Below are positions 1-64,000 of a stretch of 64,000 nt of DNA, in pieces. Below the pieces are notes generated by a model. The model made no database searches. It saw nothing but the letters and a program-made list of their open reading frames with translations, and had not been told where the DNA came from. The first letter of the stretch is position 1. Each line of letters opens with the position of its first letter. The stretch is from the NCBI RefSeq assembly GCF_032190615.1, contig NZ_JAVLAT010000001.1, positions 558,001 through 622,000 on the forward strand, written 5' to 3'. This DNA comes from Brucella pseudogrignonensis (GTDB lineage Bacteria; Pseudomonadota; Alphaproteobacteria; Rhizobiales; Rhizobiaceae). Made by a program: the position numbers and the translations under genes.

Positions 1-84
1 AGCAGCGGGACCAGCATTGGCAAAAACCGCTGCAAGCGCAGCTCCTGCCAGAATGGCCTTGTTTCTAGTGAGAAAAGAAAACAT
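1..84 (-). CDS. 5' end of a secreted protein gene, cut by window edge
   Basis: Only the first 28 codons are present. They start with ATG at 84 behind a strong ribosome binding site (GGGAGGGG). The peptide has a charged start (MFSFLTRNK) followed by a hydrophobic Ala-rich stretch and an Ala-x-Ala-like end, so it reads as a Sec signal peptide. The mature protein lies outside the window and cannot be identified. It is divergent from the transporter gene that begins at 222. Confidence 0.6.
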   Translation of the reverse strand, partial: MFSFLTRNKAILAGAALAAVFANAGPAA

Positions 85-221
85 GTAGCCCCTCCCGAAA
101 AAGCATTCCCAAACACACCGCGCAAGGAAATCCCTTGCCGCCGTTATCGACTATTGCCTATAGCATAACTGCTAAGGGATGACGCGCCAAGCCGCTAACC
201 TGATCCCGTATTTATGAGGCA

Positions 222-1127
222 ATGATGACACGCGTTCAGGCAAATTTACTCCTTCTTCTGGCGGGTGTCATTTGGGGGATGGGCTTTGTTGCCCAATCAA
301 CCGCTATGGCCAGTATTGGCCCATTCCTTTTCATTGGCGTTCGCTCGGCTATTGCCGCAATCACTGTACTGCCATGGTCGATTGCCGAGGGCAGACGCTC
401 ACCCCATAGGCTGCAACGTTCGAACTATCTTTATTTCATGCTTGTTGGTTCGATGCTTTTCACAGGCCTCGTCCTGCAACAAATCGGCCTCATCACCACA
501 TCCGTTACCAATGCAGGCTTTCTCACCGGCCTTTATGTTGTGATGGTGCCAGTATTGGGCGTCATTGTGTTTCGAAACTGGCCACACCCGATTGTCTGGC
601 CAAGCGCTATTGCGTGCCTCGCAGGGATATTTCTACTGTCCGGTGGCACTTTAAGCGCACTCAAACAAGGTGACTGGCTCGTCATCATTGGCGCAGTGTT
701 TTGGGCCATGCAGGTTTTGCTAATCAGCCGTGCCAATCGTGCGGGCCGCCCCATAACACTAAGCTGCGTGCAGTTTGCAACCGCCGCTGTGGCCGGACTG
801 TCCATTGCTGTAGCGGTTGAAGACATTAACTGGAATTTCATAGCGCTAACGTGGAAAGAACTGCTGTTTACGGGGGTATTTTCATCAGGCGTCGCATTCA
901 CGCTGCAAGCCATTGGTCAGCGTTACACAACGTCGGCGCAGGCGGCGATTTTCCTCTCATCCGAAGCAATCTTTGCCGCGCTGTTTGGCGCAATCTTCCT
1001 CGGCGACCGCCTGACATTTATCGGTTTTATCGGCTGCGGACTGTTGTTTATCGCAATGATGGCAGTGGAATTGGTTCCGATGTTCTGGAAACGCAGAGCG
1101 GAACCTATCCCGGTGGCGGCGGAATAA
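222..1127 (+). CDS. EamA-type drug/metabolite transporter
   Basis: This 301-residue inner-membrane protein has about ten hydrophobic segments and two EamA halves. The first half begins at once (LLLLLAGVIWGMGFVAQ, with the typical W-G-x-x-F/Y motif) and the second at about residue 150 (GDWLVIIGAVFWAMQVLL). EamA proteins export metabolites or amino acids; the substrate here cannot be told. Two adjacent ATG codons (222 and 225) follow a GAGG sequence, which favours the second slightly. It is a single gene, divergent from the secreted protein at 1-84 and convergent with the small transporter that follows. Confidence 0.88.
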   Translation: MMTRVQANLLLLLAGVIWGMGFVAQSTAMASIGPFLFIGVRSAIAAITVLPWSIAEGRRSPHRLQRSNYLYFMLVGSMLFTGLVLQQIGLITTSVTNAGFLTGLYVVMVPVLGVIVFRNWPHPIVWPSAIACLAGIFLLSGGTLSALKQGDWLVIIGAVFWAMQVLLISRANRAGRPITLSCVQFATAAVAGLSIAVAVEDINWNFIALTWKELLFTGVFSSGVAFTLQAIGQRYTTSAQAAIFLSSEAIFAALFGAIFLGDRLTFIGFIGCGLLFIAMMAVELVPMFWKRRAEPIPVAAE

Positions 1128-1157
1128 CCCAGCATTTCCAGCAACAGTACGAAAAAA

Positions 1158-1508
1158 CTACCCGCGAAAAATCAGCGACGCGCCACCAGCAATCAGTGCA
1201 AAGCCGAGCACATGGTTCCAGGTAAAGGCTTCTTTGAGGTAAAAGATCGAGAACAGGCTGAAGATAACCAGCGTGATAACTTCTTGCATGGTTTTCAGCT
1301 GCGCGGCGGAATAGACTTCGTGCCCGATGCGATTGGCCGGCACTGCAAGAAAATATTCAAACAGCGCGATACCCCAACTGACAAAAATAACAGTTATCAG
1401 CGGTGTACTCGTAAATTTCAAATGCCCGTACCAGGCAAAGGTCATGAATACATTGGAGCCGATGAGAAGTAGAATCGGCAAGACGCTTGGCGAAATGAGT
1501 GCTGACAT
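1158..1508 (-). CDS. Small DMT-family membrane protein (DUF486)
   Basis: The protein has about 116 residues with four predicted membrane helices and the signature of the DUF486/COG3169 group: an Asn-Val-Phe-Met-Thr-x-Ala-Trp-Tyr-Gly-His-Leu-Lys segment near the start, and GHEVYSAAQLKTMQEVITL in the middle. Members are one-unit relatives of the EamA/SMR transporters and may dimerise; no substrate is known. An upstream start at 1538 would add ten residues (MILSVPKVLP); neither start has a clear ribosome binding site. It converges on the larger DMT transporter, 30 bp away. Confidence 0.8.
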   Translation of the reverse strand: MSALISPSVLPILLLIGSNVFMTFAWYGHLKFTSTPLITVIFVSWGIALFEYFLAVPANRIGHEVYSAAQLKTMQEVITLVIFSLFSIFYLKEAFTWNHVLGFALIAGGASLIFRG

Positions 1509-1710
1509 GGGAAGAACTTTGGGGACCGAAAGGATCATGTCGCGGTCTGGCCCTCAACCGCAAAATACTGTTAGCAGAGTGATATTGAAATTTCGCCAAT
1601 CTTATGACCACCATCTGCCCGATTATCGCCATAGGCTTTAACAACAGCACTGACTGTTCGTTTACGCTTATGAGCTAATATGCGACGAAACCAGTACACA
1701 ACTGAAAGGC

Positions 1711-2574
1711 ATGGACATGAGTTTTGCGTTGTCCAACCGCTTTCATCGTTATGCATTGCCAACAGGTCTTGCGCTTTTGACGCTCTTAGCCAGTTGCTCG
1801 GGTGATCGTCCACCACGACCACAGGCAGACATTGCCAATGCAGATATCGTCGTGCCGCCACAAGCCCCACGGGAACCGCGCGTTGTTGGTCTCGCAGAAG
1901 AAATCGAAAACAATGCCAATGAAATGACAACGCAAAGCCAGCCACGTTACGCGGGCGACTATGGCTTTGTCACACCAGTGCAAAATCCGGTCAGCACTGT
2001 TGAAAACATCTATGCGATGTCGAACTCCGAAGCGGCCTGCCGAACGCGCTTAAAGCGTCTTGGTGTCGTCTTCACCGAAAAATCGCCGATCAATCAGGGT
2101 GGAAGCTGTCGCATCGACAACCCGATTGAAGTACGCGGTTTCAACAGCGGCAACATCGCTTTCAAGCCAGCAGCAACATTGAATTGCGAGGTGACCGAAG
2201 CCTTCGCACGCTGGATCAAGGGCGACCTGCAACCGTCGGCGCGGCTGCGTTACCTCTCAGGCATCAACACGATCCACAATGCGGGTGGCTATTCCTGTCG
2301 CACGATGAACCATCGTCGCGGCGCGAAAATGTCAGAGCATTCCAGCGGTAATGCTATTGACGTTACGAAAATCGTTCTGAACAACGGCAAGAGCATTACC
2401 GTTCGCAAACCCGGCTTCTTCGCCTTCCGCGAAAAAGGGTTGCTCAACAGTGTTCGCTCCGATGCCTGCTCGTATTTCACGACGGTCCTCGGACCCGGCT
2501 ATAACCGCGAACATGCCGATCATTTTCATTTCGATCTGATGCAGCGCCGCAGCGGTCATCGCGCCTGCAAATAG
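1711..2574 (+). CDS. Extensin-like C-terminal domain lipoprotein
   Basis: This 287-residue protein has a lipoprotein signal (LALLTLLASCSGD, lipobox Cys about residue 29), a Pro-rich linker, and a C-terminal extensin-like domain from about residue 95. The domain keeps the zinc-peptidase-like motifs Ser-Glu-His-Ser-Ser-Gly-Asn-Ala-Ile-Asp and His-Ala-Asp-His-Phe-His, which resemble the metal site of M15/VanY D-Ala-D-Ala peptidases. Paired Cys residues suggest disulfides. I infer a periplasmic, membrane-anchored enzyme acting on peptidoglycan. A hairpin terminator follows directly. Confidence 0.85.
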   Translation: MDMSFALSNRFHRYALPTGLALLTLLASCSGDRPPRPQADIANADIVVPPQAPREPRVVGLAEEIENNANEMTTQSQPRYAGDYGFVTPVQNPVSTVENIYAMSNSEAACRTRLKRLGVVFTEKSPINQGGSCRIDNPIEVRGFNSGNIAFKPAATLNCEVTEAFARWIKGDLQPSARLRYLSGINTIHNAGGYSCRTMNHRRGAKMSEHSSGNAIDVTKIVLNNGKSITVRKPGFFAFREKGLLNSVRSDACSYFTTVLGPGYNREHADHFHFDLMQRRSGHRACK

Positions 2575-2577
2575 CAC

Positions 2578-2601
2578 AAAGCCCGGACATATCCGGGCTT
2601 T
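2578..2601. terminator. Bidirectional terminator between extensin-like gene and thioesterase
   Basis: A perfect hairpin with arms AAAGCCCGGA and TCCGGGCTTT and a four-base loop sits between two convergent genes. It has A/T runs on both sides and can serve both strands. Confidence 0.8.
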
Positions 2602-2607
2602 CCATTA

Positions 2608-2994
2608 TTATTCAGCAGGAACTGGCGTTGGCTGTCCACTCTTGTCGAGTGCAACCATAACAAACTCGCCATGCGTCACCAGATCCATCTCTTCTGCAAG
2701 ATAACGCTGTGCCCACGCCTCCACGCGCAGCGTGATCGACGTCCGGCCAACACGCGTAATTTCCGTGTAAACACACAGTACATCGCCGATCTTGACCGGC
2801 TTCGCGAACGACATTTCGCGCACAGCAGCCGTTACAACGCGCCCCTTGGCACGTTCTGAAGCACGAATAGCGCTTGCAATATCCATCTGCGCCATAACCC
2901 AACCACCGAAAATATCGCCCGCTGCATTGGTATCATTCGGCATGGCCTGTGTCCGTACGGTCAACATGCCCTTTGGCGCGTTCAAATCAATCAT
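2608..2994 (-). CDS. Acyl-CoA thioesterase, hotdog fold (YciA-like)
   Basis: The product has 128 residues and is a single hotdog domain. The signature is DTNAAGDIFGGWVMAQMDIASAI near residue 20, where Asn and Asp are the conserved active-site residues of the YciA/BFIT acyl-CoA hydrolases. These cytoplasmic enzymes release CoA from acyl-CoA and help balance the acyl-CoA pool. The ATG at 2994 has an AAGGA seven bases upstream; a TTG one codon earlier is less likely. It ends on the shared terminator with the extensin-like gene. Confidence 0.9.
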   Translation of the reverse strand: MIDLNAPKGMLTVRTQAMPNDTNAAGDIFGGWVMAQMDIASAIRASERAKGRVVTAAVREMSFAKPVKIGDVLCVYTEITRVGRTSITLRVEAWAQRYLAEEMDLVTHGEFVMVALDKSGQPTPVPAE

Positions 2995-3220
2995 CAATGT
3001 TTCCTTCGGTCACCTGAACAGAGTCGGGCGAAGTATGCGGTAAGCCGTGAACGAGGAAAAGTGCGACATGCGCACTACAGCCATGCGATAAAATTCATCA
3101 TTTAAAAATCGAGTAAAATTTCAAATATTAATCATCACATCAGAACAAATTTGATCCGTTAAATTAAAAATAATAAAAAGATAATATCTTAGATTTATAT
3201 ACAAATATAAGGATATTCGA

Positions 3221-3805
3221 ATGAAAACAATAATAACATCTTCTATTGTTGCATTAGGACTTTTATTTGCAAGCAATGCCGAGGCAGCCAGCGGCTTAGC
3301 GACGGCTACTATAAATCTTCGTACCGGCCCCGGCACGCAGTATCCATCTATGGGACGCATCCCGAATGGAATCGTTCTCAATGTAGCAGGCTGTACCAAT
3401 GGATATGGCTGGTGCCGGGTCAATTATCGCAGTCTTGATGGCTGGGCGTCATCCCGCTACATCGCCGTGCAAACGGGCGGCGGATATACCACGAATGACA
3501 ATTTCGGTCCTACTGCAGCGGCCATTGGCATTCCACTCATAGCTGGCCTCGTAATTGGCTCGGCAATCAACAATGACAATCGCTGGAATGGCGGCCCGAG
3601 ATGGGGACCACGCCCATACAATCCAAGTTGGGGGCCAGGTTTGGAACCAGGTCCAGTTCGTCCCGGTCCGGGTTGGCGCGGCCCCGGTCAATGGGGGCCG
3701 CCAAGACCACACTGGGGTGATCGTCCCGGCTGGCGTGACCATCCCGGCTACCATCCAAATTTCTACGGTCCGGGCGATCGCTGGCGTCCAAGGGGACCAC
3801 GGTAA
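3221..3805 (+). CDS. Secreted SH3b-domain protein with Gly/Pro/Trp-rich tail
   Basis: The 194-residue protein begins with a signal peptide ending at Ala-Glu-Ala-Ala and continues with one bacterial SH3 domain (about residues 25-85; ATINLRTGPGTQYPSMGRIP is the typical start). A short hydrophobic Gly/Ile segment follows at about 105-120, and the rest is very rich in Gly, Pro, Trp and Arg. SH3b domains in exported proteins usually bind peptidoglycan, which I infer here. The start follows AAGGATATTCGA. The promoter region and the first 20 codons are markedly AT-rich compared with the neighbours, while the tail is GC-rich. Confidence 0.85.
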   Translation: MKTIITSSIVALGLLFASNAEAASGLATATINLRTGPGTQYPSMGRIPNGIVLNVAGCTNGYGWCRVNYRSLDGWASSRYIAVQTGGGYTTNDNFGPTAAAIGIPLIAGLVIGSAINNDNRWNGGPRWGPRPYNPSWGPGLEPGPVRPGPGWRGPGQWGPPRPHWGDRPGWRDHPGYHPNFYGPGDRWRPRGPR

Positions 3806-3811
3806 GCGACA

Positions 3812-3837
3812 GCTCCTGACAGCCTGATGTCAGGAGC
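3812..3837 (+). terminator. Hairpin downstream of SH3b gene
   Basis: A 10-bp perfect stem (GCTCCTGACA with TGTCAGGAGC, six-base loop) lies seven bases after the stop codon. There is no run of T after it, so termination would be weak or factor-assisted. Confidence 0.5.
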
Positions 3838-3917
3838 CAAAGAATTCTGATAAGTGGTGCGGCGGTTTTAATCGCTGCACCCTTTTCATTTGTGCTGCGA
3901 AATTCCATATTGTGTCC

Positions 3918-6710
3918 ATGGCTTCCTCAAAAGACAAATACACTCAGGATTCGCACGACGAAACACGCGGCTTTGGCGAAGCGCCACAGCGCGATTTGTC
4001 AGGCACACCATTCTCGGGCTCGATCTCTGACTGGGCCAAAGACATCGGCGAAGAGGCCGACAAGCCTCAGACGAAAGCCAAAACACCAAAGGCACCCAAG
4101 AAAGTGCCTGAGCGCAGCAAGGAATCATCACGCAGCGCACGCGGCACCTCAATGGGCGGCGCAGCTTCAGCAAAAGAACGCGCTGCAGCAGGCCTTAATC
4201 CTGTCTCCGGTCTCGACATCAGCCTTGAAGACGCAACCGCGCTAAACCCGACAGGCGCGACGGCGACCGTCAAGGCACTGTCCGATCTGATTGAATCCGG
4301 CAATCCGCTATTCAAGAACGGCGAACTCTGGACACCGCACCGCCCAGCCCGGCCACCCAAGTCAGAAGGTGGTATTGCGATCCAGATGGAATCGAATTTC
4401 GAGCCATCGGGCGATCAGCCGACCGCTATTCGCGATCTGGTCAGCGGTCTGGAAGATCAGGACCGCACGCAGGTTCTGCTTGGCGTCACCGGCTCGGGTA
4501 AAACCTTCACAATGGCGAAGGTTATTCAGGAAACGCAGCGGCCCGCGCTCATTCTTGCTCCAAATAAAACGCTGGCCGCGCAGCTTTACGGGGAGTTCAA
4601 AAACTTCTTCCCGAACAATGCCGTCGAATATTTCGTTTCTTACTACGATTATTACCAGCCGGAAGCCTATGTGGCGCGCTCAGACACCTATATCGAAAAA
4701 GAATCGACTGTAAACGAACAGATCGACCGGATGCGCCACGCAGCAACGCGTGCGTTGATCGAGCGCGATGACGTTATCATCGTTGCATCTGTATCGTGCA
4801 TTTACGGTATCGGTTCCGTCGAAACCTATACGGCCATGACGTTTGAAATGAAGATTGGCGACCGGCTCGACCAGCGCCAGCTTCTGGCCGATCTTGTGGC
4901 GCAGCAATATAAGCGGCAGGACATCAATTTCGTGCGCGGCTCATTTCGCGTGCGCGGCGATACAATTGAAATCTTCCCTGCCCACTTGGAAGATCGTGCA
5001 TGGCGTATCTCCCTTTTTGGCGATGAAATCGAAAGCATTGCCGAGTTCGACCCACTGACCGCTCAGAAAACCGGCGATTTGCAGTCGGTCAAAATCTACG
5101 CGAATTCGCACTATGTAACACCCCGTCCAACGCTCAATCAGGCGATCAAGTCCATTCAGGAAGAGCTTCAGCACCGCCTTGCAGAATTGACCCGTGCCGG
5201 TCGCCTGCTGGAAGCGCAACGCCTTGAACAGCGCACAAATTTTGACCTTGAAATGTTAGAAGCAACCGGTGTGTGCAACGGCATTGAAAATTATTCACGC
5301 TATCTGACAGGGCGTCAGCCGGGCGAACCGCCGCCGACGCTATTCGAATATATTCCAGACAACGCGCTCGTTTTCCTTGACGAAAGTCACGTCACGGTTC
5401 CGCAGATCGGCGGCATGTATCGCGGCGACTTTCGGCGCAAAGCGACTCTGGCCGAATATGGCTTCCGCCTTCCTTCCTGCATGGATAACCGTCCGCTGCG
5501 CTTTGAGGAATGGGACGCCATGCGTCCGCAGACCATTGCGGTGTCAGCCACGCCGGGTAAATGGGAGATGGAAGAAGCTGGCGGCGTGTTTGCCGAACAG
5601 GTCATCCGCCCGACCGGCCTGATCGATCCGCCAGTGGAAGTGCGCCCTGCCAAAAATCAGGTTGATGATGTGCTGGGCGAAATCCGCGAAACTGCGCGCA
5701 AGGGCTATCGTACGCTCTGCACAGTGCTGACCAAGCGCATGGCGGAAGACCTGACCGAATATCTGCACGAACAGGGTGTGCGGGTGCGTTATATGCACTC
5801 GGACATTGACACGCTGGAACGTATTGAAATCATTCGCGATCTGCGCCTTGGCGCATTCGATGTTCTGGTGGGGATCAACCTGCTGCGCGAAGGTCTCGAC
5901 ATTCCCGAATGCGGTTTCGTCGCCATTCTGGATGCCGACAAGGAAGGTTTCCTGCGTTCGGAAACCTCTCTGGTGCAGACTATCGGTCGTGCGGCCCGTA
6001 ACGTTGACGGCAAGGTCATTCTTTACGCCGACAATATTACCGGCTCGATGCAGCGCGCGATGGATGAAACCAGCCGCCGTCGCGAAAAGCAGGAAGCTTA
6101 CAATCGTGAACATGGCATCACGCCTGCCTCGGTGAAGAAGAATATCTCGGACATCCTCAACTCGGTTTACGAGCAGGATCACGTCCGCGCCGATATTTCG
6201 GGCTTTGCCGAAGAAGGTGCGATGATGGGTAACAATCTCGCCGCCCATCTTGAACATCTCGAAAAGCAAATGCGCGATGCCGCAGCCGATCTTGATTTTG
6301 AAAAGGCGGCCCGCCTTCGTGATGAGGTCAAGCGCCTGCGCGAAATGGAACTGGCGATTGCCGACGACCCGATGGCCCGGGAAGTGGAGCTTGAGAGCCC
6401 AGTAACCGGACGAACCAAGGGACGCCATAATGCTGGTCGCAAGATGCACCGGACTGTTGATGACGAGCCGAAAAAGTCACTCTTCGCCAAGCCGTCGCTC
6501 GACAATATGGGACCGGGCACCGACATGGCCAAACCACTGTTCCGCAAGAACACGCTGGATGAGATGACCGTGAAGCGGACGGAAAAGCCAGCGGGTGCGG
6601 ACGATACTCTGATCCGCCGCGAACGTTCAGGTATCGGCTCGTATGAAGATCCGGCTGAAACCGCCCGCAAAAAGCGTCGCCCCGGCAAGACTGGCCGACC
6701 GGGGCGGTAA
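3918..6710 (+). CDS. uvrB: UvrB, excinuclease ABC subunit B
   Basis: UvrB is the DNA-damage-verifying helicase of nucleotide excision repair, handed DNA by UvrA and followed by UvrC. The core begins near residue 155 ([17 protein letters not shown]). Walker A is [10 protein letters not shown] near residue 190, and the beta-hairpin region [11 protein letters not shown] follows. Later come the helicase motifs ([29 protein letters not shown]) and a C-terminal UVR motif ([18 protein letters not shown]). At about 930 residues it is much longer than E. coli UvrB (about 670). The excess is a charged N-terminal extension of about 150 residues and a basic C-terminal tail of about 100, as seen in many Rhizobiales. 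A GTG six bases upstream (3912) is an alternative start; neither has a good ribosome binding site. Confidence 0.97.
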
Positions 6711-6726
6711 GTCAGGTAGAAAAAAA

Positions 6727-8202
6727 TTACAAATATTTGGCTATAGCTTTATTCAGATCATTTTGAATTATAGTCTTTGTCATTCTACGATAGCGACGAG
6801 TTTGCTGAGAAAAAATTGGATTAAATCCAAGGAACGTTTTGCTGGCTCGTTGCGCGTATTTAACGAAGGTCCAGCTCTCAAAGCCATTATCTTGGTTGAA
6901 CGTTACATTTTGTAACATTTTCTTTTCGAGGTATGCATGCGGATAATTATTTCTTATCCATAATTCACCCTTATCTTTATACCTAACAACAAAACGCCAA
7001 GCATGTCCGTATGACTTCCGCTTTAATTTCCGCCAAGCATTAGATAATGTCGAATTTTTTATTTTCACATCTTGACCATCGTATTCAAATCCAAGGTATT
7101 CCAAGCCATTTTTCGAAGCCTCTCCAAACAAATGACTGTAATCAAGATTTGTAGTAGAATTCTTGAATTCTCCTATGCACACCTTTTTATCTTGAATTCT
7201 AAGGCGTGCGCCGTATTTCTTAATGTTCGCTTGAAGATAATTCTTCATACCATCAAAGGTAGTATTTTCTCTAACAGGTATTACAACAATTATGTCGTCC
7301 GAGTACCTACGATACATTCCGCCCAATGCCTGGACGTAATCGTTCACTTCCTTATCAAAATCTATAAGATAGAAATTGGCAACAAGATCGGAGATCGGCG
7401 TCCCTTGCGGGATACCAAACTCAAATCCATTCTTCTGTATTAGGCTTGGGTAATTACCATCTGCCCCCGCAATAACATTTCTAAACTCCTGCGGTGAACA
7501 TATCTGCCTATAACCATTTGCCCTCAGGGTATCAACACGGCGTTGACGCGCCTCTCTGCGCACTCCAACGTTAACTTTCTCCGTCAGCTTTAGGCGAGAA
7601 AATATTTTATCCACGTCCACAATACAATATTTTGTTAAAGACTTGAAAACAGCCAAGTGATCCCTTGGAAGGGTTTCGCCAAGGAGCTCCTCCCAAATGT
7701 ATTTAATTATTTTATGATCTAAACTTTCAAAATAAGACTTAATATCAACGACTGTCACTATACAATTGCCAGTATTTTTGATGAATGAAAATACATCTTT
7801 AGCGATATCTATATTACATTTATTGCCGCCGCTAGCTTTTGGAATACGCCTATAGGCGACGGGAACATCAGCTATTCCCCTGCGAATTAAAGCTTCTTCG
7901 TAACACTTTGAAAGCTTGTGCCTATAGCACGCATATATTGCAGCATCTAACCGTGAAGCATACCTTAAGGAGCGGACTTTTGTTTTCTTAGGTTTTTTAG
8001 GATCTCTGAACTTAGTCCACTTCTCATAAAACCGCAGAAGTGGAAAGAATGGGTGCTGCGATACTGCGAGAGGATCATTAGCTAACTTTTGAATTTTTTT
8101 AAGAGATATAGCTCTATCAAAGTGTATATAACGCTTTATATCTTTTTCTCTTGGTTCCCACTCATCAACAGAGTGAGTGGAGGCAATAACACCACTAGGC
8201 AT
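6727..8202 (-). CDS. Defence-type reverse transcriptase (DRT2-like)
   Basis: This is a 491-residue RNA-directed DNA polymerase. Motif A is VVDIKSYF with Asp at 153, motif B is FGIPQGTPISD, and the catalytic YSDD box is at 300-303 (YRRYSDDIIVV). The N-terminal half has the pattern K-x-R-x-x-x-YAS-x-LD followed by AYRRIP, which I associate with the Unknown Group/Abi-type defence RTs annotated as Drt2. It lacks the HNH and maturase X domains of group II introns and shows no retron signature that I recognise. ATG 8202 follows GGAGGT at a long 12-nt spacing. The gene is AT-rich, stands alone between uvrB and a Kazal lipoprotein, and is preceded by a structured RNA region. RT identity is certain; the DRT2 type is my best guess, with DRT9-like or an unnamed class as alternatives. 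Confidence 0.85.
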   Translation of the reverse strand: MPSGVIASTHSVDEWEPREKDIKRYIHFDRAISLKKIQKLANDPLAVSQHPFFPLLRFYEKWTKFRDPKKPKKTKVRSLRYASRLDAAIYACYRHKLSKCYEEALIRRGIADVPVAYRRIPKASGGNKCNIDIAKDVFSFIKNTGNCIVTVVDIKSYFESLDHKIIKYIWEELLGETLPRDHLAVFKSLTKYCIVDVDKIFSRLKLTEKVNVGVRREARQRRVDTLRANGYRQICSPQEFRNVIAGADGNYPSLIQKNGFEFGIPQGTPISDLVANFYLIDFDKEVNDYVQALGGMYRRYSDDIIVVIPVRENTTFDGMKNYLQANIKKYGARLRIQDKKVCIGEFKNSTTNLDYSHLFGEASKNGLEYLGFEYDGQDVKIKNSTLSNAWRKLKRKSYGHAWRFVVRYKDKGELWIRNNYPHAYLEKKMLQNVTFNQDNGFESWTFVKYAQRASKTFLGFNPIFSQQTRRYRRMTKTIIQNDLNKAIAKYL

Positions 8203-8470
8203 GGTACAGTTACCACCTCCGCCATTTCAGCATGGCATTCGCGCCACTATCGTCCTTATTCAACGTTATATGTCATACTGTCGGTATGGAATTGATGATG
8301 GCCATGACCAGCATCGTAATACAGTTGCTCATATCGAAATTAACCATAGGAGTTGTCCCATTGATTAAGATGATATTGACTGTCTTTCCCATTGACAGTG
8401 TAAACACTCGACTCACGCGCTACCGTGATCCGGACTATCCGAAGACGTTTCCCGTCTGGGTGCTCCCATG
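8203..8470 (-). ncRNA. Structured RNA upstream of the reverse transcriptase (candidate DRT template RNA)
   Basis: About 270 nt lie between the promoter-like sequence and the RT start and hold many hairpins read on the minus strand. AGACG/CGTCT pairs at 8457-8443 with loop GGAAA. CGGA/TCCG pairs at 8441-8431. TCACG/CGTGA pairs at 8428-8413. ACTGTC/GACAGT pairs at 8399-8379. A nested hairpin has outer arms ACTGT (8325-8321) and ACAGT (8281-8277) and inner arms GATG-x-TGG and CCA-x-CATC at 8315-8294. GCCAT/ATGGC pairs at 8236-8221, just before the RT ribosome binding site. Length and position fit the template RNAs described for DRT2. The exact ends are unknown; the RNA could also be read through into the RT mRNA. 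Confidence 0.6.
8282..8401 (-). other. 120-nt ACA-to-ACA segment with a stop-free frame (candidate neo template)
   Basis: On the minus strand an ACA lies at 8401-8399 and another at 8281-8279, exactly 120 nt apart. Reading in the frame of these ACA codons gives 40 sense codons without a stop, beginning TLSMGKTVNI and ending AIINSIP. In the genome this frame is closed by TAG at 8422-8420 upstream and TGA at 8275-8273 downstream, two codons past the second ACA. If an RT copied this segment repeatedly by jumping between the ACA sites, the joined copies would read endlessly as 40-residue repeats rich in Ile, Met, Asn and Val. This is how Neo is made in DRT2 systems; here it is an inference. Two further in-frame ACA codons inside the segment offer shorter units. 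Confidence 0.5.
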
Positions 8471-8475
8471 AGTTA

Positions 8476-8504
8476 TATATCTATGCTGCACCCTACTTTT
8501 TCAA
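8476..8504 (-). promoter_or_regulatory. Sigma-70-like promoter for the candidate template RNA
   Basis: Read on the minus strand, TTGAAA (8504-8499) is followed after 17 bases by GATATA (8481-8476). An overlapping TATATA two bases further is an alternative -10. Transcription would start near 8470, just before the first hairpin. Confidence 0.5.
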
Positions 8505-8599
8505 GTGAGCATTAATATATACCCAAATATTATTTTATTTTAGTAAATCCTATTTTATAGATTAACTTTAAATCGCATTACTTTCCACTATAAGCTTAA

Positions 8600-9064
8600 C
8601 TAACGACAATGCCCGCCATTCGTAATGCGATAGCCTGCACGTTCGGCTTCGCAGCGATTTGGGAATGCTTGCTTTGCATTCCCTCTGCGGGCACAAACCG
8701 GCATGTATTCGCGTGTGCAGGCAGCCACTGGCCCCGGACGACCCGGTCTCGTGCCTTGGTGCGGTGGACGCCCCGGGCGCTCCCCTCCCCAGCCGGAACC
8801 CGGGCCAGTTACTGGTCTTGAACCACACTGGCCATTCCCAACAATTCGATAACCATCAGCACGGGCTTGGCAGGCATTGCCAAAAGTCTTGCGCGACGAA
8901 CCGCGCTCACCACAAACCGGCGCATAAATCATCGGACACATTTGCGGCTGCGATGGGCCCGGTCTGACTGGTGGCCGATAATCTGGTCCACCTTCTGCCA
9001 CGCAACCCGCCAAAAACATGACACCCGCCAACACGCTCAAACGACTGATTTTATTTAACAGCAT
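8600..9064 (-). CDS. Lipoprotein with two Kazal-type domains
   Basis: The 154-residue protein has a lipobox (LAGVMFLAGC, Cys about residue 21) and two Kazal-type modules separated by a Gly/Pro/Arg-rich linker. The first runs from CPMIYAPVCGERG to GNGQC (about 43-80) and the second from CTREYMPVCARRG to NGGHC (about 116-153). Both keep the Cys-x-x-x-(Y/M)-x-PVC core. Kazal domains inhibit serine proteases. A surface- or periplasm-anchored role against proteases is inferred, and the target is unknown. The start follows GGGAGAGAGCC. The gene is core-like; the AT-rich reverse transcriptase insert lies between it and uvrB. Confidence 0.85.
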   Translation of the reverse strand: MLLNKISRLSVLAGVMFLAGCVAEGGPDYRPPVRPGPSQPQMCPMIYAPVCGERGSSRKTFGNACQARADGYRIVGNGQCGSRPVTGPGSGWGGERPGRPPHQGTRPGRPGPVAACTREYMPVCARRGNAKQAFPNRCEAERAGYRITNGGHCR

Positions 9065-9225
9065 GGCTCTCTCCCTCTTGATTAATTGGTAAATGGCACA
9101 GCAGGCGGGAAGAGCAAGGATATATCGGCGGATATTCCACTTTTACCCTCGAACCATATCGACATGACAAAAACTTGCTTTACTCTGCATTCAAGGATTT
9201 TGGGGTTTACAGGCGGAAAAGCTGC

Positions 9226-10125
9226 ATGACGCATTCGCATCTGGCTATCGCAGTGGTTGCGCTTTTTCAGCTTTTTTGCTGGCCAGACGCTATTAAATCC
9301 GCATTCGCTCAAACCGAAACAGCAGCGGAAATCTATGGTCCGCCGATGCCGCCGAAAAAAGCGGATCCCACTGTCGCGCGCATCTGCCAACTCATTGAAG
9401 AGAATGCAGAGAAACGGGGCATTCCAAAAGATTTTTTCGCCCGTCTTATCTGGAAGGAAAGCCGCTTTGATCATCGCGCCGTCAGCCCTGTCGGTGCGCA
9501 GGGCATTGCACAGTTCATGCCCTACACAGCCAAAGAGCGCGGCCTTGCTGACCCATTCGACATTGAACAGGCGATCCCCGCATCGGCAGGTTTTCTGAGT
9601 GAACTAAAAAGCGCCTTCGGAAACTGGGGCTTGGCTGCTGCGGCCTATAATGCGGGACCGGGTCGCGTTGGTAACTGGATGCGTTCAGGTGGCTTTCTGC
9701 CACTTGAAACCGAAGACTATGTTCTGGATCTGACCGGCGCACCTGCCGATAATTTTGCAGCGGGACAGGAGATCACCAACAGACCGCTTGATGCGAAGCT
9801 AAGCTTTAGCGAGGCCTGCAAACGCCTGCCGATCGTCCGCACCGCAACAATCCCGATGTCGCGGATCAAGCCAAAACCATGGGGCATTCAGGTTGCAGGC
9901 AATTTCCGGCGCAGTGTCGCAGTTAATCAATGGAACCGTCTGCGCAAACAATTCAGTTCTGTGCTGGCCGGACATAACCCAGTGATCAGCCGTGTGCGCA
10001 CACCAATTGCGCGCCGAGGCATCTATGCAGTGCGTATTGGAGCTGACAGTCGTGGCGAAGCGGATAACATCTGCGCTAAACTGCGCTCAGCGGGTGGCGC
10101 ATGCATAGTTTTGCGTAATAAATAG
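9226..10125 (+). CDS. Lytic transglycosylase, SLT domain
   Basis: The 299-residue protein begins with a signal peptide (cleavage near Ala-Phe-Ala-Gln) and then an SLT-type lysozyme-like domain (about residues 60-170). The motif FFARLIWKESRFDHRAVSPVGAQGIAQFMP contains the catalytic Glu in the E-S-x-F-x-x-x-A-x-S context, and AAYNAGPGRVGNW closes the domain. It cleaves the MurNAc-GlcNAc bond of peptidoglycan in the periplasm. The C-terminal third is less conserved, and its end (YAVRIGADSRGEADNICAKL) resembles a SPOR-like fold. An in-frame ATG at 9175 would place 17 extra residues before the signal peptide, so 9226 is preferred. Confidence 0.9.
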   Translation: MTHSHLAIAVVALFQLFCWPDAIKSAFAQTETAAEIYGPPMPPKKADPTVARICQLIEENAEKRGIPKDFFARLIWKESRFDHRAVSPVGAQGIAQFMPYTAKERGLADPFDIEQAIPASAGFLSELKSAFGNWGLAAAAYNAGPGRVGNWMRSGGFLPLETEDYVLDLTGAPADNFAAGQEITNRPLDAKLSFSEACKRLPIVRTATIPMSRIKPKPWGIQVAGNFRRSVAVNQWNRLRKQFSSVLAGHNPVISRVRTPIARRGIYAVRIGADSRGEADNICAKLRSAGGACIVLRNK

Positions 10126-10533
10126 GCATTTGAGCATACTATACCATAGTATGAAGCGATATATTGCCTTAAGCTTGCTCTTTTTTGGTATTAAATTAGC
10201 AATATTCTGGTAATTTTTATACAAAATAACAACGATACCGTTTCAAAGATAACCAATCTCATATTTGGTGAAAAATTTGCTTGCCAAACCACGCGTCTTA
10301 GATCAGTCTTCATGTGTCCGGGCAATTTGAGTACAACGGAAGACTGGAAGAACGGCGTGCCGGAACCGCTAGAAGTTCCGGGTTGGGGATTTAATCTCCG
10401 GCAATGATCGGTTCCTTTCCTAAGTCGATAACTGCCTGCATAACCCTCTGCCGGGTGTGTGGTGCGTTCGGCAGAAGTTGTAATTCCACCGTCTCTAATA
10501 AAACGGTGGCGCCAAGGAAAAGGAACGGATCCC
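10126..10533 (+). promoter_or_regulatory. Long leader region of the cold-shock gene
   Basis: This 408-bp stretch holds no gene. It contains two inverted repeats on the plus strand: CCGGAAC/GTTCCGG (10360-10381, eight-base loop) and CCACCGT/ACGGTGG (10486-10509), the latter ending 24 bases before the csp start. A long untranslated leader with stem-loops is typical of cspA-type mRNAs, whose structure controls stability and translation in the cold. No promoter could be fixed with confidence. Confidence 0.45.
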
Positions 10534-10749
10534 ATGGCACAGACCGGACAGGTCAAATTCTTCAACTCCGAAAAAGGTTTCGGATTTATCAAGCCTGATG
10601 ATGGTGGCGCAGATATTTTCGTGCATATCTCTGCTGTACAGGCTTCAGGTCTGGCAGGACTTGCTGACAACCAGAAGGTTTCTTATGAAACTGAACCGGA
10701 TCGTCGCGGTAAGGGTCCTAAGGCCGTAAATATCTCGGTCACTGACTAA
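10534..10749 (+). CDS. Cold-shock protein, CspA family
   Basis: The product has 71 residues and is a single cold-shock domain. Both RNA-binding motifs are present: GQVKFFNSEKGFGFIKPDD (RNP1, KGFGFI) and DIFVHISAV (RNP2). It binds single-stranded RNA and DNA and acts as an RNA chaperone in the cytoplasm. The ATG at 10534 follows AAGGAAAAGGAACGG. An in-frame start at 10459 would add 25 residues not found in the family and is rejected. A strong terminator follows. Confidence 0.95.
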   Translation: MAQTGQVKFFNSEKGFGFIKPDDGGADIFVHISAVQASGLAGLADNQKVSYETEPDRRGKGPKAVNISVTD

Positions 10750-10779
10750 AACCGATATTTTACTGATAAAGAATTTGAT

Positions 10780-10805
10780 CCCCGGCTAATGCCGGGGGTT
10801 TTTTA
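10780..10805 (+). terminator. Rho-independent terminator of the cold-shock gene
   Basis: The perfect stem CCCCGGC/GCCGGGG with loop TAAT is followed by a run of six T, 31 bases after the csp stop codon. Confidence 0.92.
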
Positions 10806-11055
10806 TTATACGAAGCCCCACCCTGCCAGGGCTTTTGACCAGAAAAATGCGAATGTGAAACGCGTGAGTTAAGCGCGAAATATTACCGACGCTGCCTTTA
10901 ATTTACCGGATGACGACACTTTCCACGTGGTCGTCACCATTGTTCAGCCTCCATTCATGTCCAATCTATTAACTTGTTATTCATGATTGAAGCAGTGTGC
11001 CGATCCGGCCCTGCACATCAAAGAGATTGAAGTTGTGCTTCTGAAGGAGCGGACA
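10806..11055 (+). promoter_or_regulatory. Intergenic region upstream of the BA14K gene
   Basis: No gene is seen. A weaker hairpin (AAGCCC at 10813-10818 with GGGCTT at 10829-10834 and four T) may be a second terminator. The rest presumably holds the BA14K promoter, which I cannot pinpoint. Confidence 0.35.
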
Positions 11056-11547
11056 ATGAACAAGTTACTTAAGACAGTTATTCTGGCAATTGCCTCCATA
11101 GCAGCAGTCTCAGCACCGCTCGCATCTGCTTCGGCAGACTCTTGGGGTCGTGGCGGTTGGGAGCGTCGCGGATGGGATGGCGGCGGCTATAATCGTGGTG
11201 GATGGGACCGTGGCGGCTGGGATCGCCGCCCGTATCGCCATCGTGACCGTGGCGGCGATGCACTCGCGGCTGGCGTCATCGGCCTTGCAGCGGGTGCACT
11301 CATCGGCAGCGCGCTGAGTCAGCCTCAGCCAACTTATGTGCAGCCAGCGCCAGTTTACGCACCACCGCCACCACCACCCGCCTATTATCCAGCACCGCCA
11401 GCCCGCAGCGTGCAATATCGTGCAGGTTATGAGCCATGGAGCCGTGGCTGGTATCAGTATTGTTCCGACCGCTATCGGTCGTTCAATGCAAACACCGGTA
11501 CCTATCGCGGCTATGATGGCCGGGATCATTTCTGTTCCGCCAACTAA
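11056..11547 (+). CDS. BA14K-family secreted protein
   Basis: The 163-residue protein starts with a signal peptide (MNKLLKTVILAIASIAAVSAP, cleavage near Ala-Ser-Ala-Asp). A Gly/Arg/Trp-rich repeat region follows (repeats of the form RGGWDRGGWD). Next is a hydrophobic Gly/Ala segment (AAGVIGLAAGALIGSAL) and a Pro-rich part. The C-terminal BA14K motif is WYQYCSDRYRSFNANTGTY followed by GYDGRDHFC. BA14K proteins are immunoreactive envelope proteins of Brucella and rhizobia of uncertain, possibly lectin-like, function. The start follows AAGGAGCGGACA. An in-frame start at 10987 lacks a signal peptide and is rejected. Confidence 0.9.
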   Translation: MNKLLKTVILAIASIAAVSAPLASASADSWGRGGWERRGWDGGGYNRGGWDRGGWDRRPYRHRDRGGDALAAGVIGLAAGALIGSALSQPQPTYVQPAPVYAPPPPPPAYYPAPPARSVQYRAGYEPWSRGWYQYCSDRYRSFNANTGTYRGYDGRDHFCSAN

Positions 11548-11566
11548 ACGGATAAACAAAACATTA

Positions 11567-11593
11567 AAAGCCGCCTCAAAGGGCGGCTTTTTT
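11567..11593 (+). terminator. Rho-independent terminator after the BA14K gene
   Basis: The stem AAAGCCGCC/GGCGGCTTT is followed by a T run. It lies between this gene and the convergent MBL hydrolase gene. Confidence 0.9.
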
Positions 11594-11608
11594 CATACCT
11601 GAAGCAAA

Positions 11609-12265
11609 TCAGGCATATCCGATATCATTCAGGAACGGATTGTTGCGGCGCTCTTCACCAAACCGTCCACCCGGGCCATGACCGCACAGAAAACCAATGT
11701 CGTCGCCAAGCGGCAAAAGCTTATCTTTTATCGAATGAATAAGTGCCGCATGATCGCCACCCGGCAAGTCAGTACGTCCGACTGATCCATTAAACAAAAC
11801 ATCGCCAACAATCGCAAAATGCGCTTCGGCGTTATAGAAAACAACATGACCCGGCGCATGCCCCGGACAATGCAGCACGTCAAACTCGTGACCTGCAACC
11901 GTGACTTTATCACCTTCCTCCAGCCAGCGATCGGGCGTGATGTTCCGCACACCCTCGGTCAAGCCGTATTTCAGGCCAGTCGTCACCAGATTATCGAGCA
12001 AGAACGCGTCATCTTTATGCGGACCGATAACATCCACACCAAGCTCATCTCTCAATTCTGATGCGCCACCCGCGTGATCAATATGGCCATGCGTAATCCA
12101 GATCGCTTCGACTTTGACATCCTGCGATGCAATCGCTTCTTTGATGCGCTCAAGATCGCCACCCGGATCAATCACGACGCCTTTTTTGGTATCACCGTCA
12201 AAAAGGATCGTGCAGTTCTGCTGAAATGGCGTCACCGGAACGATGATTGCCTGCAATTGTCCCAT
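11609..12265 (-). CDS. MBL-fold metallo-hydrolase (glyoxalase II-like)
   Basis: The protein has 218 residues in a metallo-beta-lactamase fold. The metal-binding motif is THGHIDHAGG, followed by the later His (CPGHAPGHVVF), the Asp of VGDVLF and the His of CGHGPGG. This set matches the YcbL/glyoxalase-II-like hydrolases that act on thioesters such as S-lactoylglutathione. The exact substrate is not shown. ATG 12265 has GGAA six bases upstream; an ATG four codons earlier (12277) has no ribosome binding site. It sits in a row of minus-strand genes with its own intergenic regions. Confidence 0.85.
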   Translation of the reverse strand: MGQLQAIIVPVTPFQQNCTILFDGDTKKGVVIDPGGDLERIKEAIASQDVKVEAIWITHGHIDHAGGASELRDELGVDVIGPHKDDAFLLDNLVTTGLKYGLTEGVRNITPDRWLEEGDKVTVAGHEFDVLHCPGHAPGHVVFYNAEAHFAIVGDVLFNGSVGRTDLPGGDHAALIHSIKDKLLPLGDDIGFLCGHGPGGRFGEERRNNPFLNDIGYA

Positions 12266-12350
12266 CAAAAATTCCATTCAGTCAGTAGGTTAAAAAATTA
12301 TCGTCGCTCATGAGATAATGCAGCACATCACGCTTTCAAAGGCATAAAAT

Positions 12351-12377
12351 AAAACGGGCGGCCAAAGCCGCCCGTTT
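12351..12377 (-). terminator. Terminator after the 93-residue Gly-rich gene
   Basis: An 11-bp stem (AAACGGGCGGC with GCCGCCCGTTT) is followed on the minus strand by a T-rich run. It ends the transcript of the gene at 12430-12711. Confidence 0.85.
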
Positions 12378-12429
12378 CCCCTCTCACAGGAAATCAATCG
12401 GTTGTTGTCCCCACAACCGCGTTATTCTT

Positions 12430-12711
12430 TTAAGCTTTGCTTGCCAGCGAGTTTTTGATCAGACCGACGATTGCTGTGAGAACGAGGCCGCCCACACCAC
12501 CACCCGCAACCTGACCGATCACACCATTAAGAACAGAATCCAGTCCGCCGCCGGATAACATCGGCAGAAGCTGACCAAGAATGACACCACCAATACCACC
12601 GGCGACCGTATTGCCAGCAGTACCGAGGCTCAGGTTTTTAACAGCGCCGGCAATATTGCCACCGACCGCACCCGAAACAAGCTGAAGAATGATAGGCAGT
12701 AGAGATTCCAT
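12430..12711 (-). CDS. Gly-rich hydrophobic small protein of unknown function
   Basis: This 93-residue protein is almost wholly made of hydrophobic and Gly residues and carries repeated G-x-x-G segments (AVGGNIAG, VAGGIGGVILG, VAGGGVGGLVL). It has two or three possible membrane helices and a short basic end (KNSLASKA). It could be an inner-membrane protein or a glycine-zipper protein. I do not recognise a named family. ATG 12711 has GGGGTG six bases upstream; a GTG three codons earlier is possible. Its own terminator supports a real gene. Confidence 0.65.
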   Translation of the reverse strand: MESLLPIILQLVSGAVGGNIAGAVKNLSLGTAGNTVAGGIGGVILGQLLPMLSGGGLDSVLNGVIGQVAGGGVGGLVLTAIVGLIKNSLASKA

Positions 12712-12815
12712 AACCGTCACCCCATCTGAGTTAAATGCCGGAATAACGCGAGTCCGACTGGCAAAATCTTGAACTGAAACGTGTTAATGTCAAACAATAA
12801 GCATCAAAATAATAA

Positions 12816-12841
12816 AAAAGCGGCTTTAAAAGCCGCTTTTC
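12816..12841 (-). terminator. Terminator of ilvE
   Basis: The stem AAAAGCGGCT/AGCCGCTTTT with a short loop and flanking A/T runs lies 16 bases past the ilvE stop codon on the minus strand. Confidence 0.85.
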
Positions 12842-12856
12842 CTGTTTAAAACAATG

Positions 12857-13747
12857 TTACTCTGCCGCTATGCGCTTCGGTTGAACTTCATTTACATAGT
12901 CCTTCATAAGCAACTCTGTAATTTCTCCAGGCGTAAATTGATATTTGCTAATTTCAGAAACCGGCGTCACTTCCGCAGCCGTCCCACATAGGAAGCATTC
13001 GCTGAAATCTGCCAGTTCTTCTGGCATAATGACCCGCTCAACAACTTCGAGACCACGACGCTTGGCAAGATCAATGATCGTACGGCGCGTGATACCGTCG
13101 AGGAAGCAATCAGGCTTCGGCGTATGCAAAGCGCCGTCTTTCACGAAAAATACGTTAGCGCCAGTAGCTTCTGCCACCTGACCGCGCCAGTCGAGCATCA
13201 GTGCATCCGCATAGCCCTTGGCTTCGGCTGCATGCTTGGAAATGGTGCAGATCATATAAAGACCAGCAGCCTTGGAGCGCGAAGGTGCAGTGCGCGGATC
13301 CGGACGGCAATATTCTGCGATGTCGAGGCGAATGCCCTTCATCTTTTCTTCAGGCGAAAAATAGCTTGGCCACTGCCAGATCGCGATTGCCAGATGAATG
13401 CGATTTTTCTGTGCGGAAACGCCAAGCGATTCCGAACCGCGCCATGCAATCGGGCGCACATAAGCATCTTCAAAACCCTGCTTTTTCAGCAGTTCACGGC
13501 AGGCATTGTCGATTTCTTCAACGCTGTAAGGAATTTCAAAGCCAAGAATTCGGGCCGATTCATGCAGACGCTCGGTGTGCTCTGTCAGCTTGAAAATCTC
13601 GCCGCCATAAGCGCGCTCGCCTTCAAACACTGCACTCGCATAATGCAGACCATGGGTCAGCACATGCACCTTTGCATCCTTCCAGGCGACAAATTCGCCG
13701 TCCTGCCAGATAAATCCGTCGCGTTGATCGAATGGAATCGCAGCCAT
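12857..13747 (-). CDS. ilvE: Branched-chain amino acid aminotransferase
   Basis: This is a 296-residue PLP enzyme of fold type IV that makes Val, Leu and Ile from their 2-oxo acids with glutamate. Typical motifs are HGLHYASAVFEGERAY near residue 35, the PLP-Lys segment RSKAAGLYMIC, and EATGANVFFVKDG. FLDGITRRTIIDLA and FLCGTAAEVTPV follow. ATG 13747 follows GAGGATGCTAAA. A longer open frame to 13819 is rejected because family members start at MAAIPFDQRDG. It is divergent from the MarR regulator gene. Confidence 0.95.
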   Translation of the reverse strand: MAAIPFDQRDGFIWQDGEFVAWKDAKVHVLTHGLHYASAVFEGERAYGGEIFKLTEHTERLHESARILGFEIPYSVEEIDNACRELLKKQGFEDAYVRPIAWRGSESLGVSAQKNRIHLAIAIWQWPSYFSPEEKMKGIRLDIAEYCRPDPRTAPSRSKAAGLYMICTISKHAAEAKGYADALMLDWRGQVAEATGANVFFVKDGALHTPKPDCFLDGITRRTIIDLAKRRGLEVVERVIMPEELADFSECFLCGTAAEVTPVSEISKYQFTPGEITELLMKDYVNEVQPKRIAAE

Positions 13748-14174
13748 TTTAGCATCCTCAAAGTTGGGCTTTGTTTTCCTGTCAGCCCGTTTGGCCCGAA
13801 TGGGCCTTTCCCTAGTCAAATTCAGTCAGTTAAATCGATTAACTGGCACGGAAGACGTGTTTTTCTTCAAATAAAATGGTATTTTACGACCAGATACACT
13901 GATTTCAACGCAATCAATTGTGCTGAAATCAGCCAGATAAAGCATGTAAAACAAAGATATTTCCGGTAATTACGGAAAATAACGCTCGCTATTATGCATT
14001 ACCGTCCTTATTGGACAGTATGTCACAGCAAACCGCGTAATTATCTCTCCTCCAACATGCCAAAGCGCAAACTTTATTCCAAAATAACCAGCCTGCACTT
14101 ACCAAAAATTATCTTGGCGATTGAGTTATGTCAACAATGCTGACATATTTATCGCAACAAGATGGAGCCTAGAT
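13748..14174. promoter_or_regulatory. ilvE-MarR divergent promoter region with palindromes
   Basis: This 427-bp region has no convincing gene. It holds a 9-bp inverted repeat CTGATTTCA (13899-13907)/TGAAATCAG (13924-13932) around an AATCAATTGT core. A second perfect inverted repeat lies next to the MarR start and is listed separately. The first may serve ilvE control, for instance by an Lrp-like protein, but this is a guess. Confidence 0.45.
14127..14147 (+). promoter_or_regulatory. Candidate MarR operator
   Basis: TATGTCA and TGACATA form a perfect 7+7 inverted repeat around ACAATGC, with the right arm ending 27 bases before the GTG start of the MarR gene. The geometry fits a MarR dimer site and suggests autoregulation. 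The repeat would fall inside the coding region if the gene started at the in-frame TTG 14121, which argues for the GTG 14175 start. Confidence 0.55.
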
Positions 14175-14699
14175 GTGAATTCGACCAACGACGTGAACTA
14201 TATCAGCGATCCTCTGACGTGTCGGGAGGCTGACGATCTCAACGTCATTGAACTGCTGTTCTTCTCTTATCGCGATTTCACTGCCGACCCGGATCTGATC
14301 CTTGAAAAGATCGGATTTGGCCGCGCCCATCACCGTGTGCTGTATTTTATCAATCGCAAGCCGGGCATGACGGTCGCAGAACTTCTGGATGTTCTGCGTA
14401 TCACCAAACAAAGTCTGTCACGCGTTCTCAAGCAACTCATTGATACAGGCCATGTCGTTCAGGAAACAGGCCTCGATGATCGCCGTCACCGGAAACTTTA
14501 TCCAACGAAAACTGGCCGACAGCTTGCTCTCTCGATCACTCTGCCACAGTCGCGCCGTATCGCGCGGGCATTGGAGGGAAGTCAACCTGACGACCGGAAA
14601 GTCATTGAGCGTTTTCTTTACAACATGGTCAATCCTGAACGGCGTGTTCAGATTGATGACTTTGCAGCAGCCGAAGCAGCTGTGGAAACGCTCACATAG
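14175..14699 (+). CDS. petP: MarR-family regulator (PetP-like)
   Basis: The 174-residue protein has a winged-helix domain: GFGRAHHRVLYFINRKPGMTVAELLDVL, then the recognition helix ITKQSLSRVLKQLIDTG, then the wing ETGLDDRRHRKLYPT. It lies directly before an OmpR-type regulator of the PetR type. In Rhodobacter capsulatus the neighbouring petP and petR genes have this order and are needed for bc1 complex expression; the name rests on that context and on memory of the family. The GTG 14175 start has GGAG at seven bases. The palindrome just upstream suggests self-control. Confidence 0.75.
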   Translation: MNSTNDVNYISDPLTCREADDLNVIELLFFSYRDFTADPDLILEKIGFGRAHHRVLYFINRKPGMTVAELLDVLRITKQSLSRVLKQLIDTGHVVQETGLDDRRHRKLYPTKTGRQLALSITLPQSRRIARALEGSQPDDRKVIERFLYNMVNPERRVQIDDFAAAEAAVETLT

Positions 14700-14838
14700 A
14701 CGCGCCACTTTCCTGTCGTTAAGATGTAGCATGTCAGCATATTCTGTCAGGAAAACCAAAACTGGTTCACCTGATACAAACTGCTTGGAATTATTGCCAC
14801 GCCCGCACGATTAAGCGCGTAGCGAGACGTGGAACAGG

Positions 14839-15561
14839 ATGGGATCTAACGACGCCATGGCTCTAGAAGAAAAGAACCTTTCAGACGACGCGCCTCATCT
14901 TCTTGTTGTCGATGATGACACTCGCATTCGTAGCCTTCTGTCACAATATCTGACGACAAGCGGCTTCCGTGTCACCATGGCAGCCAGCGCCGCTGAAGCG
15001 CGCCGTAAGCTCGAAGGCATCGATTTCGATCTGCTGATTCTTGATGTGATGATGCCGGGAGAAACCGGCGTCTCGCTGACCCGTTCGCTTCGCGAACAGA
15101 AAAGCGTGCCAATTCTGATGCTGACTGCGCTGTCTGAAACCGACAGCCGCATTGATGGTCTGTCCGCAGGTGCTGATGACTATCTGCCAAAGCCATTTGA
15201 TCCGCGCGAATTGATCCTGCGTATCAATAATATTCTGCGACGCGGAGCAGCTCCGGCGCAACCAAAGATCGAGCAGATCGTTTTTGGTCCATATACTTTC
15301 TTCATACCACGTCGCGAATTGAAGAAGGGCAGCGAGACAATCAAGCTAACGGATCGTGAACAGGACATCATGGCGATTTTCGCCGAACGCGCTGGCGACA
15401 CTATCCCGCGTCATGAACTGACGGGACAGGACGGCGATGTCGGCGAACGCACCATTGACGTTCAGATTAATCGTCTGCGTCGTAAGATCGAGCAGGACCC
15501 GGCCAATCCGGTCTGGCTGCAAACTGTTCGCGGCATCGGCTACAAACTAAGTATTGAATAA
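14839..15561 (+). CDS. petR: OmpR-family response regulator (PetR-like)
   Basis: The 240-residue protein has an N-terminal receiver (HLLVVDDDTRIRSLLSQYL, phospho-acceptor Asp about residue 69 in LILDVMMPG, Lys in YLPKPF). The C-terminal OmpR-type winged helix ends VWLQTVRGIGYKLSIE. The APHLLVVDDDTRIR and LDVMMPGETGVSLTR segments closely recall alphaproteobacterial PetR. It probably forms one operon with the MarR gene upstream and the histidine kinase downstream (73 bp gap). The bc1 operon petABC lies about 17 kb away in the same window, which makes it a plausible but unproven target. Confidence 0.85.
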   Translation: MGSNDAMALEEKNLSDDAPHLLVVDDDTRIRSLLSQYLTTSGFRVTMAASAAEARRKLEGIDFDLLILDVMMPGETGVSLTRSLREQKSVPILMLTALSETDSRIDGLSAGADDYLPKPFDPRELILRINNILRRGAAPAQPKIEQIVFGPYTFFIPRRELKKGSETIKLTDREQDIMAIFAERAGDTIPRHELTGQDGDVGERTIDVQINRLRRKIEQDPANPVWLQTVRGIGYKLSIE

Positions 15562-15634
15562 AGCGGAGCATCGCAAATTTCAGAGCGTGACCGAAACCAT
15601 AAACTAGCAGAAGCGTCTGGAGTATTCTGAGACG

Positions 15635-16978
15635 ATGACGTCCCTCTGGAAATCTCTATCGCGCTGGTTTGCGCGCCGTATGCCCAAGGGGCTTTACGCG
15701 CGCTCGCTCATCATCATCATCGCACCAATGGTGTTGCTTCAGGCGATCATTGCCTATGTGTTCATGGAACGTCATTGGCAGATGGTGACGGAGCGGCTTT
15801 CAACTGCCGTTGTGCGCGATATTTCTGCGATCATCGACACGCTGGAAACCTATCCGCAGGAACCCGGCTACGACAATCTCATCCGTATTTCGCAGCAGCG
15901 TCTGGGGCTTAATATCTCGATCCTGCCACCGGACCCGCTGCCACCGCCGGGGCCGAAGCCTTTCTTCGCCATTCTTGATTACTTCCTGAGCGAAGAGATC
16001 ACCCGCCAGATCAACCGCCCGTTCTGGGTCGATACCGTTGGCGATTCCGATCTCATTGAAATCCGCATCAAGCTTGAAGACAAGGTGCTGCGGGTCTTTG
16101 CTCGCCGCAGTCAGGCTTATGCATCGAATACCGGCATCTTCCTGACATGGATGATCGGCACCGCTCTTGTGTTGCTAATTATCTCTATCGCTTTCCTGCG
16201 TAATCAAATCAAACCGATCCAGCAGCTTTCACAAGCAGCAGAGAGCTTTGGTAAGGGCCGCCCCATGCCGGAAGGCTTCCGACCGCATGGCGCGGAAGAA
16301 GTTCGCCGCGCAGGTATAGCCTTCATTCAAATGCGCTCACGCATTGAACGGCAGATTGAACAGCGTACCGCCATGCTGTCAGGCGTCAGTCACGATCTGC
16401 GAACCATCCTGACACGCTTCAAGCTGCAATTGGCGCTGACGGGCAACGCCATTGATACCGAGCCGCTCAATCAGGACATTGCCGACATGCAAACCATGTT
16501 GGAAGGCTATCTGGCCTTTGCACGTGGTGAAGGATCGGAAGAAGCTTCTACTTATGATATGCGCCTGCTCTGCGATAAGCTGGCCAATGAAGCACGTTTG
16601 CGCGAGCGCGGTTTCCAATATTCGATCGAAGGCGACAGCGAAGTCAATGTCCGCCCCAATGCCTTCTCGCGCCTTGTCAGCAATCTCGTTTCCAACGCAT
16701 TCCGCCATGCGCAAAATGTTGAGCTCGCTGTCACGCATGATGATGGCTGGCTGAAAATCGTGGTGGATGATGACGGCCCCGGCATCCCGGAAGACCGCCG
16801 CGAAGACGTGTTCAAACCCTTTGTACGCCTTGATGAAGCACGCACGCAGGATTCAGGCGGAACAGGCGGGCTTGGCCTCGCCATCGCACGCGACATTGCC
16901 AGAAGCCATGGCGGCGACATTGAATTGGAAAACGCTCCTAAGGGTGGCCTGAGAGCGATTATTCGCATTCCGGCTTAG
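15635..16978 (+). CDS. Sensor histidine kinase
   Basis: This is a 447-residue inner-membrane kinase. A first membrane helix lies at about 25-45 and a periplasmic domain of about 115 residues with a Pro-rich loop follows. The second helix is at about 170-190, followed by a HAMP linker. The HisKA motif SGVSHDLRTILTRFKLQL has the phospho-His at 253. The ATPase domain has NAFRHA, DDGPGIPED and GLGLAIARDIARSHGG. Its position after the petR-like gene makes it the likely partner kinase. The signal it senses cannot be read from the sequence. Confidence 0.9.
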   Translation: MTSLWKSLSRWFARRMPKGLYARSLIIIIAPMVLLQAIIAYVFMERHWQMVTERLSTAVVRDISAIIDTLETYPQEPGYDNLIRISQQRLGLNISILPPDPLPPPGPKPFFAILDYFLSEEITRQINRPFWVDTVGDSDLIEIRIKLEDKVLRVFARRSQAYASNTGIFLTWMIGTALVLLIISIAFLRNQIKPIQQLSQAAESFGKGRPMPEGFRPHGAEEVRRAGIAFIQMRSRIERQIEQRTAMLSGVSHDLRTILTRFKLQLALTGNAIDTEPLNQDIADMQTMLEGYLAFARGEGSEEASTYDMRLLCDKLANEARLRERGFQYSIEGDSEVNVRPNAFSRLVSNLVSNAFRHAQNVELAVTHDDGWLKIVVDDDGPGIPEDRREDVFKPFVRLDEARTQDSGGTGGLGLAIARDIARSHGGDIELENAPKGGLRAIIRIPA

Positions 16979-17002
16979 GGGTCGAAAAGCTGATACCCAG
17001 TC

Positions 17003-17389
17003 TTAAACCTTGCTGATTGCCTGTCCAATCACATAGCCAAGCGCTGTGGCAGCCAGACAGGCAAAGAGTGAAACACCAACGTTTATAAGCGCACGACCGG
17101 GCATTCCCAGTCGCAGCAGTTCAAAAGTCTGTACACTGAATGATGAAAAGGTAGTGAAGCCGCCGCAAATGCCGACCATAAAGGCAATGCGCCAGATTTC
17201 GGGGACCTCTATCCGGCTTGATGCCATGGTCATCGCCCCAAATAAGGCAATGGCAAATGAACCGATAATGTTGACGACGATCGTGCCCCACGGCAAATCA
17301 CGGCTGACCGGTGCGAACCATATGACAAACCAATAGCGTAAAACACTGCCAATTGCTCCACCGATGGCGACGGCAATCGTTCCTTGCAT
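17003..17389 (-). CDS. crcB: Fluoride channel Fluc/CrcB
   Basis: The product has about 128 residues and four membrane helices. It carries all family marks: [28 protein letters not shown] with the conserved Asn, and [20 protein letters not shown] with the central G-x-T-T-F-S-S-F. Fluc proteins form dual-topology dimers and let fluoride leave the cell. An AGGA nine bases upstream favours ATG 17389 over the ATG at 17398. I looked for a fluoride riboswitch in the 75 bases upstream and saw none. It converges on the histidine kinase gene. Confidence 0.95.
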
Positions 17390-17464
17390 CTGTTCCATTC
17401 CTATCCATTGCTTGCGCGATCAATGGCACAGAACATGCGGCCTGCACAAATCACAGATAGAAGA

Positions 17465-17812
17465 TCAGAAAAGCTTGACGCCGTCTTGAACTTTTTTATC
17501 GATTGCCGCGAGCACCACATCGCCATTTTCGTCTGGAAAACCGAGTGTCAGCACTTCTGACATGAAAGGGCCGATCTGGCGGGGAGGAAAATTGACCACA
17601 GCCATAATTTGCCGACCGATCAAATCTTCCGGCTGATAGTGCTTGGTAATTTGTGCAGACGACTTCTTGATACCGATTTTGTCGCCAAAATTGATCTTCA
17701 GCTTGAAAGCTGGCTTGCGTGCCTCCGGGAATGGCACAGCCTCAACGATGGTTCCGGTGCGGATGTCGACCTTCTCGAAATCAGTCCAGGTAATCGTTTC
17801 AGTTGCACTCAT
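17465..17812 (-). CDS. csaA: CsaA-type tRNA-binding protein
   Basis: The 115-residue protein is one tRNA-binding OB-fold domain: DFEKVDIRTGTIVEAVPFPEARKP at the start, then KIGIKKSSAQITKHY, and NFPPRQIGPFMSEVLTLGF. CsaA was named as an export-related chaperone in Bacillus, but the fold binds tRNA. A short in-frame extension to 17827 is possible, but the family start is MSATET. It follows the YbjN gene on the same strand, separated by a terminator. Confidence 0.92.
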   Translation of the reverse strand: MSATETITWTDFEKVDIRTGTIVEAVPFPEARKPAFKLKINFGDKIGIKKSSAQITKHYQPEDLIGRQIMAVVNFPPRQIGPFMSEVLTLGFPDENGDVVLAAIDKKVQDGVKLF

Positions 17813-17835
17813 ATCCAATCTCCCCACTCAGAAAA

Positions 17836-17857
17836 ATCCCGGCATTTGAGCCGGGAT
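17836..17857 (-). terminator. Terminator after the YbjN-domain gene
   Basis: The perfect stem ATCCCGGC/GCCGGGAT with a six-base loop is followed by a T run on the minus strand, 10 bases past the YbjN gene stop. Confidence 0.85.
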
Positions 17858-17866
17858 CAAAACTCA

Positions 17867-18367
17867 TCATGCGCGTCCGACGGTTTCGAACAGAACGCTT
17901 TCCAGCGATTCACGCGCGCTTACACCCGACCAGACGACAAACTGAAACGCCTGAAAATAGGTTTCGCATGCTTCCAGAGCCGCAGAAAGCAACACTTCAA
18001 CCTGACGGCTTGTCGGCTCTGCACCGCCCGCCAGCAGAAGCGACTGACGATACATTATCGCGCCTTCCTGCTGCCAGAGATCGAAATGGCCCATCAAAAG
18101 CTTTTCATTGATGAGCGACAGCAACCGCATCACTTCATTGACGCGAGGTTCTGCAACCTTGATGTCAAAGGCACAGGCCAGATGCAGTGCTTCAAAATCC
18201 TCCATCCAGGAGAACGAGATGTGGTAGTCAGTCCAGTTACCCGCTACCGAAATTGCAATTTCGTCGTCGCCAGTCCGCTCGAACGTCCAGTCGTTTGAAT
18301 TCGCAACATGCTCAATCACATCCACCGGATGTGCTTCGCGTGCAAATTCAAGCTCAAGAAGGCTCAT
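17867..18367 (-). CDS. YbjN domain-containing protein
   Basis: This 166-residue soluble protein has the YbjN pattern: HPVDVIEHVANSNDWTFERTGDDEIAISVAGNW, then ISFSWMEDFEALHLACAFD, and INEKLLMGHFDLW. The fold resembles type III secretion chaperones (CesT/SycE), and its molecular role is unknown. ATG 18367 follows AGGAAACGGAC. A longer open frame to 18523 is rejected because it adds a region without family similarity. Confidence 0.85.
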   Translation of the reverse strand: MSLLELEFAREAHPVDVIEHVANSNDWTFERTGDDEIAISVAGNWTDYHISFSWMEDFEALHLACAFDIKVAEPRVNEVMRLLSLINEKLLMGHFDLWQQEGAIMYRQSLLLAGGAEPTSRQVEVLLSAALEACETYFQAFQFVVWSGVSARESLESVLFETVGRA

Positions 18368-18793
18368 GTCCGTTTCCTGTTCTGCGAAGCGTTCGTAAAA
18401 ACGCTTCCAAATTCCTGACGCGCAAGTAATTGCTCGCCCGCACCCCGACCCACACAAGATTAAGCGCAGAAAAAAGGCACGAATTGATCGGTCGAGGAAT
18501 CGACATGCCTGAACAACATGCAACGCCTCAATGGTACACGCACATACGCAACTGATACTGGAAAGCAGCCTGAAGACGCGAAAACTAAAACTACAGCCCC
18601 TCGCCGCTGCCTACATGACCACATTACGAATCATGTAGTGTTTTCAGTCTATTGATGCTGAATCTGAACGCTAGCCCCTTTTGTCGAAAGAGGCATTAAA
18701 GCATGTGGAAATATGAGAAGTACGGGTCAGAACCCCTGCCTTAAGCGACTCTAAGACAAGGGTTTTTGGCACTTATGGCCTGTTAATAAAAAA
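18368..18793. other. Intergenic region with a possible plus-strand terminator
   Basis: This is 426 bp without a recognisable gene. Near its right end (18735-18768, plus strand) is a hairpin with outer arms AACCC and GGGTT, inner arms CTTA and TAAG, and a run of T. No plus-strand gene precedes it, so it might end a small RNA, but I could not find a clear promoter. Confidence 0.3.
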
Positions 18794-19114
18794 TTATGAA
18801 TTATCTTTGGATTTCGCTGCTGCGGCAGAGGTTTTTGCCGTTTTCGCAGTCGAATCAACTTCAAATTTAGCAAGACGCGCTTCAAGTGCTTCGATTTTGA
18901 CAAGCAAAGCGGCGTTTTCGGCGCGTGCTTTGATCGCCATTTCACGCACTGCTTCGAAGTCTTCGCGCTGCACAACATCAAGCGTGTTCAGCACGCGTTC
19001 GCTCTGCGAGCGCAAAGCAGTCTCGACTTCGCGGCGCACACCTTGCGCAGCGCCTGCCGCATCCGTCACAAGCTTTGCGAGTTCATCGAGAACCCGGTTC
19101 GATCCGCTGGTCAT
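18794..19114 (-). CDS. ubiK: UbiK-family ubiquinone biosynthesis accessory factor
   Basis: The 106-residue protein has the BMFP/YqiC layout: an N-terminal amphipathic helix (RVLDELAKLVTDAAGAAQGVRREVE) and the conserved QREDFEAVREMAIKARAEN. A coiled coil (ALLVKIEALEARL) and a disordered Ala/Lys tail follow. UbiK helps the aerobic coenzyme Q complex at the membrane. It is divergent from lgt, with 154 bp between the two starts. Confidence 0.88.
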   Translation of the reverse strand: MTSGSNRVLDELAKLVTDAAGAAQGVRREVETALRSQSERVLNTLDVVQREDFEAVREMAIKARAENAALLVKIEALEARLAKFEVDSTAKTAKTSAAAAKSKDNS

Positions 19115-19268
19115 AGCTTTATTCCCTATTTCGATACGGTCTTGTTGAAAACCTCAATTTGAAATAGGGCCGTCTCGGTTCTGATGCAAGTGAAGCTATA
19201 TAATCGTGATGACTTGACCACTCAGATATCGTCGCGCATGGTCCGCCGGAAAATGGAGTTATTGAATT

Positions 19269-20111
19269 ATGGAGACTTTGCAGTCTGCCTCTGGCCTCGC
19301 CTTTCCGAATATCGATCCGATAATCTTTTCGATCGGCCCGTTTGCCGTGCACTGGTATGGGCTGGGCTATGTCGTCGGCATCATGTTCGCATGGTGGTAT
19401 GGCAAAAAGCTGCTTCGTAACCATCGCCTGTGGGCCAACAACCAGCCGCCTATGCAGCCGATAGCGCTCGACGACTTTGTCATTTGGGCAGCGCTCGGCG
19501 TGGTGATCGGCGGACGCCTTGGCTATGTGCTTTTCTACAACCCCGCTTACTACTTCTCCAATCCACTCGCCATTCCGGCCGTTTGGGATGGCGGCATGTC
19601 GTTCCACGGCGGCATCTTAGGCACCACGATTGCAATGGTCTGGTTTGCACGCTCACGCGGCATCAAAGTCTGGAGCATGTTCGATACGGTCGCCGCTGGC
19701 GTGCCTGTTGGCCTCGGTGTCGTGCGCGTGGCGAACTTCATCAACGACGAGCTCTGGGGCCGCGTCAGCGATGTGGCGTGGGCAGTGCGCTTCCCGAATG
19801 GTGGCGGTCTGCCACGTCATCCAAGCCAGCTCTATGAAGCATTCCTTGAAGGCTTCGTTCTGTTCTTCGTTCTGTTCCTGCTCGTATGGGTCGGCAAAAA
19901 GCTGAAAGCGCCGGGCTTTATCGCGGGCACCTTTGTTCTGGGCTATGGCATCAGCCGCATCATTGTCGAGTTCTTTCGCGAACCCGATGCGCAGCTTGGT
20001 TATCTATTCGGCGGCTGGCTCACCATGGGCATGATCCTGTCGCTGCCAATGGTGCTCATTGGTCTTTGGGCAATGTGGCGCGGAAACAGGGCCGCAGCAA
20101 AACATGCCTGA
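19269..20111 (+). CDS. lgt: Prolipoprotein diacylglyceryl transferase
   Basis: This 280-residue inner-membrane enzyme has seven helices and moves diacylglycerol from phosphatidylglycerol to the lipobox Cys of prolipoproteins, the first step of lipoprotein maturation. The signature is [15 protein letters not shown], with [14 protein letters not shown] and [11 protein letters not shown]. The window encodes several of its likely substrates (extensin-like, Kazal, and the lipoproteins at 23.3 and 57.7 kb). It overlaps the next gene by 8 bases, implying translational coupling. Confidence 0.96.
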
Positions 20112-21225
20112 GGCAACACTGAAAGACCGGTTGAAGCGATTGATCGGCACGACAGGGCCGATCAGCGTGGCCGACTATATGGCCGCTTGCCTTGGCGACC
20201 GGGAACAAGGCTATTACACAACGCGTGAACCCTTCGGGCGCGACGGCGATTTCATCACGGCCCCGGAAGTCAGCCAGATGTTTGGTGAACTCATCGGTAT
20301 CTGGTGCGTCAGTGTCTGGGAGACCCTCAGCCGCCCAACCGATGTTGTCCTCTGCGAAATCGGTCCCGGTCGCGGAACATTGATGAGCGACATGCTGCGC
20401 ACGATTGCAAAGCTTGCGCCACAAATGGCTGCTTCCATCCGTATTGCTATGGTCGAAACCAGCCCGCGCCTGGTCGAAAAACAGAAAGAGAAGCTCGCGC
20501 CTCTCAATGCTTCCATCGAATGGTTCGAACGCTTCGCGGATATTCCAAACGGGCCACTGATCCTCGTTTCCAACGAATTGTTCGACGCAATTCCTTTCAG
20601 GCAATTCGTGAAAACCAATGGCCGCTTTGTCGAACGGCTGATCGCCCTCAACGAACACGACGAATTTCAGTTTGTCAGCGGTGCCGCTGGCATTGATGCA
20701 GCCCTCCTGCCCGAAGGTCATCAAACAGCACCTGAAGGCACCATTTTTGAAGCAGCTCCCGCGCGCACCGCACTGATGCAGGAAATCGCGCAGCGCATTA
20801 CTGCGACGCGTGGTGCGGCCCTATCCATCGATTACGGCCATCTGCAATCGGGCTTCGGCGACACACTGCAAGCCATGCTGAAACATGCCTATGATGACGT
20901 GTTTGCCCATCCAGGAGAAGCAGACCTGACCAGCCACGTCGATTTCGACATGCTGGAAAAAACCGCGCGCAATTGCGGCTGCAAAACCGCAACCATGACG
21001 CAAGGCGATTTTCTGCTCGCTATGGGGCTGATCAACCGCGCAGGTCGTTTGGGCGCAGGACGCGATGCTGCCTTTCAGGATAAAATCCGCAAAGATGTCG
21101 AGCGATTGGCGTCACCCGATCAGATGGGAACCCTGTTCAAAGTGTTGGCCATCAGCGATCCCGCAACAGCAATCTTCCCATTCGCAAGCTCCTCATTAAA
21201 CCAACTGTCAAAAAGCTGCGATTGA
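20104..21225 (+). CDS. MidA-type SAM-dependent methyltransferase (DUF185)
   Basis: The 373-residue protein begins PLTERLKRLI-like ([32 protein letters not shown]). It has the SAM-binding motif [19 protein letters not shown], followed by [15 protein letters not shown] and [13 protein letters not shown]. It belongs to the NDUFAF7/MidA family, whose mitochondrial members methylate an Arg of the complex I subunit NDUFS2. A parallel role in bacterial complex I is inferred. The ATG lies within the end of lgt. The pgeF gene follows after 51 bases, so lgt, this gene, pgeF and the M24 gene form one likely operon. Confidence 0.88.
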
Positions 21226-21276
21226 CAAGCCAACCAGCCTCCCCCACCATCCAGCCGTTTTGAAAAGAGAAAACCC

Positions 21277-22074
21277 ATGACCGATAAGCCGCAACCGCTT
21301 CGCTCCCCTTTACTGGATGGCCCTGCCGGAACAAACGGCAAGCGCATTGCGCATGGTTTTTTCACACGCAAGGGCGGCGTCTCAGACGGCATTTATGCGG
21401 GTCTGAATGTCGGCAGCGGCTCCAATGATGTGCCAGAACTGGTTACAGAGAATCGTCGCCGTGTAGCTGAGACACTGGGCGTTGCGCCCGATCACCTGAT
21501 CACAGTTCATCAGGTCCACTCGCCTGATGTGGTTTACGTGACCGAACCATTAAGCACTCCACGCCCCAAGGCCGATGCCATGGTCACAAACATTCCGGGC
21601 ATTGCAATTGGTGCATTGTCAGCAGATTGCGGCCCTGTTCTGTTTGCAGATCATCAAGCAGGCGTTATCGGTTCGGCCCATGCTGGCTGGCGCGGGGCTT
21701 TTACCGGCGTACTCGAAAACACCATTGAAGCGATGATTAAGCTTGGTGCGAAGCGAGAGAACATCATCGCCGTACTTGGACCGACGATCGGTTCTGATAA
21801 TTACGAAGTCGGACCCGAATTCTACGCAGAATTCACCGGCAAAGATGCATCTTTTGCCACGTATTTTCAGCCTTCCGACAAGGAAGACCACAAGCTTTTC
21901 GATCTATGGGCCTTTATCACCGACCGTCTGGCTGCCGCAGGCGTTAAGGCTGATGCGCTGCGTGAGTGCACCTATGCCGATGAAGACCAGTTTTATTCCT
22001 ACCGACGCACGACGCATCGCGGTGAGCCGGATTACGGTCGCCAGATTGCGGCCATCGCCATTATCAAAGATTAG
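21277..22074 (+). CDS. pgeF: Peptidoglycan editing factor PgeF (YfiH family)
   Basis: This 265-residue member of the multicopper oxidase-like DUF152 family carries HGFFTRKGGVSDG at the start, VHSPDV, the metal-site segment ALSADCGPVLFADH and HAGWRGAFTGVLENT near the middle. RTTHRGEPDYGRQIAAI closes it. PgeF removes wrongly inserted amino acids from UDP-MurNAc precursors. The His-Cys-His metal set is visible. It is placed in an envelope-related operon with lgt. Confidence 0.92.
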   Translation: MTDKPQPLRSPLLDGPAGTNGKRIAHGFFTRKGGVSDGIYAGLNVGSGSNDVPELVTENRRRVAETLGVAPDHLITVHQVHSPDVVYVTEPLSTPRPKADAMVTNIPGIAIGALSADCGPVLFADHQAGVIGSAHAGWRGAFTGVLENTIEAMIKLGAKRENIIAVLGPTIGSDNYEVGPEFYAEFTGKDASFATYFQPSDKEDHKLFDLWAFITDRLAAAGVKADALRECTYADEDQFYSYRRTTHRGEPDYGRQIAAIAIIKD

Positions 22075-22083
22075 GAGATCTGT

Positions 22084-23235
22084 ATGGCCCTTCACTTCGA
22101 GCCGGAAGAATTTGCCGCACGTCGCGACCGCCTGATCCTGAAGATGGAGGAAGAAAAGCTGGATGCAGTCCTGCTGTTTGCACAGGAAAGCATGTACTGG
22201 CTCACAGGCTACGACACGTTCGGCTTCTGCTTTTTCCAATGTCTCGTGGTCAAGGCCGATGGGTCTACCGTTTTGATGACGCGCTCTGCCGATCTTCGTC
22301 AAGCACGCCATACATCAAACATCGAGAATATCGTGGTCTGGACGGATCGCGACAATGCCAACCCGGCAATCGATCTGCGCAATATTCTCACTGAGCTTGA
22401 TCTGCTCGGCACACGCATCGGTATCGAATATCAAACGCATGGCCTGACGGGAGCCAATGCCCGCAAGCTCGACGAACAGTTGCAGAGCTTCGCCAAGCTT
22501 TATGACGCCTCTGGCATGGTGGACCGGTTGCGCCTCTTAAAAAGTCCGGCTGAAATCGCCCTCATCAAACGTGCAGCAGAACTGAGCGATGACGCACTGG
22601 ATGCCGCCCTTAAGCTCACAAAAGGTGGCGCCAGCGAAGCTGACATTCTCGCAGCAATGATGAGCGCCAACTTTGCAGGCGATGGCGATTATCCTGCCAA
22701 TGAATATATTATCGGTTCCGGTGCTGATGCGCTTTTGTGCCGTTATAAATCCGGTCGTCGCACACTTTCCGTCAATGATCAGCTGACGCTCGAATGGTCC
22801 GGCGTTTTCCGCCACTACCATGCGCCCATGATGCGCACAGTCATTATTGGCGAGCCGAAACCAGAACACCATCAACTTTACAATGCAGCACGCGAAGCGC
22901 TGGAAGCTGTCGAACAGGCCATGACACCAGCTTCTACATTTGGCGATGTGTTTGACGCGCATTCCCGCATTATGGAAGCGCACGGCCTCACCCGCCATCG
23001 CCTGAACGCCTGTGGCTATTCCGTCGGTGCGCGCTTCACCCCATCCTGGATGGATCCGCAAATGTTCTATTCCGGCAATCCCGAGAGTATTCAACCGGAT
23101 ATGACGCTGTTTGCCCATATGATCATCATGGATTCAGACACAGAAACCGCCATGACGCTGGGCCAGACATATCTCACAACAAACGGCGCAGCAGTGGCTC
23201 TGTCGCGTCATTCTCTAGAGATGATTGTCAAGTGA
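22084..23235 (+). CDS. M24-family (creatinase/DoeA-like) hydrolase
   Basis: The 383-residue protein has an N-terminal creatinase-like domain (ending near residue 145) and a C-terminal pita-bread domain. The metal ligands of true aminopeptidases P appear lost: LTLEWSGVFRHYHAPMMRT stands where two Asp are expected, and ACGYSVGARFTPSW where the His motif is usual. This pattern resembles creatinase and ectoine hydrolase (DoeA), which work without metals, so an amidohydrolase role on a small molecule is more likely than Xaa-Pro cleavage. It follows pgeF by nine bases. Confidence 0.82.
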   Translation: MALHFEPEEFAARRDRLILKMEEEKLDAVLLFAQESMYWLTGYDTFGFCFFQCLVVKADGSTVLMTRSADLRQARHTSNIENIVVWTDRDNANPAIDLRNILTELDLLGTRIGIEYQTHGLTGANARKLDEQLQSFAKLYDASGMVDRLRLLKSPAEIALIKRAAELSDDALDAALKLTKGGASEADILAAMMSANFAGDGDYPANEYIIGSGADALLCRYKSGRRTLSVNDQLTLEWSGVFRHYHAPMMRTVIIGEPKPEHHQLYNAAREALEAVEQAMTPASTFGDVFDAHSRIMEAHGLTRHRLNACGYSVGARFTPSWMDPQMFYSGNPESIQPDMTLFAHMIIMDSDTETAMTLGQTYLTTNGAAVALSRHSLEMIVK

Positions 23236-23305
23236 GCCGAGATGAGCCATAAACTTCATTCACAGTGCAGGAGTGGTTTGCGCTTTCTGGAGCATGAAGC
23301 TGAAC

Positions 23306-23875
23306 ATGAACAAGGCTCATATTTCAATATTACTGTTACTGACAGGACTTCTAACTGCGTGCAACAGCACGGAATCCGCATTGAATGTGCAGGGCTCCAA
23401 TCAGCAAACCGCACAAACCACACCGACAACAACTGAAAAGCCAGCGGCGGCGACGCCAGCACAAACAACTACACCGTCCACCCCTCCAGCACGCACAGCG
23501 TCTTTGAAGCCGGGCAAGCTTTACATTGCGCCCATCATCGGCGCGCCGGTGAATGTGGTGACACCCCTCACCCATCGCATCAATGACGATGCGCGCGCCA
23601 AAGGTGTTGAGCTTGCTGGCAATGGTGGAACCGATGCCGCCTATGTCATGAAGGGTTATTTCTCGGTTCTTTCCGAAGACAACCAGACCACAATTCTCTA
23701 TGTCTGGGACGTTATGGATGCCTCTGGCAATCGTCTTCATCGCATTCAGGGGCAGGAAAAAGTACCGGGGGCTGCGGCAGACTCATGGAGCGTTGTTCCT
23801 CCTTCTGCCATGCAATCTATTGCCGATAAGACCATGCAGGAATATTCGAGCTGGCTTGCGGCAAATCGCGCATGA
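23306..23875 (+). CDS. Lipoprotein of unknown function
   Basis: The 189-residue protein has a clear lipobox (LLLLTGLLTAC), a Thr/Pro/Ala-rich linker of about 50 residues, then a compact domain beginning LKPGKLYIAPIIGAPVNVVTPLTHRINDDA. The domain contains YVMKGYFSVLSEDNQTTILYVWDVMDASGN, which recalls beta-sandwich lipoproteins of Rhizobiales. I do not know the function. An ATG at 23294 is also possible, but the GGAG lies too close to it. A 70-bp gap separates it from the M24 gene. Confidence 0.7.
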   Translation: MNKAHISILLLLTGLLTACNSTESALNVQGSNQQTAQTTPTTTEKPAAATPAQTTTPSTPPARTASLKPGKLYIAPIIGAPVNVVTPLTHRINDDARAKGVELAGNGGTDAAYVMKGYFSVLSEDNQTTILYVWDVMDASGNRLHRIQGQEKVPGAAADSWSVVPPSAMQSIADKTMQEYSSWLAANRA

Positions 23876-24204
23876 AAAATCAGTTATGCGGCAAAAGACT
23901 GAAATCTTTTGCTGAATCATGGGTGCAGCCCTGTGGGAAAGCACTGTGACGGGCCTTTTTACTGCAATTGTGACCTCACAGGACTTGCAATGACAGTGAC
24001 TCTTTGCAATAGGCCGCTCATTCGAGAAAACCTTGAAAACTGCGGCACTTGACACCCTGTGAAAAAGTACGCGGTTTTAAAGCTTTTAAAGAATGATCAA
24101 GCGAAGTCGAATTTGTCTTGGCATCACTTGAATTCAGAAATTACGTCCGTTTCACGGACTTTTTGCAACAGAACGTAACTGCTCCGGCTTCAGAGGCAAA
24201 AAGA
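23876..24204 (+). promoter_or_regulatory. Leader and promoter region of prs
   Basis: There is no gene in these 329 bp. A stem GCAAAAGA/TCTTTTGC (23891-23912, six-base loop) follows the lipoprotein stop and may act as a weak terminator. A TTGACA at 24049-24054 is a good -35 candidate for prs, but the matching -10 is unclear. Confidence 0.4.
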
Positions 24205-25119
<915 letters not shown>

Positions 25120-25137
<18 letters not shown>

Positions 25138-26421
25138 TCTAATTAGAATGCCGAGACATGCCGCAAGCAGTAGCACCAGCGGCATGTTGAGCTTCAAAAC
25201 GATAAGCAATAATGCCGCCGCGCCTGCAATCAGGACGGCGGCATTGTCTATTGTGCTGACATCTGGCAGCGGCAGGCTGAAAATCCCGATCTGGTGATCA
25301 ACCACATTGCCAAACAACACATGCAGCGAGAACCAGAGCGCCAGATTGGTAATCACGCCGACCACTGCAGCCGTGATCCCACCAAGCATGGCGGAGAGCC
25401 AGCGCAATTGGCGCAAGCGCTCCACAAACGGCGCACCAGAGAGTATCCAGAGAAAGCACGGGACAAAGGTAAACCACAGCGCGATCAGCCCTCCGAACAA
25501 GCCTCCCACCAACGGCGGCAGTCCCGACAGATTGGCAGCGCCCACAAAGCCAACAAACACCAACACGAGGATCAGCGGCCCCGGTGTGGTTTCAGCCAGT
25601 CCCAGTCCGGTCAGCATCTCGCCGGGTTGCATCCATCCAAAATGATCCACCGCTTGCTGTGCGGTATAGGAAAGCGCTGCATAGGCACCACCGAATGTTA
25701 CTGCTGCAAGCTTTGAGAAAAATGCGGCCTCCGCTGTGAACACATGCTGCCCGCCAAACACCAGATAAAGCGCGATAAGTGGCACAAGCCACAATCCACC
25801 CCATATCAGAGTTTGCAGCAGAAATTCACGAAATGCATTCAGCTCAGCGTGCATCACGCTGCTTCCCACGCCTCCACCTCGCAGCCAATGACGCGCGCCG
25901 CCCGCAAGTGCCGCCAGCACCACGACAATAGGAAAAGGCAATTTCAGAAAAGCAATAGCAACGAAAGCGGCAATCGTCACCGCATAGGAAAAACCGGAAA
26001 CCAGTGTGCGCTTGCCCATCCGGTAAAGTGCTTCAAATACAATCGCCAGCACAGCAGCTTTGAGGCCGAACAAAAGTCCCGCAACAATATCAACATGGCC
26101 AAAGGCAACATAAAGCGCTGACAAGGCCAGCATAACCACAGCACCGGGCAGCACGAACAAAAGCCCAGCCAGCAATCCGCCGCGCCAGCCTTTGACAGCC
26201 CAGCCTGCATAGGTCGCAAGCTGCATGGCCTCCGGCCCCGGCAATAACATGCAGAAATTCAGCGCATGAATCAGTCGCTCCTGATCCACCCAGCGCTTCT
26301 CATCGACCAACACACGTTGCAGCATAGCAATCTGCGCAGCAGGCCCGCCGAACGACAACAGCCCGATTTTACCAAAGGTGGTAAATAACTCTCTGAAATC
26401 AGGCTGTAGCTCTGTTGTCAT
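25120..26421 (-). CDS. chrA: Chromate transporter ChrA, two-domain form
   Basis: This 433-residue membrane protein has two CHR domains. The first starts with [22 protein letters not shown] and the motif [15 protein letters not shown]. The second has [19 protein letters not shown] and [21 protein letters not shown]. This is the long form that exports chromate in Pseudomonas and Cupriavidus. Substrate here is inferred from family only, since many ChrA homologues are untested. It overlaps prs tail to tail by 18 bp. Confidence 0.92.
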
Positions 26422-26496
26422 TGTTGCTCTCTGTATGGTCCTCCCAGCAGTTGCTGAGGATCATTACAGCTTCATGACAGTTTGCACAGAACCGCT

Positions 26497-28041
26497 TTAT
26501 TCCGCAGCCGTCGCTTCATCGACCTGATCATCCGGCGCATTGGGATCGCCCGGTGCCGTCTCGCATTGGAGATCAGGAAAATTGACAATACGCAAGCCTT
26601 TGAAATCGTTGCGTACAACCAGCAATCCACGCTCTTCGAAATAGGTCAGCAATCGACGCGCACGGCTTAGCGAATGTGTCCCATAAGCGCGCGCCAGTGC
26701 TGCATCCGACGGGCAGACCGCGCCTGTCACCGCTGCCTGTGCGACAATCAGAAACACACCCTGAACATCATCAGTGAGGCTTTCAGACAGCGCCAGTGCC
26801 TTCTGCCATGTCTCACCGGTTGCCACATCGCTCTCGATACTGGCTTGCGCAACAGCAAGACGACGACGGAACGCAGGCAGAGCCAGTGGCTCACCCGGAA
26901 CGCGGTGAATCCGGCAACGCACAAGAAAATCCTGATAAAGCACCGCAACTGAACGGAACGATGCTTCGGGATCGTCCACAATCTCACGCATCACCTTCTC
27001 AAGCAGGCTGTCGCGCTCGGCTTCCACAATGCCCGGGAACAAAGGCGCTTCAACAGGCTCTGCTTCCGGCTTTGGCTTTGCCACCTGTGCCAGAATTTCT
27101 GCCGTCGATGGTGCCGGAGGCGGTGGTGGTGTGCGACGCACAACCGTACGGATTTCTTCAGGTGCGGGCGTGAAGATCAGGTCTCGCGCATCTTCCGGCG
27201 CATCTGGCAATGGCATGAGCTTTGGCGACGACGAACGCGCCGAGGTTTCAACCTTACCGATCTTGATCGGCAACGGGCGGCGCGACAAAGCAGGTCCAAG
27301 TGCAATGAAATGACCACGTTGCAGATCACGAAACTGCTCCGCCTGCTTGCGTTCCATCCCCAGAAGATCAGACGCGCGCGCCATATCAATATCAAGGAAA
27401 GTACGGCCCATCAGGAAGTTGGATGCCTCAGCAGCCACATTCTTGGCAAGCTTTGCGAGGCGCTGTGTAGCGATCACACCGGCAAGGCCTCGCTTACGAC
27501 CACGACACATGAGGTTCGTCATAGCACCGAGCGAGAGTTTGCGCGCCTCGTCCGACACTTCACCAGCGGCGGCGGGCGCAAAAAGCTGCGCCTCATCAAC
27601 CACCACCAGCATCGGATACCAGTAATCGCGTTCGGCATCGAACAGGCCACCCAGGAAGGCTGCGGCGGCACGCATCTGCTGCTCGACGTCCAAACCTTCA
27701 AGATTGAGAACGACCGAAACACGATGCTGGCGAATGCGGCTTGCAATGCGGGTGAGTTCAGCTTCGGAGCGCGCAGCGTCAACCACCACATGACCGTGAA
27801 GGTCAGCCAATGTTACGAAATCGCCTTCAGGATCGATGATGCATTGCTGCACCCATTGCGCGCTCTGCTCAAGCAAACGGCGAAGCAGATGCGACTTGCC
27901 GGACCCTGAATTGCCCTGCACCAGAAGGCGGGTTGCGAGAAGCTCTTCAAGATCAAGCATGGCCTGTTTGCCACCACCAAGCGCCGCTGCCGAGGCAGAA
28001 CCGCTTCCAGCAACAGAACCCATGTCGATACCGACCTGCAT
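26497..28041 (-). CDS. HerA-like P-loop ATPase
   Basis: The 514-residue protein has Walker A LVQGNSGSGKSHLLRRLLEQ near residue 45, IDPEGDFVTLADLHGH, Walker B YPMLVVVDEAQLFAP and the motif VIATQRLAKLAKNVAAEASNFLMGRTFL. This layout belongs to the HerA/FtsK superfamily (DUF87-like). The C-terminal part after a Pro-rich linker (about 320-345) is helical and ends in an acidic tail. HerA proteins pump DNA with NurA nuclease, but no nuclease gene is next to it, so its role is unclear. ATG 28041 follows AAGGAAACGAG. An upstream in-frame start at 28182 is rejected. Confidence 0.82.
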   Translation of the reverse strand: MQVGIDMGSVAGSGSASAAALGGGKQAMLDLEELLATRLLVQGNSGSGKSHLLRRLLEQSAQWVQQCIIDPEGDFVTLADLHGHVVVDAARSEAELTRIASRIRQHRVSVVLNLEGLDVEQQMRAAAAFLGGLFDAERDYWYPMLVVVDEAQLFAPAAAGEVSDEARKLSLGAMTNLMCRGRKRGLAGVIATQRLAKLAKNVAAEASNFLMGRTFLDIDMARASDLLGMERKQAEQFRDLQRGHFIALGPALSRRPLPIKIGKVETSARSSSPKLMPLPDAPEDARDLIFTPAPEEIRTVVRRTPPPPPAPSTAEILAQVAKPKPEAEPVEAPLFPGIVEAERDSLLEKVMREIVDDPEASFRSVAVLYQDFLVRCRIHRVPGEPLALPAFRRRLAVAQASIESDVATGETWQKALALSESLTDDVQGVFLIVAQAAVTGAVCPSDAALARAYGTHSLSRARRLLTYFEERGLLVVRNDFKGLRIVNFPDLQCETAPGDPNAPDDQVDEATAAE

Positions 28042-28350
28042 CTCGTTTCCTTTATTTTGTGAATCTTGCGACGACTCGGCAGGCAGAACCCACGATCGAT
28101 CTGCCATGCGCTTAACATTTTTGACGCGGCCAATGCCACCCGTTAAGACAAAAGCCCACAGAAGCTGTGGAACGCCTTGCATGAAAAGCCCCTTTGTTCT
28201 ATAGCACCGCCATCCGCGTAGACACCCTTGGAGGCAACGCGGAATGGATCGGTCCGGCCTTGCACCTTGTGAAAGGCGTTGCGGGCTGTTTCATGTCGTT
28301 TGCTGAATCAAATCAAAAGCGACACTCCAGTAACTTTGAAAGGTAATGCC
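28042..28350. promoter_or_regulatory. Divergent promoter region between HerA-like gene and rplY
   Basis: The 309 bp hold no gene that I can support. They must carry the promoters of both neighbours. Neither could be placed reliably. Confidence 0.35.
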
Positions 28351-28971
28351 ATGAGCGATACTTACGTGCTCAAGGCCGATCTGCGCAGCCGGGTTGGTAA
28401 GGGGTCCTCCCGCGAACTTCGCCGCAACGGCCTAATTCCTGCAGTCATCTATGGCGACAAGCAGGAGCCAATCTCGATTGCTGTTTCCTATAAGGAAATC
28501 TTCTACAAGATCCACGGCGGCGGTTTCAAAACCACGATCGCAACGATCGAAGTAGACGGCAAGAAGATTCAGGTTCTCCCTAAGGACTACCAGCTGGATC
28601 CAGTTCGTGACTTCCCACAGCATGTTGACTTCCTGCGCGTTTCCGCGAAGTCAGTTGTTACTGTCAACGTTCCGGTTCACTTCAAGAATGAAGACGCAGC
28701 TCCTGGCATCAAGAAAGGCGGCGTTCTGAACATCGTTCGTCACGATGTTGAGCTGATTGTACCTGCGAATGCAATTCCTGAAGCACTCGAATTTGACCTC
28801 ACAGGTCTTGAAGTCGGTGATTCTGTGCACATTTCGGCTATCAAGCTGCCAAAGAATGCAACGCCTGTCATTCAGGATCGTGACTTCACAATCGCTACAA
28901 TCGCTGCGCCTGCCGCTCTCAAGTCGGAAGAAAACGCAGACGGCGAAGAAGAAGGCAAGGACGGCGAATAA
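28351..28971 (+). CDS. rplY: 50S ribosomal protein L25 (Ctc form)
   Basis: The 206-residue protein is the long L25/TL5/Ctc type. An N-terminal 5S-rRNA-binding domain ([30 protein letters not shown]) is followed by a C-terminal beta domain ([26 protein letters not shown]). An acidic tail ends it. ATG 28351 follows AAAGGTAATGCC; an upstream frame to 28279 is not part of the family. It is followed after 30 bases by pth, an arrangement very common in Alphaproteobacteria and probably one transcript. Confidence 0.95.
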
Positions 28972-29001
28972 TCGCTGTCTGCATAAGAGGGTCAGACAAC
29001 C

Positions 29002-29754
29002 ATGCTGCTCATCGCAGGACTTGGCAATCCCGGCCCTCAATATGCGCGTAACCGACACAATATCGGTTTTATGGCGGTGGATGAAATATTCCGCCGCCAT
29101 AGATTTTCCAACTGGCAGAAGAAGTTCAAAGCTGAGATCGCCGATGGCGTGATCGACGGCGAAAAAGTGCTTCTCATCAAGCCAATGACCTTCATGAACC
29201 TTTCCGGCCAGTCGATTGGCGAAGCCATGCGCTTCTACAAACTGACCTCTGCCGATCTCGTTGTGATTTACGACGAGCTTGATCTTGCGCCTGCAAAGCT
29301 GCGCATCAAGACCGGCGGCGGCTCAGGCGGTCACAACGGTATCAAATCTATCGACGCGCATGTGCAGAGTTTCGACGGTGGTAAAGACTATCGCCGCATG
29401 CGCCTTGGCATCGGCCACCCAGGCGCGAAAGAACTGGTGCACAACCATGTTCTTGGCGACTTCGCCAAAGTCGATAATGAATGGCTGGACAAGCTGTTTG
29501 GCGCTATCGCAGACAATATTGGCCTGCTGGCCAAAAAAGAAGACAACAGCTTCATGAACCGCGTGGCAGTTGTCATGGGAGATGGCAATCAGCGGCCCAA
29601 CGGCTTCAAAGCTGACCCTGCACAGGCAGCAAAGGCACCGCCAAAAGCACAGAGCCATATCCGGCAGGCGCGTCAGAACGCTGCCAAGCCAAATATTCCG
29701 GCGAGTGGCCCAATGGCTGAAATGCTCAAGAAACTCTTGGGCAAGAAGGATTGA
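29002..29754 (+). CDS. pth: Peptidyl-tRNA hydrolase
   Basis: This 250-residue enzyme recycles tRNA from peptidyl-tRNA drop-off. It starts [26 protein letters not shown], with the catalytic His in the RHNIG segment. It continues [51 protein letters not shown] and RLGIGHPG. A Lys/Ala/Pro-rich tail of about 60 residues extends beyond the roughly 190-residue E. coli enzyme, as in relatives. Confidence 0.96.
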
Positions 29755-29797
29755 GCCGCGACTTTTATGCGGTACTCTTGACGCTTCATAGTTACAT

Positions 29798-29838
29798 GTC
29801 GCATAGCGACACCAGCTTTATCCAAGTCGCTTAGCGAC
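29798..29838 (+). repeat. Pair of 13-bp palindromes upstream of ychF
   Basis: GTCGCATAGCGAC (29798-29810) and GTCGCTTAGCGAC (29826-29838) are near-identical palindromes 28 bp apart, just under three helical turns. They lie 33-73 bases before the ychF start and could be paired operator sites or small RNA hairpins. No known regulator motif is recognised. Confidence 0.5.
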
Positions 29839-29870
29839 ATTAATTCTATTCTAGTCTGACAGGTAAGATC

Positions 29871-30974
29871 ATGGGTTTCAAATGCGGCATCGTCGGCCTG
29901 CCTAATGTCGGCAAGTCCACGCTTTTCAACGCGCTGACCAAGACTGCGGCAGCACAGGCTGCAAACTATCCCTTCTGCACCATCGAGCCGAATACCGGTG
30001 AAGTTGCAGTTCCCGATCCTCGCCAGAGCAGTATTGCAAAAATCGCTGGCTCGAAGGAAATCATCCCGACCCGCATCAACTTCGTTGACATTGCTGGTCT
30101 GGTGCGCGGCGCATCCAAGGGTGAAGGTCTGGGTAATCAGTTCCTTGCCAATATTCGCGAAGTCGATGCCATCGTGCATGTTCTGCGCTGCTTTGAAGAC
30201 GACGACATCACCCATGTCGAAGGCCGCATCGATCCTGTGTCGGACGCTGAAACCGTTGAAACGGAGCTGATGCTGTCGGACCTCGAAAGCATTGAGCGTC
30301 GCATTGTGCAAATCCGCAAGCGCGCTTCGTCGAAAGACAAGGAAGCAACAACTGTTCTGCCAGTGATGGAACAGGCGCTGGAACTGCTGCAAAACGGCAA
30401 GCCAGTTCGTCTGATGCTCAAAGACATTGCACCAGATGATCTGCTGATCCTCAAGGGTCTTAATCTGCTCACCTCCAAGCCAGTTCTTTATGTCTGCAAC
30501 GTCGCTGAAAGCGACGCTGCCAATGGCAATGCACATAGCGCAGCTGTTGCGAAAATGGCTGCTGAACAGGGTGCTGAGAGCGTCATCATTTCCGCCGCCA
30601 TTGAAGCTGAAGTTGCCCAGCTTGCTGACGAAGAAGCCAAGGAATATCTCGACGCGATGGGCTTAGAGGAGCCCGGCCTCGACCGTCTTATCCGTGCTGG
30701 CTACAAGCTGCTCGACCTCATCACCTATTTCACGGCAGGGCCGAAGGAAACACGTGCGTGGACCATCCGTCGCGGCACCAAAGCTCCGGGCGCTGCGGGC
30801 GTCATCCACACGGATTTCGAGCGCGGCTTCATTCGTGCACAGACCATCGCCTATGAAGACTATGTGAAGTTCAATGGTGAAGTCGGCGCCAAGGAAGCTG
30901 GCAAAGCACGGGACGAAGGCAAGGAATACATCGTCCATGACGGCGATGTGATGCTGTTCCGCTTCAATACCTGA
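29871..30974 (+). CDS. ychF: Redox-responsive ATPase YchF
   Basis: This 367-residue Obg-family P-loop protein prefers ATP. Motifs are G1 GLPNVGKSTLFNAL, G3 VDIAGLVRGASKGEGLGNQFL, the altered G4 NVAE in place of NKxD, and a C-terminal TGS domain (LITYFTAGPKETRAWTIRRGTKAPGAAGVIHTDFERGFIRA). It binds ribosomes and affects stress responses. It lies 116 bases after pth and ends at a strong terminator. Confidence 0.97.
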   Translation: MGFKCGIVGLPNVGKSTLFNALTKTAAAQAANYPFCTIEPNTGEVAVPDPRQSSIAKIAGSKEIIPTRINFVDIAGLVRGASKGEGLGNQFLANIREVDAIVHVLRCFEDDDITHVEGRIDPVSDAETVETELMLSDLESIERRIVQIRKRASSKDKEATTVLPVMEQALELLQNGKPVRLMLKDIAPDDLLILKGLNLLTSKPVLYVCNVAESDAANGNAHSAAVAKMAAEQGAESVIISAAIEAEVAQLADEEAKEYLDAMGLEEPGLDRLIRAGYKLLDLITYFTAGPKETRAWTIRRGTKAPGAAGVIHTDFERGFIRAQTIAYEDYVKFNGEVGAKEAGKARDEGKEYIVHDGDVMLFRFNT

Positions 30975-30980
30975 TAAAAC

Positions 30981-31010
30981 AAAGGCCGCTACAAAATAGC
31001 GGCCTTTTTT
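30981..31010 (+). terminator. Rho-independent terminator of ychF
   Basis: The stem AAGGCCGCTA/TAGCGGCCTT with a six-base loop is followed by six T, four bases after the ychF stop codon. Confidence 0.95.
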
Positions 31011-31014
31011 CTAC

Positions 31015-31060
31015 GCATGTCTCCCAAAAGTGGGAACCGGTTTTGGGGGTATAGACATGC
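31015..31060. repeat. Palindromic intergenic repeat, copy A
   Basis: The 46-bp unit has outer arms GCATGTC/GACATGC and inner arms CCAAAA/TTTTGG around GTGGGAACCGG. It is nearly identical, in opposite orientation, to the unit at 63797-63841 and is a diverged relative of the one at 41521-41563. Such units are scattered through Rhizobiales genomes. Here it sits between ychF and the maoC pair. Confidence 0.75.
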
Positions 31061-31109
31061 GCAGGCAAAGAAAAAGAGCGGCAACGCCGCTCTGGTGGAG
31101 GAGACCGGA

Positions 31110-31592
31110 TTGACTGATAAGACGCCCAAATATGCGTATGAAGATTTTACGCAAGGACTGAAGCTTCCCTTCGGTCCACGCACGATCACCAAAGAAGAGA
31201 TTATCGAATTCGCCCGTGAATTCGACCCACAACCTTTCCATCTTGATGAAGAAGCAGGCAAGGCAAGCGTCCTTGGAGGGCTCGCTGCTTCGGGCTGGCA
31301 CACCGTATCGCTTTTCATGCGCATGGTCTGGGACGCCTATCTCAAAGATTCGACTTCACAGGGCAGTCCGGGCATCGAATTTAACCGCTGGAAACGTCCC
31401 GTTTTGGCAGGTGACACGCTAAGCGGCTTCTCGACCGTGCTTGATCGCCGCCGCTCAAAATCCATGCCGCATGTAGGTTTCCTGACCGTCTATAACGAGA
31501 TCGTCAATCAGCGTGGCGAGGTCGTTTGTGAGCTTCAACATACGGCCATGGTCGGTCTTCGCAACCCTGAGCGCGAAGGAGACGACACATGA
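31110..31592 (+). CDS. MaoC-family (R)-hydratase/dehydratase 1
   Basis: The 160-residue hotdog-fold protein resembles MaoC and NodN: YEDFTQGLKLPFGPRTITKEEIIEFAREFDPQPFHLDEEAG, with the hydratase Asp and His in this segment, then VLGGLAASGWHTVSLFMR. The likely start is TTG 31110, behind an excellent GGAGGAG at six bases. An ATG at 31017 lies inside a palindromic repeat and would add 31 unrelated residues. It shares ATGA with the next gene and probably forms a heteromer with it. The substrate, a 2-enoyl thioester by family, is unknown. Confidence 0.88.
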   Translation: MTDKTPKYAYEDFTQGLKLPFGPRTITKEEIIEFAREFDPQPFHLDEEAGKASVLGGLAASGWHTVSLFMRMVWDAYLKDSTSQGSPGIEFNRWKRPVLAGDTLSGFSTVLDRRRSKSMPHVGFLTVYNEIVNQRGEVVCELQHTAMVGLRNPEREGDDT

Positions 31593-32059
31593 GCTTTATC
31601 GAAGAGCATCTTGGAGAAGAACTGACCATCGGCAGCTATACGTTTACCGCCGAGGAAATCATCCACTTCGCTTCAAAGTTCGATCCACAGCCATTTCACC
31701 TTGATGCAGAAGCTGCCAAGAGCAGCGTGCTGGGCGGCCTCTGCGCATCGGGTTGGCATACCACAGCAGTCTTCATGAAGTTGAACGTGGCATCCATTTT
31801 CGAGGCAACCAAAAACGCAATGAAAAGCGGTGAAGTCCCGCCAACATTCGGCCCCTCGCCCGGCTTTGAGAACCTCAAATGGCTACGCCCGGTCTATGCT
31901 GGCGACACGATCACCTATAAGCGCACCGTCCATTCCATTCGTCCGCTCGGCTCGCGTCCCGGCTGGTCAATGCTCAACATGAGCAGCAGCGCTTACAACC
32001 AAAATGGCGACAAGGTCCTATCCTTCGATAACGCCGCTATGGTGAAGCTACCCGCTTAA
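31589..32059 (+). CDS. MaoC-family (R)-hydratase/dehydratase 2
   Basis: This 156-residue paralogue of the preceding gene has TFTAEEIIHFASKFDPQPFHLDAEAAKSSVLGGLCASGWHTTAVFMKL and WLRPVYAGDTITYKRTV. The start overlaps the stop of the upstream gene by four bases, so the two are translated together. Paired short MaoC proteins of this type are widespread in Rhizobiales. Both keep the D-x-x-x-x-H hydratase residues. Confidence 0.9.
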   Translation: MSFIEEHLGEELTIGSYTFTAEEIIHFASKFDPQPFHLDAEAAKSSVLGGLCASGWHTTAVFMKLNVASIFEATKNAMKSGEVPPTFGPSPGFENLKWLRPVYAGDTITYKRTVHSIRPLGSRPGWSMLNMSSSAYNQNGDKVLSFDNAAMVKLPA

Positions 32060-32060
32060 C

Positions 32061-32091
32061 AAAAAAGGCCCGGAAAACTCCGGGCCTTTTC
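32061..32091. terminator. Bidirectional terminator between maoC pair and apt
   Basis: The perfect stem AAGGCCCGGA/TCCGGGCCTT with loop AAAC has A and T runs on either side and serves both convergent genes. Confidence 0.92.
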
Positions 32092-32109
32092 ATCTGAGGG
32101 TGAGGTGAA

Positions 32110-32655
32110 TCAATCGCCTTCAAATTCCACAAGTGTACGGACCGGCACGCCAAGCGCTTCGAGTTTCTTGCGTCCACCAAGGTCGGGCAGGTCGATAATA
32201 AAGCAGGCCGCGACGATATTGGCTCCCATCTGGAGAAGCAGCTTGGCTGCGGCTTCTGCAGTGCCGCCCGTTGCGATAAGATCATCAACCAGAATGATGC
32301 GCTCACCCTTCTCGATCGCATCGCGGTGCATTTCCATTTCATCAATGCCATATTCAAGGCTGTAGGCAATGCGAACGGTATCCCGCGGCAGCTTGCCCTT
32401 CTTGCGGATCGGCACAAAGCCAGCCGAAAGCTGATGTGCGATTGCACCACCAAGAATGAAGCCACGCGCCTCGATACCAGCAACCTTGTCGACCTTGTTG
32501 CCCGCATAAGGATAAACCAGCTCGTCGACGGCACGGCGGAACGCCTGCGCGTCACCCATAAGCGTGGTGACATCACGGAACTGAACGCCCGGCTTCGGAT
32601 AATCGGGAATTGTTCTGATCGAGTCTTTCAAAGTGGCTTTGAGCGTCGATTCCAT
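32110..32655 (-). CDS. apt: Adenine phosphoribosyltransferase
   Basis: This 181-residue purine salvage enzyme joins adenine and PRPP to AMP. Motifs are [23 protein letters not shown] at the start, [17 protein letters not shown], and the PRPP loop [19 protein letters not shown]. Family members start MES-x-LK, matching ATG 32655, which has AAGGA at a normal distance; an ATG two codons earlier touches the ribosome binding site. Confidence 0.96.
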
Positions 32656-32792
32656 TGTCATTCCTTTCAGAGCAGAAGCTTATGGCTTCAGCCCGATCAA
32701 TTGTATTGACCACCCTTCAACCACGATATGGCTGGCACGCCAAGCTGCTTCGCGCTGTTTTGAGCAACTTGTGATGCGCTGCCAACAAAAAA

Positions 32793-32810
32793 GGGCACCT
32801 GACGGTGCCC
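32793..32810 (-). terminator. Terminator of the petABC operon
   Basis: GGGCACC/GGTGCCC with a four-base loop is followed on the minus strand by six T. It lies 24 bases past the petC stop. Confidence 0.9.
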
Positions 32811-32833
32811 TTCTCATTGCTCTGGTTATTTTA

Positions 32834-33703
32834 TCAATGCTTCACATTTGACCAGATCGCACGCTTGGCGATGTAAACAAGGCCAGCAAAAAGCACCAGG
32901 AATATAAGAACCCTGAAGCCCAGCTTCTTGCGCTCTTCCAGATGCGGCTCTGCAGACCACATCAGGAAAGCCGAAACGTCCCGCGCATACTGATCAACCG
33001 TCTGCGGCGAACCATCGTCGTAAGTGACCTGATCGTCACTCAGCGGCTTTGCCATGGCAAGCGATTTTCCCGCAATGAAATACGGATTGTAATGCGTGCC
33101 TTCAGGAATATGCATGCCCGCTGGCGGCTGCTCGTCATAGCCGGTCAGAAGCGAGTGAATGTAATCCGGACCCGCTTCGGCATATTGCGTGAATATATCG
33201 AAGATAAAGGTCGGGAAACCACGTTCAACGGCACGCGCCTTGGCAATCAGCGAGAAGTCCGGAGGCGCAGCACCATTATTGGCAGCAGCGGCTGCATTCA
33301 CGTTCGGGAACGGCGATGGAAAATGATCTGTGGCAATGGCCTTGCGAGTGAACATTTCACCATCCGCATTCGGTCCATCTGTGACTTCATATTCCGCAGC
33401 AAAAGCTTTCACCTGTTCCGGCGAATAACCAAGAGCTTCCAGATTACGGAAAGCCACCAGATTCATCGAATGGCAGGCGGAGCAGACTTCCTTATAGACT
33501 TTGAGACCGCGCTGCAGCTGTCCCTTGTCGTAAGTGCCGAAGGGGCCGGCGAAGCTCCAGCTTTCCTGTTTGGGATGATGGATGGGATAATGCTCAGGCT
33601 CCCCTTCGCCACCACCGGCGGCAAAAGCACCGCCCATCGTCACACCGAGCGCTACCAGCGGAGCAATACCGAAGACAGCGAAACTCTTGAGGATGTTTTT
33701 CAT
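32834..33703 (-). CDS. petC: Cytochrome c1 of the bc1 complex
   Basis: The 289-residue protein has a signal peptide ending near Gly-Gly-Ala-Phe-Ala-Ala. The haem-binding motif CSACH is in YKEVCSACHSMNLVAFRNLEALG, and a candidate Met ligand is in the AMAKPL segment. A C-terminal membrane anchor is VLIFLVLFAGLVYIAKRAIW. It carries electrons from the Rieske protein to cytochrome c in the periplasm. It is the last gene of petABC, 23 bases after petB. The chosen start follows AAGGACGG; an ATG five codons earlier is possible. In contrast to Bradyrhizobium fbcH, it is not fused to cytochrome b. Confidence 0.95.
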   Translation of the reverse strand: MKNILKSFAVFGIAPLVALGVTMGGAFAAGGGEGEPEHYPIHHPKQESWSFAGPFGTYDKGQLQRGLKVYKEVCSACHSMNLVAFRNLEALGYSPEQVKAFAAEYEVTDGPNADGEMFTRKAIATDHFPSPFPNVNAAAAANNGAAPPDFSLIAKARAVERGFPTFIFDIFTQYAEAGPDYIHSLLTGYDEQPPAGMHIPEGTHYNPYFIAGKSLAMAKPLSDDQVTYDDGSPQTVDQYARDVSAFLMWSAEPHLEERKKLGFRVLIFLVLFAGLVYIAKRAIWSNVKH

Positions 33704-33726
33704 TTTTCCGTCCTTCATCTCGCGCT

Positions 33727-35013
33727 TCAGCCGTTGATTTCTACTGGAGTAATCTCGGCCTTGCCTTCGTTCTTTTCCAGAACCGCTTCCGTGATCGAAT
33801 TCGGAATACGCTTCGGTGTCTCAATCAGGCCAAGAACCGGCATGATGACGATAAAGAAAGCGAAGTAGTAGAGCGTGCCGAACTGCGCCATCATCGTGTA
33901 AACACCTTCTGCCGGACGCGATCCCAACCAGCCAAGGAAGATTGCATTGATGACAAACAGCCAGAAGAACAGCTTGAACCACGGACGATAAACCGCCGAA
34001 CGAACCTTCGATGTATCGAGCCATGGCACGACAAACAGGATCGCAATCGAACCGAACATCACAAGGACGCCACCAAGCTTCGAGTCGATAGGACCAATGT
34101 TGAAAGTGATTGCACGCAGCATGGCATAGAATGGCAAGAAGTACCATTCAGGCACGATATGCGCCGGGGTCTTGAGCGAGTCAGCCTGAATATAGTTATC
34201 CGGGTGGCCCAGGAAGTTCGGCATATAGAACACGAAATATGCAAAGAAGACGAAGAAAACGAGCGCACCAAACGCATCCTTGATCGTCGCATAAGGCGTG
34301 AATGGCAGCGTGTCGGTCTTCGATTTTACTTCAATGCCGGTTGGATTGGTCTGGCCAGTTACATGCAATGCCCATACGTGCAGGATAACAACACCCACAA
34401 TCATGAACGGCAGCAAATAATGCAGCGAAAAGAAGCGGTTGAGCGTTGGATTGTCGACCGCAAAGCCACCAAGCAGCAATTGCTGAATGGGCTCACCTAT
34501 CACCGGAAAGGCGGTAAAGAAGCCCGTGATAACCGTTGCACCCCAGAACGACATCTGACCCCATGGAAGCACATAGCCCATGAACGCCGTTGCCATCATC
34601 AGAAGAAAGATGACCACGCCGAGAATCCACAAAAGTTCACGTGGGGCCTTATAGGAACCATAATAAAGGCCGCGTGCGATGTGCAGATATACGGCAATGA
34701 AGAAGAAGGAAGCACCGTTTGCGTGCATATAGCGCAGCAGCCAGCCAGAATTGACATCGCGCATGATCTTTTCGACCGAGTTAAACGCAATTGTTGTTTC
34801 TGCAGCATAATGCATTGCCAGCACGATACCGGTAATGATCTGGGCAATCAGCATGAAGCTCAGAATGCCACCAAACGTATACATGTAGTTCAGATTACGC
34901 GGTGTCGGATAGGCAACAAAGGAATCATAGACAAGGCGTGGCAAAGGCAGCCGCTCGTCGACCCATTTTTCGATGCCGGTCGAGGGCGTATATGTGGAGT
35001 GATGACCACTCAT
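33727..35013 (-). CDS. petB: Cytochrome b of the bc1 complex
   Basis: This 428-residue protein has eight membrane helices. The haem ligands lie in [22 protein letters not shown] and in [10 protein letters not shown] and [10 protein letters not shown]. The quinol-site motif PEWY is present ([13 protein letters not shown]), as is the conserved [18 protein letters not shown]. With petA and petC it forms ubiquinol-cytochrome c reductase, which pumps protons while passing electrons from ubiquinol. It starts 23 bases after petA. Confidence 0.97.
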
Positions 35014-35036
35014 ATTTTCTCTCCCCAAGATCTGTT

Positions 35037-35600
35037 TTAGCCGATCCTGATGACCGTATCGGAAGTGAATGCATATTCCGGAATATACATATTTTCCGGA
35101 GCTGGGCCGCTGCGAATGCGTCCGGCAGTGTCATAGGTCGACCCGTGGCACGGGCAGAACCAGCCACCAAATGAACCCGATTCACCAAGTGGCACGCAGC
35201 CGAGATGAGTGCAGACACCGACCATGACGATCCAGTTTTCCTTGCCCTCACCCGCCGAACGCGCGACATCCGTTGCTTCTGCATCCAATGGAAGATTGGC
35301 ATTACGCGCAGCAATGTCTTTGAGATCGGTCAAGGCTGTCACCTTGGCGTCTTCAACTTCCTTGGCAGTACGATTGCGAATGAAGATCGGCTTGCCGCGC
35401 CACTTAACGGTCATTGAAGCTCCTTCTTCAAGGGAAGAAACATCAACTTCGATAGACGCTGCCGCGAGTGTCGAGGCGTCAGGACGCATCTGGTCGATAA
35501 ACGGCCATGCAAAACCACCGACAGCAACGACACCGGCCATTCCCGTCGCAATATACAAAAAATCACGTCGTGTCGGCTCAGCCGTGTCGTGTTCGCTCAC
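35037..35600 (-). CDS. petA: Rieske iron-sulfur subunit of the bc1 complex
   Basis: The 187-residue protein has a Tat-like N-terminus ([21 protein letters not shown]) that stays as a membrane anchor. The 2Fe-2S motifs are CTHLGC and CPCHGS with the Pro loop GPAPENM. The start is GTG 35600, with AAGGA eight bases upstream; the open frame running to 35837 is not coding. It is first in the petABC operon. Its transcription may depend on the PetP/PetR-like pair at 14-15.6 kb, by analogy with Rhodobacter. Confidence 0.96.
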
Positions 35601-35852
35601 GTGCCAATTCCTTTTTAACCTGGATATCCAATTGAAAACTCCCCTCGTCTGCCATGCGCTTGCGCAAACGCATTTCCGCCCTTTGCGCTCACACGCAACT
35701 GGCAGTTCCACAAGTGCTTGCAGAACGAAATTCCCTCCATCTCGACAGTAAGGTGTAGGCAGGTTGAAAAGCCTTGTCCAGACGCCAACCCTATAGGACG
35801 GCACCATGTCGCAGGGAGCCTTTTGGCAACCTTTCAAATGCTCTCAACCAAA

Positions 35853-35886
35853 AACCTCCGCGCCAATCTCATGGTGCGCGGAGGTT
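35853..35886 (-). terminator. Terminator of the ABC exporter pair
   Basis: AACCTCCGCGC pairs with GCGCGGAGGTT, with T runs on both strands. It lies 27 bases after the stop of the second ABC gene and between it and the petA promoter. Confidence 0.85.
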
Positions 35887-35912
35887 TTTATGATGAAGAA
35901 AATAGCCTTAAA

Positions 35913-37772
35913 TTAGTTATCTATGCCCAGAAAACCGCCGGATTGCCGCGCCCACAGACCAGCATAAATACCACCTTGCGCGATAAGCTCATCATGCGTG
36001 CCTTCTTCTGCAATACGCCCCTTATCCATAACAATCAGACGATCCAGCGCTGCGATAGTTGAAAGCCTATGCGCGATTGCAATCACTGTTTTGCCATCCA
36101 TCAGCTGACGCAGGTTGTCCTGAATGGAGGCTTCAATTTCTGAGTCGAGCGCAGACGTTGCTTCATCCAGAATAAGGATTGGCGCATCTTTGAGAATTGC
36201 GCGAGCAATCGCGATACGCTGTCGCTGACCACCCGATAGCTTGACGCCGCGCTCACCTACAAAAGCATCGAACGACTTGCGTCCGTTGAAATCTTCAAGC
36301 CTTGCAATAAACTCATCCGCCTCCGCCTGTCGCGCGGCATCCGCAAGATCGTCATCCGTCGCATCATCGCGCGCCAGCATAATATTATCACGCAGTGAGC
36401 GATGCAGCAGTGCTGTTTCCTGACTGACAACTGCAAAGGCGCGCCGCAACGAGGCTTGCGTGACATCGCGAACATCCTGCCCATTAACGAGGATAGCACC
36501 CTTCTCAACATCGTAGAGCCGCAGGATCAGATTGACGAGCGTAGTCTTCCCTGCTCCCGAATGTCCAACCAACCCCACCCGTTCGCCGCCCTTGATGGAA
36601 AAATTTATATTATCAAGAACTCCGGCTGCTTTACCGTAATGAAAAGTGACATCTTTTATGTCGATACGCGCATCGGTAATGTGCAACGGCTTTGCGCCGC
36701 GCTTGTCTTCCAGACCAAGCGGCGCCGACAAAAGCTTCATGGAATTTTCGATCAGTCCGAGTTGTCGCAACATCCCGTTCAACTGCATCATTAAACGCCC
36801 GAGCAACATATTAAGACGCAGGATCAAACCCAGTGTGAAAGAAACCTGCCCGACGGTGATCGCGTCTTTCGTCCACAAATCAATGGTAATGCCCGCAATC
36901 ACCACAATCATCACGCCCGAAAGCGCAGTCATGGCCAGCCGCACGCCTGTCAATGAGCGCATGAATGGAAAGACCGCCGCGAGATAGCGCTTAAAGCCAT
37001 CACGCATATAGCGCTCATCATCATCAGCAGTGTTCAGCTTGATTGTCTGGATATTGGAATAGCTGTCAACGATACGTCCGTTGATCATCGAGCCTGCTTC
37101 GGCAGAGGCTTCCGCATTCTTGCGGATGCGTGGCAGATAGTGCTTTGCGATCAGACCAAAGGCTGCGATCCAGACAATGACTGCCGCCGCCAGGCGCCAA
37201 TCGAGCTGCCCGACCAGAACCAGCGTCGTGATACTATAAATCGCCATGAACCAGACGACTTGAATGAGACTTTCAATCAGATCGCCAGCAGACTGGCCTG
37301 CCTGCCAGACTTTTGTGGCAATACGTCCTGCAAAATCAATCTGAAAGAATGCGTAGGACTGTCGCTGGACATAAGAATTCGCCTGCCAGCGGATCATATT
37401 GTAAAAGCCCGGAGACAGCGTCTGGCCTTCGAGCATCGTCGTGAGCGCTGTCACCAAAAAGCGGATAACAAGAACCGTAACAGCCATGAACAGCAGTTCC
37501 GGGCCCGCGGCTTGAAACAGCTCTGACCAACTGCGCTCGACACCCGCACGCCCCGCCTGATCAAGAATATCGACCAGCCTGCCGGTGAAATAAAACAGCC
37601 CAGCTTCAACCAGTGGCGCGAGACCGCCCACAGCCAGTGCCGCTGCAAGCGGCCATTTGGCCTGCCGCGCATAATGCCAGAGGAAGGCCAGCGTCGTTGA
37701 CGGCGGTCTCAGCTGTTCCGGTTCGCGGAAGGGATTAACCCAGCGCTCGAACAGGCTGTAAACCGCATTCAT
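35913..37772 (-). CDS. ABC exporter half-transporter (permease-ATPase), copy 2
   Basis: The 619-residue protein has an N-terminal six-helix export permease and a C-terminal ATPase: Walker A VGHSGAGKTTL, signature KLSGGQRQRIAIARAILKDAP, Walker B ILILDEATSALD and the switch His in IAIAHRLST. Half-transporters of this kind work as dimers for lipids, peptides or drugs. It lies 14 bases after a clear paralogue, and both end with the same GGIYAGLWARQSGGFLG segment, so a heterodimer is likely. ATG 37772 is chosen; a TTG one codon earlier is possible. Confidence 0.92.
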   Translation of the reverse strand: MNAVYSLFERWVNPFREPEQLRPPSTTLAFLWHYARQAKWPLAAALAVGGLAPLVEAGLFYFTGRLVDILDQAGRAGVERSWSELFQAAGPELLFMAVTVLVIRFLVTALTTMLEGQTLSPGFYNMIRWQANSYVQRQSYAFFQIDFAGRIATKVWQAGQSAGDLIESLIQVVWFMAIYSITTLVLVGQLDWRLAAAVIVWIAAFGLIAKHYLPRIRKNAEASAEAGSMINGRIVDSYSNIQTIKLNTADDDERYMRDGFKRYLAAVFPFMRSLTGVRLAMTALSGVMIVVIAGITIDLWTKDAITVGQVSFTLGLILRLNMLLGRLMMQLNGMLRQLGLIENSMKLLSAPLGLEDKRGAKPLHITDARIDIKDVTFHYGKAAGVLDNINFSIKGGERVGLVGHSGAGKTTLVNLILRLYDVEKGAILVNGQDVRDVTQASLRRAFAVVSQETALLHRSLRDNIMLARDDATDDDLADAARQAEADEFIARLEDFNGRKSFDAFVGERGVKLSGGQRQRIAIARAILKDAPILILDEATSALDSEIEASIQDNLRQLMDGKTVIAIAHRLSTIAALDRLIVMDKGRIAEEGTHDELIAQGGIYAGLWARQSGGFLGIDN

Positions 37773-37786
37773 CAATTGCTTATTCC

Positions 37787-39643
37787 TCAGTTTACCAGCT
37801 CTGGTTCGCTCTGGTCATCAAAACCAAGGAAGCCACCCGACTGACGCGCCCACAATCCAGCATAAATGCCGCCGAGCGCAACAAGTTCCTCATGCGTGCC
37901 ATCTTCGACAATTTGGCCCTTGTCCATCACAACGAGACGATCAAGAGCCGCAATAGTGGAAAGGCGATGCGCAATCGCGATAACCGTCTTGCCTTCCATC
38001 AAGGTGTTGAGACTGTCCTGAATGGCTGCCTCCACTTCCGAGTCGAGCGCAGAGGTTGCCTCATCCAGAATAAGGATAGGCGCATCTTTGAGCATCACGC
38101 GGGCAATCGCGATACGCTGACGCTGACCACCGGAAAGCTTCACCCCGCGCTCGCCGACATGCGCATCCAGTCCGCGCCGACCTTTGGCATCGGTCAGCAA
38201 CGGAATAAACTGGTCAGCCTGTGCCAAGCGAATGGCCCGCTCAACCATTTCATCCGTCGCATCCGGGCGCCCATACATGATATTTTCGCGCACCGAACGA
38301 TGAAGCAACGAGGTATCCTGGGTCACCATACCGATGCTTGCGCGAAGGGAATCCTGCGTCACTTTTGAAATATCCTGACCGTCAATCAGAATACGCCCCT
38401 TCTCGAGATCGTAGAAACGCAGCAACAGATTGACCAGCGTCGATTTACCCGCACCCGAACGCCCCACAAGTCCGATCTTCTGACCCGCCTTAACGTCAAG
38501 GGACAAACCTTCGATGACGCCTTTGCCTTTGCCGTAATGGAAACCGATCTTGTCGAAATCCAGTGCACCCTTCGTCACATGCAGCACAGGCGCGTTCGGA
38601 ACATCGACAACATTATGAGCACGCGAGATCGTCGTTATGCCGTCTTCCACCGTGCCTATATTTTCAAACAGCGCAGACATCTCCCACATGATCCACTGCG
38701 ACATGCCGTTCAGGCGCAGCACAAGGCCAATACCCACAGCCACAGCACCAACAGAGATTGAGGCGTTCATCCAGAGATTGATGCCGATCAAACCCACCGC
38801 GAACAGCAGAATGCAATTCGACAGATAGAGCGTGAAGTGGAACATCGTAATCATGCGCATCTGGCGATGCACAGTACCCAGAAAGCCATCAAGGCTTTCT
38901 TTGACATATGACTCTTCTCGGCTTGAATGCGAGAACAGCTTTACGGTCGCTATGTTGGTATAGCTATCAACAATGCGCCCCGTCATGGACGAACGCGCAT
39001 CCGCCTGCTGCTCTGAAATCACCCGCAGCCGCGGAATGAAATAACGAAGCAGGATCAGATACACCACAAGCCAAACCGCAAACGGGATCATCAGAACAAT
39101 ATCGGCTGATGCCGCAATAAACAGGGTACCGGCAAAATAGACGATCACGTAATTGAGCACGTCCAGCAGCTTCATCACTGTTTCACGAACGGCGAGTGCT
39201 GTCTGCATCAGCTTGGTCGAGATACGCCCCGCAAACTCGTCCTGAAAGAAAGACATCGACTGACGGATCAGATAGCGGTGCATCAGCCAGCGCACACGCA
39301 TCGGATAATTGCCAAGCAATGTCTGGTGAATAAGCAGCGAGTGGATCAACACGACACCCGGCAGAATAACCAGCACAACGCCCGCTATCAGCGAAAGCCG
39401 CCAGCCTTCATTGCTTAGAAATGTCTCGCGCGACTGGTGCGAAAGCCAGTCAACAATATTGCCCATGAAGGCAAACAGCGACACTTCGATAATCGCGATC
39501 AGCGTCGTAAAAATTGCCATGCCGATAATCCATGGCCATGAGCCACGGGTATAATACATGCAGAAGGCAACAAGCCCACGCGGAGGCTCGCGAGGCGGTT
39601 CTTCGGGATAAGCGTCGAGTCGTTTTTCAAACCATGTAAACAT
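37787..39643 (-). CDS. ABC exporter half-transporter (permease-ATPase), copy 1
   Basis: This 618-residue paralogue of the next gene has a permease domain (about residues 30-330) and an ATPase domain: Walker A VGRSGAGKSTLVNLLLRFYD, signature KLSGGQRQRIAIARVMLKDAP, Walker B ILILDEATSALDSE and IAIAHRLST. The start follows GAGGCGCC. The last 200 residues are far more alike than the permeases, suggesting an old duplication with constrained ATPases. Both ATPase sites look complete. Substrate unknown. Confidence 0.92.
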   Translation of the reverse strand: MFTWFEKRLDAYPEEPPREPPRGLVAFCMYYTRGSWPWIIGMAIFTTLIAIIEVSLFAFMGNIVDWLSHQSRETFLSNEGWRLSLIAGVVLVILPGVVLIHSLLIHQTLLGNYPMRVRWLMHRYLIRQSMSFFQDEFAGRISTKLMQTALAVRETVMKLLDVLNYVIVYFAGTLFIAASADIVLMIPFAVWLVVYLILLRYFIPRLRVISEQQADARSSMTGRIVDSYTNIATVKLFSHSSREESYVKESLDGFLGTVHRQMRMITMFHFTLYLSNCILLFAVGLIGINLWMNASISVGAVAVGIGLVLRLNGMSQWIMWEMSALFENIGTVEDGITTISRAHNVVDVPNAPVLHVTKGALDFDKIGFHYGKGKGVIEGLSLDVKAGQKIGLVGRSGAGKSTLVNLLLRFYDLEKGRILIDGQDISKVTQDSLRASIGMVTQDTSLLHRSVRENIMYGRPDATDEMVERAIRLAQADQFIPLLTDAKGRRGLDAHVGERGVKLSGGQRQRIAIARVMLKDAPILILDEATSALDSEVEAAIQDSLNTLMEGKTVIAIAHRLSTIAALDRLVVMDKGQIVEDGTHEELVALGGIYAGLWARQSGGFLGFDDQSEPELVN

Positions 39644-39827
39644 GGCGCCTCTTTTACTTGCACCCTATAAAATATGGAAGACAACAACAGGAACAAAAAG
39701 GGAATATTTTTGTGATGTGTGGATAGACCGTATTCCCCGCACGTTACTGAGCAGAGATATGTTGATGCGAGCGTTTCGGCTGAGCTCTACTCTTGCAGCC
39801 TGCCGATTTGTGCGTTACCCGGCTTGT

Positions 39828-40307
39828 ATGGATCTGCGCATCGCTCTTTACCAGCCCGACATTCCCGGCAATACCGGAACAATTCTGCGCATGGCCGCAT
39901 GCCTCGGCTTCGCGGTGGACCTGATCGAGCCTGCTGGCTTCGACGTCTCCGACCGATCGTTAAAACGCGCTGGCATGGATTATCTGGAACAGGCAGCCCT
40001 CACCCGCCACGCCAACTGGCAGCAGTTCAATGACTGGCGCCTTCAGTCAGGCAAACGACTGGTACTGCTATCCACCAAGGCAGCTGTTCCCTACACGACT
40101 TATGAGTTTCAGGAGAATGACATCCTCCTGTTTGGACGGGAGTCTGCAGGCGTTCCAGACAGCATTCAGGACATCGCCGATGCGCGGCTGATCATCCCGA
40201 TGGTACCGGGTGCGCGCTCCCTCAATCTTGCGGTTTCTGTTGCACTCACAGCAGGCGAAGCTATGCGCCAGAGAAATCTCAAAAGCGATTCTTTTTCAAT
40301 CCCATAA
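39828..40307 (+). CDS. trmL: tRNA (cytidine(34)-2'-O)-methyltransferase TrmL
   Basis: This 159-residue SPOUT-class enzyme methylates the wobble base of tRNA-Leu. It shows ALYQPDIPGNTGTILRMAACLGFAVDLIEPAGFD, then LLFGRESAGVP and the knot motif IPMVPGARSLNLAVSVALTAGEAMRQ. The family start MDLRIALYQPDIPGN fixes ATG 39828; the open frame to 39642 is not part of the protein. It is divergent from the ABC pair. Confidence 0.94.
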   Translation: MDLRIALYQPDIPGNTGTILRMAACLGFAVDLIEPAGFDVSDRSLKRAGMDYLEQAALTRHANWQQFNDWRLQSGKRLVLLSTKAAVPYTTYEFQENDILLFGRESAGVPDSIQDIADARLIIPMVPGARSLNLAVSVALTAGEAMRQRNLKSDSFSIP

Positions 40308-40413
40308 GAGATGAAGCGGAATCAGTTCCCGAAGCAGATTTGAATGCGCCGCAATCTTGCCGGCAGCACAGAATAAATAATTCCAATATCCGGCCAGAAA
40401 GGTTCTATCTCCA

Positions 40414-41451
40414 GTGAAACCATCGTTCCGTAATTCCATTCTTTCAGCTTCGCTTCTTGCGACCTCACTCGCTGCACCCGCATTGGCACAAGCTTCCGAG
40501 ACCATTGCGCCAAAGGTCATGGTCATCACCATGTTTGGCGAAGAAGCAAAGCCATGGCTGGAGGGTGAAAAGTTCACGCAAAAGATCAAGCTTGCAGGTC
40601 TAAGCCCTGAATATCCTGAGATCGATTGCACGGCGGAAGGCCTCTGCCACATGACAACGGCCATGGGCTTTGCCAATGCCGCAAGTGCAGTTGCTGCCAT
40701 GGCGCTGAGCGATAAGCTTGACCTCAAGCACACCTATTTCCTGATTGCTGGCATTGCAGGCGTTGATCCAAAACACGGCACGCTTGGTTCTGCGCATTGG
40801 GCGAAATACGCCGTCGACGCCAACCTCAACCATCGCATTGATATTCGTGAAGCCCCGGAGGGCTGGCCAACAGACTTCTTCGGACTTGGCGCATCGAAGC
40901 CGGGTGAAAAGCCAAAATGGGCGGCTGGCACGGAAGTCTTTGAACTCAATGGCAAGCTTGCCGATTACGCGCTCAAAACAACCAAAGGCGTTGAGCTTCT
41001 CGACAGCGATGATGCGAAGGAATATCGCAAGCATTACACGCAAGAAGCTGCAACCAGCGCACCAAAAGTCACGATCTGCGACACCGCATCGGCTGACACC
41101 TACTGGCACGGCACCAAGCTTGCTGAGGCAACCGAACAGTGGACCAAGCTCTTGACAGATGGCAAGGGCGAATACTGCACCTCGCAGATGGAAGACAATG
41201 CCACGCTGACCGCGCTCAAACGCGCAGGTGATGCAGGCAAGCTCGACTTCAATCGCGTTGCACTTCTGCGCACCTCTTCTAACTTTGATCGTCAGGGTAA
41301 AGACCAGACAGCATCCGAGTCACTCGCTGCAAAATCGGGTGGTTTCCCACTCGCAACGACCAATGCCTATCGCGTTGGCAAGACCTATGCTGACAGCATC
41401 ATCAAGGATTGGAAGTCTTGGGAACAGGCACCGCAGACTGACGCCAAGTAA
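40414..41451 (+). CDS. Purine nucleoside permease (NUP family)
   Basis: The 345-residue protein has a signal peptide (ASLLATSLAAPALAQA) and a NUP domain: KVMVITMFGEEAKPWLEGEKFTQ, GLCHMTTAMGFANAASAVAAM, and FLIAGIAGVDPKHGTLGSAHWAKYAVD. NUP proteins were linked to purine nucleoside uptake in Candida, but the fold is close to nucleoside phosphorylases. The bacterial role, probably periplasmic nucleoside handling, is inferred. The start codon is GTG. A terminator follows. Confidence 0.85.
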   Translation: MKPSFRNSILSASLLATSLAAPALAQASETIAPKVMVITMFGEEAKPWLEGEKFTQKIKLAGLSPEYPEIDCTAEGLCHMTTAMGFANAASAVAAMALSDKLDLKHTYFLIAGIAGVDPKHGTLGSAHWAKYAVDANLNHRIDIREAPEGWPTDFFGLGASKPGEKPKWAAGTEVFELNGKLADYALKTTKGVELLDSDDAKEYRKHYTQEAATSAPKVTICDTASADTYWHGTKLAEATEQWTKLLTDGKGEYCTSQMEDNATLTALKRAGDAGKLDFNRVALLRTSSNFDRQGKDQTASESLAAKSGGFPLATTNAYRVGKTYADSIIKDWKSWEQAPQTDAK

Positions 41452-41480
41452 GCCTGTAATGCTATAACGACTCAAAAATC

Positions 41481-41514
41481 AAAGCGCCTTTCGATCACAT
41501 CGGAAGGCGCTTTT
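41481..41514 (+). terminator. Terminator after the nucleoside permease gene
   Basis: AAAGCGCCTT pairs with AAGGCGCTTT across a loop of about 13 bases and is followed by a short T run. Confidence 0.85.
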
Positions 41515-41520
41515 ATGGGA

Positions 41521-41563
41521 GCGCATCCCGAAAAGTGCGAAACGGTTTTCGGATAAAATGCGT
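41521..41563. repeat. Palindromic intergenic repeat, copy B
   Basis: This unit has outer arms GCGCAT/ATGCG and inner arms CCGAAAA/TTTTCGG around GTGCGAAACGG. It is a diverged member of the same palindromic family as the units at 31.0 and 63.8 kb. It lies just past a terminator in a 178-bp intergenic gap. Confidence 0.65.
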
Positions 41564-41629
41564 GCTATCGCAAAAGGGCTATTCTGAATCCTGTTTCAAC
41601 GACTTAGCGACGGAAATTGAATCAGTTCT

Positions 41630-41890
41630 CTAATCCGATGTCGGCAACCGTCGCATTGTGAATTCGATCACATCATCGGGACGCTCGCACCAGCTCTCGA
41701 TTTCCGTCCAATAGGCTGCTTTCGGAAAACTCTCGAACCATTCACGTGCTTTATCGCGCGCCGCCTGTCGTGGCAAGGCAAATGTCTCCCGGACAAAGCC
41801 ATCACGCGGGAGTCGGCTTTTGTTCGCACGGCCTTTTTCAAGCTGCTTGCGCAAGCCTTCAAGCGGCGGTTTGGGCGGTGATGCGTTCAT
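41630..41890 (-). CDS. Small conserved-looking protein of unknown function
   Basis: The 86-residue basic protein starts MNASPPKPPLEGLRKQLEKGRANKSRLPRDGFVRETF and contains AAYWTEIESWCERPDDVIEFTMRRL. It has a strong ribosome binding site (GGGAGG) seven bases before ATG, which supports real coding. It has no signal peptide or membrane helix. I recall similar short proteins in Rhizobiales but no function. Confidence 0.65.
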   Translation of the reverse strand: MNASPPKPPLEGLRKQLEKGRANKSRLPRDGFVRETFALPRQAARDKAREWFESFPKAAYWTEIESWCERPDDVIEFTMRRLPTSD

Positions 41891-42079
41891 GCAATTGCCT
41901 CCCTGTTAGGGACGTTATGATCCCGTAAGGACTTAAGATAGGCAAGCAACATGCTGATGACGAGTCTTTTCTTGGGGAGAGGAAATTGCCCCTGCCACTC
42001 ATCTTGTCTTCGCGCTATGCCAGCGCACAGGACTTTGCTAAGTCTCTTTTCTATAAAACGATGACGATACATTGCGTAA

Positions 42080-43006
<927 letters not shown>

Positions 43007-43015
43007 CACTCCAAT

Positions 43016-43044
43016 AAAAAAGGCCGGATCATCCGGCCTTTTTT
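43016..43044. terminator. Bidirectional terminator between hemF and the LpxO-like gene
   Basis: The stem AAAAAGGCCGGAT/ATCCGGCCTTTTT is perfect, with A and T runs on both sides, between two convergent genes. Confidence 0.93.
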
Positions 43045-43046
43045 AT

Positions 43047-43883
43047 TTACGCTTTTGGCTGATTGCGAAGCTTCTCAGCCTGCGCATAAAACTTCTTTTC
43101 CCATTCATTGTGGTTATCCAGCCCTTCTTTGATGAAGGGGGTGAAGATCGCCAAATTCATCAGCGCCCAGTTGACGAAACGGGCCGGGAATTTCAGCGGC
43201 TTCACAAAGTCGACGAACAACACCACACGCGTATGCTCGGTGTGATTCCATGCTTCATGCTCATAGGCATCGTCGAAAATCAGAACCTTGCCTTCCTGCC
43301 AATGGCAGATCTGCTTATCCACGCGGATCGCAAGCTTGTCAGCCGGCTCCGGTACGATCATGCCCATATGCAGGCGGAGTACGCCATTATAAGGACCACG
43401 ATGCGGCGGCAGATGCTTGCCCGGCTCGAAGATTGAAAACATGGCAGTCGTCAGACCCGGAATATGCTGCACCGCATTCCACGTGTTGGGACAGGCCTTG
43501 ATGTTCTGTTCCGACTTCACCCCAAAGCCCAGCAGGAAGAATGTCTTCCAGTGATTGTCGGTCGAGATCGTCTTCACGTCTGACGAAATATCCTGAAACG
43601 ATGGCAGTTCGCTCTGACGCAGCAACACCTTTTCCAGCTCCGCACGGATTGCCGGATAGGCCTTCTCAACCTCAGCCGCCCACGGGAATGTCGCATTGTC
43701 ATAAACTGGCGGATTGCCAAGCTTGGCATACTTCAGATTAAGGCGCTCTGCCCATGCAACAATGCCCATGAAAAAACGCGTTACCGCACCCGGCCGCTCC
43801 ATTGGCGCAATGCCTTGCGTGCCAAAATTTTGCTTGGGATCAGAAGAAGCATTCTGCGAAATCGAAGGATCAGGATTGGACAT
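43047..43883 (-). CDS. Aspartyl/asparaginyl beta-hydroxylase family, LpxO-like
   Basis: The 278-residue protein has a cupin-type 2-oxoglutarate/iron oxygenase domain. The iron site is HLPPHRGPYNGVLRLHMGMIVP followed by FDDAYEHEAWNHTEHTRVVLFVDF. Flanking hydrophobic stretches near residues 32-45 and 235-250 suggest membrane association, as in LpxO, which 2-hydroxylates lipid A fatty acids. A lipid target is therefore likely but not shown. No clear ribosome binding site precedes the start. Confidence 0.85.
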   Translation of the reverse strand: MSNPDPSISQNASSDPKQNFGTQGIAPMERPGAVTRFFMGIVAWAERLNLKYAKLGNPPVYDNATFPWAAEVEKAYPAIRAELEKVLLRQSELPSFQDISSDVKTISTDNHWKTFFLLGFGVKSEQNIKACPNTWNAVQHIPGLTTAMFSIFEPGKHLPPHRGPYNGVLRLHMGMIVPEPADKLAIRVDKQICHWQEGKVLIFDDAYEHEAWNHTEHTRVVLFVDFVKPLKFPARFVNWALMNLAIFTPFIKEGLDNHNEWEKKFYAQAEKLRNQPKA

Positions 43884-43960
43884 GCCAAGACACTTTCAAA
43901 ACAAAACTAAAAAACGTTCAGCCATAATCTAATGAAACCATTGCTGAATTTTACAAGTCA

Positions 43961-45232
43961 TCAGCCGTTCATTTTATTGAGATCAAGTTTGTCCAGAAGC
44001 GTTTCGCGGTCAAGACTAAAACCGGAGTCAATCCATAAAGTTTCGAGGTTGCGCAGCACTTCACCGAGCCCCGGACCTTTTTCAATGCCAAGTTCCAGAA
44101 GGTCGCTACCCGTCACCGGAAACACCAGCGGCTGATATTTTTGCGTCAAATCCAGCAGCCGTGAATAGCCACCCGCGCGGATCATCGCTTCATCGCTGGT
44201 GGCCGCTTCCTGACGAGCCGATGCATAAGAAAGCCGGATGCGGTCCTGTATCGCCTGCGAACTGCCGCGATAAATAAGTTTCTTCAAAGCCTGCTCAGAA
44301 GTCTCCGACTTAACTGCGTCCGCTCGCGCCCATGCTTCAAGCCGTGCACGCTCGGCATTCGACATTTTCAGTCGCTTGCCCAGTTCCGACATGCGTGCCA
44401 CATCCGGCGGCACCATGCTTTCGAGCCGCAACAGCGCGTCAACCGGCCAGCCAAGATCAGCTTCCGTGCGCACCAGGCCATGAATAGCATCAATACCCCA
44501 TTTTTCGCTTTCCGGCAGAATGGCGCTCAGTACACCCGACTGTCGCATCCAGAGCAGTGCGCGCGAGGGATCAGGTGCAGCCAGAAGCTTTTTAAGTTCC
44601 GACCAGACACGCTCAGCCGACAGCTGATCGAGGCCATCTTTCAGCCGTGCGCTGGCACGCAGACCCTCCGTTTCGGGACGCCCTGTTCCGTACCAGGCAA
44701 AGAAGCGGAAAAAGCGAAGAATGCGAAGATAGTCTTCACGGATACGTTCTTCCGCATCTCCGATAAAGCGCAAGGTTTTCGTTTCAATATCGGCAAGACC
44801 GCCGACATAATCGATCACATCGCCATTCGCCGTTGCATAAAGCGCATTGATGGTGAAATCACGCCGCTCGGCATCCGCTTTCCAGTCTGTCCCAAAAGCA
44901 ACCTTGGCACGACGGCCATCGGTCTCAACATCTTTGCGCAAAGTCGTGACTTCAAAAGGCTGCCCCTGCACAACGACAGTCACAGTGCCATGCTCAATAC
45001 CGGTCGGCACCGGTTTAAAACCAGCTTCCTTCGCCAGTCGCACTGTCGCGTCCGGCAAATGGGTCGTGGCAAGATCAATATCACTGACAGCTGTTCCAAG
45101 CAGCGTATTGCGCACAGCACCGCCCACCACACGCACTTCGCCACCATCGCGATTAAAAGCGGCGAAAAGCGCCTGCAATGGCTTCGCATGCAGCCACTTG
45201 GCCTTGTCAGAAATATTCACTGTATCGCTCAA
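43961..45232 (-). CDS. cca: CCA tRNA nucleotidyltransferase / poly(A) polymerase family
   Basis: The 423-residue class II nucleotidyltransferase has VRVVGGAVRNTLLGTAVSDIDLATTHLPD with the catalytic DxD. GIEHGTVTVVVQGQPFEVTTLRKDVETDGRRAKVAFG and RRDFTINALYATANGDVIDYVGG follow. It adds or repairs the 3' CCA of tRNAs. A poly(A) polymerase role cannot be excluded from the family alone. Its start overlaps the preceding Nudix gene by four bases, making it the third gene of an operon with DUF1285. Confidence 0.93.
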   Translation of the reverse strand: MSDTVNISDKAKWLHAKPLQALFAAFNRDGGEVRVVGGAVRNTLLGTAVSDIDLATTHLPDATVRLAKEAGFKPVPTGIEHGTVTVVVQGQPFEVTTLRKDVETDGRRAKVAFGTDWKADAERRDFTINALYATANGDVIDYVGGLADIETKTLRFIGDAEERIREDYLRILRFFRFFAWYGTGRPETEGLRASARLKDGLDQLSAERVWSELKKLLAAPDPSRALLWMRQSGVLSAILPESEKWGIDAIHGLVRTEADLGWPVDALLRLESMVPPDVARMSELGKRLKMSNAERARLEAWARADAVKSETSEQALKKLIYRGSSQAIQDRIRLSYASARQEAATSDEAMIRAGGYSRLLDLTQKYQPLVFPVTGSDLLELGIEKGPGLGEVLRNLETLWIDSGFSLDRETLLDKLDLNKMNG

Positions 45233-45858
45233 CGGTAGAGCCTTTCATAAAGTCCGCGAATGATGCCTGCGGTCACGCCCCAGATGAATCGTTCGTGATA
45301 TGGCATAGCGTAATAAAAGCGTTCCTGACCATTAAACAACCGGCTTTCGCGTCGGTGATTGGCCGGATTCATCAGGAATGAAAGTGGCACCTCGAAAATA
45401 TCCGCAACTTCGTCCGGGTTCGGATACACATCAAACGGCGTGTTGACCACTGCCAGAACCGGCGTGATGGAAAAGCCGCTGCCTGTAAGATAGCGCGGCA
45501 TATGTCCGATGATCTCGGCCCGATCAGACACCAGTCCGATTTCCTCATTGGCCTCGCGCAAGGCTGCATTTTCAGCCGTGCCGTCTTCCGGATCGATGGC
45601 ACCGCCTGGAAAGGCAATCTGGCCGGAATGTTTGCGCAGCTTTTCCGTGCGCCGCGTGAGCAGCAGAGTTGCCTCCGGGCCGCGATCCACCACCGGAACC
45701 AACACAGCCGCATCGCGCATTTTTGCCGTTACCATTGATTGCGTGAAGTCAGGATTGAGAGAATGATCGCCCGTCAGATCATCATGATCCGGCGTCCAGT
45801 GACGGACGCGTTGCGCAAAATCATTGGCCGAAAACAAATTTTGCACATGTTCATTCAT
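45229..45858 (-). CDS. Nudix CoA pyrophosphatase
   Basis: The 209-residue protein has the CoA-type Nudix domain: LLTRRTEKLRKHSGQIAFPGGAIDPEDGTAENAALREANEEIGL, which includes the extra LR-x-HSGQ-x-x-FPGG motif of CoA hydrolases. It cleaves CoA or oxidised CoA to phosphopantetheine and 3',5'-ADP. The start lies within the end of the DUF1285 gene (8-base overlap). An upstream frame to 45924 is not part of the family. Confidence 0.9.
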   Translation of the reverse strand: MNEHVQNLFSANDFAQRVRHWTPDHDDLTGDHSLNPDFTQSMVTAKMRDAAVLVPVVDRGPEATLLLTRRTEKLRKHSGQIAFPGGAIDPEDGTAENAALREANEEIGLVSDRAEIIGHMPRYLTGSGFSITPVLAVVNTPFDVYPNPDEVADIFEVPLSFLMNPANHRRESRLFNGQERFYYAMPYHERFIWGVTAGIIRGLYERLYR

Positions 45859-46519
45859 GCAGTGCTGCCTCCAGCGCATCCGAAGGCATAATCGGGAAAA
45901 CCACACCATTCGATCGAACTGCAAACATCGTCACGCCATCAACCTCAATCTCTTCACCCAATGCCACCAGATCGTACATCACTGCACGTCCGACCAGCGC
46001 CTCAAGTCGTCCACGCGCATTGATATAAGGTTTAAGGCCGCCGCTTTCATCATCGATAACAAAGCGCAAAGGATGCTCCGCATCCACCTCCACCACGTCA
46101 CCAACATTGGTGCGGAAAGTCAGTATCTGTGCCTCTCCCTCACCCGAGACCTGCATTTCAACGGCGATAAAATGCGCATCCTCAACCCCAATGCCAATTT
46201 TTTCCACCGGCGTTACAAGATAGGTTTTGCCGTCTTCATCCTTGCGCAGCACGGTCGAAAACAGGCGCACAAGCTGCGGGCGACCAATCGGCGTACCCAT
46301 ATAGAACCATGTTCCATCGGCGCGGATTTCCATATCCAAATCACCGCAAAACGCGGGGTTCCAGCGTTCGACCGGCGGAATCCCACGCTCTTTCGCAGCG
46401 GGTCCACTCGTTGCATCAGCATGGGCACGCGCGATCAGCGCTTCCAGTCCGCCCATATTTTCGGCATCACGCTCAACGCTTTGCGGCGTTTCGTTGCCTT
46501 CGGGGGTGATTTTTATCAT
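45851..46519 (-). CDS. DUF1285 protein
   Basis: The 222-residue soluble protein has PPVERWNPAFCGDLDMEIRADGTWFYMGTPIGRPQLVRLFSTVLRKDEDGKTYLVTPVEKIGI, the typical DUF1285 core. It is the first gene of an operon with the CoA pyrophosphatase and CCA transferase, an order common in Rhizobiales. Its function is unknown. The promoter lies in the 133-bp gap to the divergent moxR gene. Confidence 0.88.
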   Translation of the reverse strand: MIKITPEGNETPQSVERDAENMGGLEALIARAHADATSGPAAKERGIPPVERWNPAFCGDLDMEIRADGTWFYMGTPIGRPQLVRLFSTVLRKDEDGKTYLVTPVEKIGIGVEDAHFIAVEMQVSGEGEAQILTFRTNVGDVVEVDAEHPLRFVIDDESGGLKPYINARGRLEALVGRAVMYDLVALGEEIEVDGVTMFAVRSNGVVFPIMPSDALEAALHE

Positions 46520-46652
46520 CCGACTCGGTTATCCCTGTCCGAATGTGAATTTAACTCTTAAAGTCATGAAATAGTCACCGTTTCGCGGCTTGTCAGCATA
46601 TATAGTGTTTTGAACATTATATTGCAGGTGCGGATATTTTTGCGAGGTCCTT

Positions 46653-47660
46653 ATGAGCGTAGTTGTTAGCCCCGAAATCGCCAATCCCGACCAGATTGTT
46701 GCCGAAGCAGAAGCAGCACTCGCTGACATCGCTCGCATCAAGGAAAATGTCGGAACGGTTATTTTCGGGCAGGAAAGCGTTATCGAACGCACGCTCGTTG
46801 CGATTCTTGCTGGCGGTCATGCGCTGCTCGTCGGCGTTCCGGGCCTTGCGAAAACCAAACTTGTAGAAACACTGGGAACAGTGCTTGGCCTTTCAGGTCA
46901 GCGCATTCAGTTCACGCCCGACCTTATGCCCTCCGATATTATCGGATCGGAAGTGATGGAACAGGATGCCGACGGACGCCGCTCTTTCCGCTATCTCAAA
47001 GGCCCGATTTTCACGCAGCTTCTGATGGCCGATGAAATCAACCGCGCCTCGCCTCGCACGCAGTCTGCTCTTTTGCAGGCGATGCAGGAATATCATGTCA
47101 CCGTTGCCGGTCAGCGCTATGATCTGCCAGCACCGTTTCATGTGCTGGCAACGCAAAACCCGCTGGAGCAGGAAGGCACCTATCCGCTACCCGAAGCCCA
47201 GCTGGACCGCTTCTTGATGCAGATCGATATTCTCTATCCTGAACTCGATGCCGAACGCCGTATCCTGCTCGAAACAACAGGCGTTACTGAGGCAAAGCCG
47301 CATGCGGTTCTTGATGCCGAACGTCTACGCCAAATGCAGGCGCTGGTGCGCCGTATGCCTGTTTCAGAAAGCGTGGTTGATGCAATTCTCAAACTTGTGC
47401 GCTCGGCGCGGCCTGATGCCGATAACGAACATGCGAAAAAGCATATTGCCTGGGGTCCGGGTCCACGTGCAAGTCAGGCGCTGATGCTCTGCGCGCGTGC
47501 ACGTGCTCTTTATGAAGGCCGTCTCGCCCCATCCGTCGATGATGTGAAAGCGCTTGCTGAACCAGTTCTGCAACATCGTATGGCGCTTAATTTTGCAGCG
47601 CGTGCGGATGGAATGCATGTACGTGATATCATCGCCAATCTGGTGAAGGCTGCTGCTTAA
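46653..47660 (+). CDS. MoxR-family AAA ATPase
   Basis: This 335-residue chaperone-like ATPase has Walker A LLVGVPGLAKTKLVETL, Walker B LLMADEINRASPRTQSALLQAMQE, and sensor segment VLATQNPLEQEGTYPLPEAQLDRFLMQI. MoxR ATPases mature partner proteins together with von Willebrand-type proteins. It heads a four-part operon in which each junction overlaps (TAATG, TGATG), the classic MoxR-DUF58-BatA arrangement. Confidence 0.94.
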   Translation: MSVVVSPEIANPDQIVAEAEAALADIARIKENVGTVIFGQESVIERTLVAILAGGHALLVGVPGLAKTKLVETLGTVLGLSGQRIQFTPDLMPSDIIGSEVMEQDADGRRSFRYLKGPIFTQLLMADEINRASPRTQSALLQAMQEYHVTVAGQRYDLPAPFHVLATQNPLEQEGTYPLPEAQLDRFLMQIDILYPELDAERRILLETTGVTEAKPHAVLDAERLRQMQALVRRMPVSESVVDAILKLVRSARPDADNEHAKKHIAWGPGPRASQALMLCARARALYEGRLAPSVDDVKALAEPVLQHRMALNFAARADGMHVRDIIANLVKAAA

Positions 47661-48562
47661 TGGTGATTGGCGCAGAAGTTTCATCGGCAGACCGCAAGGA
47701 TACTTTGGCGCGTGCCCGAGCGCGTGCAGCCAGTATTCCCGATCTGCTGGTCGAAGCACAACGTGTCGTGAACACTGTGATGAATGGCTGGCATGGCCGT
47801 CGCAAACGCGGTCCCGGTGAAAATTTCTGGCAGTTCCGGCCCTATGTTCAGGGCGAAACGCTGGCCCATATCGACTGGCGACGCTCAGCGCGCGACGATC
47901 ATACCTATGTGCGTGATCGCGAATGGGAATCCGCCCACACCGTCTGGCTATGGTGCGATTTCTCGCCCTCGATGCTTTACCGCTCGCAGCTTTCATCCGC
48001 TTCCAAAGAAGCCCGTTCCTTGGTGCTGACCCTTGCACTGGCAGAACTTCTTTCCCGTTCGGGTGAGCGCATTGCATTCCCATCACTGTTGCAGCCTTTT
48101 TCAGCGCGCAATGGTGCGGAACGCTTAGCAAGCGCTTTAATGCATGACACCGCCTCACGCCCCTTACCTGATATTGATCAGATCCGACGTTTTTCTGAAG
48201 TGGTGCTGGTGTCAGACTTCCTGCAACCGCTCGATGAGTTGACAAACCTGCTTGATAATCTCGCACGTCGCGGTGTTCGCGCGCATCTGGTGGAAGTGGC
48301 CGACCCGGCAGAAGAGACGTTTCCCTATTCCGGTCGTACCGAGTTTCGTGATCCCGAAACAGGCAACACGCTTGTTGCAGGCCGAGCCGAAACCTATGCG
48401 GAAGACTATCGCCGACTTTATATCGCGCGCCGTGATACGCTGGCAGATCTTTGCCGCCGCCTTGGCTGGAGCTTTACCGTGCATCGCACCGACACACCGG
48501 CTACGCAAGCTCTGCCACGCTTGCATGACGCTCTAAGCGCATCATCCGGGAGTGCCCGCTGA
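47660..48562 (+). CDS. DUF58 (VWA-like) protein
   Basis: The 300-residue protein contains RGPGENFWQFRPYVQGETLAHIDWRRSARDDHTYVRDREWE, the hallmark of DUF58, followed by a VWA-like domain (VWLWCDFSPSMLYRS, with an imperfect MIDAS). It is coupled to moxR and is its probable client or partner. The cellular role is not known beyond envelope-related stress functions proposed for such operons. Confidence 0.9.
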   Translation: MVIGAEVSSADRKDTLARARARAASIPDLLVEAQRVVNTVMNGWHGRRKRGPGENFWQFRPYVQGETLAHIDWRRSARDDHTYVRDREWESAHTVWLWCDFSPSMLYRSQLSSASKEARSLVLTLALAELLSRSGERIAFPSLLQPFSARNGAERLASALMHDTASRPLPDIDQIRRFSEVVLVSDFLQPLDELTNLLDNLARRGVRAHLVEVADPAEETFPYSGRTEFRDPETGNTLVAGRAETYAEDYRRLYIARRDTLADLCRRLGWSFTVHRTDTPATQALPRLHDALSASSGSAR

Positions 48563-50328
48563 TGAATTTTCTGCCACTTGCTTTTGGCACCCCCCTCATT
48601 TTGGCCGGTCTTCTGGCGCTGCCGGTCATCTGGTGGCTACTACGCATGACGCCGCCGCGCCCGCAGGAGGAAACCTTCCCGCCATTGCGCATTCTGGCAC
48701 AGGTTTTCAAACGCGAGGAAGTGCCATCCAAAAGCCCATGGTGGATGACGCTGCTGCGACTACTCATTGCAGCCCTCGTCATTCTCGCGCTTGCGTCACC
48801 TATCTGGAACCCGCGTCCTGTTGCCCTATCCGGCAATGAACCGCTGGCCATCGTCATTGATAATGGCTGGGCTTCGGCGGAAGACTGGACACAGCGCGTT
48901 GCGGCTGCTGAAAAGCTGATTGCTGATGCAGAAAGCTCGAACGCGCAAATTTACGTCCTTGGCACGGCAGAACCTGCCAATGCCGAGATTGGCCCTTATG
49001 ATGCCAGCCGCGCATTGGAACGCTTGCAAGCCGTACAGCCACGCCCGATCCCTGTTGATCGCAAGGCAGCACTGGATCGCCTGGCATCGACGGTGCCACA
49101 GGGCGAAAAAATCCGGCTGGCTTTCAAGAATGACGGACTGGCTAATGCCGCCGACAAGGATATTTTTGCCAAGCTTGATCAGGATGGTCGTCTGGCTTCG
49201 ATGCTCTGGTATGCGGCTGATCTTGACCGCCTTGTGGCGCTGACCAGCATTGACAACAAAGTTGACAGTCTTGAAGCAAAGGCAATCCGTCCAGAAGGCA
49301 TAACCATGCCGCGCACGCTGACGGCCTCTGCCTTTGACGACAAAGGCCGTCGCATTGCAGAAGCACCACTGTCTTTCGCCGTGGGCAGTACAGAAGCGAC
49401 AGCGCGCTTTAATCTGCCGGTGGAATTGCGCAATGACTTCCGCGTCATCCGCATTGATGGCATCCAGCAAGCGGGAGCCACACGTCTTATCGATGCAGGG
49501 TCAGAGCGCCGCACTATCGGCCTTCTTGCCAGTGGTGATGGTGACCTTGCACAGCCGCTTTTATCGCCGCTGCATTATATTTCGCGTGCGCTTTCGCCGT
49601 ACGCAAACCTGATCGAACCACGTTCCGCAGATCTCATGAAAACTGTGCCGGAGCTGCTTGATGCGAAGCCCTCCGTCCTGATCATGGCCGATATTGGTAC
49701 CCTGCCGCAACCTGTAGAGGAACAGCTTTCCAAATGGGTTGAAGATGGCGGCACGCTGGTGCGTTTTGCCGGACCGCGCCTTGCCGGCGCCAACGAAAAC
49801 GACCCGCTTCTGCCGGTACGTCTGCGCAAGGGCGAACGCGCTTTGGGCGGGACACTGTCCTGGTCCGAGCCGCAAAAGCTTCGTTCATTTTCCGACAAAG
49901 GTCCATTTGCTGGGCTGACAGTCCCGGACGATGTGACCGTCACACGACAGGTGCTGGCCGAGCCTTCCTTTGATCTCAATGACAAGGCTTATGCGACGCT
50001 TGCCGATGGTACGCCGCTTGTGACAGGTGAAAGCCGAGGTCGTGGCAATGTGGTTCTCTTCCACAGTTCGCCCGATGCCACATGGTCGAGCCTGCCTATT
50101 TCCGGTTCTTTTGTTGAAATGCTACGCCGCATCGTATCGCTTTCGCAGCGCACCAATGCAAAAGGCGACCAGCAATCCGTTTCGTTACCACCGTATCAGC
50201 TTCTTTCTGCCTCTGGCGAGCTAACGCCGCCCTCATCAGAAGCAAAGCCAATTGTGGTGGAAAAAGACAAACTCCCGATGTCAGCATCAACACGCCACCC
50301 GGCTTTTACGGCAATGAGGACGGTTTGA
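48562..50328 (+). pseudogene. BatA/DUF4159 protein, N-terminal part before a frameshift
   Basis: The reading frame gives 588 residues: a BatA N-terminal two-helix segment (LALPVIWWLLRMTPPRP, RLLIAALVILALASP), a degenerate VWA domain and a glutamine-amidotransferase-like fold (VLIMADIGTLPQPVEEQLSKWVEDGGTLVRFAG). It ends in a short nonsense tail after KDKLPMS. Moving one base forward, the neighbouring frame reads DVSINTPPGFYGNEDGLKALNIFEG and runs straight into the DUF4159 part. Relatives carry both in one protein of about 940 residues. A missing base near 50270-50282 (LPDV expected) explains this. Either a true mutation or a sequencing error is possible. Confidence 0.8.
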
Positions 50329-51404
50329 AAGCGCTTAACATCTTTGAGGGAAGCAACGTCAAGCTGCTGCCGATTACGCCGCCCGCGCTTTCTGTTGGAT
50401 TAACGCCTGCATTCTATGGTGCGGATCAATCCATTTCGCTGCGCGGGCCATTCTCCGCAATTGCCGCGATGCTTCTGGCGCTTGATACATTGCTGATGCT
50501 CTGGCTGCGCGGTGCATTCCGTCGCCGCATGAAAATCCGTTCGAAAATTGCAGGCATCGCCATTCTCATTGCAGCGGCTTCTGCTATCAGCCTGATGCCG
50601 GTCTCTGTGCCTTCCGCACACGCTCAAACCCACGATGACAGCAAGCCCGGCGATGAAGCCATTATCAATTCCGTCTCACAAACCCATCTCGCCTATATCA
50701 TCACTGGCAATGCTGCGACCGATGACATCAGCAAAGCAGGTCTGCGCGGACTGACTTTTGCGCTTAGAGATAAAACAGCGTTAGAGCCGGGTGATCCGAT
50801 TGGCGTTGATCCCGCCAAGGATGAATTAGCCTTTTATCCATTAATATATTGGCCGATTGATCCAGATGCGCCAATGCCGACGCCTGAAGCAATCGCCAAG
50901 GTGGACGCCTATATGCAGCAGGGTGGAACCGTACTTTTCGATACACGTGACCAGTTGCAGGCGGGTGCGAGTCTTGATGCATCGGCCTCCCCCGCCAATC
51001 AGCGCCTGCGCACGATTCTCGACGGCATGAACGTGCCGCCGCTTGAACCAGTTCCCGACGATCATGTGCTGACCAAGTCTTTCTTCATCATGCCGGATTT
51101 TCCCGGTCGCTATGAAGGCAGTCCGCTCTGGGTTGAAGCAACGGCATCACCCGATGCGACACGCGACCGGCCAGTGCGCACCGGCGATGGCGTCTCGCCT
51201 ATCATGATCACCGCCAATGATTTTGCAGGCGCTTGGGCAGTCGACGAACAGGGCAACCCGATGTTGCCAACCGTGCCCAATGATCCGATGCAGCGCATCT
51301 ATGCCATTCGTGGCGGCGTGAATATCGTCATGTATATGCTCACCGGCAATTACAAATCTGATCAGGTCCATGTTCCCGATCTGCTGGAACGGCTGGGGAA
51401 CTAA
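50325..51404 (+). pseudogene. DUF4159 C-terminal part after the frameshift
   Basis: This 359-codon frame continues the preceding gene: a membrane helix (FSAIAAMLLALDTLLMLWLRGAF), a second helix ending Ser-Ala-His-Ala, then the DUF4159 domain (QTHLAYIITGNAATDDISKAGLRGLTFALRDKTALEP, FYPLIYWPIDPDA, GGTVLFDTRD). The TTG at 50325 has no ribosome binding site, so separate translation is doubtful; the frame is open upstream to the shift point. The gene after it starts one base past its stop codon. Confidence 0.78.
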
Positions 51405-51405
51405 T

Positions 51406-53481
51406 ATGAATATAGAGTTTGAACCCTTCCTCTCGTTGCCATGGCTGATTGGCATTCTCGTACCGCTGGCGCTGCTCGTATTGATAACGATATTCCTGCG
51501 CATGCGCGGCGGCCTTATCCGTGGTCTTGCCGCCATTGCCCTTGCACTGGCACTGCTCAACCCTGTCATCGTCAGCGAGGAACGCGAGACTTTGAAAAGC
51601 GTAGTCGCGCTTGTGGTTGATCGCAGCCAGAGCCAGCAACTGGGCGAACGCCGCGCCGATACAGATGCAGCGCTGAAAAGCGTGCAGGATCAGCTTGCCG
51701 CCCTGCCGCAATTTGAAACGCGGGTGGTGGAAGCAGCGGAACCCGGCAAGAACGATGATGGTTATGCAACGCGGCTATTCGGACCGCTTGCACGCACCTT
51801 GCTGGATGTTCCGCCATCGCGCGTTGCTGGCGCCATATTGATCACAGATGGTCAGGTGCATGATACTCCGGCCAGTAAGAACGCGCTCGGTTTTGACGCA
51901 CCTGTTCATGCGTTGATTACAGGCAAGCCGGATGAGTTCGACCGCCGCATCAAATTCAACAAAGCACCGCGCTATGGCATCAGCGGCAAGCCGCTGGAAA
52001 TGTCTTTCACCGTCATTGATGAAGGCAAAAGCTTAGGACAATCCGCACCTGTCGAAATTCGCGTTAATGGTGAGAAGGTCAGCGAAGAACAGGCAAGGGT
52101 CGGGCAGGAAACCCCGCTCACGATTGAACTGCCGCGCGCTGGCGTCAATATTGTCGAGATAACCACGCCAACACTTCCTGGCGAAGTGACCGATGCCAAC
52201 AACCGCGCAGTCGCAACCATTGACGGAATTCGCGAAAATCTCCGCGTACTACTGGTCTCGGGCGAGCCGCATAATGGCGAACGCACATGGCGCAATCTGC
52301 TGAAATCCGATGCCGCCGTGGACCTCGTCCACTTCACGATTTTGCGCCCGCCGGAAAAGCAGGATGGCACACCAATCAACGAATTGTCGCTGATTGCCTT
52401 CCCAACACGCGAGCTTTTCGTCGATAAGGTCAATGAGTTCGATCTCATCATTCTCGACCGCTATCAGCACCGCGATGTGCTGCCGTTGCTCTATTATGAT
52501 TATATCGCGCAATATGTTGAAAACGGCGGCGCGCTGCTGGTAGCAGCAGGCCCGGAATATGCGAGCGATATGTCAATCGCGCGGACTCCGCTTTACAGTG
52601 CTCTGCCCGCCATGCCGACCGGCACCATCACGGAAAAAGCCTTTTATCCGCGCCTGACCGATCTCGGAAAACGTCATCCGGTCACACGTGGTCTTGACGG
52701 CAGCGATCACGAACCACCGCATTGGAGCCGCTGGTTCCGCACCATCGATATTGGCGAACCGCGCGGCGAAACAGTTATGAACGGCGCTGATGGTAAGCCG
52801 CTTTTGGTGCTCGACCGCGTCGGCAAAGGCCGCGTTGGCATGTTCCTGTCTGATCAGGGCTGGCTCTGGGCACGTGGCTTTGAAGGTGGTGGTCCCTATG
52901 CCTCGCTTTATCGTCGCATCGCGCACTGGCTGATGCAGGAACCGGAACTGGAAGAAGAAGCGCTGACCGCTGGCGGCAATGGCCGCACGCTCGCAATCCA
53001 CCGCCAAACCATGGGCGATAATCCCGGTCAGGCAACAGTTACCACGCCATCGGGCAAAGAATTGCAGGTCAACCTCACACAGGGCAAACCCGGCCTATTC
53101 GACGGCACATTGCAGACCGATGAAATCGGTATTTTCCGTGTGAAGAATGGCGATCTGGAAACGCTTGCCCATGTCGGACCTGTGGATGCGCCTGAATTTT
53201 CAGACAGCATATCGACCACTGAACGCCTGCAACCAGTGGCAGATGCCACTGGCGGCTCGATCCATCGCGTGCATGAGAGTGCGGAAAGTTCTGTTGAGGT
53301 TCCAGCGATCACAGCTGTTGCGGCAGGCCGCGCGGCAAGCGGCAGCGGCTGGATTGGATTGCGCGAAACATCGGACACACAGCTTAAAAGCGTCAATCGT
53401 CTGCCGCTGTTCTCTGGATTGTTTGCGCTGGCTGCCCTGCTCTTTATATTTGGTGGAATGTGGTATCGCGAGGGACGGTAA
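51406..53481 (+). CDS. Large membrane protein of the MoxR/Bat operon
   Basis: The 691-residue protein has two N-terminal helices (LPWLIGILVPLALLVLITIFL, LAAIALALALLNPVIV), a VWA-like stretch (LVVDRSQSQQLGERRADTD), and a region resembling the amidotransferase fold (LLVSGEPHNGERTWRNLL, GGALLVAAGPEYASD). A C-terminal helix (FSGLFALAALLFIFGGMWY) closes it. It resembles BatA/BatB-type envelope proteins and is the last gene of the operon. ATG 51406 is one base past the stop of the DUF4159 part. Confidence 0.8.
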   Translation: MNIEFEPFLSLPWLIGILVPLALLVLITIFLRMRGGLIRGLAAIALALALLNPVIVSEERETLKSVVALVVDRSQSQQLGERRADTDAALKSVQDQLAALPQFETRVVEAAEPGKNDDGYATRLFGPLARTLLDVPPSRVAGAILITDGQVHDTPASKNALGFDAPVHALITGKPDEFDRRIKFNKAPRYGISGKPLEMSFTVIDEGKSLGQSAPVEIRVNGEKVSEEQARVGQETPLTIELPRAGVNIVEITTPTLPGEVTDANNRAVATIDGIRENLRVLLVSGEPHNGERTWRNLLKSDAAVDLVHFTILRPPEKQDGTPINELSLIAFPTRELFVDKVNEFDLIILDRYQHRDVLPLLYYDYIAQYVENGGALLVAAGPEYASDMSIARTPLYSALPAMPTGTITEKAFYPRLTDLGKRHPVTRGLDGSDHEPPHWSRWFRTIDIGEPRGETVMNGADGKPLLVLDRVGKGRVGMFLSDQGWLWARGFEGGGPYASLYRRIAHWLMQEPELEEEALTAGGNGRTLAIHRQTMGDNPGQATVTTPSGKELQVNLTQGKPGLFDGTLQTDEIGIFRVKNGDLETLAHVGPVDAPEFSDSISTTERLQPVADATGGSIHRVHESAESSVEVPAITAVAAGRAASGSGWIGLRETSDTQLKSVNRLPLFSGLFALAALLFIFGGMWYREGR

Positions 53482-53513
53482 AACCAGCCCCTCGCTTCCC
53501 CTCTTTTTAACTC

Positions 53514-54020
53514 TCAAACTCTGCTTGCGTGCTGAACAACGCCGCTCACACCATTGAGCGCATTTGGCACAATCTCACACGCAAGCATCCGACGCGGATC
53601 GACCGGCGCAGGCATGATCATTGAACCTGGTTGCACCATTTTGAAACCAAAAGGTGCATAGTAAGGTTCGTCCCCCACCAGAACAATCAGCTTGTGACCC
53701 GCTTTTTCAGCCGCCTCAATCGACATACGCATCAGCTTGCCGCCAATGCCCCGCTTCTTCCATTCAGGCCGCACAGCAAGCGGTCCAAGCAGCAAGGCTG
53801 GCGACTTGCCAACCATAACAGGCGTCTGCCGTACCGATCCGACAACGATGCCACCCATCAATGCGACAAAAGAAAGGCTTAGGTCGTGCGGACCACCTTC
53901 ACGAATGAAATGTGCCGCTTTGGTAAAACGTGCTGGACCAAAAGCCTCGGCATTAATCGCTTCGATCTCGATGTCGTGCGCCGCGTTTTCCTGTGCGTAG
54001 GTCAGTTCAAGTTGCTGCAT
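53514..54020 (-). CDS. GNAT-family N-acetyltransferase
   Basis: The 168-residue protein has the acetyl-CoA-binding motif LGPLAVRPEWKKRGIGGKLMRMSIEAAEKAGHKLIVLVGDEPYYAPFGF, typical of the YhbS-type GNATs. The substrate is unknown. ATG 54020 has AGGCAAATCCACC upstream. The open frame reaches 54263, but the extra residues do not match the family. Confidence 0.88.
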   Translation of the reverse strand: MQQLELTYAQENAAHDIEIEAINAEAFGPARFTKAAHFIREGGPHDLSLSFVALMGGIVVGSVRQTPVMVGKSPALLLGPLAVRPEWKKRGIGGKLMRMSIEAAEKAGHKLIVLVGDEPYYAPFGFKMVQPGSMIMPAPVDPRRMLACEIVPNALNGVSGVVQHASRV

Positions 54021-54332
54021 GGTGGATTTGCCTGAAGAGAGAGCTGGCGGACTAAAAAGCCCAATAGAATGCAATCTGCGCAGTTTGAGCACAGTTCTAA
54101 CTTTCATCGTCGGATGAAGTGCATTCCGGCCATTGTTCTCTCCAGTGCGGCGTGATGAAACGATACCGCAATTTGAAAGTTGCCTAACACCAAATTGATC
54201 AGAGGTAAAACAAAATCTTTCAAAACGGCGGTTTAAATTTAGCTTTTTGGCACCGTTACGCACTGTTCACGCCTTGATAGGCTGTCAATTGGCAGTTTTT
54301 GCCCTATTTTCCTTATCAAAAGGAGAAATCAC
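54021..54332. promoter_or_regulatory. Divergent promoter region, GNAT and hydroquinone reductase
   Basis: This 312-bp gap has no gene. The reductase gene has an ideal AAGGAG at seven bases before its ATG. A TTGATA at 54275-54280 could be a -35 for it, but the -10 is unclear. Confidence 0.35.
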
Positions 54333-55316
54333 ATGGGACTTCTGGTTGACGGCAAATGGCAGGATGTCTGGTATGACACGAAAGCCACTAAAGGCCGTTT
54401 CGAGCGCTCGAAATCGCAGTTCAGAAACTGGGTCACAGCAGATGGAAGCGCAGGCCCAAGCGGCGAAGGCGGCTTTAAAGCCGAAGCTGGCCGCTATCAT
54501 CTCTACGTGTCTTATGCCTGCCCATGGGCGCACAGAACCCTGATTTTCCGCGCTTTGAAAAAGCTCGAAGACGTCATTTCTGTCTCCGTAGTGGATGCGC
54601 TGATGGCTGAAGAAGGCTGGACCTTCTATGGCACAACGGGCAGCACGGGTGACGCATTGTATGGCGCAAAACGTCTGCACGAAATTTACACGAAAGCTGA
54701 TCCGCAGTACTCGGGCCGTGTGACGGTTCCTGTTCTTTGGGACAAGCAGCAAGAAACAATCGTTTCAAACGAGTCGTCTGAAATCATTCGCATGTTGAAC
54801 AGTGCTTTTGACCAATTCGGCGATGCATCGTTTGATTTCTACCCGGAAGATCTACGCAGCGAAATCGATATGCTTAACGACTTCATCTATCCAAATATCA
54901 ACAACGGCGTTTATCGCGCTGGCTTCGCCACGACACAGGACGCCTATGAGGAAGCCTTCGGGCAGGTATTCAGCGCGCTGGACACGCTGGAAGAGACACT
55001 GTCGAAGAATCGCTATCTGACAGGTTCAAACCTCACCGAAGCCGACTGGCGTCTATTCACAACACTTGTGCGCTTCGATCCCGTCTATGTCGGGCATTTC
55101 AAATGCAATCTGCACCGGATCGCCGATTATCCAAATCTCTCCAACTACACGCGTGCGCTTTATCAGGTTCCTGGCGTGGCTGAGACGGTGAATATGGAGC
55201 ATATCAAAGGCCATTATTACCGCAGCCATAAAACGATCAACCCAACGGGTATTGTTCCGCTTGGACCGGAGATCGACTTTGCAGCACCGCATGACCGTGG
55301 CAGGTTCGCTAACTGA
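54333..55316 (+). CDS. Glutathionyl-hydroquinone reductase (GST family)
   Basis: The 327-residue protein belongs to the YqjG/PcpF/ECM4 group of glutathione transferases. The N-terminal thioredoxin-like domain has YACPWAHRTLIFRALKKL with the catalytic Cys of CPWA, then NESSEIIRMLNSAFD. The C-terminal helical domain ends YLTGSNLTEADWRLFTTLVRFDPVY. These enzymes reduce glutathionyl-hydroquinones formed from quinones. It stands alone with an excellent ribosome binding site. Confidence 0.93.
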   Translation: MGLLVDGKWQDVWYDTKATKGRFERSKSQFRNWVTADGSAGPSGEGGFKAEAGRYHLYVSYACPWAHRTLIFRALKKLEDVISVSVVDALMAEEGWTFYGTTGSTGDALYGAKRLHEIYTKADPQYSGRVTVPVLWDKQQETIVSNESSEIIRMLNSAFDQFGDASFDFYPEDLRSEIDMLNDFIYPNINNGVYRAGFATTQDAYEEAFGQVFSALDTLEETLSKNRYLTGSNLTEADWRLFTTLVRFDPVYVGHFKCNLHRIADYPNLSNYTRALYQVPGVAETVNMEHIKGHYYRSHKTINPTGIVPLGPEIDFAAPHDRGRFAN

Positions 55317-55467
55317 GCCTTTTCTGCAACAGTCCTTTCAGAACATCTTTGTTTTCTAAAATCTTGGGCGCCTCTTTGATCCTGATCAATGGGGCGCTTT
55401 GCTGTGCAGTCCAGAGTGCACCCATCACTACCCAAGACTTTGAGACTCAGAACTTCAGGAGAGACTG

Positions 55468-56148
55468 ATGAACCGCTTTGCCAAAGGGCTTCTCGCAGCA
55501 ACAGCACTGACATTTGCAGCACCCGCAGCGTTCGCTGCTGACGCGATTGTCGCTCAGCCCGCGACCGAAATCGTTGCCGCTCCGCAGGCGCTGTCACCAT
55601 GGCAGATCCGCGTGCGCGCACTTGGTGTTGTCGCTGAAAACAAGGGCTACGTAAACGGCGTTGATGGTTCTGGTCTCGATTACTCGAAGTCGATCACACC
55701 GGAACTCGACATCACCTACTACTTCACCGACAATCTGGCTGCTGAACTCATCCTCGGCACCACTTATGCCAATATCAATGGTACCGGCTCAATCGAAGGT
55801 CTCGGCAAGGTCGGCAAGGTCTGGATGCTGCCTCCAACGCTCACCATGCAGTATCACTTCACCAATTTCGGCGCTTTCAAGCCTTATGTTGGCGCAGGTG
55901 TGAACTATACAATTTTCTATAATCAGGATGCAGCAGGCGTCGATTATCTGAAAGTGAAGAACACCTTTGGCGGCGCGCTTCAGGTCGGCTTCGACTACAT
56001 GCTTGATGAGCATTGGGGTATCAACTTCGACGTGAAAAAGCTGTTCCTCGAGCCAAAGTTCGACGTCACAGTTGCTGGCCAATCCATGACAGGCAAGGCC
56101 AAGCTCAATCCTTGGCTGATTGGTACAGGTATCACCTACCGCTTCTAA
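55468..56148 (+). CDS. OmpW-family outer-membrane protein
   Basis: The 226-residue protein has a signal peptide (LLAATALTFAAPAAFA) and an eight-strand barrel with the OmpW features PWQIRVRALGVV, SITPELDITYYFTDNLAAELILGTTY, LPPTLTMQYHF and FKPYVGAGVNYTIFY. It ends NPWLIGTGITYRF with a C-terminal Phe for barrel assembly. OmpW forms a narrow hydrophobic channel in the outer membrane. Confidence 0.94.
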   Translation: MNRFAKGLLAATALTFAAPAAFAADAIVAQPATEIVAAPQALSPWQIRVRALGVVAENKGYVNGVDGSGLDYSKSITPELDITYYFTDNLAAELILGTTYANINGTGSIEGLGKVGKVWMLPPTLTMQYHFTNFGAFKPYVGAGVNYTIFYNQDAAGVDYLKVKNTFGGALQVGFDYMLDEHWGINFDVKKLFLEPKFDVTVAGQSMTGKAKLNPWLIGTGITYRF

Positions 56149-56180
56149 GCATAGATAAGGGCGCGAAAGCGCCCTTCACT

Positions 56181-56672
56181 TTACCAGTTTGGCAGTGGCT
56201 CCAGATCATGCAATGCCTCCTGCAAACGGCGCTTGGTGGAGGAAGTCGTTCCTACCGGCAAATTATCAAGCGGGAAGAAGCCTGCTTCCGCTATTTCCCT
56301 GTCACGCTGCTTTGGTTCGGTCTGCTCGAAAGCCCGACAGACATAAAGCGCCACGTGATCTCGTTTGGATGCATGCGCATTCTTATAAAGCGCGAACAGC
56401 TCGGGCCGTCCGGTCAGGCGAATATTGCCCTCCTCACGCAGCTCCTTTTCCAGCGCCTGCCCGAAGGTCTCCCCGCTATCCACCCCGCCGCCCGGCAATT
56501 GCCAGCCCGGAACATAGGTATGCTTCACCAGAAAAACGGAATTGTTCTTTTCATCAAAGACAATTGCCCTGACACCGAGCGTCATTGGGCGTCGCAGCAG
56601 AAAATAAGTATGAAATAAAAAATGGCGGAAGCGCATACCGTCAATCCTGAGCAAATGTCCTGCACGCATCAT
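56181..56672 (-). CDS. Nudix hydrolase
   Basis: The 163-residue protein has a Nudix box (GGGVDSGETFGQALEKELREEGN), with Lys in place of the usual Arg before Glu. It begins with an unusual His/Arg-rich N-terminal segment of about 30 residues before LGVRAIVFDEKNNSVFLVKHTYVPGWQLPGG. The substrate cannot be predicted. It converges with ompW and is divergent from the phosphoesterase gene. Confidence 0.9.
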   Translation of the reverse strand: MMRAGHLLRIDGMRFRHFLFHTYFLLRRPMTLGVRAIVFDEKNNSVFLVKHTYVPGWQLPGGGVDSGETFGQALEKELREEGNIRLTGRPELFALYKNAHASKRDHVALYVCRAFEQTEPKQRDREIAEAGFFPLDNLPVGTTSSTKRRLQEALHDLEPLPNW

Positions 56673-56744
56673 TGCACCAAAGACATCAATAAAAAGTCGC
56701 TAAATACGGTTTCGATTTAAAAAATAATACAGTACACCGAAACT

Positions 56745-57647
56745 ATGTTTCGCCTCACCCATATTTCAGACATCCACCTGTCGCCGCTGCCCCGCATTCG
56801 TTATCGCGAGCTGGCATCAAAGCGCATCACCGGCTACATTAACTGGATGCGTAATCGCAAAGGTGCGATGCATGGGACCGTTCTGGATAACCTGATTGCC
56901 GATATGTTGGCCCAAAACCCAGATCATATTGCTGTAACCGGCGATCTGGTCAATCTGGCCCTCAATCTCGAAATCGATATTGCACATGACTGGCTGTTGA
57001 AACTCGGAGACCCGAACAATGTTTCGGTCGTCCCCGGCAATCACGATGCCTATGTGCCCGGTGCGCTGGATAAATCCTGCCGCAAATGGGAACCATGGAT
57101 GCGTGGCGATGGCGTGGATAACCACGGCAAGCGGCCTCTGTTTCCCTATATGCGCGAACGCGGACCCGTCGCAATGATCGGTGTATCATCTGCGCGTGCC
57201 ACAGCGCCATTTATGGCGAGCGGCGATTTCCGCTCGGCACAGGCCAAACGTCTTGCGCTTGCGCTGGATGAAGCGGGGTCACGCGGACTGTTCCGCGTTG
57301 TGATGATCCATCATCCACCAATCCATGGCGCCACGCCAGCGCACAAACGGCTCTATGGCATTCGCCGCTTTCAGAAAGTCATAGCCAAGCATGGTGCCGA
57401 ACTGGTCATTCATGGCCACACACATCTTGCAACGCGATATGACATTGATGGGCTAAACGGCAAAGTGCCCGTTATCTGTGTGCCATCGGCCAGTCAGAAC
57501 TTTGGCGGGCATAAACCACCTGCGCGTTATAACGTCTTCGATATAGACCGGAAGCCGGAAGGCGGCTGGTCATGCCACTGGAAACAACACGGCATCGAAG
57601 ATGAGAGCGAACGCGTCATCAAAATTTCAGAGCAAATATTGTACTAA
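56745..57647 (+). CDS. Calcineurin-type metallophosphoesterase
   Basis: The 300-residue protein has all motifs of the superfamily in order: ISDIHLSP near the start, VTGDLVNLALN, VVPGNHDAYVPG, MIHHPP and VIHGHTHLATR. These provide the two-metal site. Members act on cyclic nucleotides, nucleic acids or phosphoesters; which one applies is open. The GNHD and GHTH motifs are intact, so it should be active. Confidence 0.9.
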   Translation: MFRLTHISDIHLSPLPRIRYRELASKRITGYINWMRNRKGAMHGTVLDNLIADMLAQNPDHIAVTGDLVNLALNLEIDIAHDWLLKLGDPNNVSVVPGNHDAYVPGALDKSCRKWEPWMRGDGVDNHGKRPLFPYMRERGPVAMIGVSSARATAPFMASGDFRSAQAKRLALALDEAGSRGLFRVVMIHHPPIHGATPAHKRLYGIRRFQKVIAKHGAELVIHGHTHLATRYDIDGLNGKVPVICVPSASQNFGGHKPPARYNVFDIDRKPEGGWSCHWKQHGIEDESERVIKISEQILY

Positions 57648-57738
57648 GGCATTCTGAACTACCGGCAGTATTTCAGAATGCCTATAGATCAATCAAGCTA
57701 AACACTTGGTCGGTCTCATGCAGTTCACACACTACACT

Positions 57739-58104
57739 TTAATACTCGCGAAATGAAAAATCGCACTTCTTGAGCTTTGCGGCACGCTGCAATGCGGCCA
57801 TTTCGCCTTTTAATCGCGCAACTTCCGCAGCCTTTATTCCATTGCCTTCATTAAAGAACAATATTGGCCAAAAGATCACCAAACCAACGCCCGTCTTGAT
57901 CGCATCTTCAGTTGCTGCTGTATTTTGTCGGCCCATAGCCTTTGCTGCGCTCGTGGAAAGAAGAATGCCTTCACCAGCCAGTGAGGAGCAGGAAAGCGTC
58001 TCATAAGGGGCTGATGATATATAACTTGGCTCGATCTTACTCGCACGCGAAGCGCATCCGTTTATAAAAAATAGCGGGCACAATAATAGTATAAGTTTGC
58101 TCAT
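57739..58104 (-). CDS. Small lipoprotein of unknown function
   Basis: The 121-residue protein has a lipobox (LLLCPLFFINGCAS), a Cys-containing segment (YETLSCSSLAGEG), a membrane-like stretch with GVGLVIFWPILFFNEGNG, and a charged helix (KAAEVARLKGEMAALQRAAKLKKCDF). This layout is common among small lipoproteins in many proteobacteria, some phage-borne. Codon use is more AT-rich than neighbours and it is followed upstream by a very AT-rich stretch, which hints at transfer. Confidence 0.7.
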   Translation of the reverse strand: MSKLILLLCPLFFINGCASRASKIEPSYISSAPYETLSCSSLAGEGILLSTSAAKAMGRQNTAATEDAIKTGVGLVIFWPILFFNEGNGIKAAEVARLKGEMAALQRAAKLKKCDFSFREY

Positions 58105-58226
58105 CGAACACCTAAATTAAAATAAATAATAATTTAGGTATATTTAATAATATGGTATTTTGATGGAAATATTATAACTTCAATATAACGATATAATATA
58201 AATAATAAATTGCCAGTATAAATGAA

Positions 58227-58250
58227 GAAGGCGGCATAAATGCCGCCTTC
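58227..58250 (-). terminator. Terminator of leuA
   Basis: GAAGGCGGCA/TGCCGCCTTC is a perfect stem with a four-base loop, followed on the minus strand by a T-rich stretch, 10 bases past the leuA stop codon. Confidence 0.92.
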
Positions 58251-58259
58251 TTTGTTTAA

Positions 58260-59981
58260 CTACTTTGCAACCACGCGGTTGGCCGCTGAAACAATCGCTT
58301 CAAGCGAAGCACTCACAATGTTGTCGTTGATCCCCACACCGAACAATTTTCCGTCTGGATAAGCGACTTCAACATAAGAAATAGCGGCTGCGTCCGACCC
58401 TTGCTTGAGTGAATGCTCGGAATAATCAATAACTGACATCTTCACGCCGAGATATTTCGACAGCGCATCGATAAAGCCATCAATCGGACCTGTGCCTTTG
58501 CCTTCGATATTCTTCGTCACGCCGTTATCGGTGATTTCAGCCGTGAGAATACGACGACCCTTCTGCTCAGGATCAGGATAGGTATGGTGATCCACGAACT
58601 TAATACGGCCTTCTGCCTGCTCCACATAGAGCTTCTGGAACTCTTCGTGAATGCGCTTCGACGGCAGTTCTTTCCCTTCATCATCCGTGATGTTCTGGAT
58701 GATTTCGCGGAACTCAACCTGCAAATTGCGCGGCAGATTCAATCCGTAATCCGCCTGCAGGATATAAGCGATACCGCCCTTGCCCGACTGCGAATTGATG
58801 CGAATAATCGCCTCATACGAACGGCCAACATCCTGCGGATCGATTGGCAGATAAGGCACTTCCCAGATCGGCGAATTGGCGGTCTTGCGAACCTTCATGC
58901 CCTTGTTGATCGCATCCTGATGCGAACCGGAGAAAGCCGTATAGACCAGCTCACCCACATAAGGATGACGCTCGGCAATCTTCAGCTGGTTTGAATATTC
59001 ATAGACATCTTTCATGCGATTGATGTCACGGCAATCCAGCTCAGGATCGATTCCTTGCGTGTACATATTGAGAGCCAGCGTCACCACATCGACATTGCCG
59101 GTGCGCTCGCCATTGCCAAACAAGGTGCCTTCAACGCGGTCAGCACCAGCCATCAGGCCCAGTTCGGTGGCAGCAATGCCCGTGCCACGATCATTATGCG
59201 GATGCAGCGAAATGATCAGGTTTTCGCGATTGTCGAGGTTGCGGCACATCCATTCAATCTGGTCGGCATAAACATTGGGTGTGTTCATTTCGACAGTCGA
59301 TGGCAAATTCAAGATCAGCTTGTTTTCAGCAGTTGGCTTGACGATTTCCGTCACCGCGTTGCAGATTTCCAGCGCCACATCCAGCTCGGTGCCGGTAAAG
59401 CTTTCCGGAGAATACTGGAAGCGATAGCCACCGCCTGCTTTCGCCGCCATATCCATGATCATCTTGGCAGCATCGGTCGCGATCTGCTTGATGCCCTTGA
59501 CGTCCTTGTTGAAAACAACGCGACGCTGCAATTCACTGGTCGAATTGTAGAAGTGGATGATCGGTGTCTTGGCCCCTTCCAGCGCTTCAAAAGTGCGCGT
59601 GATCAATTCAGGGCGGCACTGCACCAGCACCTGCAAATCGACTTCATCGGGTGTTTCGCCCTGCTCAATTGCCCAGCGGCAGAAGTCAAAATCGGTCTGA
59701 GAAGCCGATGGGAAGCCAATTTCAATTTCCGGGAAACCCATATCGACCAGCAGACGGAACATACGTTCTTTGCGGTCGTGGCCCATCGGGTCAATCAACG
59801 CCTGATTGCCATCGCGCAGATCGACTGAACACCAGATCGGAGCCTTTTCGATGCGCTTTGCAGGCCATGTGCGATCATCGAGCTTCGGGAACGGGAATGG
59901 CGTATATTTCACAGCCGCATCAGGCATGCCTTTAGGCTTGACGGCGGAGACAGTCGTATTTGGATTATGGTTCATGGTCAT
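58260..59981 (-). CDS. leuA: 2-Isopropylmalate synthase
   Basis: The 573-residue enzyme joins acetyl-CoA and 2-oxoisovalerate, the first step of leucine synthesis. The catalytic metal site is SVDLRDGNQALIDPMG and LHPHNDRGTGIAATELGLMAGADRVEGTLFGNGERTGNVD. The C-terminal LeuA regulatory domain (about residues 430-573) binds leucine for feedback control. GGGAGGATGAG precedes ATG 59981. It is the long LeuA2 form. A probable leader peptide and hairpin lie upstream. Confidence 0.96.
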   Translation of the reverse strand: MTMNHNPNTTVSAVKPKGMPDAAVKYTPFPFPKLDDRTWPAKRIEKAPIWCSVDLRDGNQALIDPMGHDRKERMFRLLVDMGFPEIEIGFPSASQTDFDFCRWAIEQGETPDEVDLQVLVQCRPELITRTFEALEGAKTPIIHFYNSTSELQRRVVFNKDVKGIKQIATDAAKMIMDMAAKAGGGYRFQYSPESFTGTELDVALEICNAVTEIVKPTAENKLILNLPSTVEMNTPNVYADQIEWMCRNLDNRENLIISLHPHNDRGTGIAATELGLMAGADRVEGTLFGNGERTGNVDVVTLALNMYTQGIDPELDCRDINRMKDVYEYSNQLKIAERHPYVGELVYTAFSGSHQDAINKGMKVRKTANSPIWEVPYLPIDPQDVGRSYEAIIRINSQSGKGGIAYILQADYGLNLPRNLQVEFREIIQNITDDEGKELPSKRIHEEFQKLYVEQAEGRIKFVDHHTYPDPEQKGRRILTAEITDNGVTKNIEGKGTGPIDGFIDALSKYLGVKMSVIDYSEHSLKQGSDAAAISYVEVAYPDGKLFGVGINDNIVSASLEAIVSAANRVVAK

Positions 59982-60064
59982 CTCATCCTCCCGGAGTACT
60001 CAACAGTTCTGTACTGTCATAACGACCCGGTCATAGCTTCTTAAAATTCAAATTCGGATTTTGG

Positions 60065-60114
60065 GAAAGGAGCATGCGTCAGCGGGACTTCATCGACCGC
60101 CGGACGCTCCTTTC
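60065..60114 (-). promoter_or_regulatory. Candidate leu attenuator hairpin
   Basis: On the minus strand GAAAGGAGCGTC (60114-60103) pairs with GACGC-AT-GCTCCTTTC (60080-60065), with a further inner CGGCGG/CCGCTG pairing. The 5' arm begins at the stop codon of the leader peptide. The bases after the 3' arm are only moderately T-rich, so termination strength is uncertain; it could instead act as an anti-terminator partner. Confidence 0.5.
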
Positions 60115-60235
60115 AACGAGCCCGGCGATCGCCGCTAAGGCCGAGTGTAAGAAGCGAGTTTAGAACGCAAACGTTCACGCGCGCGCTGAAAGCGGCGGCA
60201 GAATGTTCCAAAGATGTTGCGTCCTTCATAACCAT
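60113..60235 (-). CDS. Candidate Leu-rich leader peptide upstream of leuA
   Basis: A 40-codon frame (MVMKDATSLE at the start, GDRRAR at the end) contains CVLNSLLTLGL, with five Leu in eleven codons shortly before its stop. The stop codon overlaps a long hairpin. This fits leucine attenuation, in which slow Leu-tRNA supply stalls the ribosome. Leader-peptide control of leuA has been predicted for other Alphaproteobacteria. The ribosome binding site is weak, and a later GTG is an alternative start. Confidence 0.5.
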   Translation of the reverse strand: MVMKDATSLEHSAAAFSARVNVCVLNSLLTLGLSGDRRAR

Positions 60236-60285
60236 GTCGATGCTTTTACACCTGAGGTTTGAAACGTGCAAGCTGCTAATTTGTC

Positions 60286-61197
60286 TTATGCAAAGGGGAC
60301 CGAACTCGTGCCAATCGGCAGCTTTGCCTCGTCTTCCGGTTCAACGTGAATCACGATTCGCGCACTATCGATCTGCGCTTTGAGCGCATCTTCGATTCGG
60401 TCACAGATAACATGCGCATCACCAACACTCATATCTGCGGCCACAACCAGATGAAACTCAATGAAGGTAACGCGGCCCGCAATGCGGGTCTTGAGATCAT
60501 GCACCTCAATCGCACCCCCGGCATTGGCCGAAATCACATCACGAATGCGCATTTCTTCCGCCGGCTCGACACCGATATCCATCAAGCCTTGTATGGACTT
60601 ATTGATAACACCCCAGCCTTGCCAGAGAATGTTGATTGCGACCAGAATTGCCAGCAGCGGATCAAGGATCGCCCAACCCGTAAGAACCGCACCGACAAGA
60701 CCAACAAGCACACCGACCGAGGTGAAAACATCGGTCATAATATGCTGTCCATCTGCTTCAAGAGCAGGTGAACGCGCACTCCGCCCCGTGCGGATCAGGA
60801 GCGTGGCCCAGAGAGCATTGATCGCGGCGGCACCCATATTGATCGCAAGGCCAAGCCATGGTTCATCCATTTGGTGGGGTGCCTGCAGCGCAGACCATGC
60901 CTCTTTCACAATCAACAAAGACGCAATCGTGATCAAAACACCTTCGACAACTGCTGAAATATATTCAGCCTTGTGGTGTCCAAACGGGTGATTACCGTCT
61001 GCAGGCTTATGACTGACACTGATCGCCCACCATGCACCGAAGGCCGCGATGACATTAACGATGGATTCCAGAGCGTCCGAATAAAGCGCGACAGAGCCGG
61101 TCAGCGCATAGGCCAGATATTTCAGCCCCATAACGCCCAGTGCAACAGGAATCGACCAAGCGGCGAGCCGCCGAACTTTTACATTCGCGTTCATCAT
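60286..61197 (-). CDS. Cation diffusion facilitator family metal exporter
   Basis: The 303-residue protein has six membrane helices and a C-terminal ferredoxin-like metal-sensing domain. The helix-2 metal site is YSDALESIVNVIAAF, the helix-5 site is LEADGQHIMTDVFTSVGVLVG, and a His motif GNHPFGHHKAEY is in the loop. The helix sites are YSDALE and HIMTD. CDF exporters move zinc, iron, cobalt or manganese out against protons; the pattern alone does not settle which. Metal control may lie in the upstream region. Confidence 0.92.
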   Translation of the reverse strand: MMNANVKVRRLAAWSIPVALGVMGLKYLAYALTGSVALYSDALESIVNVIAAFGAWWAISVSHKPADGNHPFGHHKAEYISAVVEGVLITIASLLIVKEAWSALQAPHQMDEPWLGLAINMGAAAINALWATLLIRTGRSARSPALEADGQHIMTDVFTSVGVLVGLVGAVLTGWAILDPLLAILVAINILWQGWGVINKSIQGLMDIGVEPAEEMRIRDVISANAGGAIEVHDLKTRIAGRVTFIEFHLVVAADMSVGDAHVICDRIEDALKAQIDSARIVIHVEPEDEAKLPIGTSSVPFA

Positions 61198-61508
61198 GAA
61201 CCTTCAGATACTTTAATTCTTATCCCGACAAGCGGGTTCAGGCTAACGAGAGGCCTATTGCGCATTCACTCCGGCAAAGCCGGCAAGCAGCATTTCGATG
61301 GGCGTTCTATAGCGCATAAAATCAAGAATTCGAAACCCTGATTTTTCACTTCACGCATTTAATTTTCTCTTGCGAATGCAATGCATTACAGTTGCAAATG
61401 GTTCGCTAAAGCAGATCTAAAAAACCATGATTTTATAACCAGATAAATACAAAACCGGCCGCAGCTTTCACCACGGCCGGCTTTTTGTTTTGCAACTCAA
61501 AAACGCAG
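61198..61508. promoter_or_regulatory. Intergenic region between CDF gene and trpE(G) end
   Basis: No gene is seen in these 311 bp. A stretch at about 61373-61402 contains TTGCGAATGCAATGCATTA and TTGCAAATG, repeated TGCA/TGCAAAT elements that resemble Fur/Mur-like operators. This is a weak match. A terminator lies at the right end. Confidence 0.35.
61455..61480. terminator. Terminator of trpE(G)
   Basis: CCGGCCG pairs with CGGCCGG across a 12-base loop. A T run follows on the plus strand and TTTT on the minus, so it can stop trpE(G) transcripts, which end at 61509. Confidence 0.8.
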
Positions 61509-63704
61509 TTAGTAGTTGCTGCGACGCGCTTTGTGCTTTCCTGCCAGATGCGTGACGACATTTTCGATCATTCGCATACCCGCATTATGACCCAGCGTCA
61601 TGATAGATTCGGGATGGAACTGCACCGCCGCAACAGGCTCTTTCTTATGTTCAAAAGCCATGATGACACCGTCTTCCGTTTCTGCCGTAACCAGAAAATC
61701 ATCGGGCAGCCGTTCAGGATCAGCAAAGATCGAGTGGTAACGACCCACCGTTATCTCCTTTGGCAGTCCTGAGAAAATACGCTCCGGCTTTGAAACGCGG
61801 ATGCGTGACGGCTTTCCATGCATCGGAATGCGAAGCTGGCGAAGCGTCCCGCCATAGGCTTCTGCAAGTGCCTGAAGACCAAGACAGACGCCGAAGATCG
61901 GCAGCTCACGCTTTCGTGCTTTCTCAATAGTCGCTTTGCAATCGAAGTCCTGCGGCGTGCCCGGTCCGGGCGACAGCACGACAAGATCAGGTTGAATGCG
62001 GTCGAACACCTCATCTGCGACAGGCGAGCGCACGGTCGAAACCGTTGCTCCCGTCTGACGGAAGTAGTTGGCGAGCGTGTGCACGAAGGAATCTTCATGA
62101 TCCACCAGCAGGATCGAAATCCCCTCGCCGACTTTTGCCGCCACGCGTTCTTCCGCAACCTGATTGCTCTTCTGCGCTTCGCGCACGGCAGCGATCATTG
62201 CGGATGCTTTCAGTTCGGTTTCTGCTTCTTCCTCTTCCGGATTGGAATCGAACAACAGCGTTGCACCGGCGCGAATCTCTGCCACGCCTTCCTTGATGCG
62301 GATGGTGCGCAGCGTGAGGCCAGTATTCATGTCACCATTGAAATGCATCATACCGACAGCACCACCATACCATGCACGCGGACTGCGCTCGTTTTCTTCG
62401 AGGAAACGCATGGCCCAAAGTTTTGGTGCGCCGGTCACAGTCACAGCCCATGCATGGCTGAGGAAGCCATCAAAAGCATCCATGCCATCACGCAGTCGAC
62501 CTTCGATATGATCCACCGTATGGATCAGACGCGAATACATTTCGATCTGACGGCGACCGATCACACGTACCGAGCCCGGCTCACAGACCCGACTCTTGTC
62601 GTTGCGATCCACATCCGAACACATCGTCAGCTCGGACTCGTCCTTCTTGGAATTAAGAAGCTTCAAAATCTGTTCGGAGTCTGAAATTGCATCTTCACCG
62701 CGCTTGATCGTGCCCGAAATCGGGCAGGTCTCGATACGGCGACCATTGACGCGCACGAACATTTCCGGCGAAGCGCCAACGAGATACTCATTTTCACCCA
62801 GATTGATGAAGAACGAATAAGGCGATGGATTGATCGACTTCAGACGACGGAAAATCTCTGATGGTGCCGTATGGCAGCGCTCGTAAAAAGTCTGTCCCGG
62901 CACGACTTCAAACAGATCACCGCGCTTGAAGCTATCCTTTGCGCGTTCAACCAGCTTGGCATATTCGCCCGGATTATGATCGCCGCGTGGCAGGTCACGC
63001 TCGGCAGGTTTGAAAGCCTGTACCGGCGTCGCGCGTGCAAGATCATGCGTCGAGGAACCGCCACAGCTGAACTCGTAGCGATCCACCCAGGCGCGCGCCG
63101 AGTAGTGATCCGCCACAAAGATTTCGTCGGGGATGAACAGCACCAGATCGCGCTGATCGTCGGGACGCTTCAGCTTGTACTGGATCGGATCGAACTGGAA
63201 TGCGAGATCATAGCCGAACGCACCATAAAGGCCGAGATTTGCATCTTCTTCGGAGAAGAAAAGGCCTACAATTGCCCGCAATACGGTGAAAACCGAAGGT
63301 ATGCGCGAACGCTCTTCTTCGGTGAATGTGCCGGTGGGTTCAGCAATCGTCAGCTCGATACGATCTTCATCGGCCTTATCGACCTTCACTTCGGCCAGCG
63401 CCTGAACCGTCTTTAAGACGGGACGCAGCAAGATGGTACCGCGCTTGTTCAGCGCTTCAATGCGCATCTGACGCGCGCGTGACGTGATTACGACCGGCGG
63501 ATCTACAATTGCCGTATCCCATCGCGTATAGCGGCCCGGATATTCGTAATTGGAAGAAAACACCGCGCCGCGCCGCTCATTGAGAGCATCGATATAAGTC
63601 TCGATGGCTCCCTTATAAGCAGTCAGATGGCGCACACGTTCGACAACAATGCCGCCCGCTGTTTCGTGCGTGAATATCTCGCTATCCGCAATCTTCGCAT
63701 TCAT
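61509..63704 (-). CDS. trpE(G): Anthranilate synthase, fused TrpE-TrpG
   Basis: The 731-residue protein joins both subunits, as is typical of Rhizobiales. The TrpE part (about 1-510) shows [39 protein letters not shown] and ITGAPK-like [11 protein letters not shown]. The TrpG amidotransferase part (about 530-731) has [31 protein letters not shown], catalytic Cys in [13 protein letters not shown] and VQFHPESI. It makes anthranilate from chorismate and glutamine. The family start is MNAKIAD; an in-frame upstream codon at 63767 is rejected. A trpL attenuator precedes it. Confidence 0.97.
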
Positions 63705-63796
63705 GACTGGCAATTCCCAAGTGTTATTCGTTATCGAGCACTTCCAAGGCTCAGGCCCCTCAACCAAAGCGCATTGTGCTTCGGCTTTTTATGCTC

Positions 63797-63841
63797 ACAT
63801 GCATTTCCCCCATAACCGGTTTCCACTTTTGGGAGACATGT
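63797..63841. repeat. Palindromic intergenic repeat, copy C
   Basis: This copy, in inverted orientation to the one at 31015-31060, has outer arms ACATG/CATGT and a core AACCGGTTTCCACTTTTGG. It lies between the trp attenuator terminator and the trpE(G) start, so it is part of the trpE(G) mRNA leader. Confidence 0.75.
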
Positions 63842-63866
63842 GATGGTCTTATTCAAACAGCCAAAC

Positions 63867-63897
63867 AAAAAGGCCGCCCGGATAATCCCAGCGGCCT
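63867..63897 (-). terminator. trp attenuator terminator
   Basis: On the minus strand AGGCCGC (63897-63891) pairs with GCGGCCT (63877-63871), followed by TTTTT (ending at 63867). It lies about 40 bases past the trpL stop codon. An alternative pairing partner, GCGGCCACGCAGGC, lies between trpL and this hairpin and could form the anti-terminator. Confidence 0.9.
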
Positions 63898-63937
63898 GTT
63901 TCTAAACGCAAATGCACAAATGCCTGCGTGGCCGCTT

Positions 63938-63985
63938 TTAGCGAGCCCACCACCAGATTTTTGTTTCAATGCGCGAAATGTTCAT
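63938..63985 (-). CDS. trpL: trpL leader peptide
   Basis: The 15-residue peptide MNISRIETKIWWWAR has three adjacent Trp codons near the end, almost the same as the Sinorhizobium meliloti peptide ending in IWWWAR. It controls trpE(G) by ribosome stalling when Trp-tRNA is scarce, with the hairpin terminator at 63897-63867. In S. meliloti the released leader RNA and peptide also act in trans; whether that holds here is unknown. The promoter lies beyond the window end. Confidence 0.93.
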   Translation of the reverse strand: MNISRIETKIWWWAR

Positions 63986-64000
63986 GGCGATACTGTTAGC

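What the first reader, a model, noticed from the sequence alone, without database searches (positions are those of the whole stretch)
8279..8422. 120-nt ACA-bounded, stop-free segment: candidate neo-encoding template
Read on the minus strand, two ACA triplets are exactly 120 nt apart (8401 and 8281). The frame in phase with them has no stop over 40 codons, whereas TAG at 8422-8420 and TGA at 8275-8273 close it just outside. Rolling-circle reverse transcription between the ACA sites would yield an endless frame of 40-residue repeats (TLSMGKTV at the start, INSIP at the end). From memory, the characterised Klebsiella DRT2 has a similar repeat length and ACA-based jumping. A stop-free frame of this length is not rare by chance (roughly 15 percent for one frame), so the strength lies in the combination with ACA phase, hairpins and gene context.
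Basis: partly seen in the sequence, partly recalled or inferred. Interest (0 to 1): 0.93.

Follow-up and report, generated by a model that had tools for sequence, protein, structure and literature searches.

The report
DRT2 gene-making template, different junction
This stretch of a Brucella-group bacterium is very probably the RNA template from which a phage-defence enzyme builds a hidden, endlessly repeating gene, but on the other strand, with other ends and with another jump signal than first read, which suggests that this odd way of making genes is more varied than the case worked out in Klebsiella.

Summary
The letters are as reported: two minus-strand ACAs 120 nt apart with an open sense frame. 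That is chance-level, and the nearest homologue lacks the second ACA. Yet the locus is very probably a neo template. The gene at 6727-8202 (-) is a DRT2 reverse transcriptase (PADLOC Drt2; best fold match KpDRT2). In published DRT2, Neo is read antisense to the ncRNA: here the + strand. There, joining AAC (8403-8405) to the base after AAC (8262-8264) gives a 141-nt unit, 8265-8405, that sets -35 TTGACA 17 bp before -10 CATACT and is open in one frame. In 13 of 13 readable loci of this RT clade the same architecture recurs: units of 120-141 nt, all multiples of three, 0 stops in 574 codons, Shine-Dalgarno plus start 15-18 codons before the junction in 11. With 16 or 18 bp spacing 0 of 13 lengths would be multiples of three. 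The slip motif is GUU/GUY-like, not ACA; on two KpDRT2-like E. coli loci the same rule returns ACA and 117 nt. Right idea, wrong strand, ends and signal: a new variant of DRT2. Expression, cDNA and defence are untested.

The parts
6727..8202 (-). DRT2 (UG2-type) reverse transcriptase, 491 aa as opened from the ATG at 8202
   Evidence: PADLOC Drt2 E 3.8e-130, first non-Drt2 family 2.6e-17; RVT_1; PDB KpDRT2 9c0i E 5.8e-54; predicted fold best match 9c0i, Foldseek E 5.6e-28, TM 0.68/0.77. D153, D302 and D303 invariant in the nine-row alignment
8203..8475 (-). Predicted DRT2 ncRNA (ends approximate, inferred): 5' hairpins, template, 3' part
   Evidence: Strongly conserved block against B. tritici, with indels on both sides of the template and none in it; single-sequence folds. 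Transcription not tested
8265..8405 (+). Template/neo repeat unit, 141 nt = 47 codons, read on the + strand: VICHTVGMELMMAMTSIVIQLLISKLTIGVVPLIKMILTVFPIDSVN
   Evidence: same length and register in L001; 13 of 13 clade loci open in this register with a length that is a multiple of three
8392..8397 (+). -35 element TTGACA near the end of the cDNA repeat
   Evidence: TTGACA in 12 of 13 clade loci (TTGCCA in L015)
8274..8279 (+). -10 element CATACT near the start of the cDNA repeat (TATACT in B. tritici); 17 bp from the -35 only when repeats are joined
8403..8405 (-). 5' slip motif, GUU in the ncRNA (cDNA 3' end AAC)
   Evidence: AAC in 12 of 13, AAG in L016
8262..8264 (-). 3' slip motif (alignment copy), GUU in the ncRNA
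   Evidence: On the cDNA strand AAC in 5, GAC in 5, GAG, TAC and GAT in 1 each of 13; last two bases match the 5' copy in 12 of 13
8348..8352 (+). Shine-Dalgarno-like AGGAG in front of the predicted neo start
8361..8363 (+). Predicted neo start codon TTG (8 nt after AGGAG), 45 nt before the junction; an in-frame ATG follows at 8370-8372
   Evidence: the ATG read
8176..8223 (-). 3' hairpin (14 pairs, one mismatch); overlaps the first codons of the RT ORF as opened
   Evidence: 2 of 100 shuffles of the stretch reach its score. Less clear in most other loci

Best explanation
This is a DRT2 phage-defence cassette of a divergent clade, found here in alphaproteobacteria and one viral contig. Inferred working: RT and ncRNA are made from the minus strand; the RT copies the ncRNA template 8265-8405, reaches the 5' GUU (cDNA ending in AAC), and the cDNA end slips to the GUU/GUY just 3' of the template and primes another round. 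The cDNA becomes a chain of 141-nt repeats. Once double-stranded, each junction places TTGACA 17 bp before CATACT/TATACT, so RNA polymerase transcribes the strand antisense to the ncRNA. Ribosomes start at the AGGAG-preceded codon 15 codons before the next junction and read an endless, hydrophobic 47-residue repeat (Neo) that arrests the infected cell. Shown by sequence: RT identity, frame, promoter geometry, their conservation. Taken from KpDRT2 by homology: cDNA synthesis, phage trigger, second strand, toxicity. Inferred: the slip triplet.
For: RT identity. Rule seen by eye in 4 loci (WIN, L001, L011, L012), then run on the clade: 13 of 13 rebuild a -35/-10 pair at 17 bp. Total mismatches 0 in 8, 1 in 4, 2 in 1 locus, against 4, 183 and 936 of 2600 dinucleotide shuffles. 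All 13 lengths (120-141) are multiples of three; with the same elements 16 or 18 bp would give 0 of 13 (14 and 20 bp give 13 by arithmetic). Of six frames only this one is open in all 13 (0 stops in 574 codons; others 55, 23, 13, 16, 37); within-unit shuffles give mean 27.6, minimum 13 stops. SD plus start in this frame in 11 of 13, in the other two frames of the strand 0 of 13 (sense frames 1, 2 and 1 of 13); codon shuffles mean 2.4, maximum 7, 0 of 2000 reach 11. The 306 codons upstream of those starts hold 0 stops (shuffle mean 15.8, minimum 5), which a joined repeat explains and a linear gene does not. Positive control: the rule returns TGT/ACA and 117 nt in two KpDRT2-like E. coli loci, as published. 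RT tree: the 13 form one clade, 100/100. Neo is more hydrophobic than random codons of like composition in 13 of 13, z 2 or more in 8.
Against: No RNA, cDNA or phenotype data. dN/dS in the two closest pairs does not single out the neo frame. The slip triplet is not proven: only two bases match in several loci and L048 matches poorly. The window's -10 is CATACT, one off, and its start codon a TTG. The promoter consensus is of E. coli type; alphaproteobacterial promoters are often less strict (recalled). No conserved promoter for the ncRNA was found. The 3' hairpin beats shuffles (5 or fewer of 100) in only 5 of 13 loci. No Rfam family matches. On the opposite strand of the 13 regions the same rule still gives a multiple of three with an open frame in 3 of 13, though with 2-3 mismatches. 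Outside the clade the rule gave a clean top answer in 6 of 12 DRT2 loci.
Confidence: 0.85

Rival explanations
1. One reading: template between the two ACAs (8401, 8281), 120 nt, Neo read in ncRNA sense from the minus strand.
For: The letters are there and ACA is the published KpDRT2 signal. The 120-nt unit is also open in one antisense frame.
Against: Neo is antisense in the published systems; the second ACA is absent in B. tritici; 9 of 13 clade loci have no flanking ACA pair; only a weak -10-like GATGAT at 16 bp; the sense frames over the 141-type unit are all shut in 7 of 13.
Confidence: 0.03
2. An ordinary small + strand gene lies antisense to the ncRNA and is translated from the chromosome.
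For: In the window the frame stays open 22 codons before and 21 after the unit. Annotators called such a gene in two Rhizobiaceae plasmids outside the clade.
Against: In 5 of 13 loci the linear frame stops one codon after the unit; the frame is open upstream of its own start codon in 11 of 11; unit lengths differ only in threes, while window and B. tritici differ by 14-nt and 2-nt indels in the flanks; in the chromosome the -35 lies downstream of the -10.
Confidence: 0.05
3. DRT2 ncRNA whose cDNA works without being translated; the open frame is a by-product of composition.
For: dN/dS is not decisive.
Against: Stops are absent from one of six frames only, lengths are in threes, and SD plus start recur in that frame.
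Confidence: 0.05

Closest known systems
KpDRT2 (Klebsiella pneumoniae DRT2; PMC11100668, PMC12039810; PDB 9c0i)
   Same: RT family and best fold match; template directly upstream of and in the sense of the RT; unit of about 120 nt in threes; Neo antisense to the ncRNA; -35/-10 at 17 bp only across the repeat junction; hydrophobic repeat
   Different: RT about 29% identical to 9c0i in the structural alignment; cDNA end AAC 8 nt after the -35 and GUU/GUY-like motif in place of ACA/ACA; units 120-141 nt; -10 mostly TATACT; Neo register xxVYTV...LDSxN
DRT2 of E. coli chromosomes (L050, L051)
   Same: Same junction architecture by the same rule
   Different: ACA signal, 117-nt units, RT outside the window's clade
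DRT9 / DRT10 (class 2 UG reverse transcriptases)
   Same: ncRNA-templated repetitive cDNA (abstracts and passages)
   Different: Poly-A or short tandem-repeat cDNA; the window's RT fits Drt2 far better and matches 9c0i well before DRT9

Membership tests
DRT2 defence system | Reverse transcriptase of the Drt2/UG2 family with catalytic Asp triad | tested here: met
DRT2 defence system | Structured ncRNA directly upstream, same strand | tested here: inconclusive
   Block conserved with B. tritici and a 3' hairpin in each locus, but it beats shuffles in only 5 of 13; transcription not testable
DRT2 defence system | -35/-10 promoter rebuilt at 17 bp across the repeat junction, antisense to the ncRNA | tested here: met
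   13 of 13 clade loci; promoter activity not tested
DRT2 defence system | Repeat a multiple of three with one stop-free frame across the junction | tested here: met
   13 of 13
DRT2 defence system | Concatemeric cDNA, phage-triggered second strand, Neo-dependent growth arrest | not testable with these tools
   Needs cells
KpDRT2-type (ACA) subgroup | ACA-1 and ACA-2 flanking the template | tested here: not met
   No shared ACA pair: 9 of 13 have none, B. tritici only one at 128 nt
KpDRT2-type (ACA) subgroup | RT branches with the KpDRT2-like RTs | tested here: not met
   The 13 form a separate clade, 100/100; the tree holds E. coli relatives of KpDRT2, not KpDRT2 itself

The most novel reading that the evidence does not exclude
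The template-jump signal of DRT2 is not fixed. What selection keeps is the junction geometry (17-bp promoter, frame in threes, start 15-18 codons before the junction), while the paired slip motif drifts as a matched pair between clades: ACA in the KpDRT2 type, GUU/GUY here (CUU with CUC in L016), and, on single loci, CGUAA in L049 and UAUUA in L044. Anchoring on the junction promoter instead of ACA would then reveal hidden neo genes in DRT2 clades in which they could not be annotated.
Probability: 0.6. Interest if true: 0.75.

Novelty: new variant of a known kind. Interest (0 to 1): 0.63.

Why it matters
The discoverers of DRT2 wrote that in more divergent clades Neo annotation was harder and that other mechanisms might operate (PMC11100668, section 10). 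Whether this clade is among theirs I could not see, since their supplement was not seen. Here a divergent clade yields a complete predicted neo in 13 of 13 loci once the junction promoter, not ACA, is the anchor. That gives a testable prediction per locus (repeat length and junction), a comparison of slip motifs, and diverse Neo sequences for work on how Neo arrests cells. It also shows coding sequence hidden opposite an ncRNA that ordinary gene calling misses or reports as a hypothetical protein.

Tried and rejected
ACA-to-ACA units in the 13 loci: rejected as above. dN/dS in WIN/L001 and L011/L042: inconclusive. Rfam, gathering and relaxed: no match. Consensus folding of the 5' flank and, by the alignment tool, of the 3' flank gave no pairs; RNAalifold on another alignment gave a 10-pair stem for the 3' flank. 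Hairpins were then sought locus by locus, and a shuffle control shows them to be weak evidence: 5 or fewer of 100 shuffles reach the score in WIN, L001, L016, L017 and L027 only. ncRNA promoter search: nothing conserved. Viral contigs: the single protein found nothing, the alignment 3 loci, one of them (L042) in the clade. Phage records: 3 distant relatives, not followed.

Rows left out of the 13: L018 (upstream masked with N); L037 (second A. brasilense strain, same unit as L012); L002, L003, L014, L038-L041, L047 (duplicates); L030 (upstream cut by the record end); L043 (31% identical, 302 nt upstream; scanned, no hit); L004-L010, L020-L025, L028 and L029 (duplicates, second halves, or partial matches at about 1e-32 or weaker, not analysed). 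Twelve loci outside the clade: clean top answer in L050, L051, L013, L036, L049 and L044; L032 only at 16 bp; L034 not at 17 bp; L031, L033, L035 and L046 none.

The rule was seen by eye in 4 loci and changed slightly between (length bounds 105-160; ties broken by likeness of the 8 bases before the junction, which decided L015 and L048). Six more loci were looked at; only L042, L045 and L048 were unseen until.

Papers: PMC11100668 passages and section 10; PMC12039810, PMC12596737 and PMC12632851 passages; all others search listings. Supplements and the journal version of PMC11100668 were not seen. That this clade's signal is not described in print rests only on searches.

Full report
Observation. 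The two minus-strand ACA triplets (8401-8399 and 8281-8279) lie 120 nt apart, and the sense frame between them is open and closed just outside, as stated. Such a pair is not unusual: 2 of the 4 ACA pairs at 100-150 nt in 8203-8475, and 14 of 116 identical-triplet pairs, are multiples of three with an open sense frame.

What the gene is. The ORF at 6727-8202 (-) is Drt2 by PADLOC (E 3.8e-130; first non-Drt2 family 2.6e-17), carries RVT_1, and its nearest solved structure by sequence is KpDRT2 9c0i (E 5.8e-54). An AlphaFold2 model (mean pLDDT 79.1) finds 9c0i first in the PDB (E 5.6e-28, TM 0.68/0.77), the next match being at 1e-8. The cassette sits between uvrB and a Kazal-domain gene. Of 19 same-genus loci around the Kazal gene (L053-L071), 7 have uvrB and the Kazal gene close together without the cassette (about 15 to 130 bp in L053, L056, L057 and L059, up to about 200 bp in L063-L065), L070 (B. 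tritici) carries the cassette there, L071 has another insert, and 10 showed no uvrB within the fetched stretch. Of 35 same-genus genomes searched, the window's included, 2 hold this full-length RT; G006 has distant partial matches. That the genus is Brucella in the wide sense is inferred from B. tritici (L001), whose contig has the same length as that of G017, a genome of the same genus.

The published mechanism, read in passages (PMC11100668, PMC12039810). DRT2 copies an ncRNA template repeatedly; joined repeats form a promoter with 17-bp spacing across the junction; Neo is encoded antisense to the ncRNA; repeats are multiples of three; ACA triplets flank the template in relatives of KpDRT2. 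Here the RT and so the ncRNA are on the minus strand, so Neo must be sought on the plus strand.

Architecture. On the + strand TTGACA lies at 8392-8397 and CATACT (TATACT in B. tritici) at 8274-8279. They come to 17 bp if the cDNA ending ...TTGACAGTGTAAAC is followed by GTTATATGT-CATACT, that is, if it slips from AAC at 8403-8405 to AAC at 8262-8264. The unit is then 8265-8405, 141 nt, open in a single frame (VICHTVGMELMMAMTSIVIQLLISKLTIGVVPLIKMILTVFPIDSVN). B. tritici gives the same length and register.

Clade test. I gathered RTs 36-77% identical to the window's: L001 B. tritici, L011 Paracoccus ferrooxidans, L012 Azospirillum brasilense, L042 a viral contig, and unnamed alphaproteobacteria L015, L016, L017, L019, L026, L027, L045, L048. 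The sampling leans on alphaproteobacteria; a draw of 299 genomes of the phylum added none. With the window there are 13 regions. The best -35/-10 pair at 17 bp gives lengths 141, 141, 141, 132, 138, 123, 135, 123, 129, 120, 141, 129, 129 (order WIN, L001, L011, L012, L015, L016, L017, L019, L026, L027, L042, L045, L048). All are multiples of three; the same elements at 16 or 18 bp would give 0 of 13. All 13 are open in the same register relative to the promoter. Stops per frame over 574 codons: 0 in this frame; 55 and 23 in the other two of the strand; 13, 16 and 37 in the sense frames. Shuffled units have a mean of 27.6 stops, minimum 13; loci open by chance mean 1.75, maximum 6 of 13. In 2600 shuffled regions 2108 held some pair, 701 of these gave a multiple of three and 148 also an open frame in this register. 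On the opposite strand of the 13 regions the rule found a pair with at most one mismatch in 1, and a multiple of three with an open frame in 3.

Start signals. AGGA, GGAG or GAGG followed at 4-11 nt by ATG, GTG or TTG in the neo frame occurs in 11 of 13 loci, at one start each, 45-54 nt before the junction; in the other two frames of that strand in 0 of 13. Codon-shuffled units reach at most 7. The 306 codons that precede these starts within the unit have no stop. A gene read from the chromosome would have no need of that; a joined repeat would. In 5 of 13 loci the linear frame stops one codon after the unit.

Slip motif. The cDNA end is AAC in 12 of 13 and AAG in L016. The second copy is AAC in 5, GAC in 5, GAG in L016, TAC in L027, GAT in L048. 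[quoted passage not shown] L016 has C for G in both copies. The last two bases agree in 12 of 13. As a control the rule was run on two E. coli DRT2 loci close to KpDRT2 (E 8e-167 and 1e-170 to 9c0i): it returned TGT/ACA, 117 nt, open frame, the published state (most repeats 117 nt). The RT tree puts the 13 in one clade, support 100/100, apart from the E. coli and Photobacterium RTs.

Other support and limits. A hairpin with a score of 9-13 follows the template in each of the 13 loci, but only in 5 do 5 or fewer of 100 shuffles reach its score, so the RNA fold is weakly supported here. Neo is more hydrophobic than random codons of like composition in 13 of 13 (z 1.2 to 3.1). A single repeat is modelled as one long helix (mean pLDDT 75.7 but pTM 0.38), which says little. 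dN/dS does not single out the neo frame. Outside the clade 6 of 12 loci gave a clean answer and the rest did not. No expression, cDNA or phage data exist here.

Conclusion. The locus is a DRT2 cassette of a clade whose slip motif differs from the published one, with a 47-residue Neo repeat predicted on the + strand.

Noticed in passing
L034:1159-1287 and L036:1153-1287 (minus): Rhizobium and Neorhizobium plasmids carry an annotated 'hypothetical protein' antisense and upstream of drt2; in L036 its N-terminal part is the linear slice of a predicted neo (129-nt unit, 1195-1323), in L034 it is a closely similar protein.
   Followed up: partly
L049 and L044, upstream of the RT: More distant DRT2 loci solve with other slip sequences (TTACG, 126 nt; TAATA, 150 nt), which suggests that the motif drifts by clade.
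   Followed up: partly
window:8176-8223: The 3' hairpin overlaps the first codons of the RT ORF as opened from the ATG at 8202, whereas in L011 and L012 it ends before the RT start; ncRNA maturation or the true RT start may differ here.
   Followed up: no
L019 / G093:C1:108936-110368: This clade member's RT has a TGA inside its second half, yet the neo unit and junction promoter are intact.
   Followed up: no
L071 (G023), about 688-1427: At the same uvrB-Kazal site another species has a different insert of about 700 bp, with a second copy of the last 32 bp of the uvrB match (window 6677-6708) at its far side; the site may be an insertion hot spot.
   Followed up: no
L042: A viral contig carries a clade member whose RT branches with the Paracoccus one, so the cassette may travel with prophages.
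   Followed up: no
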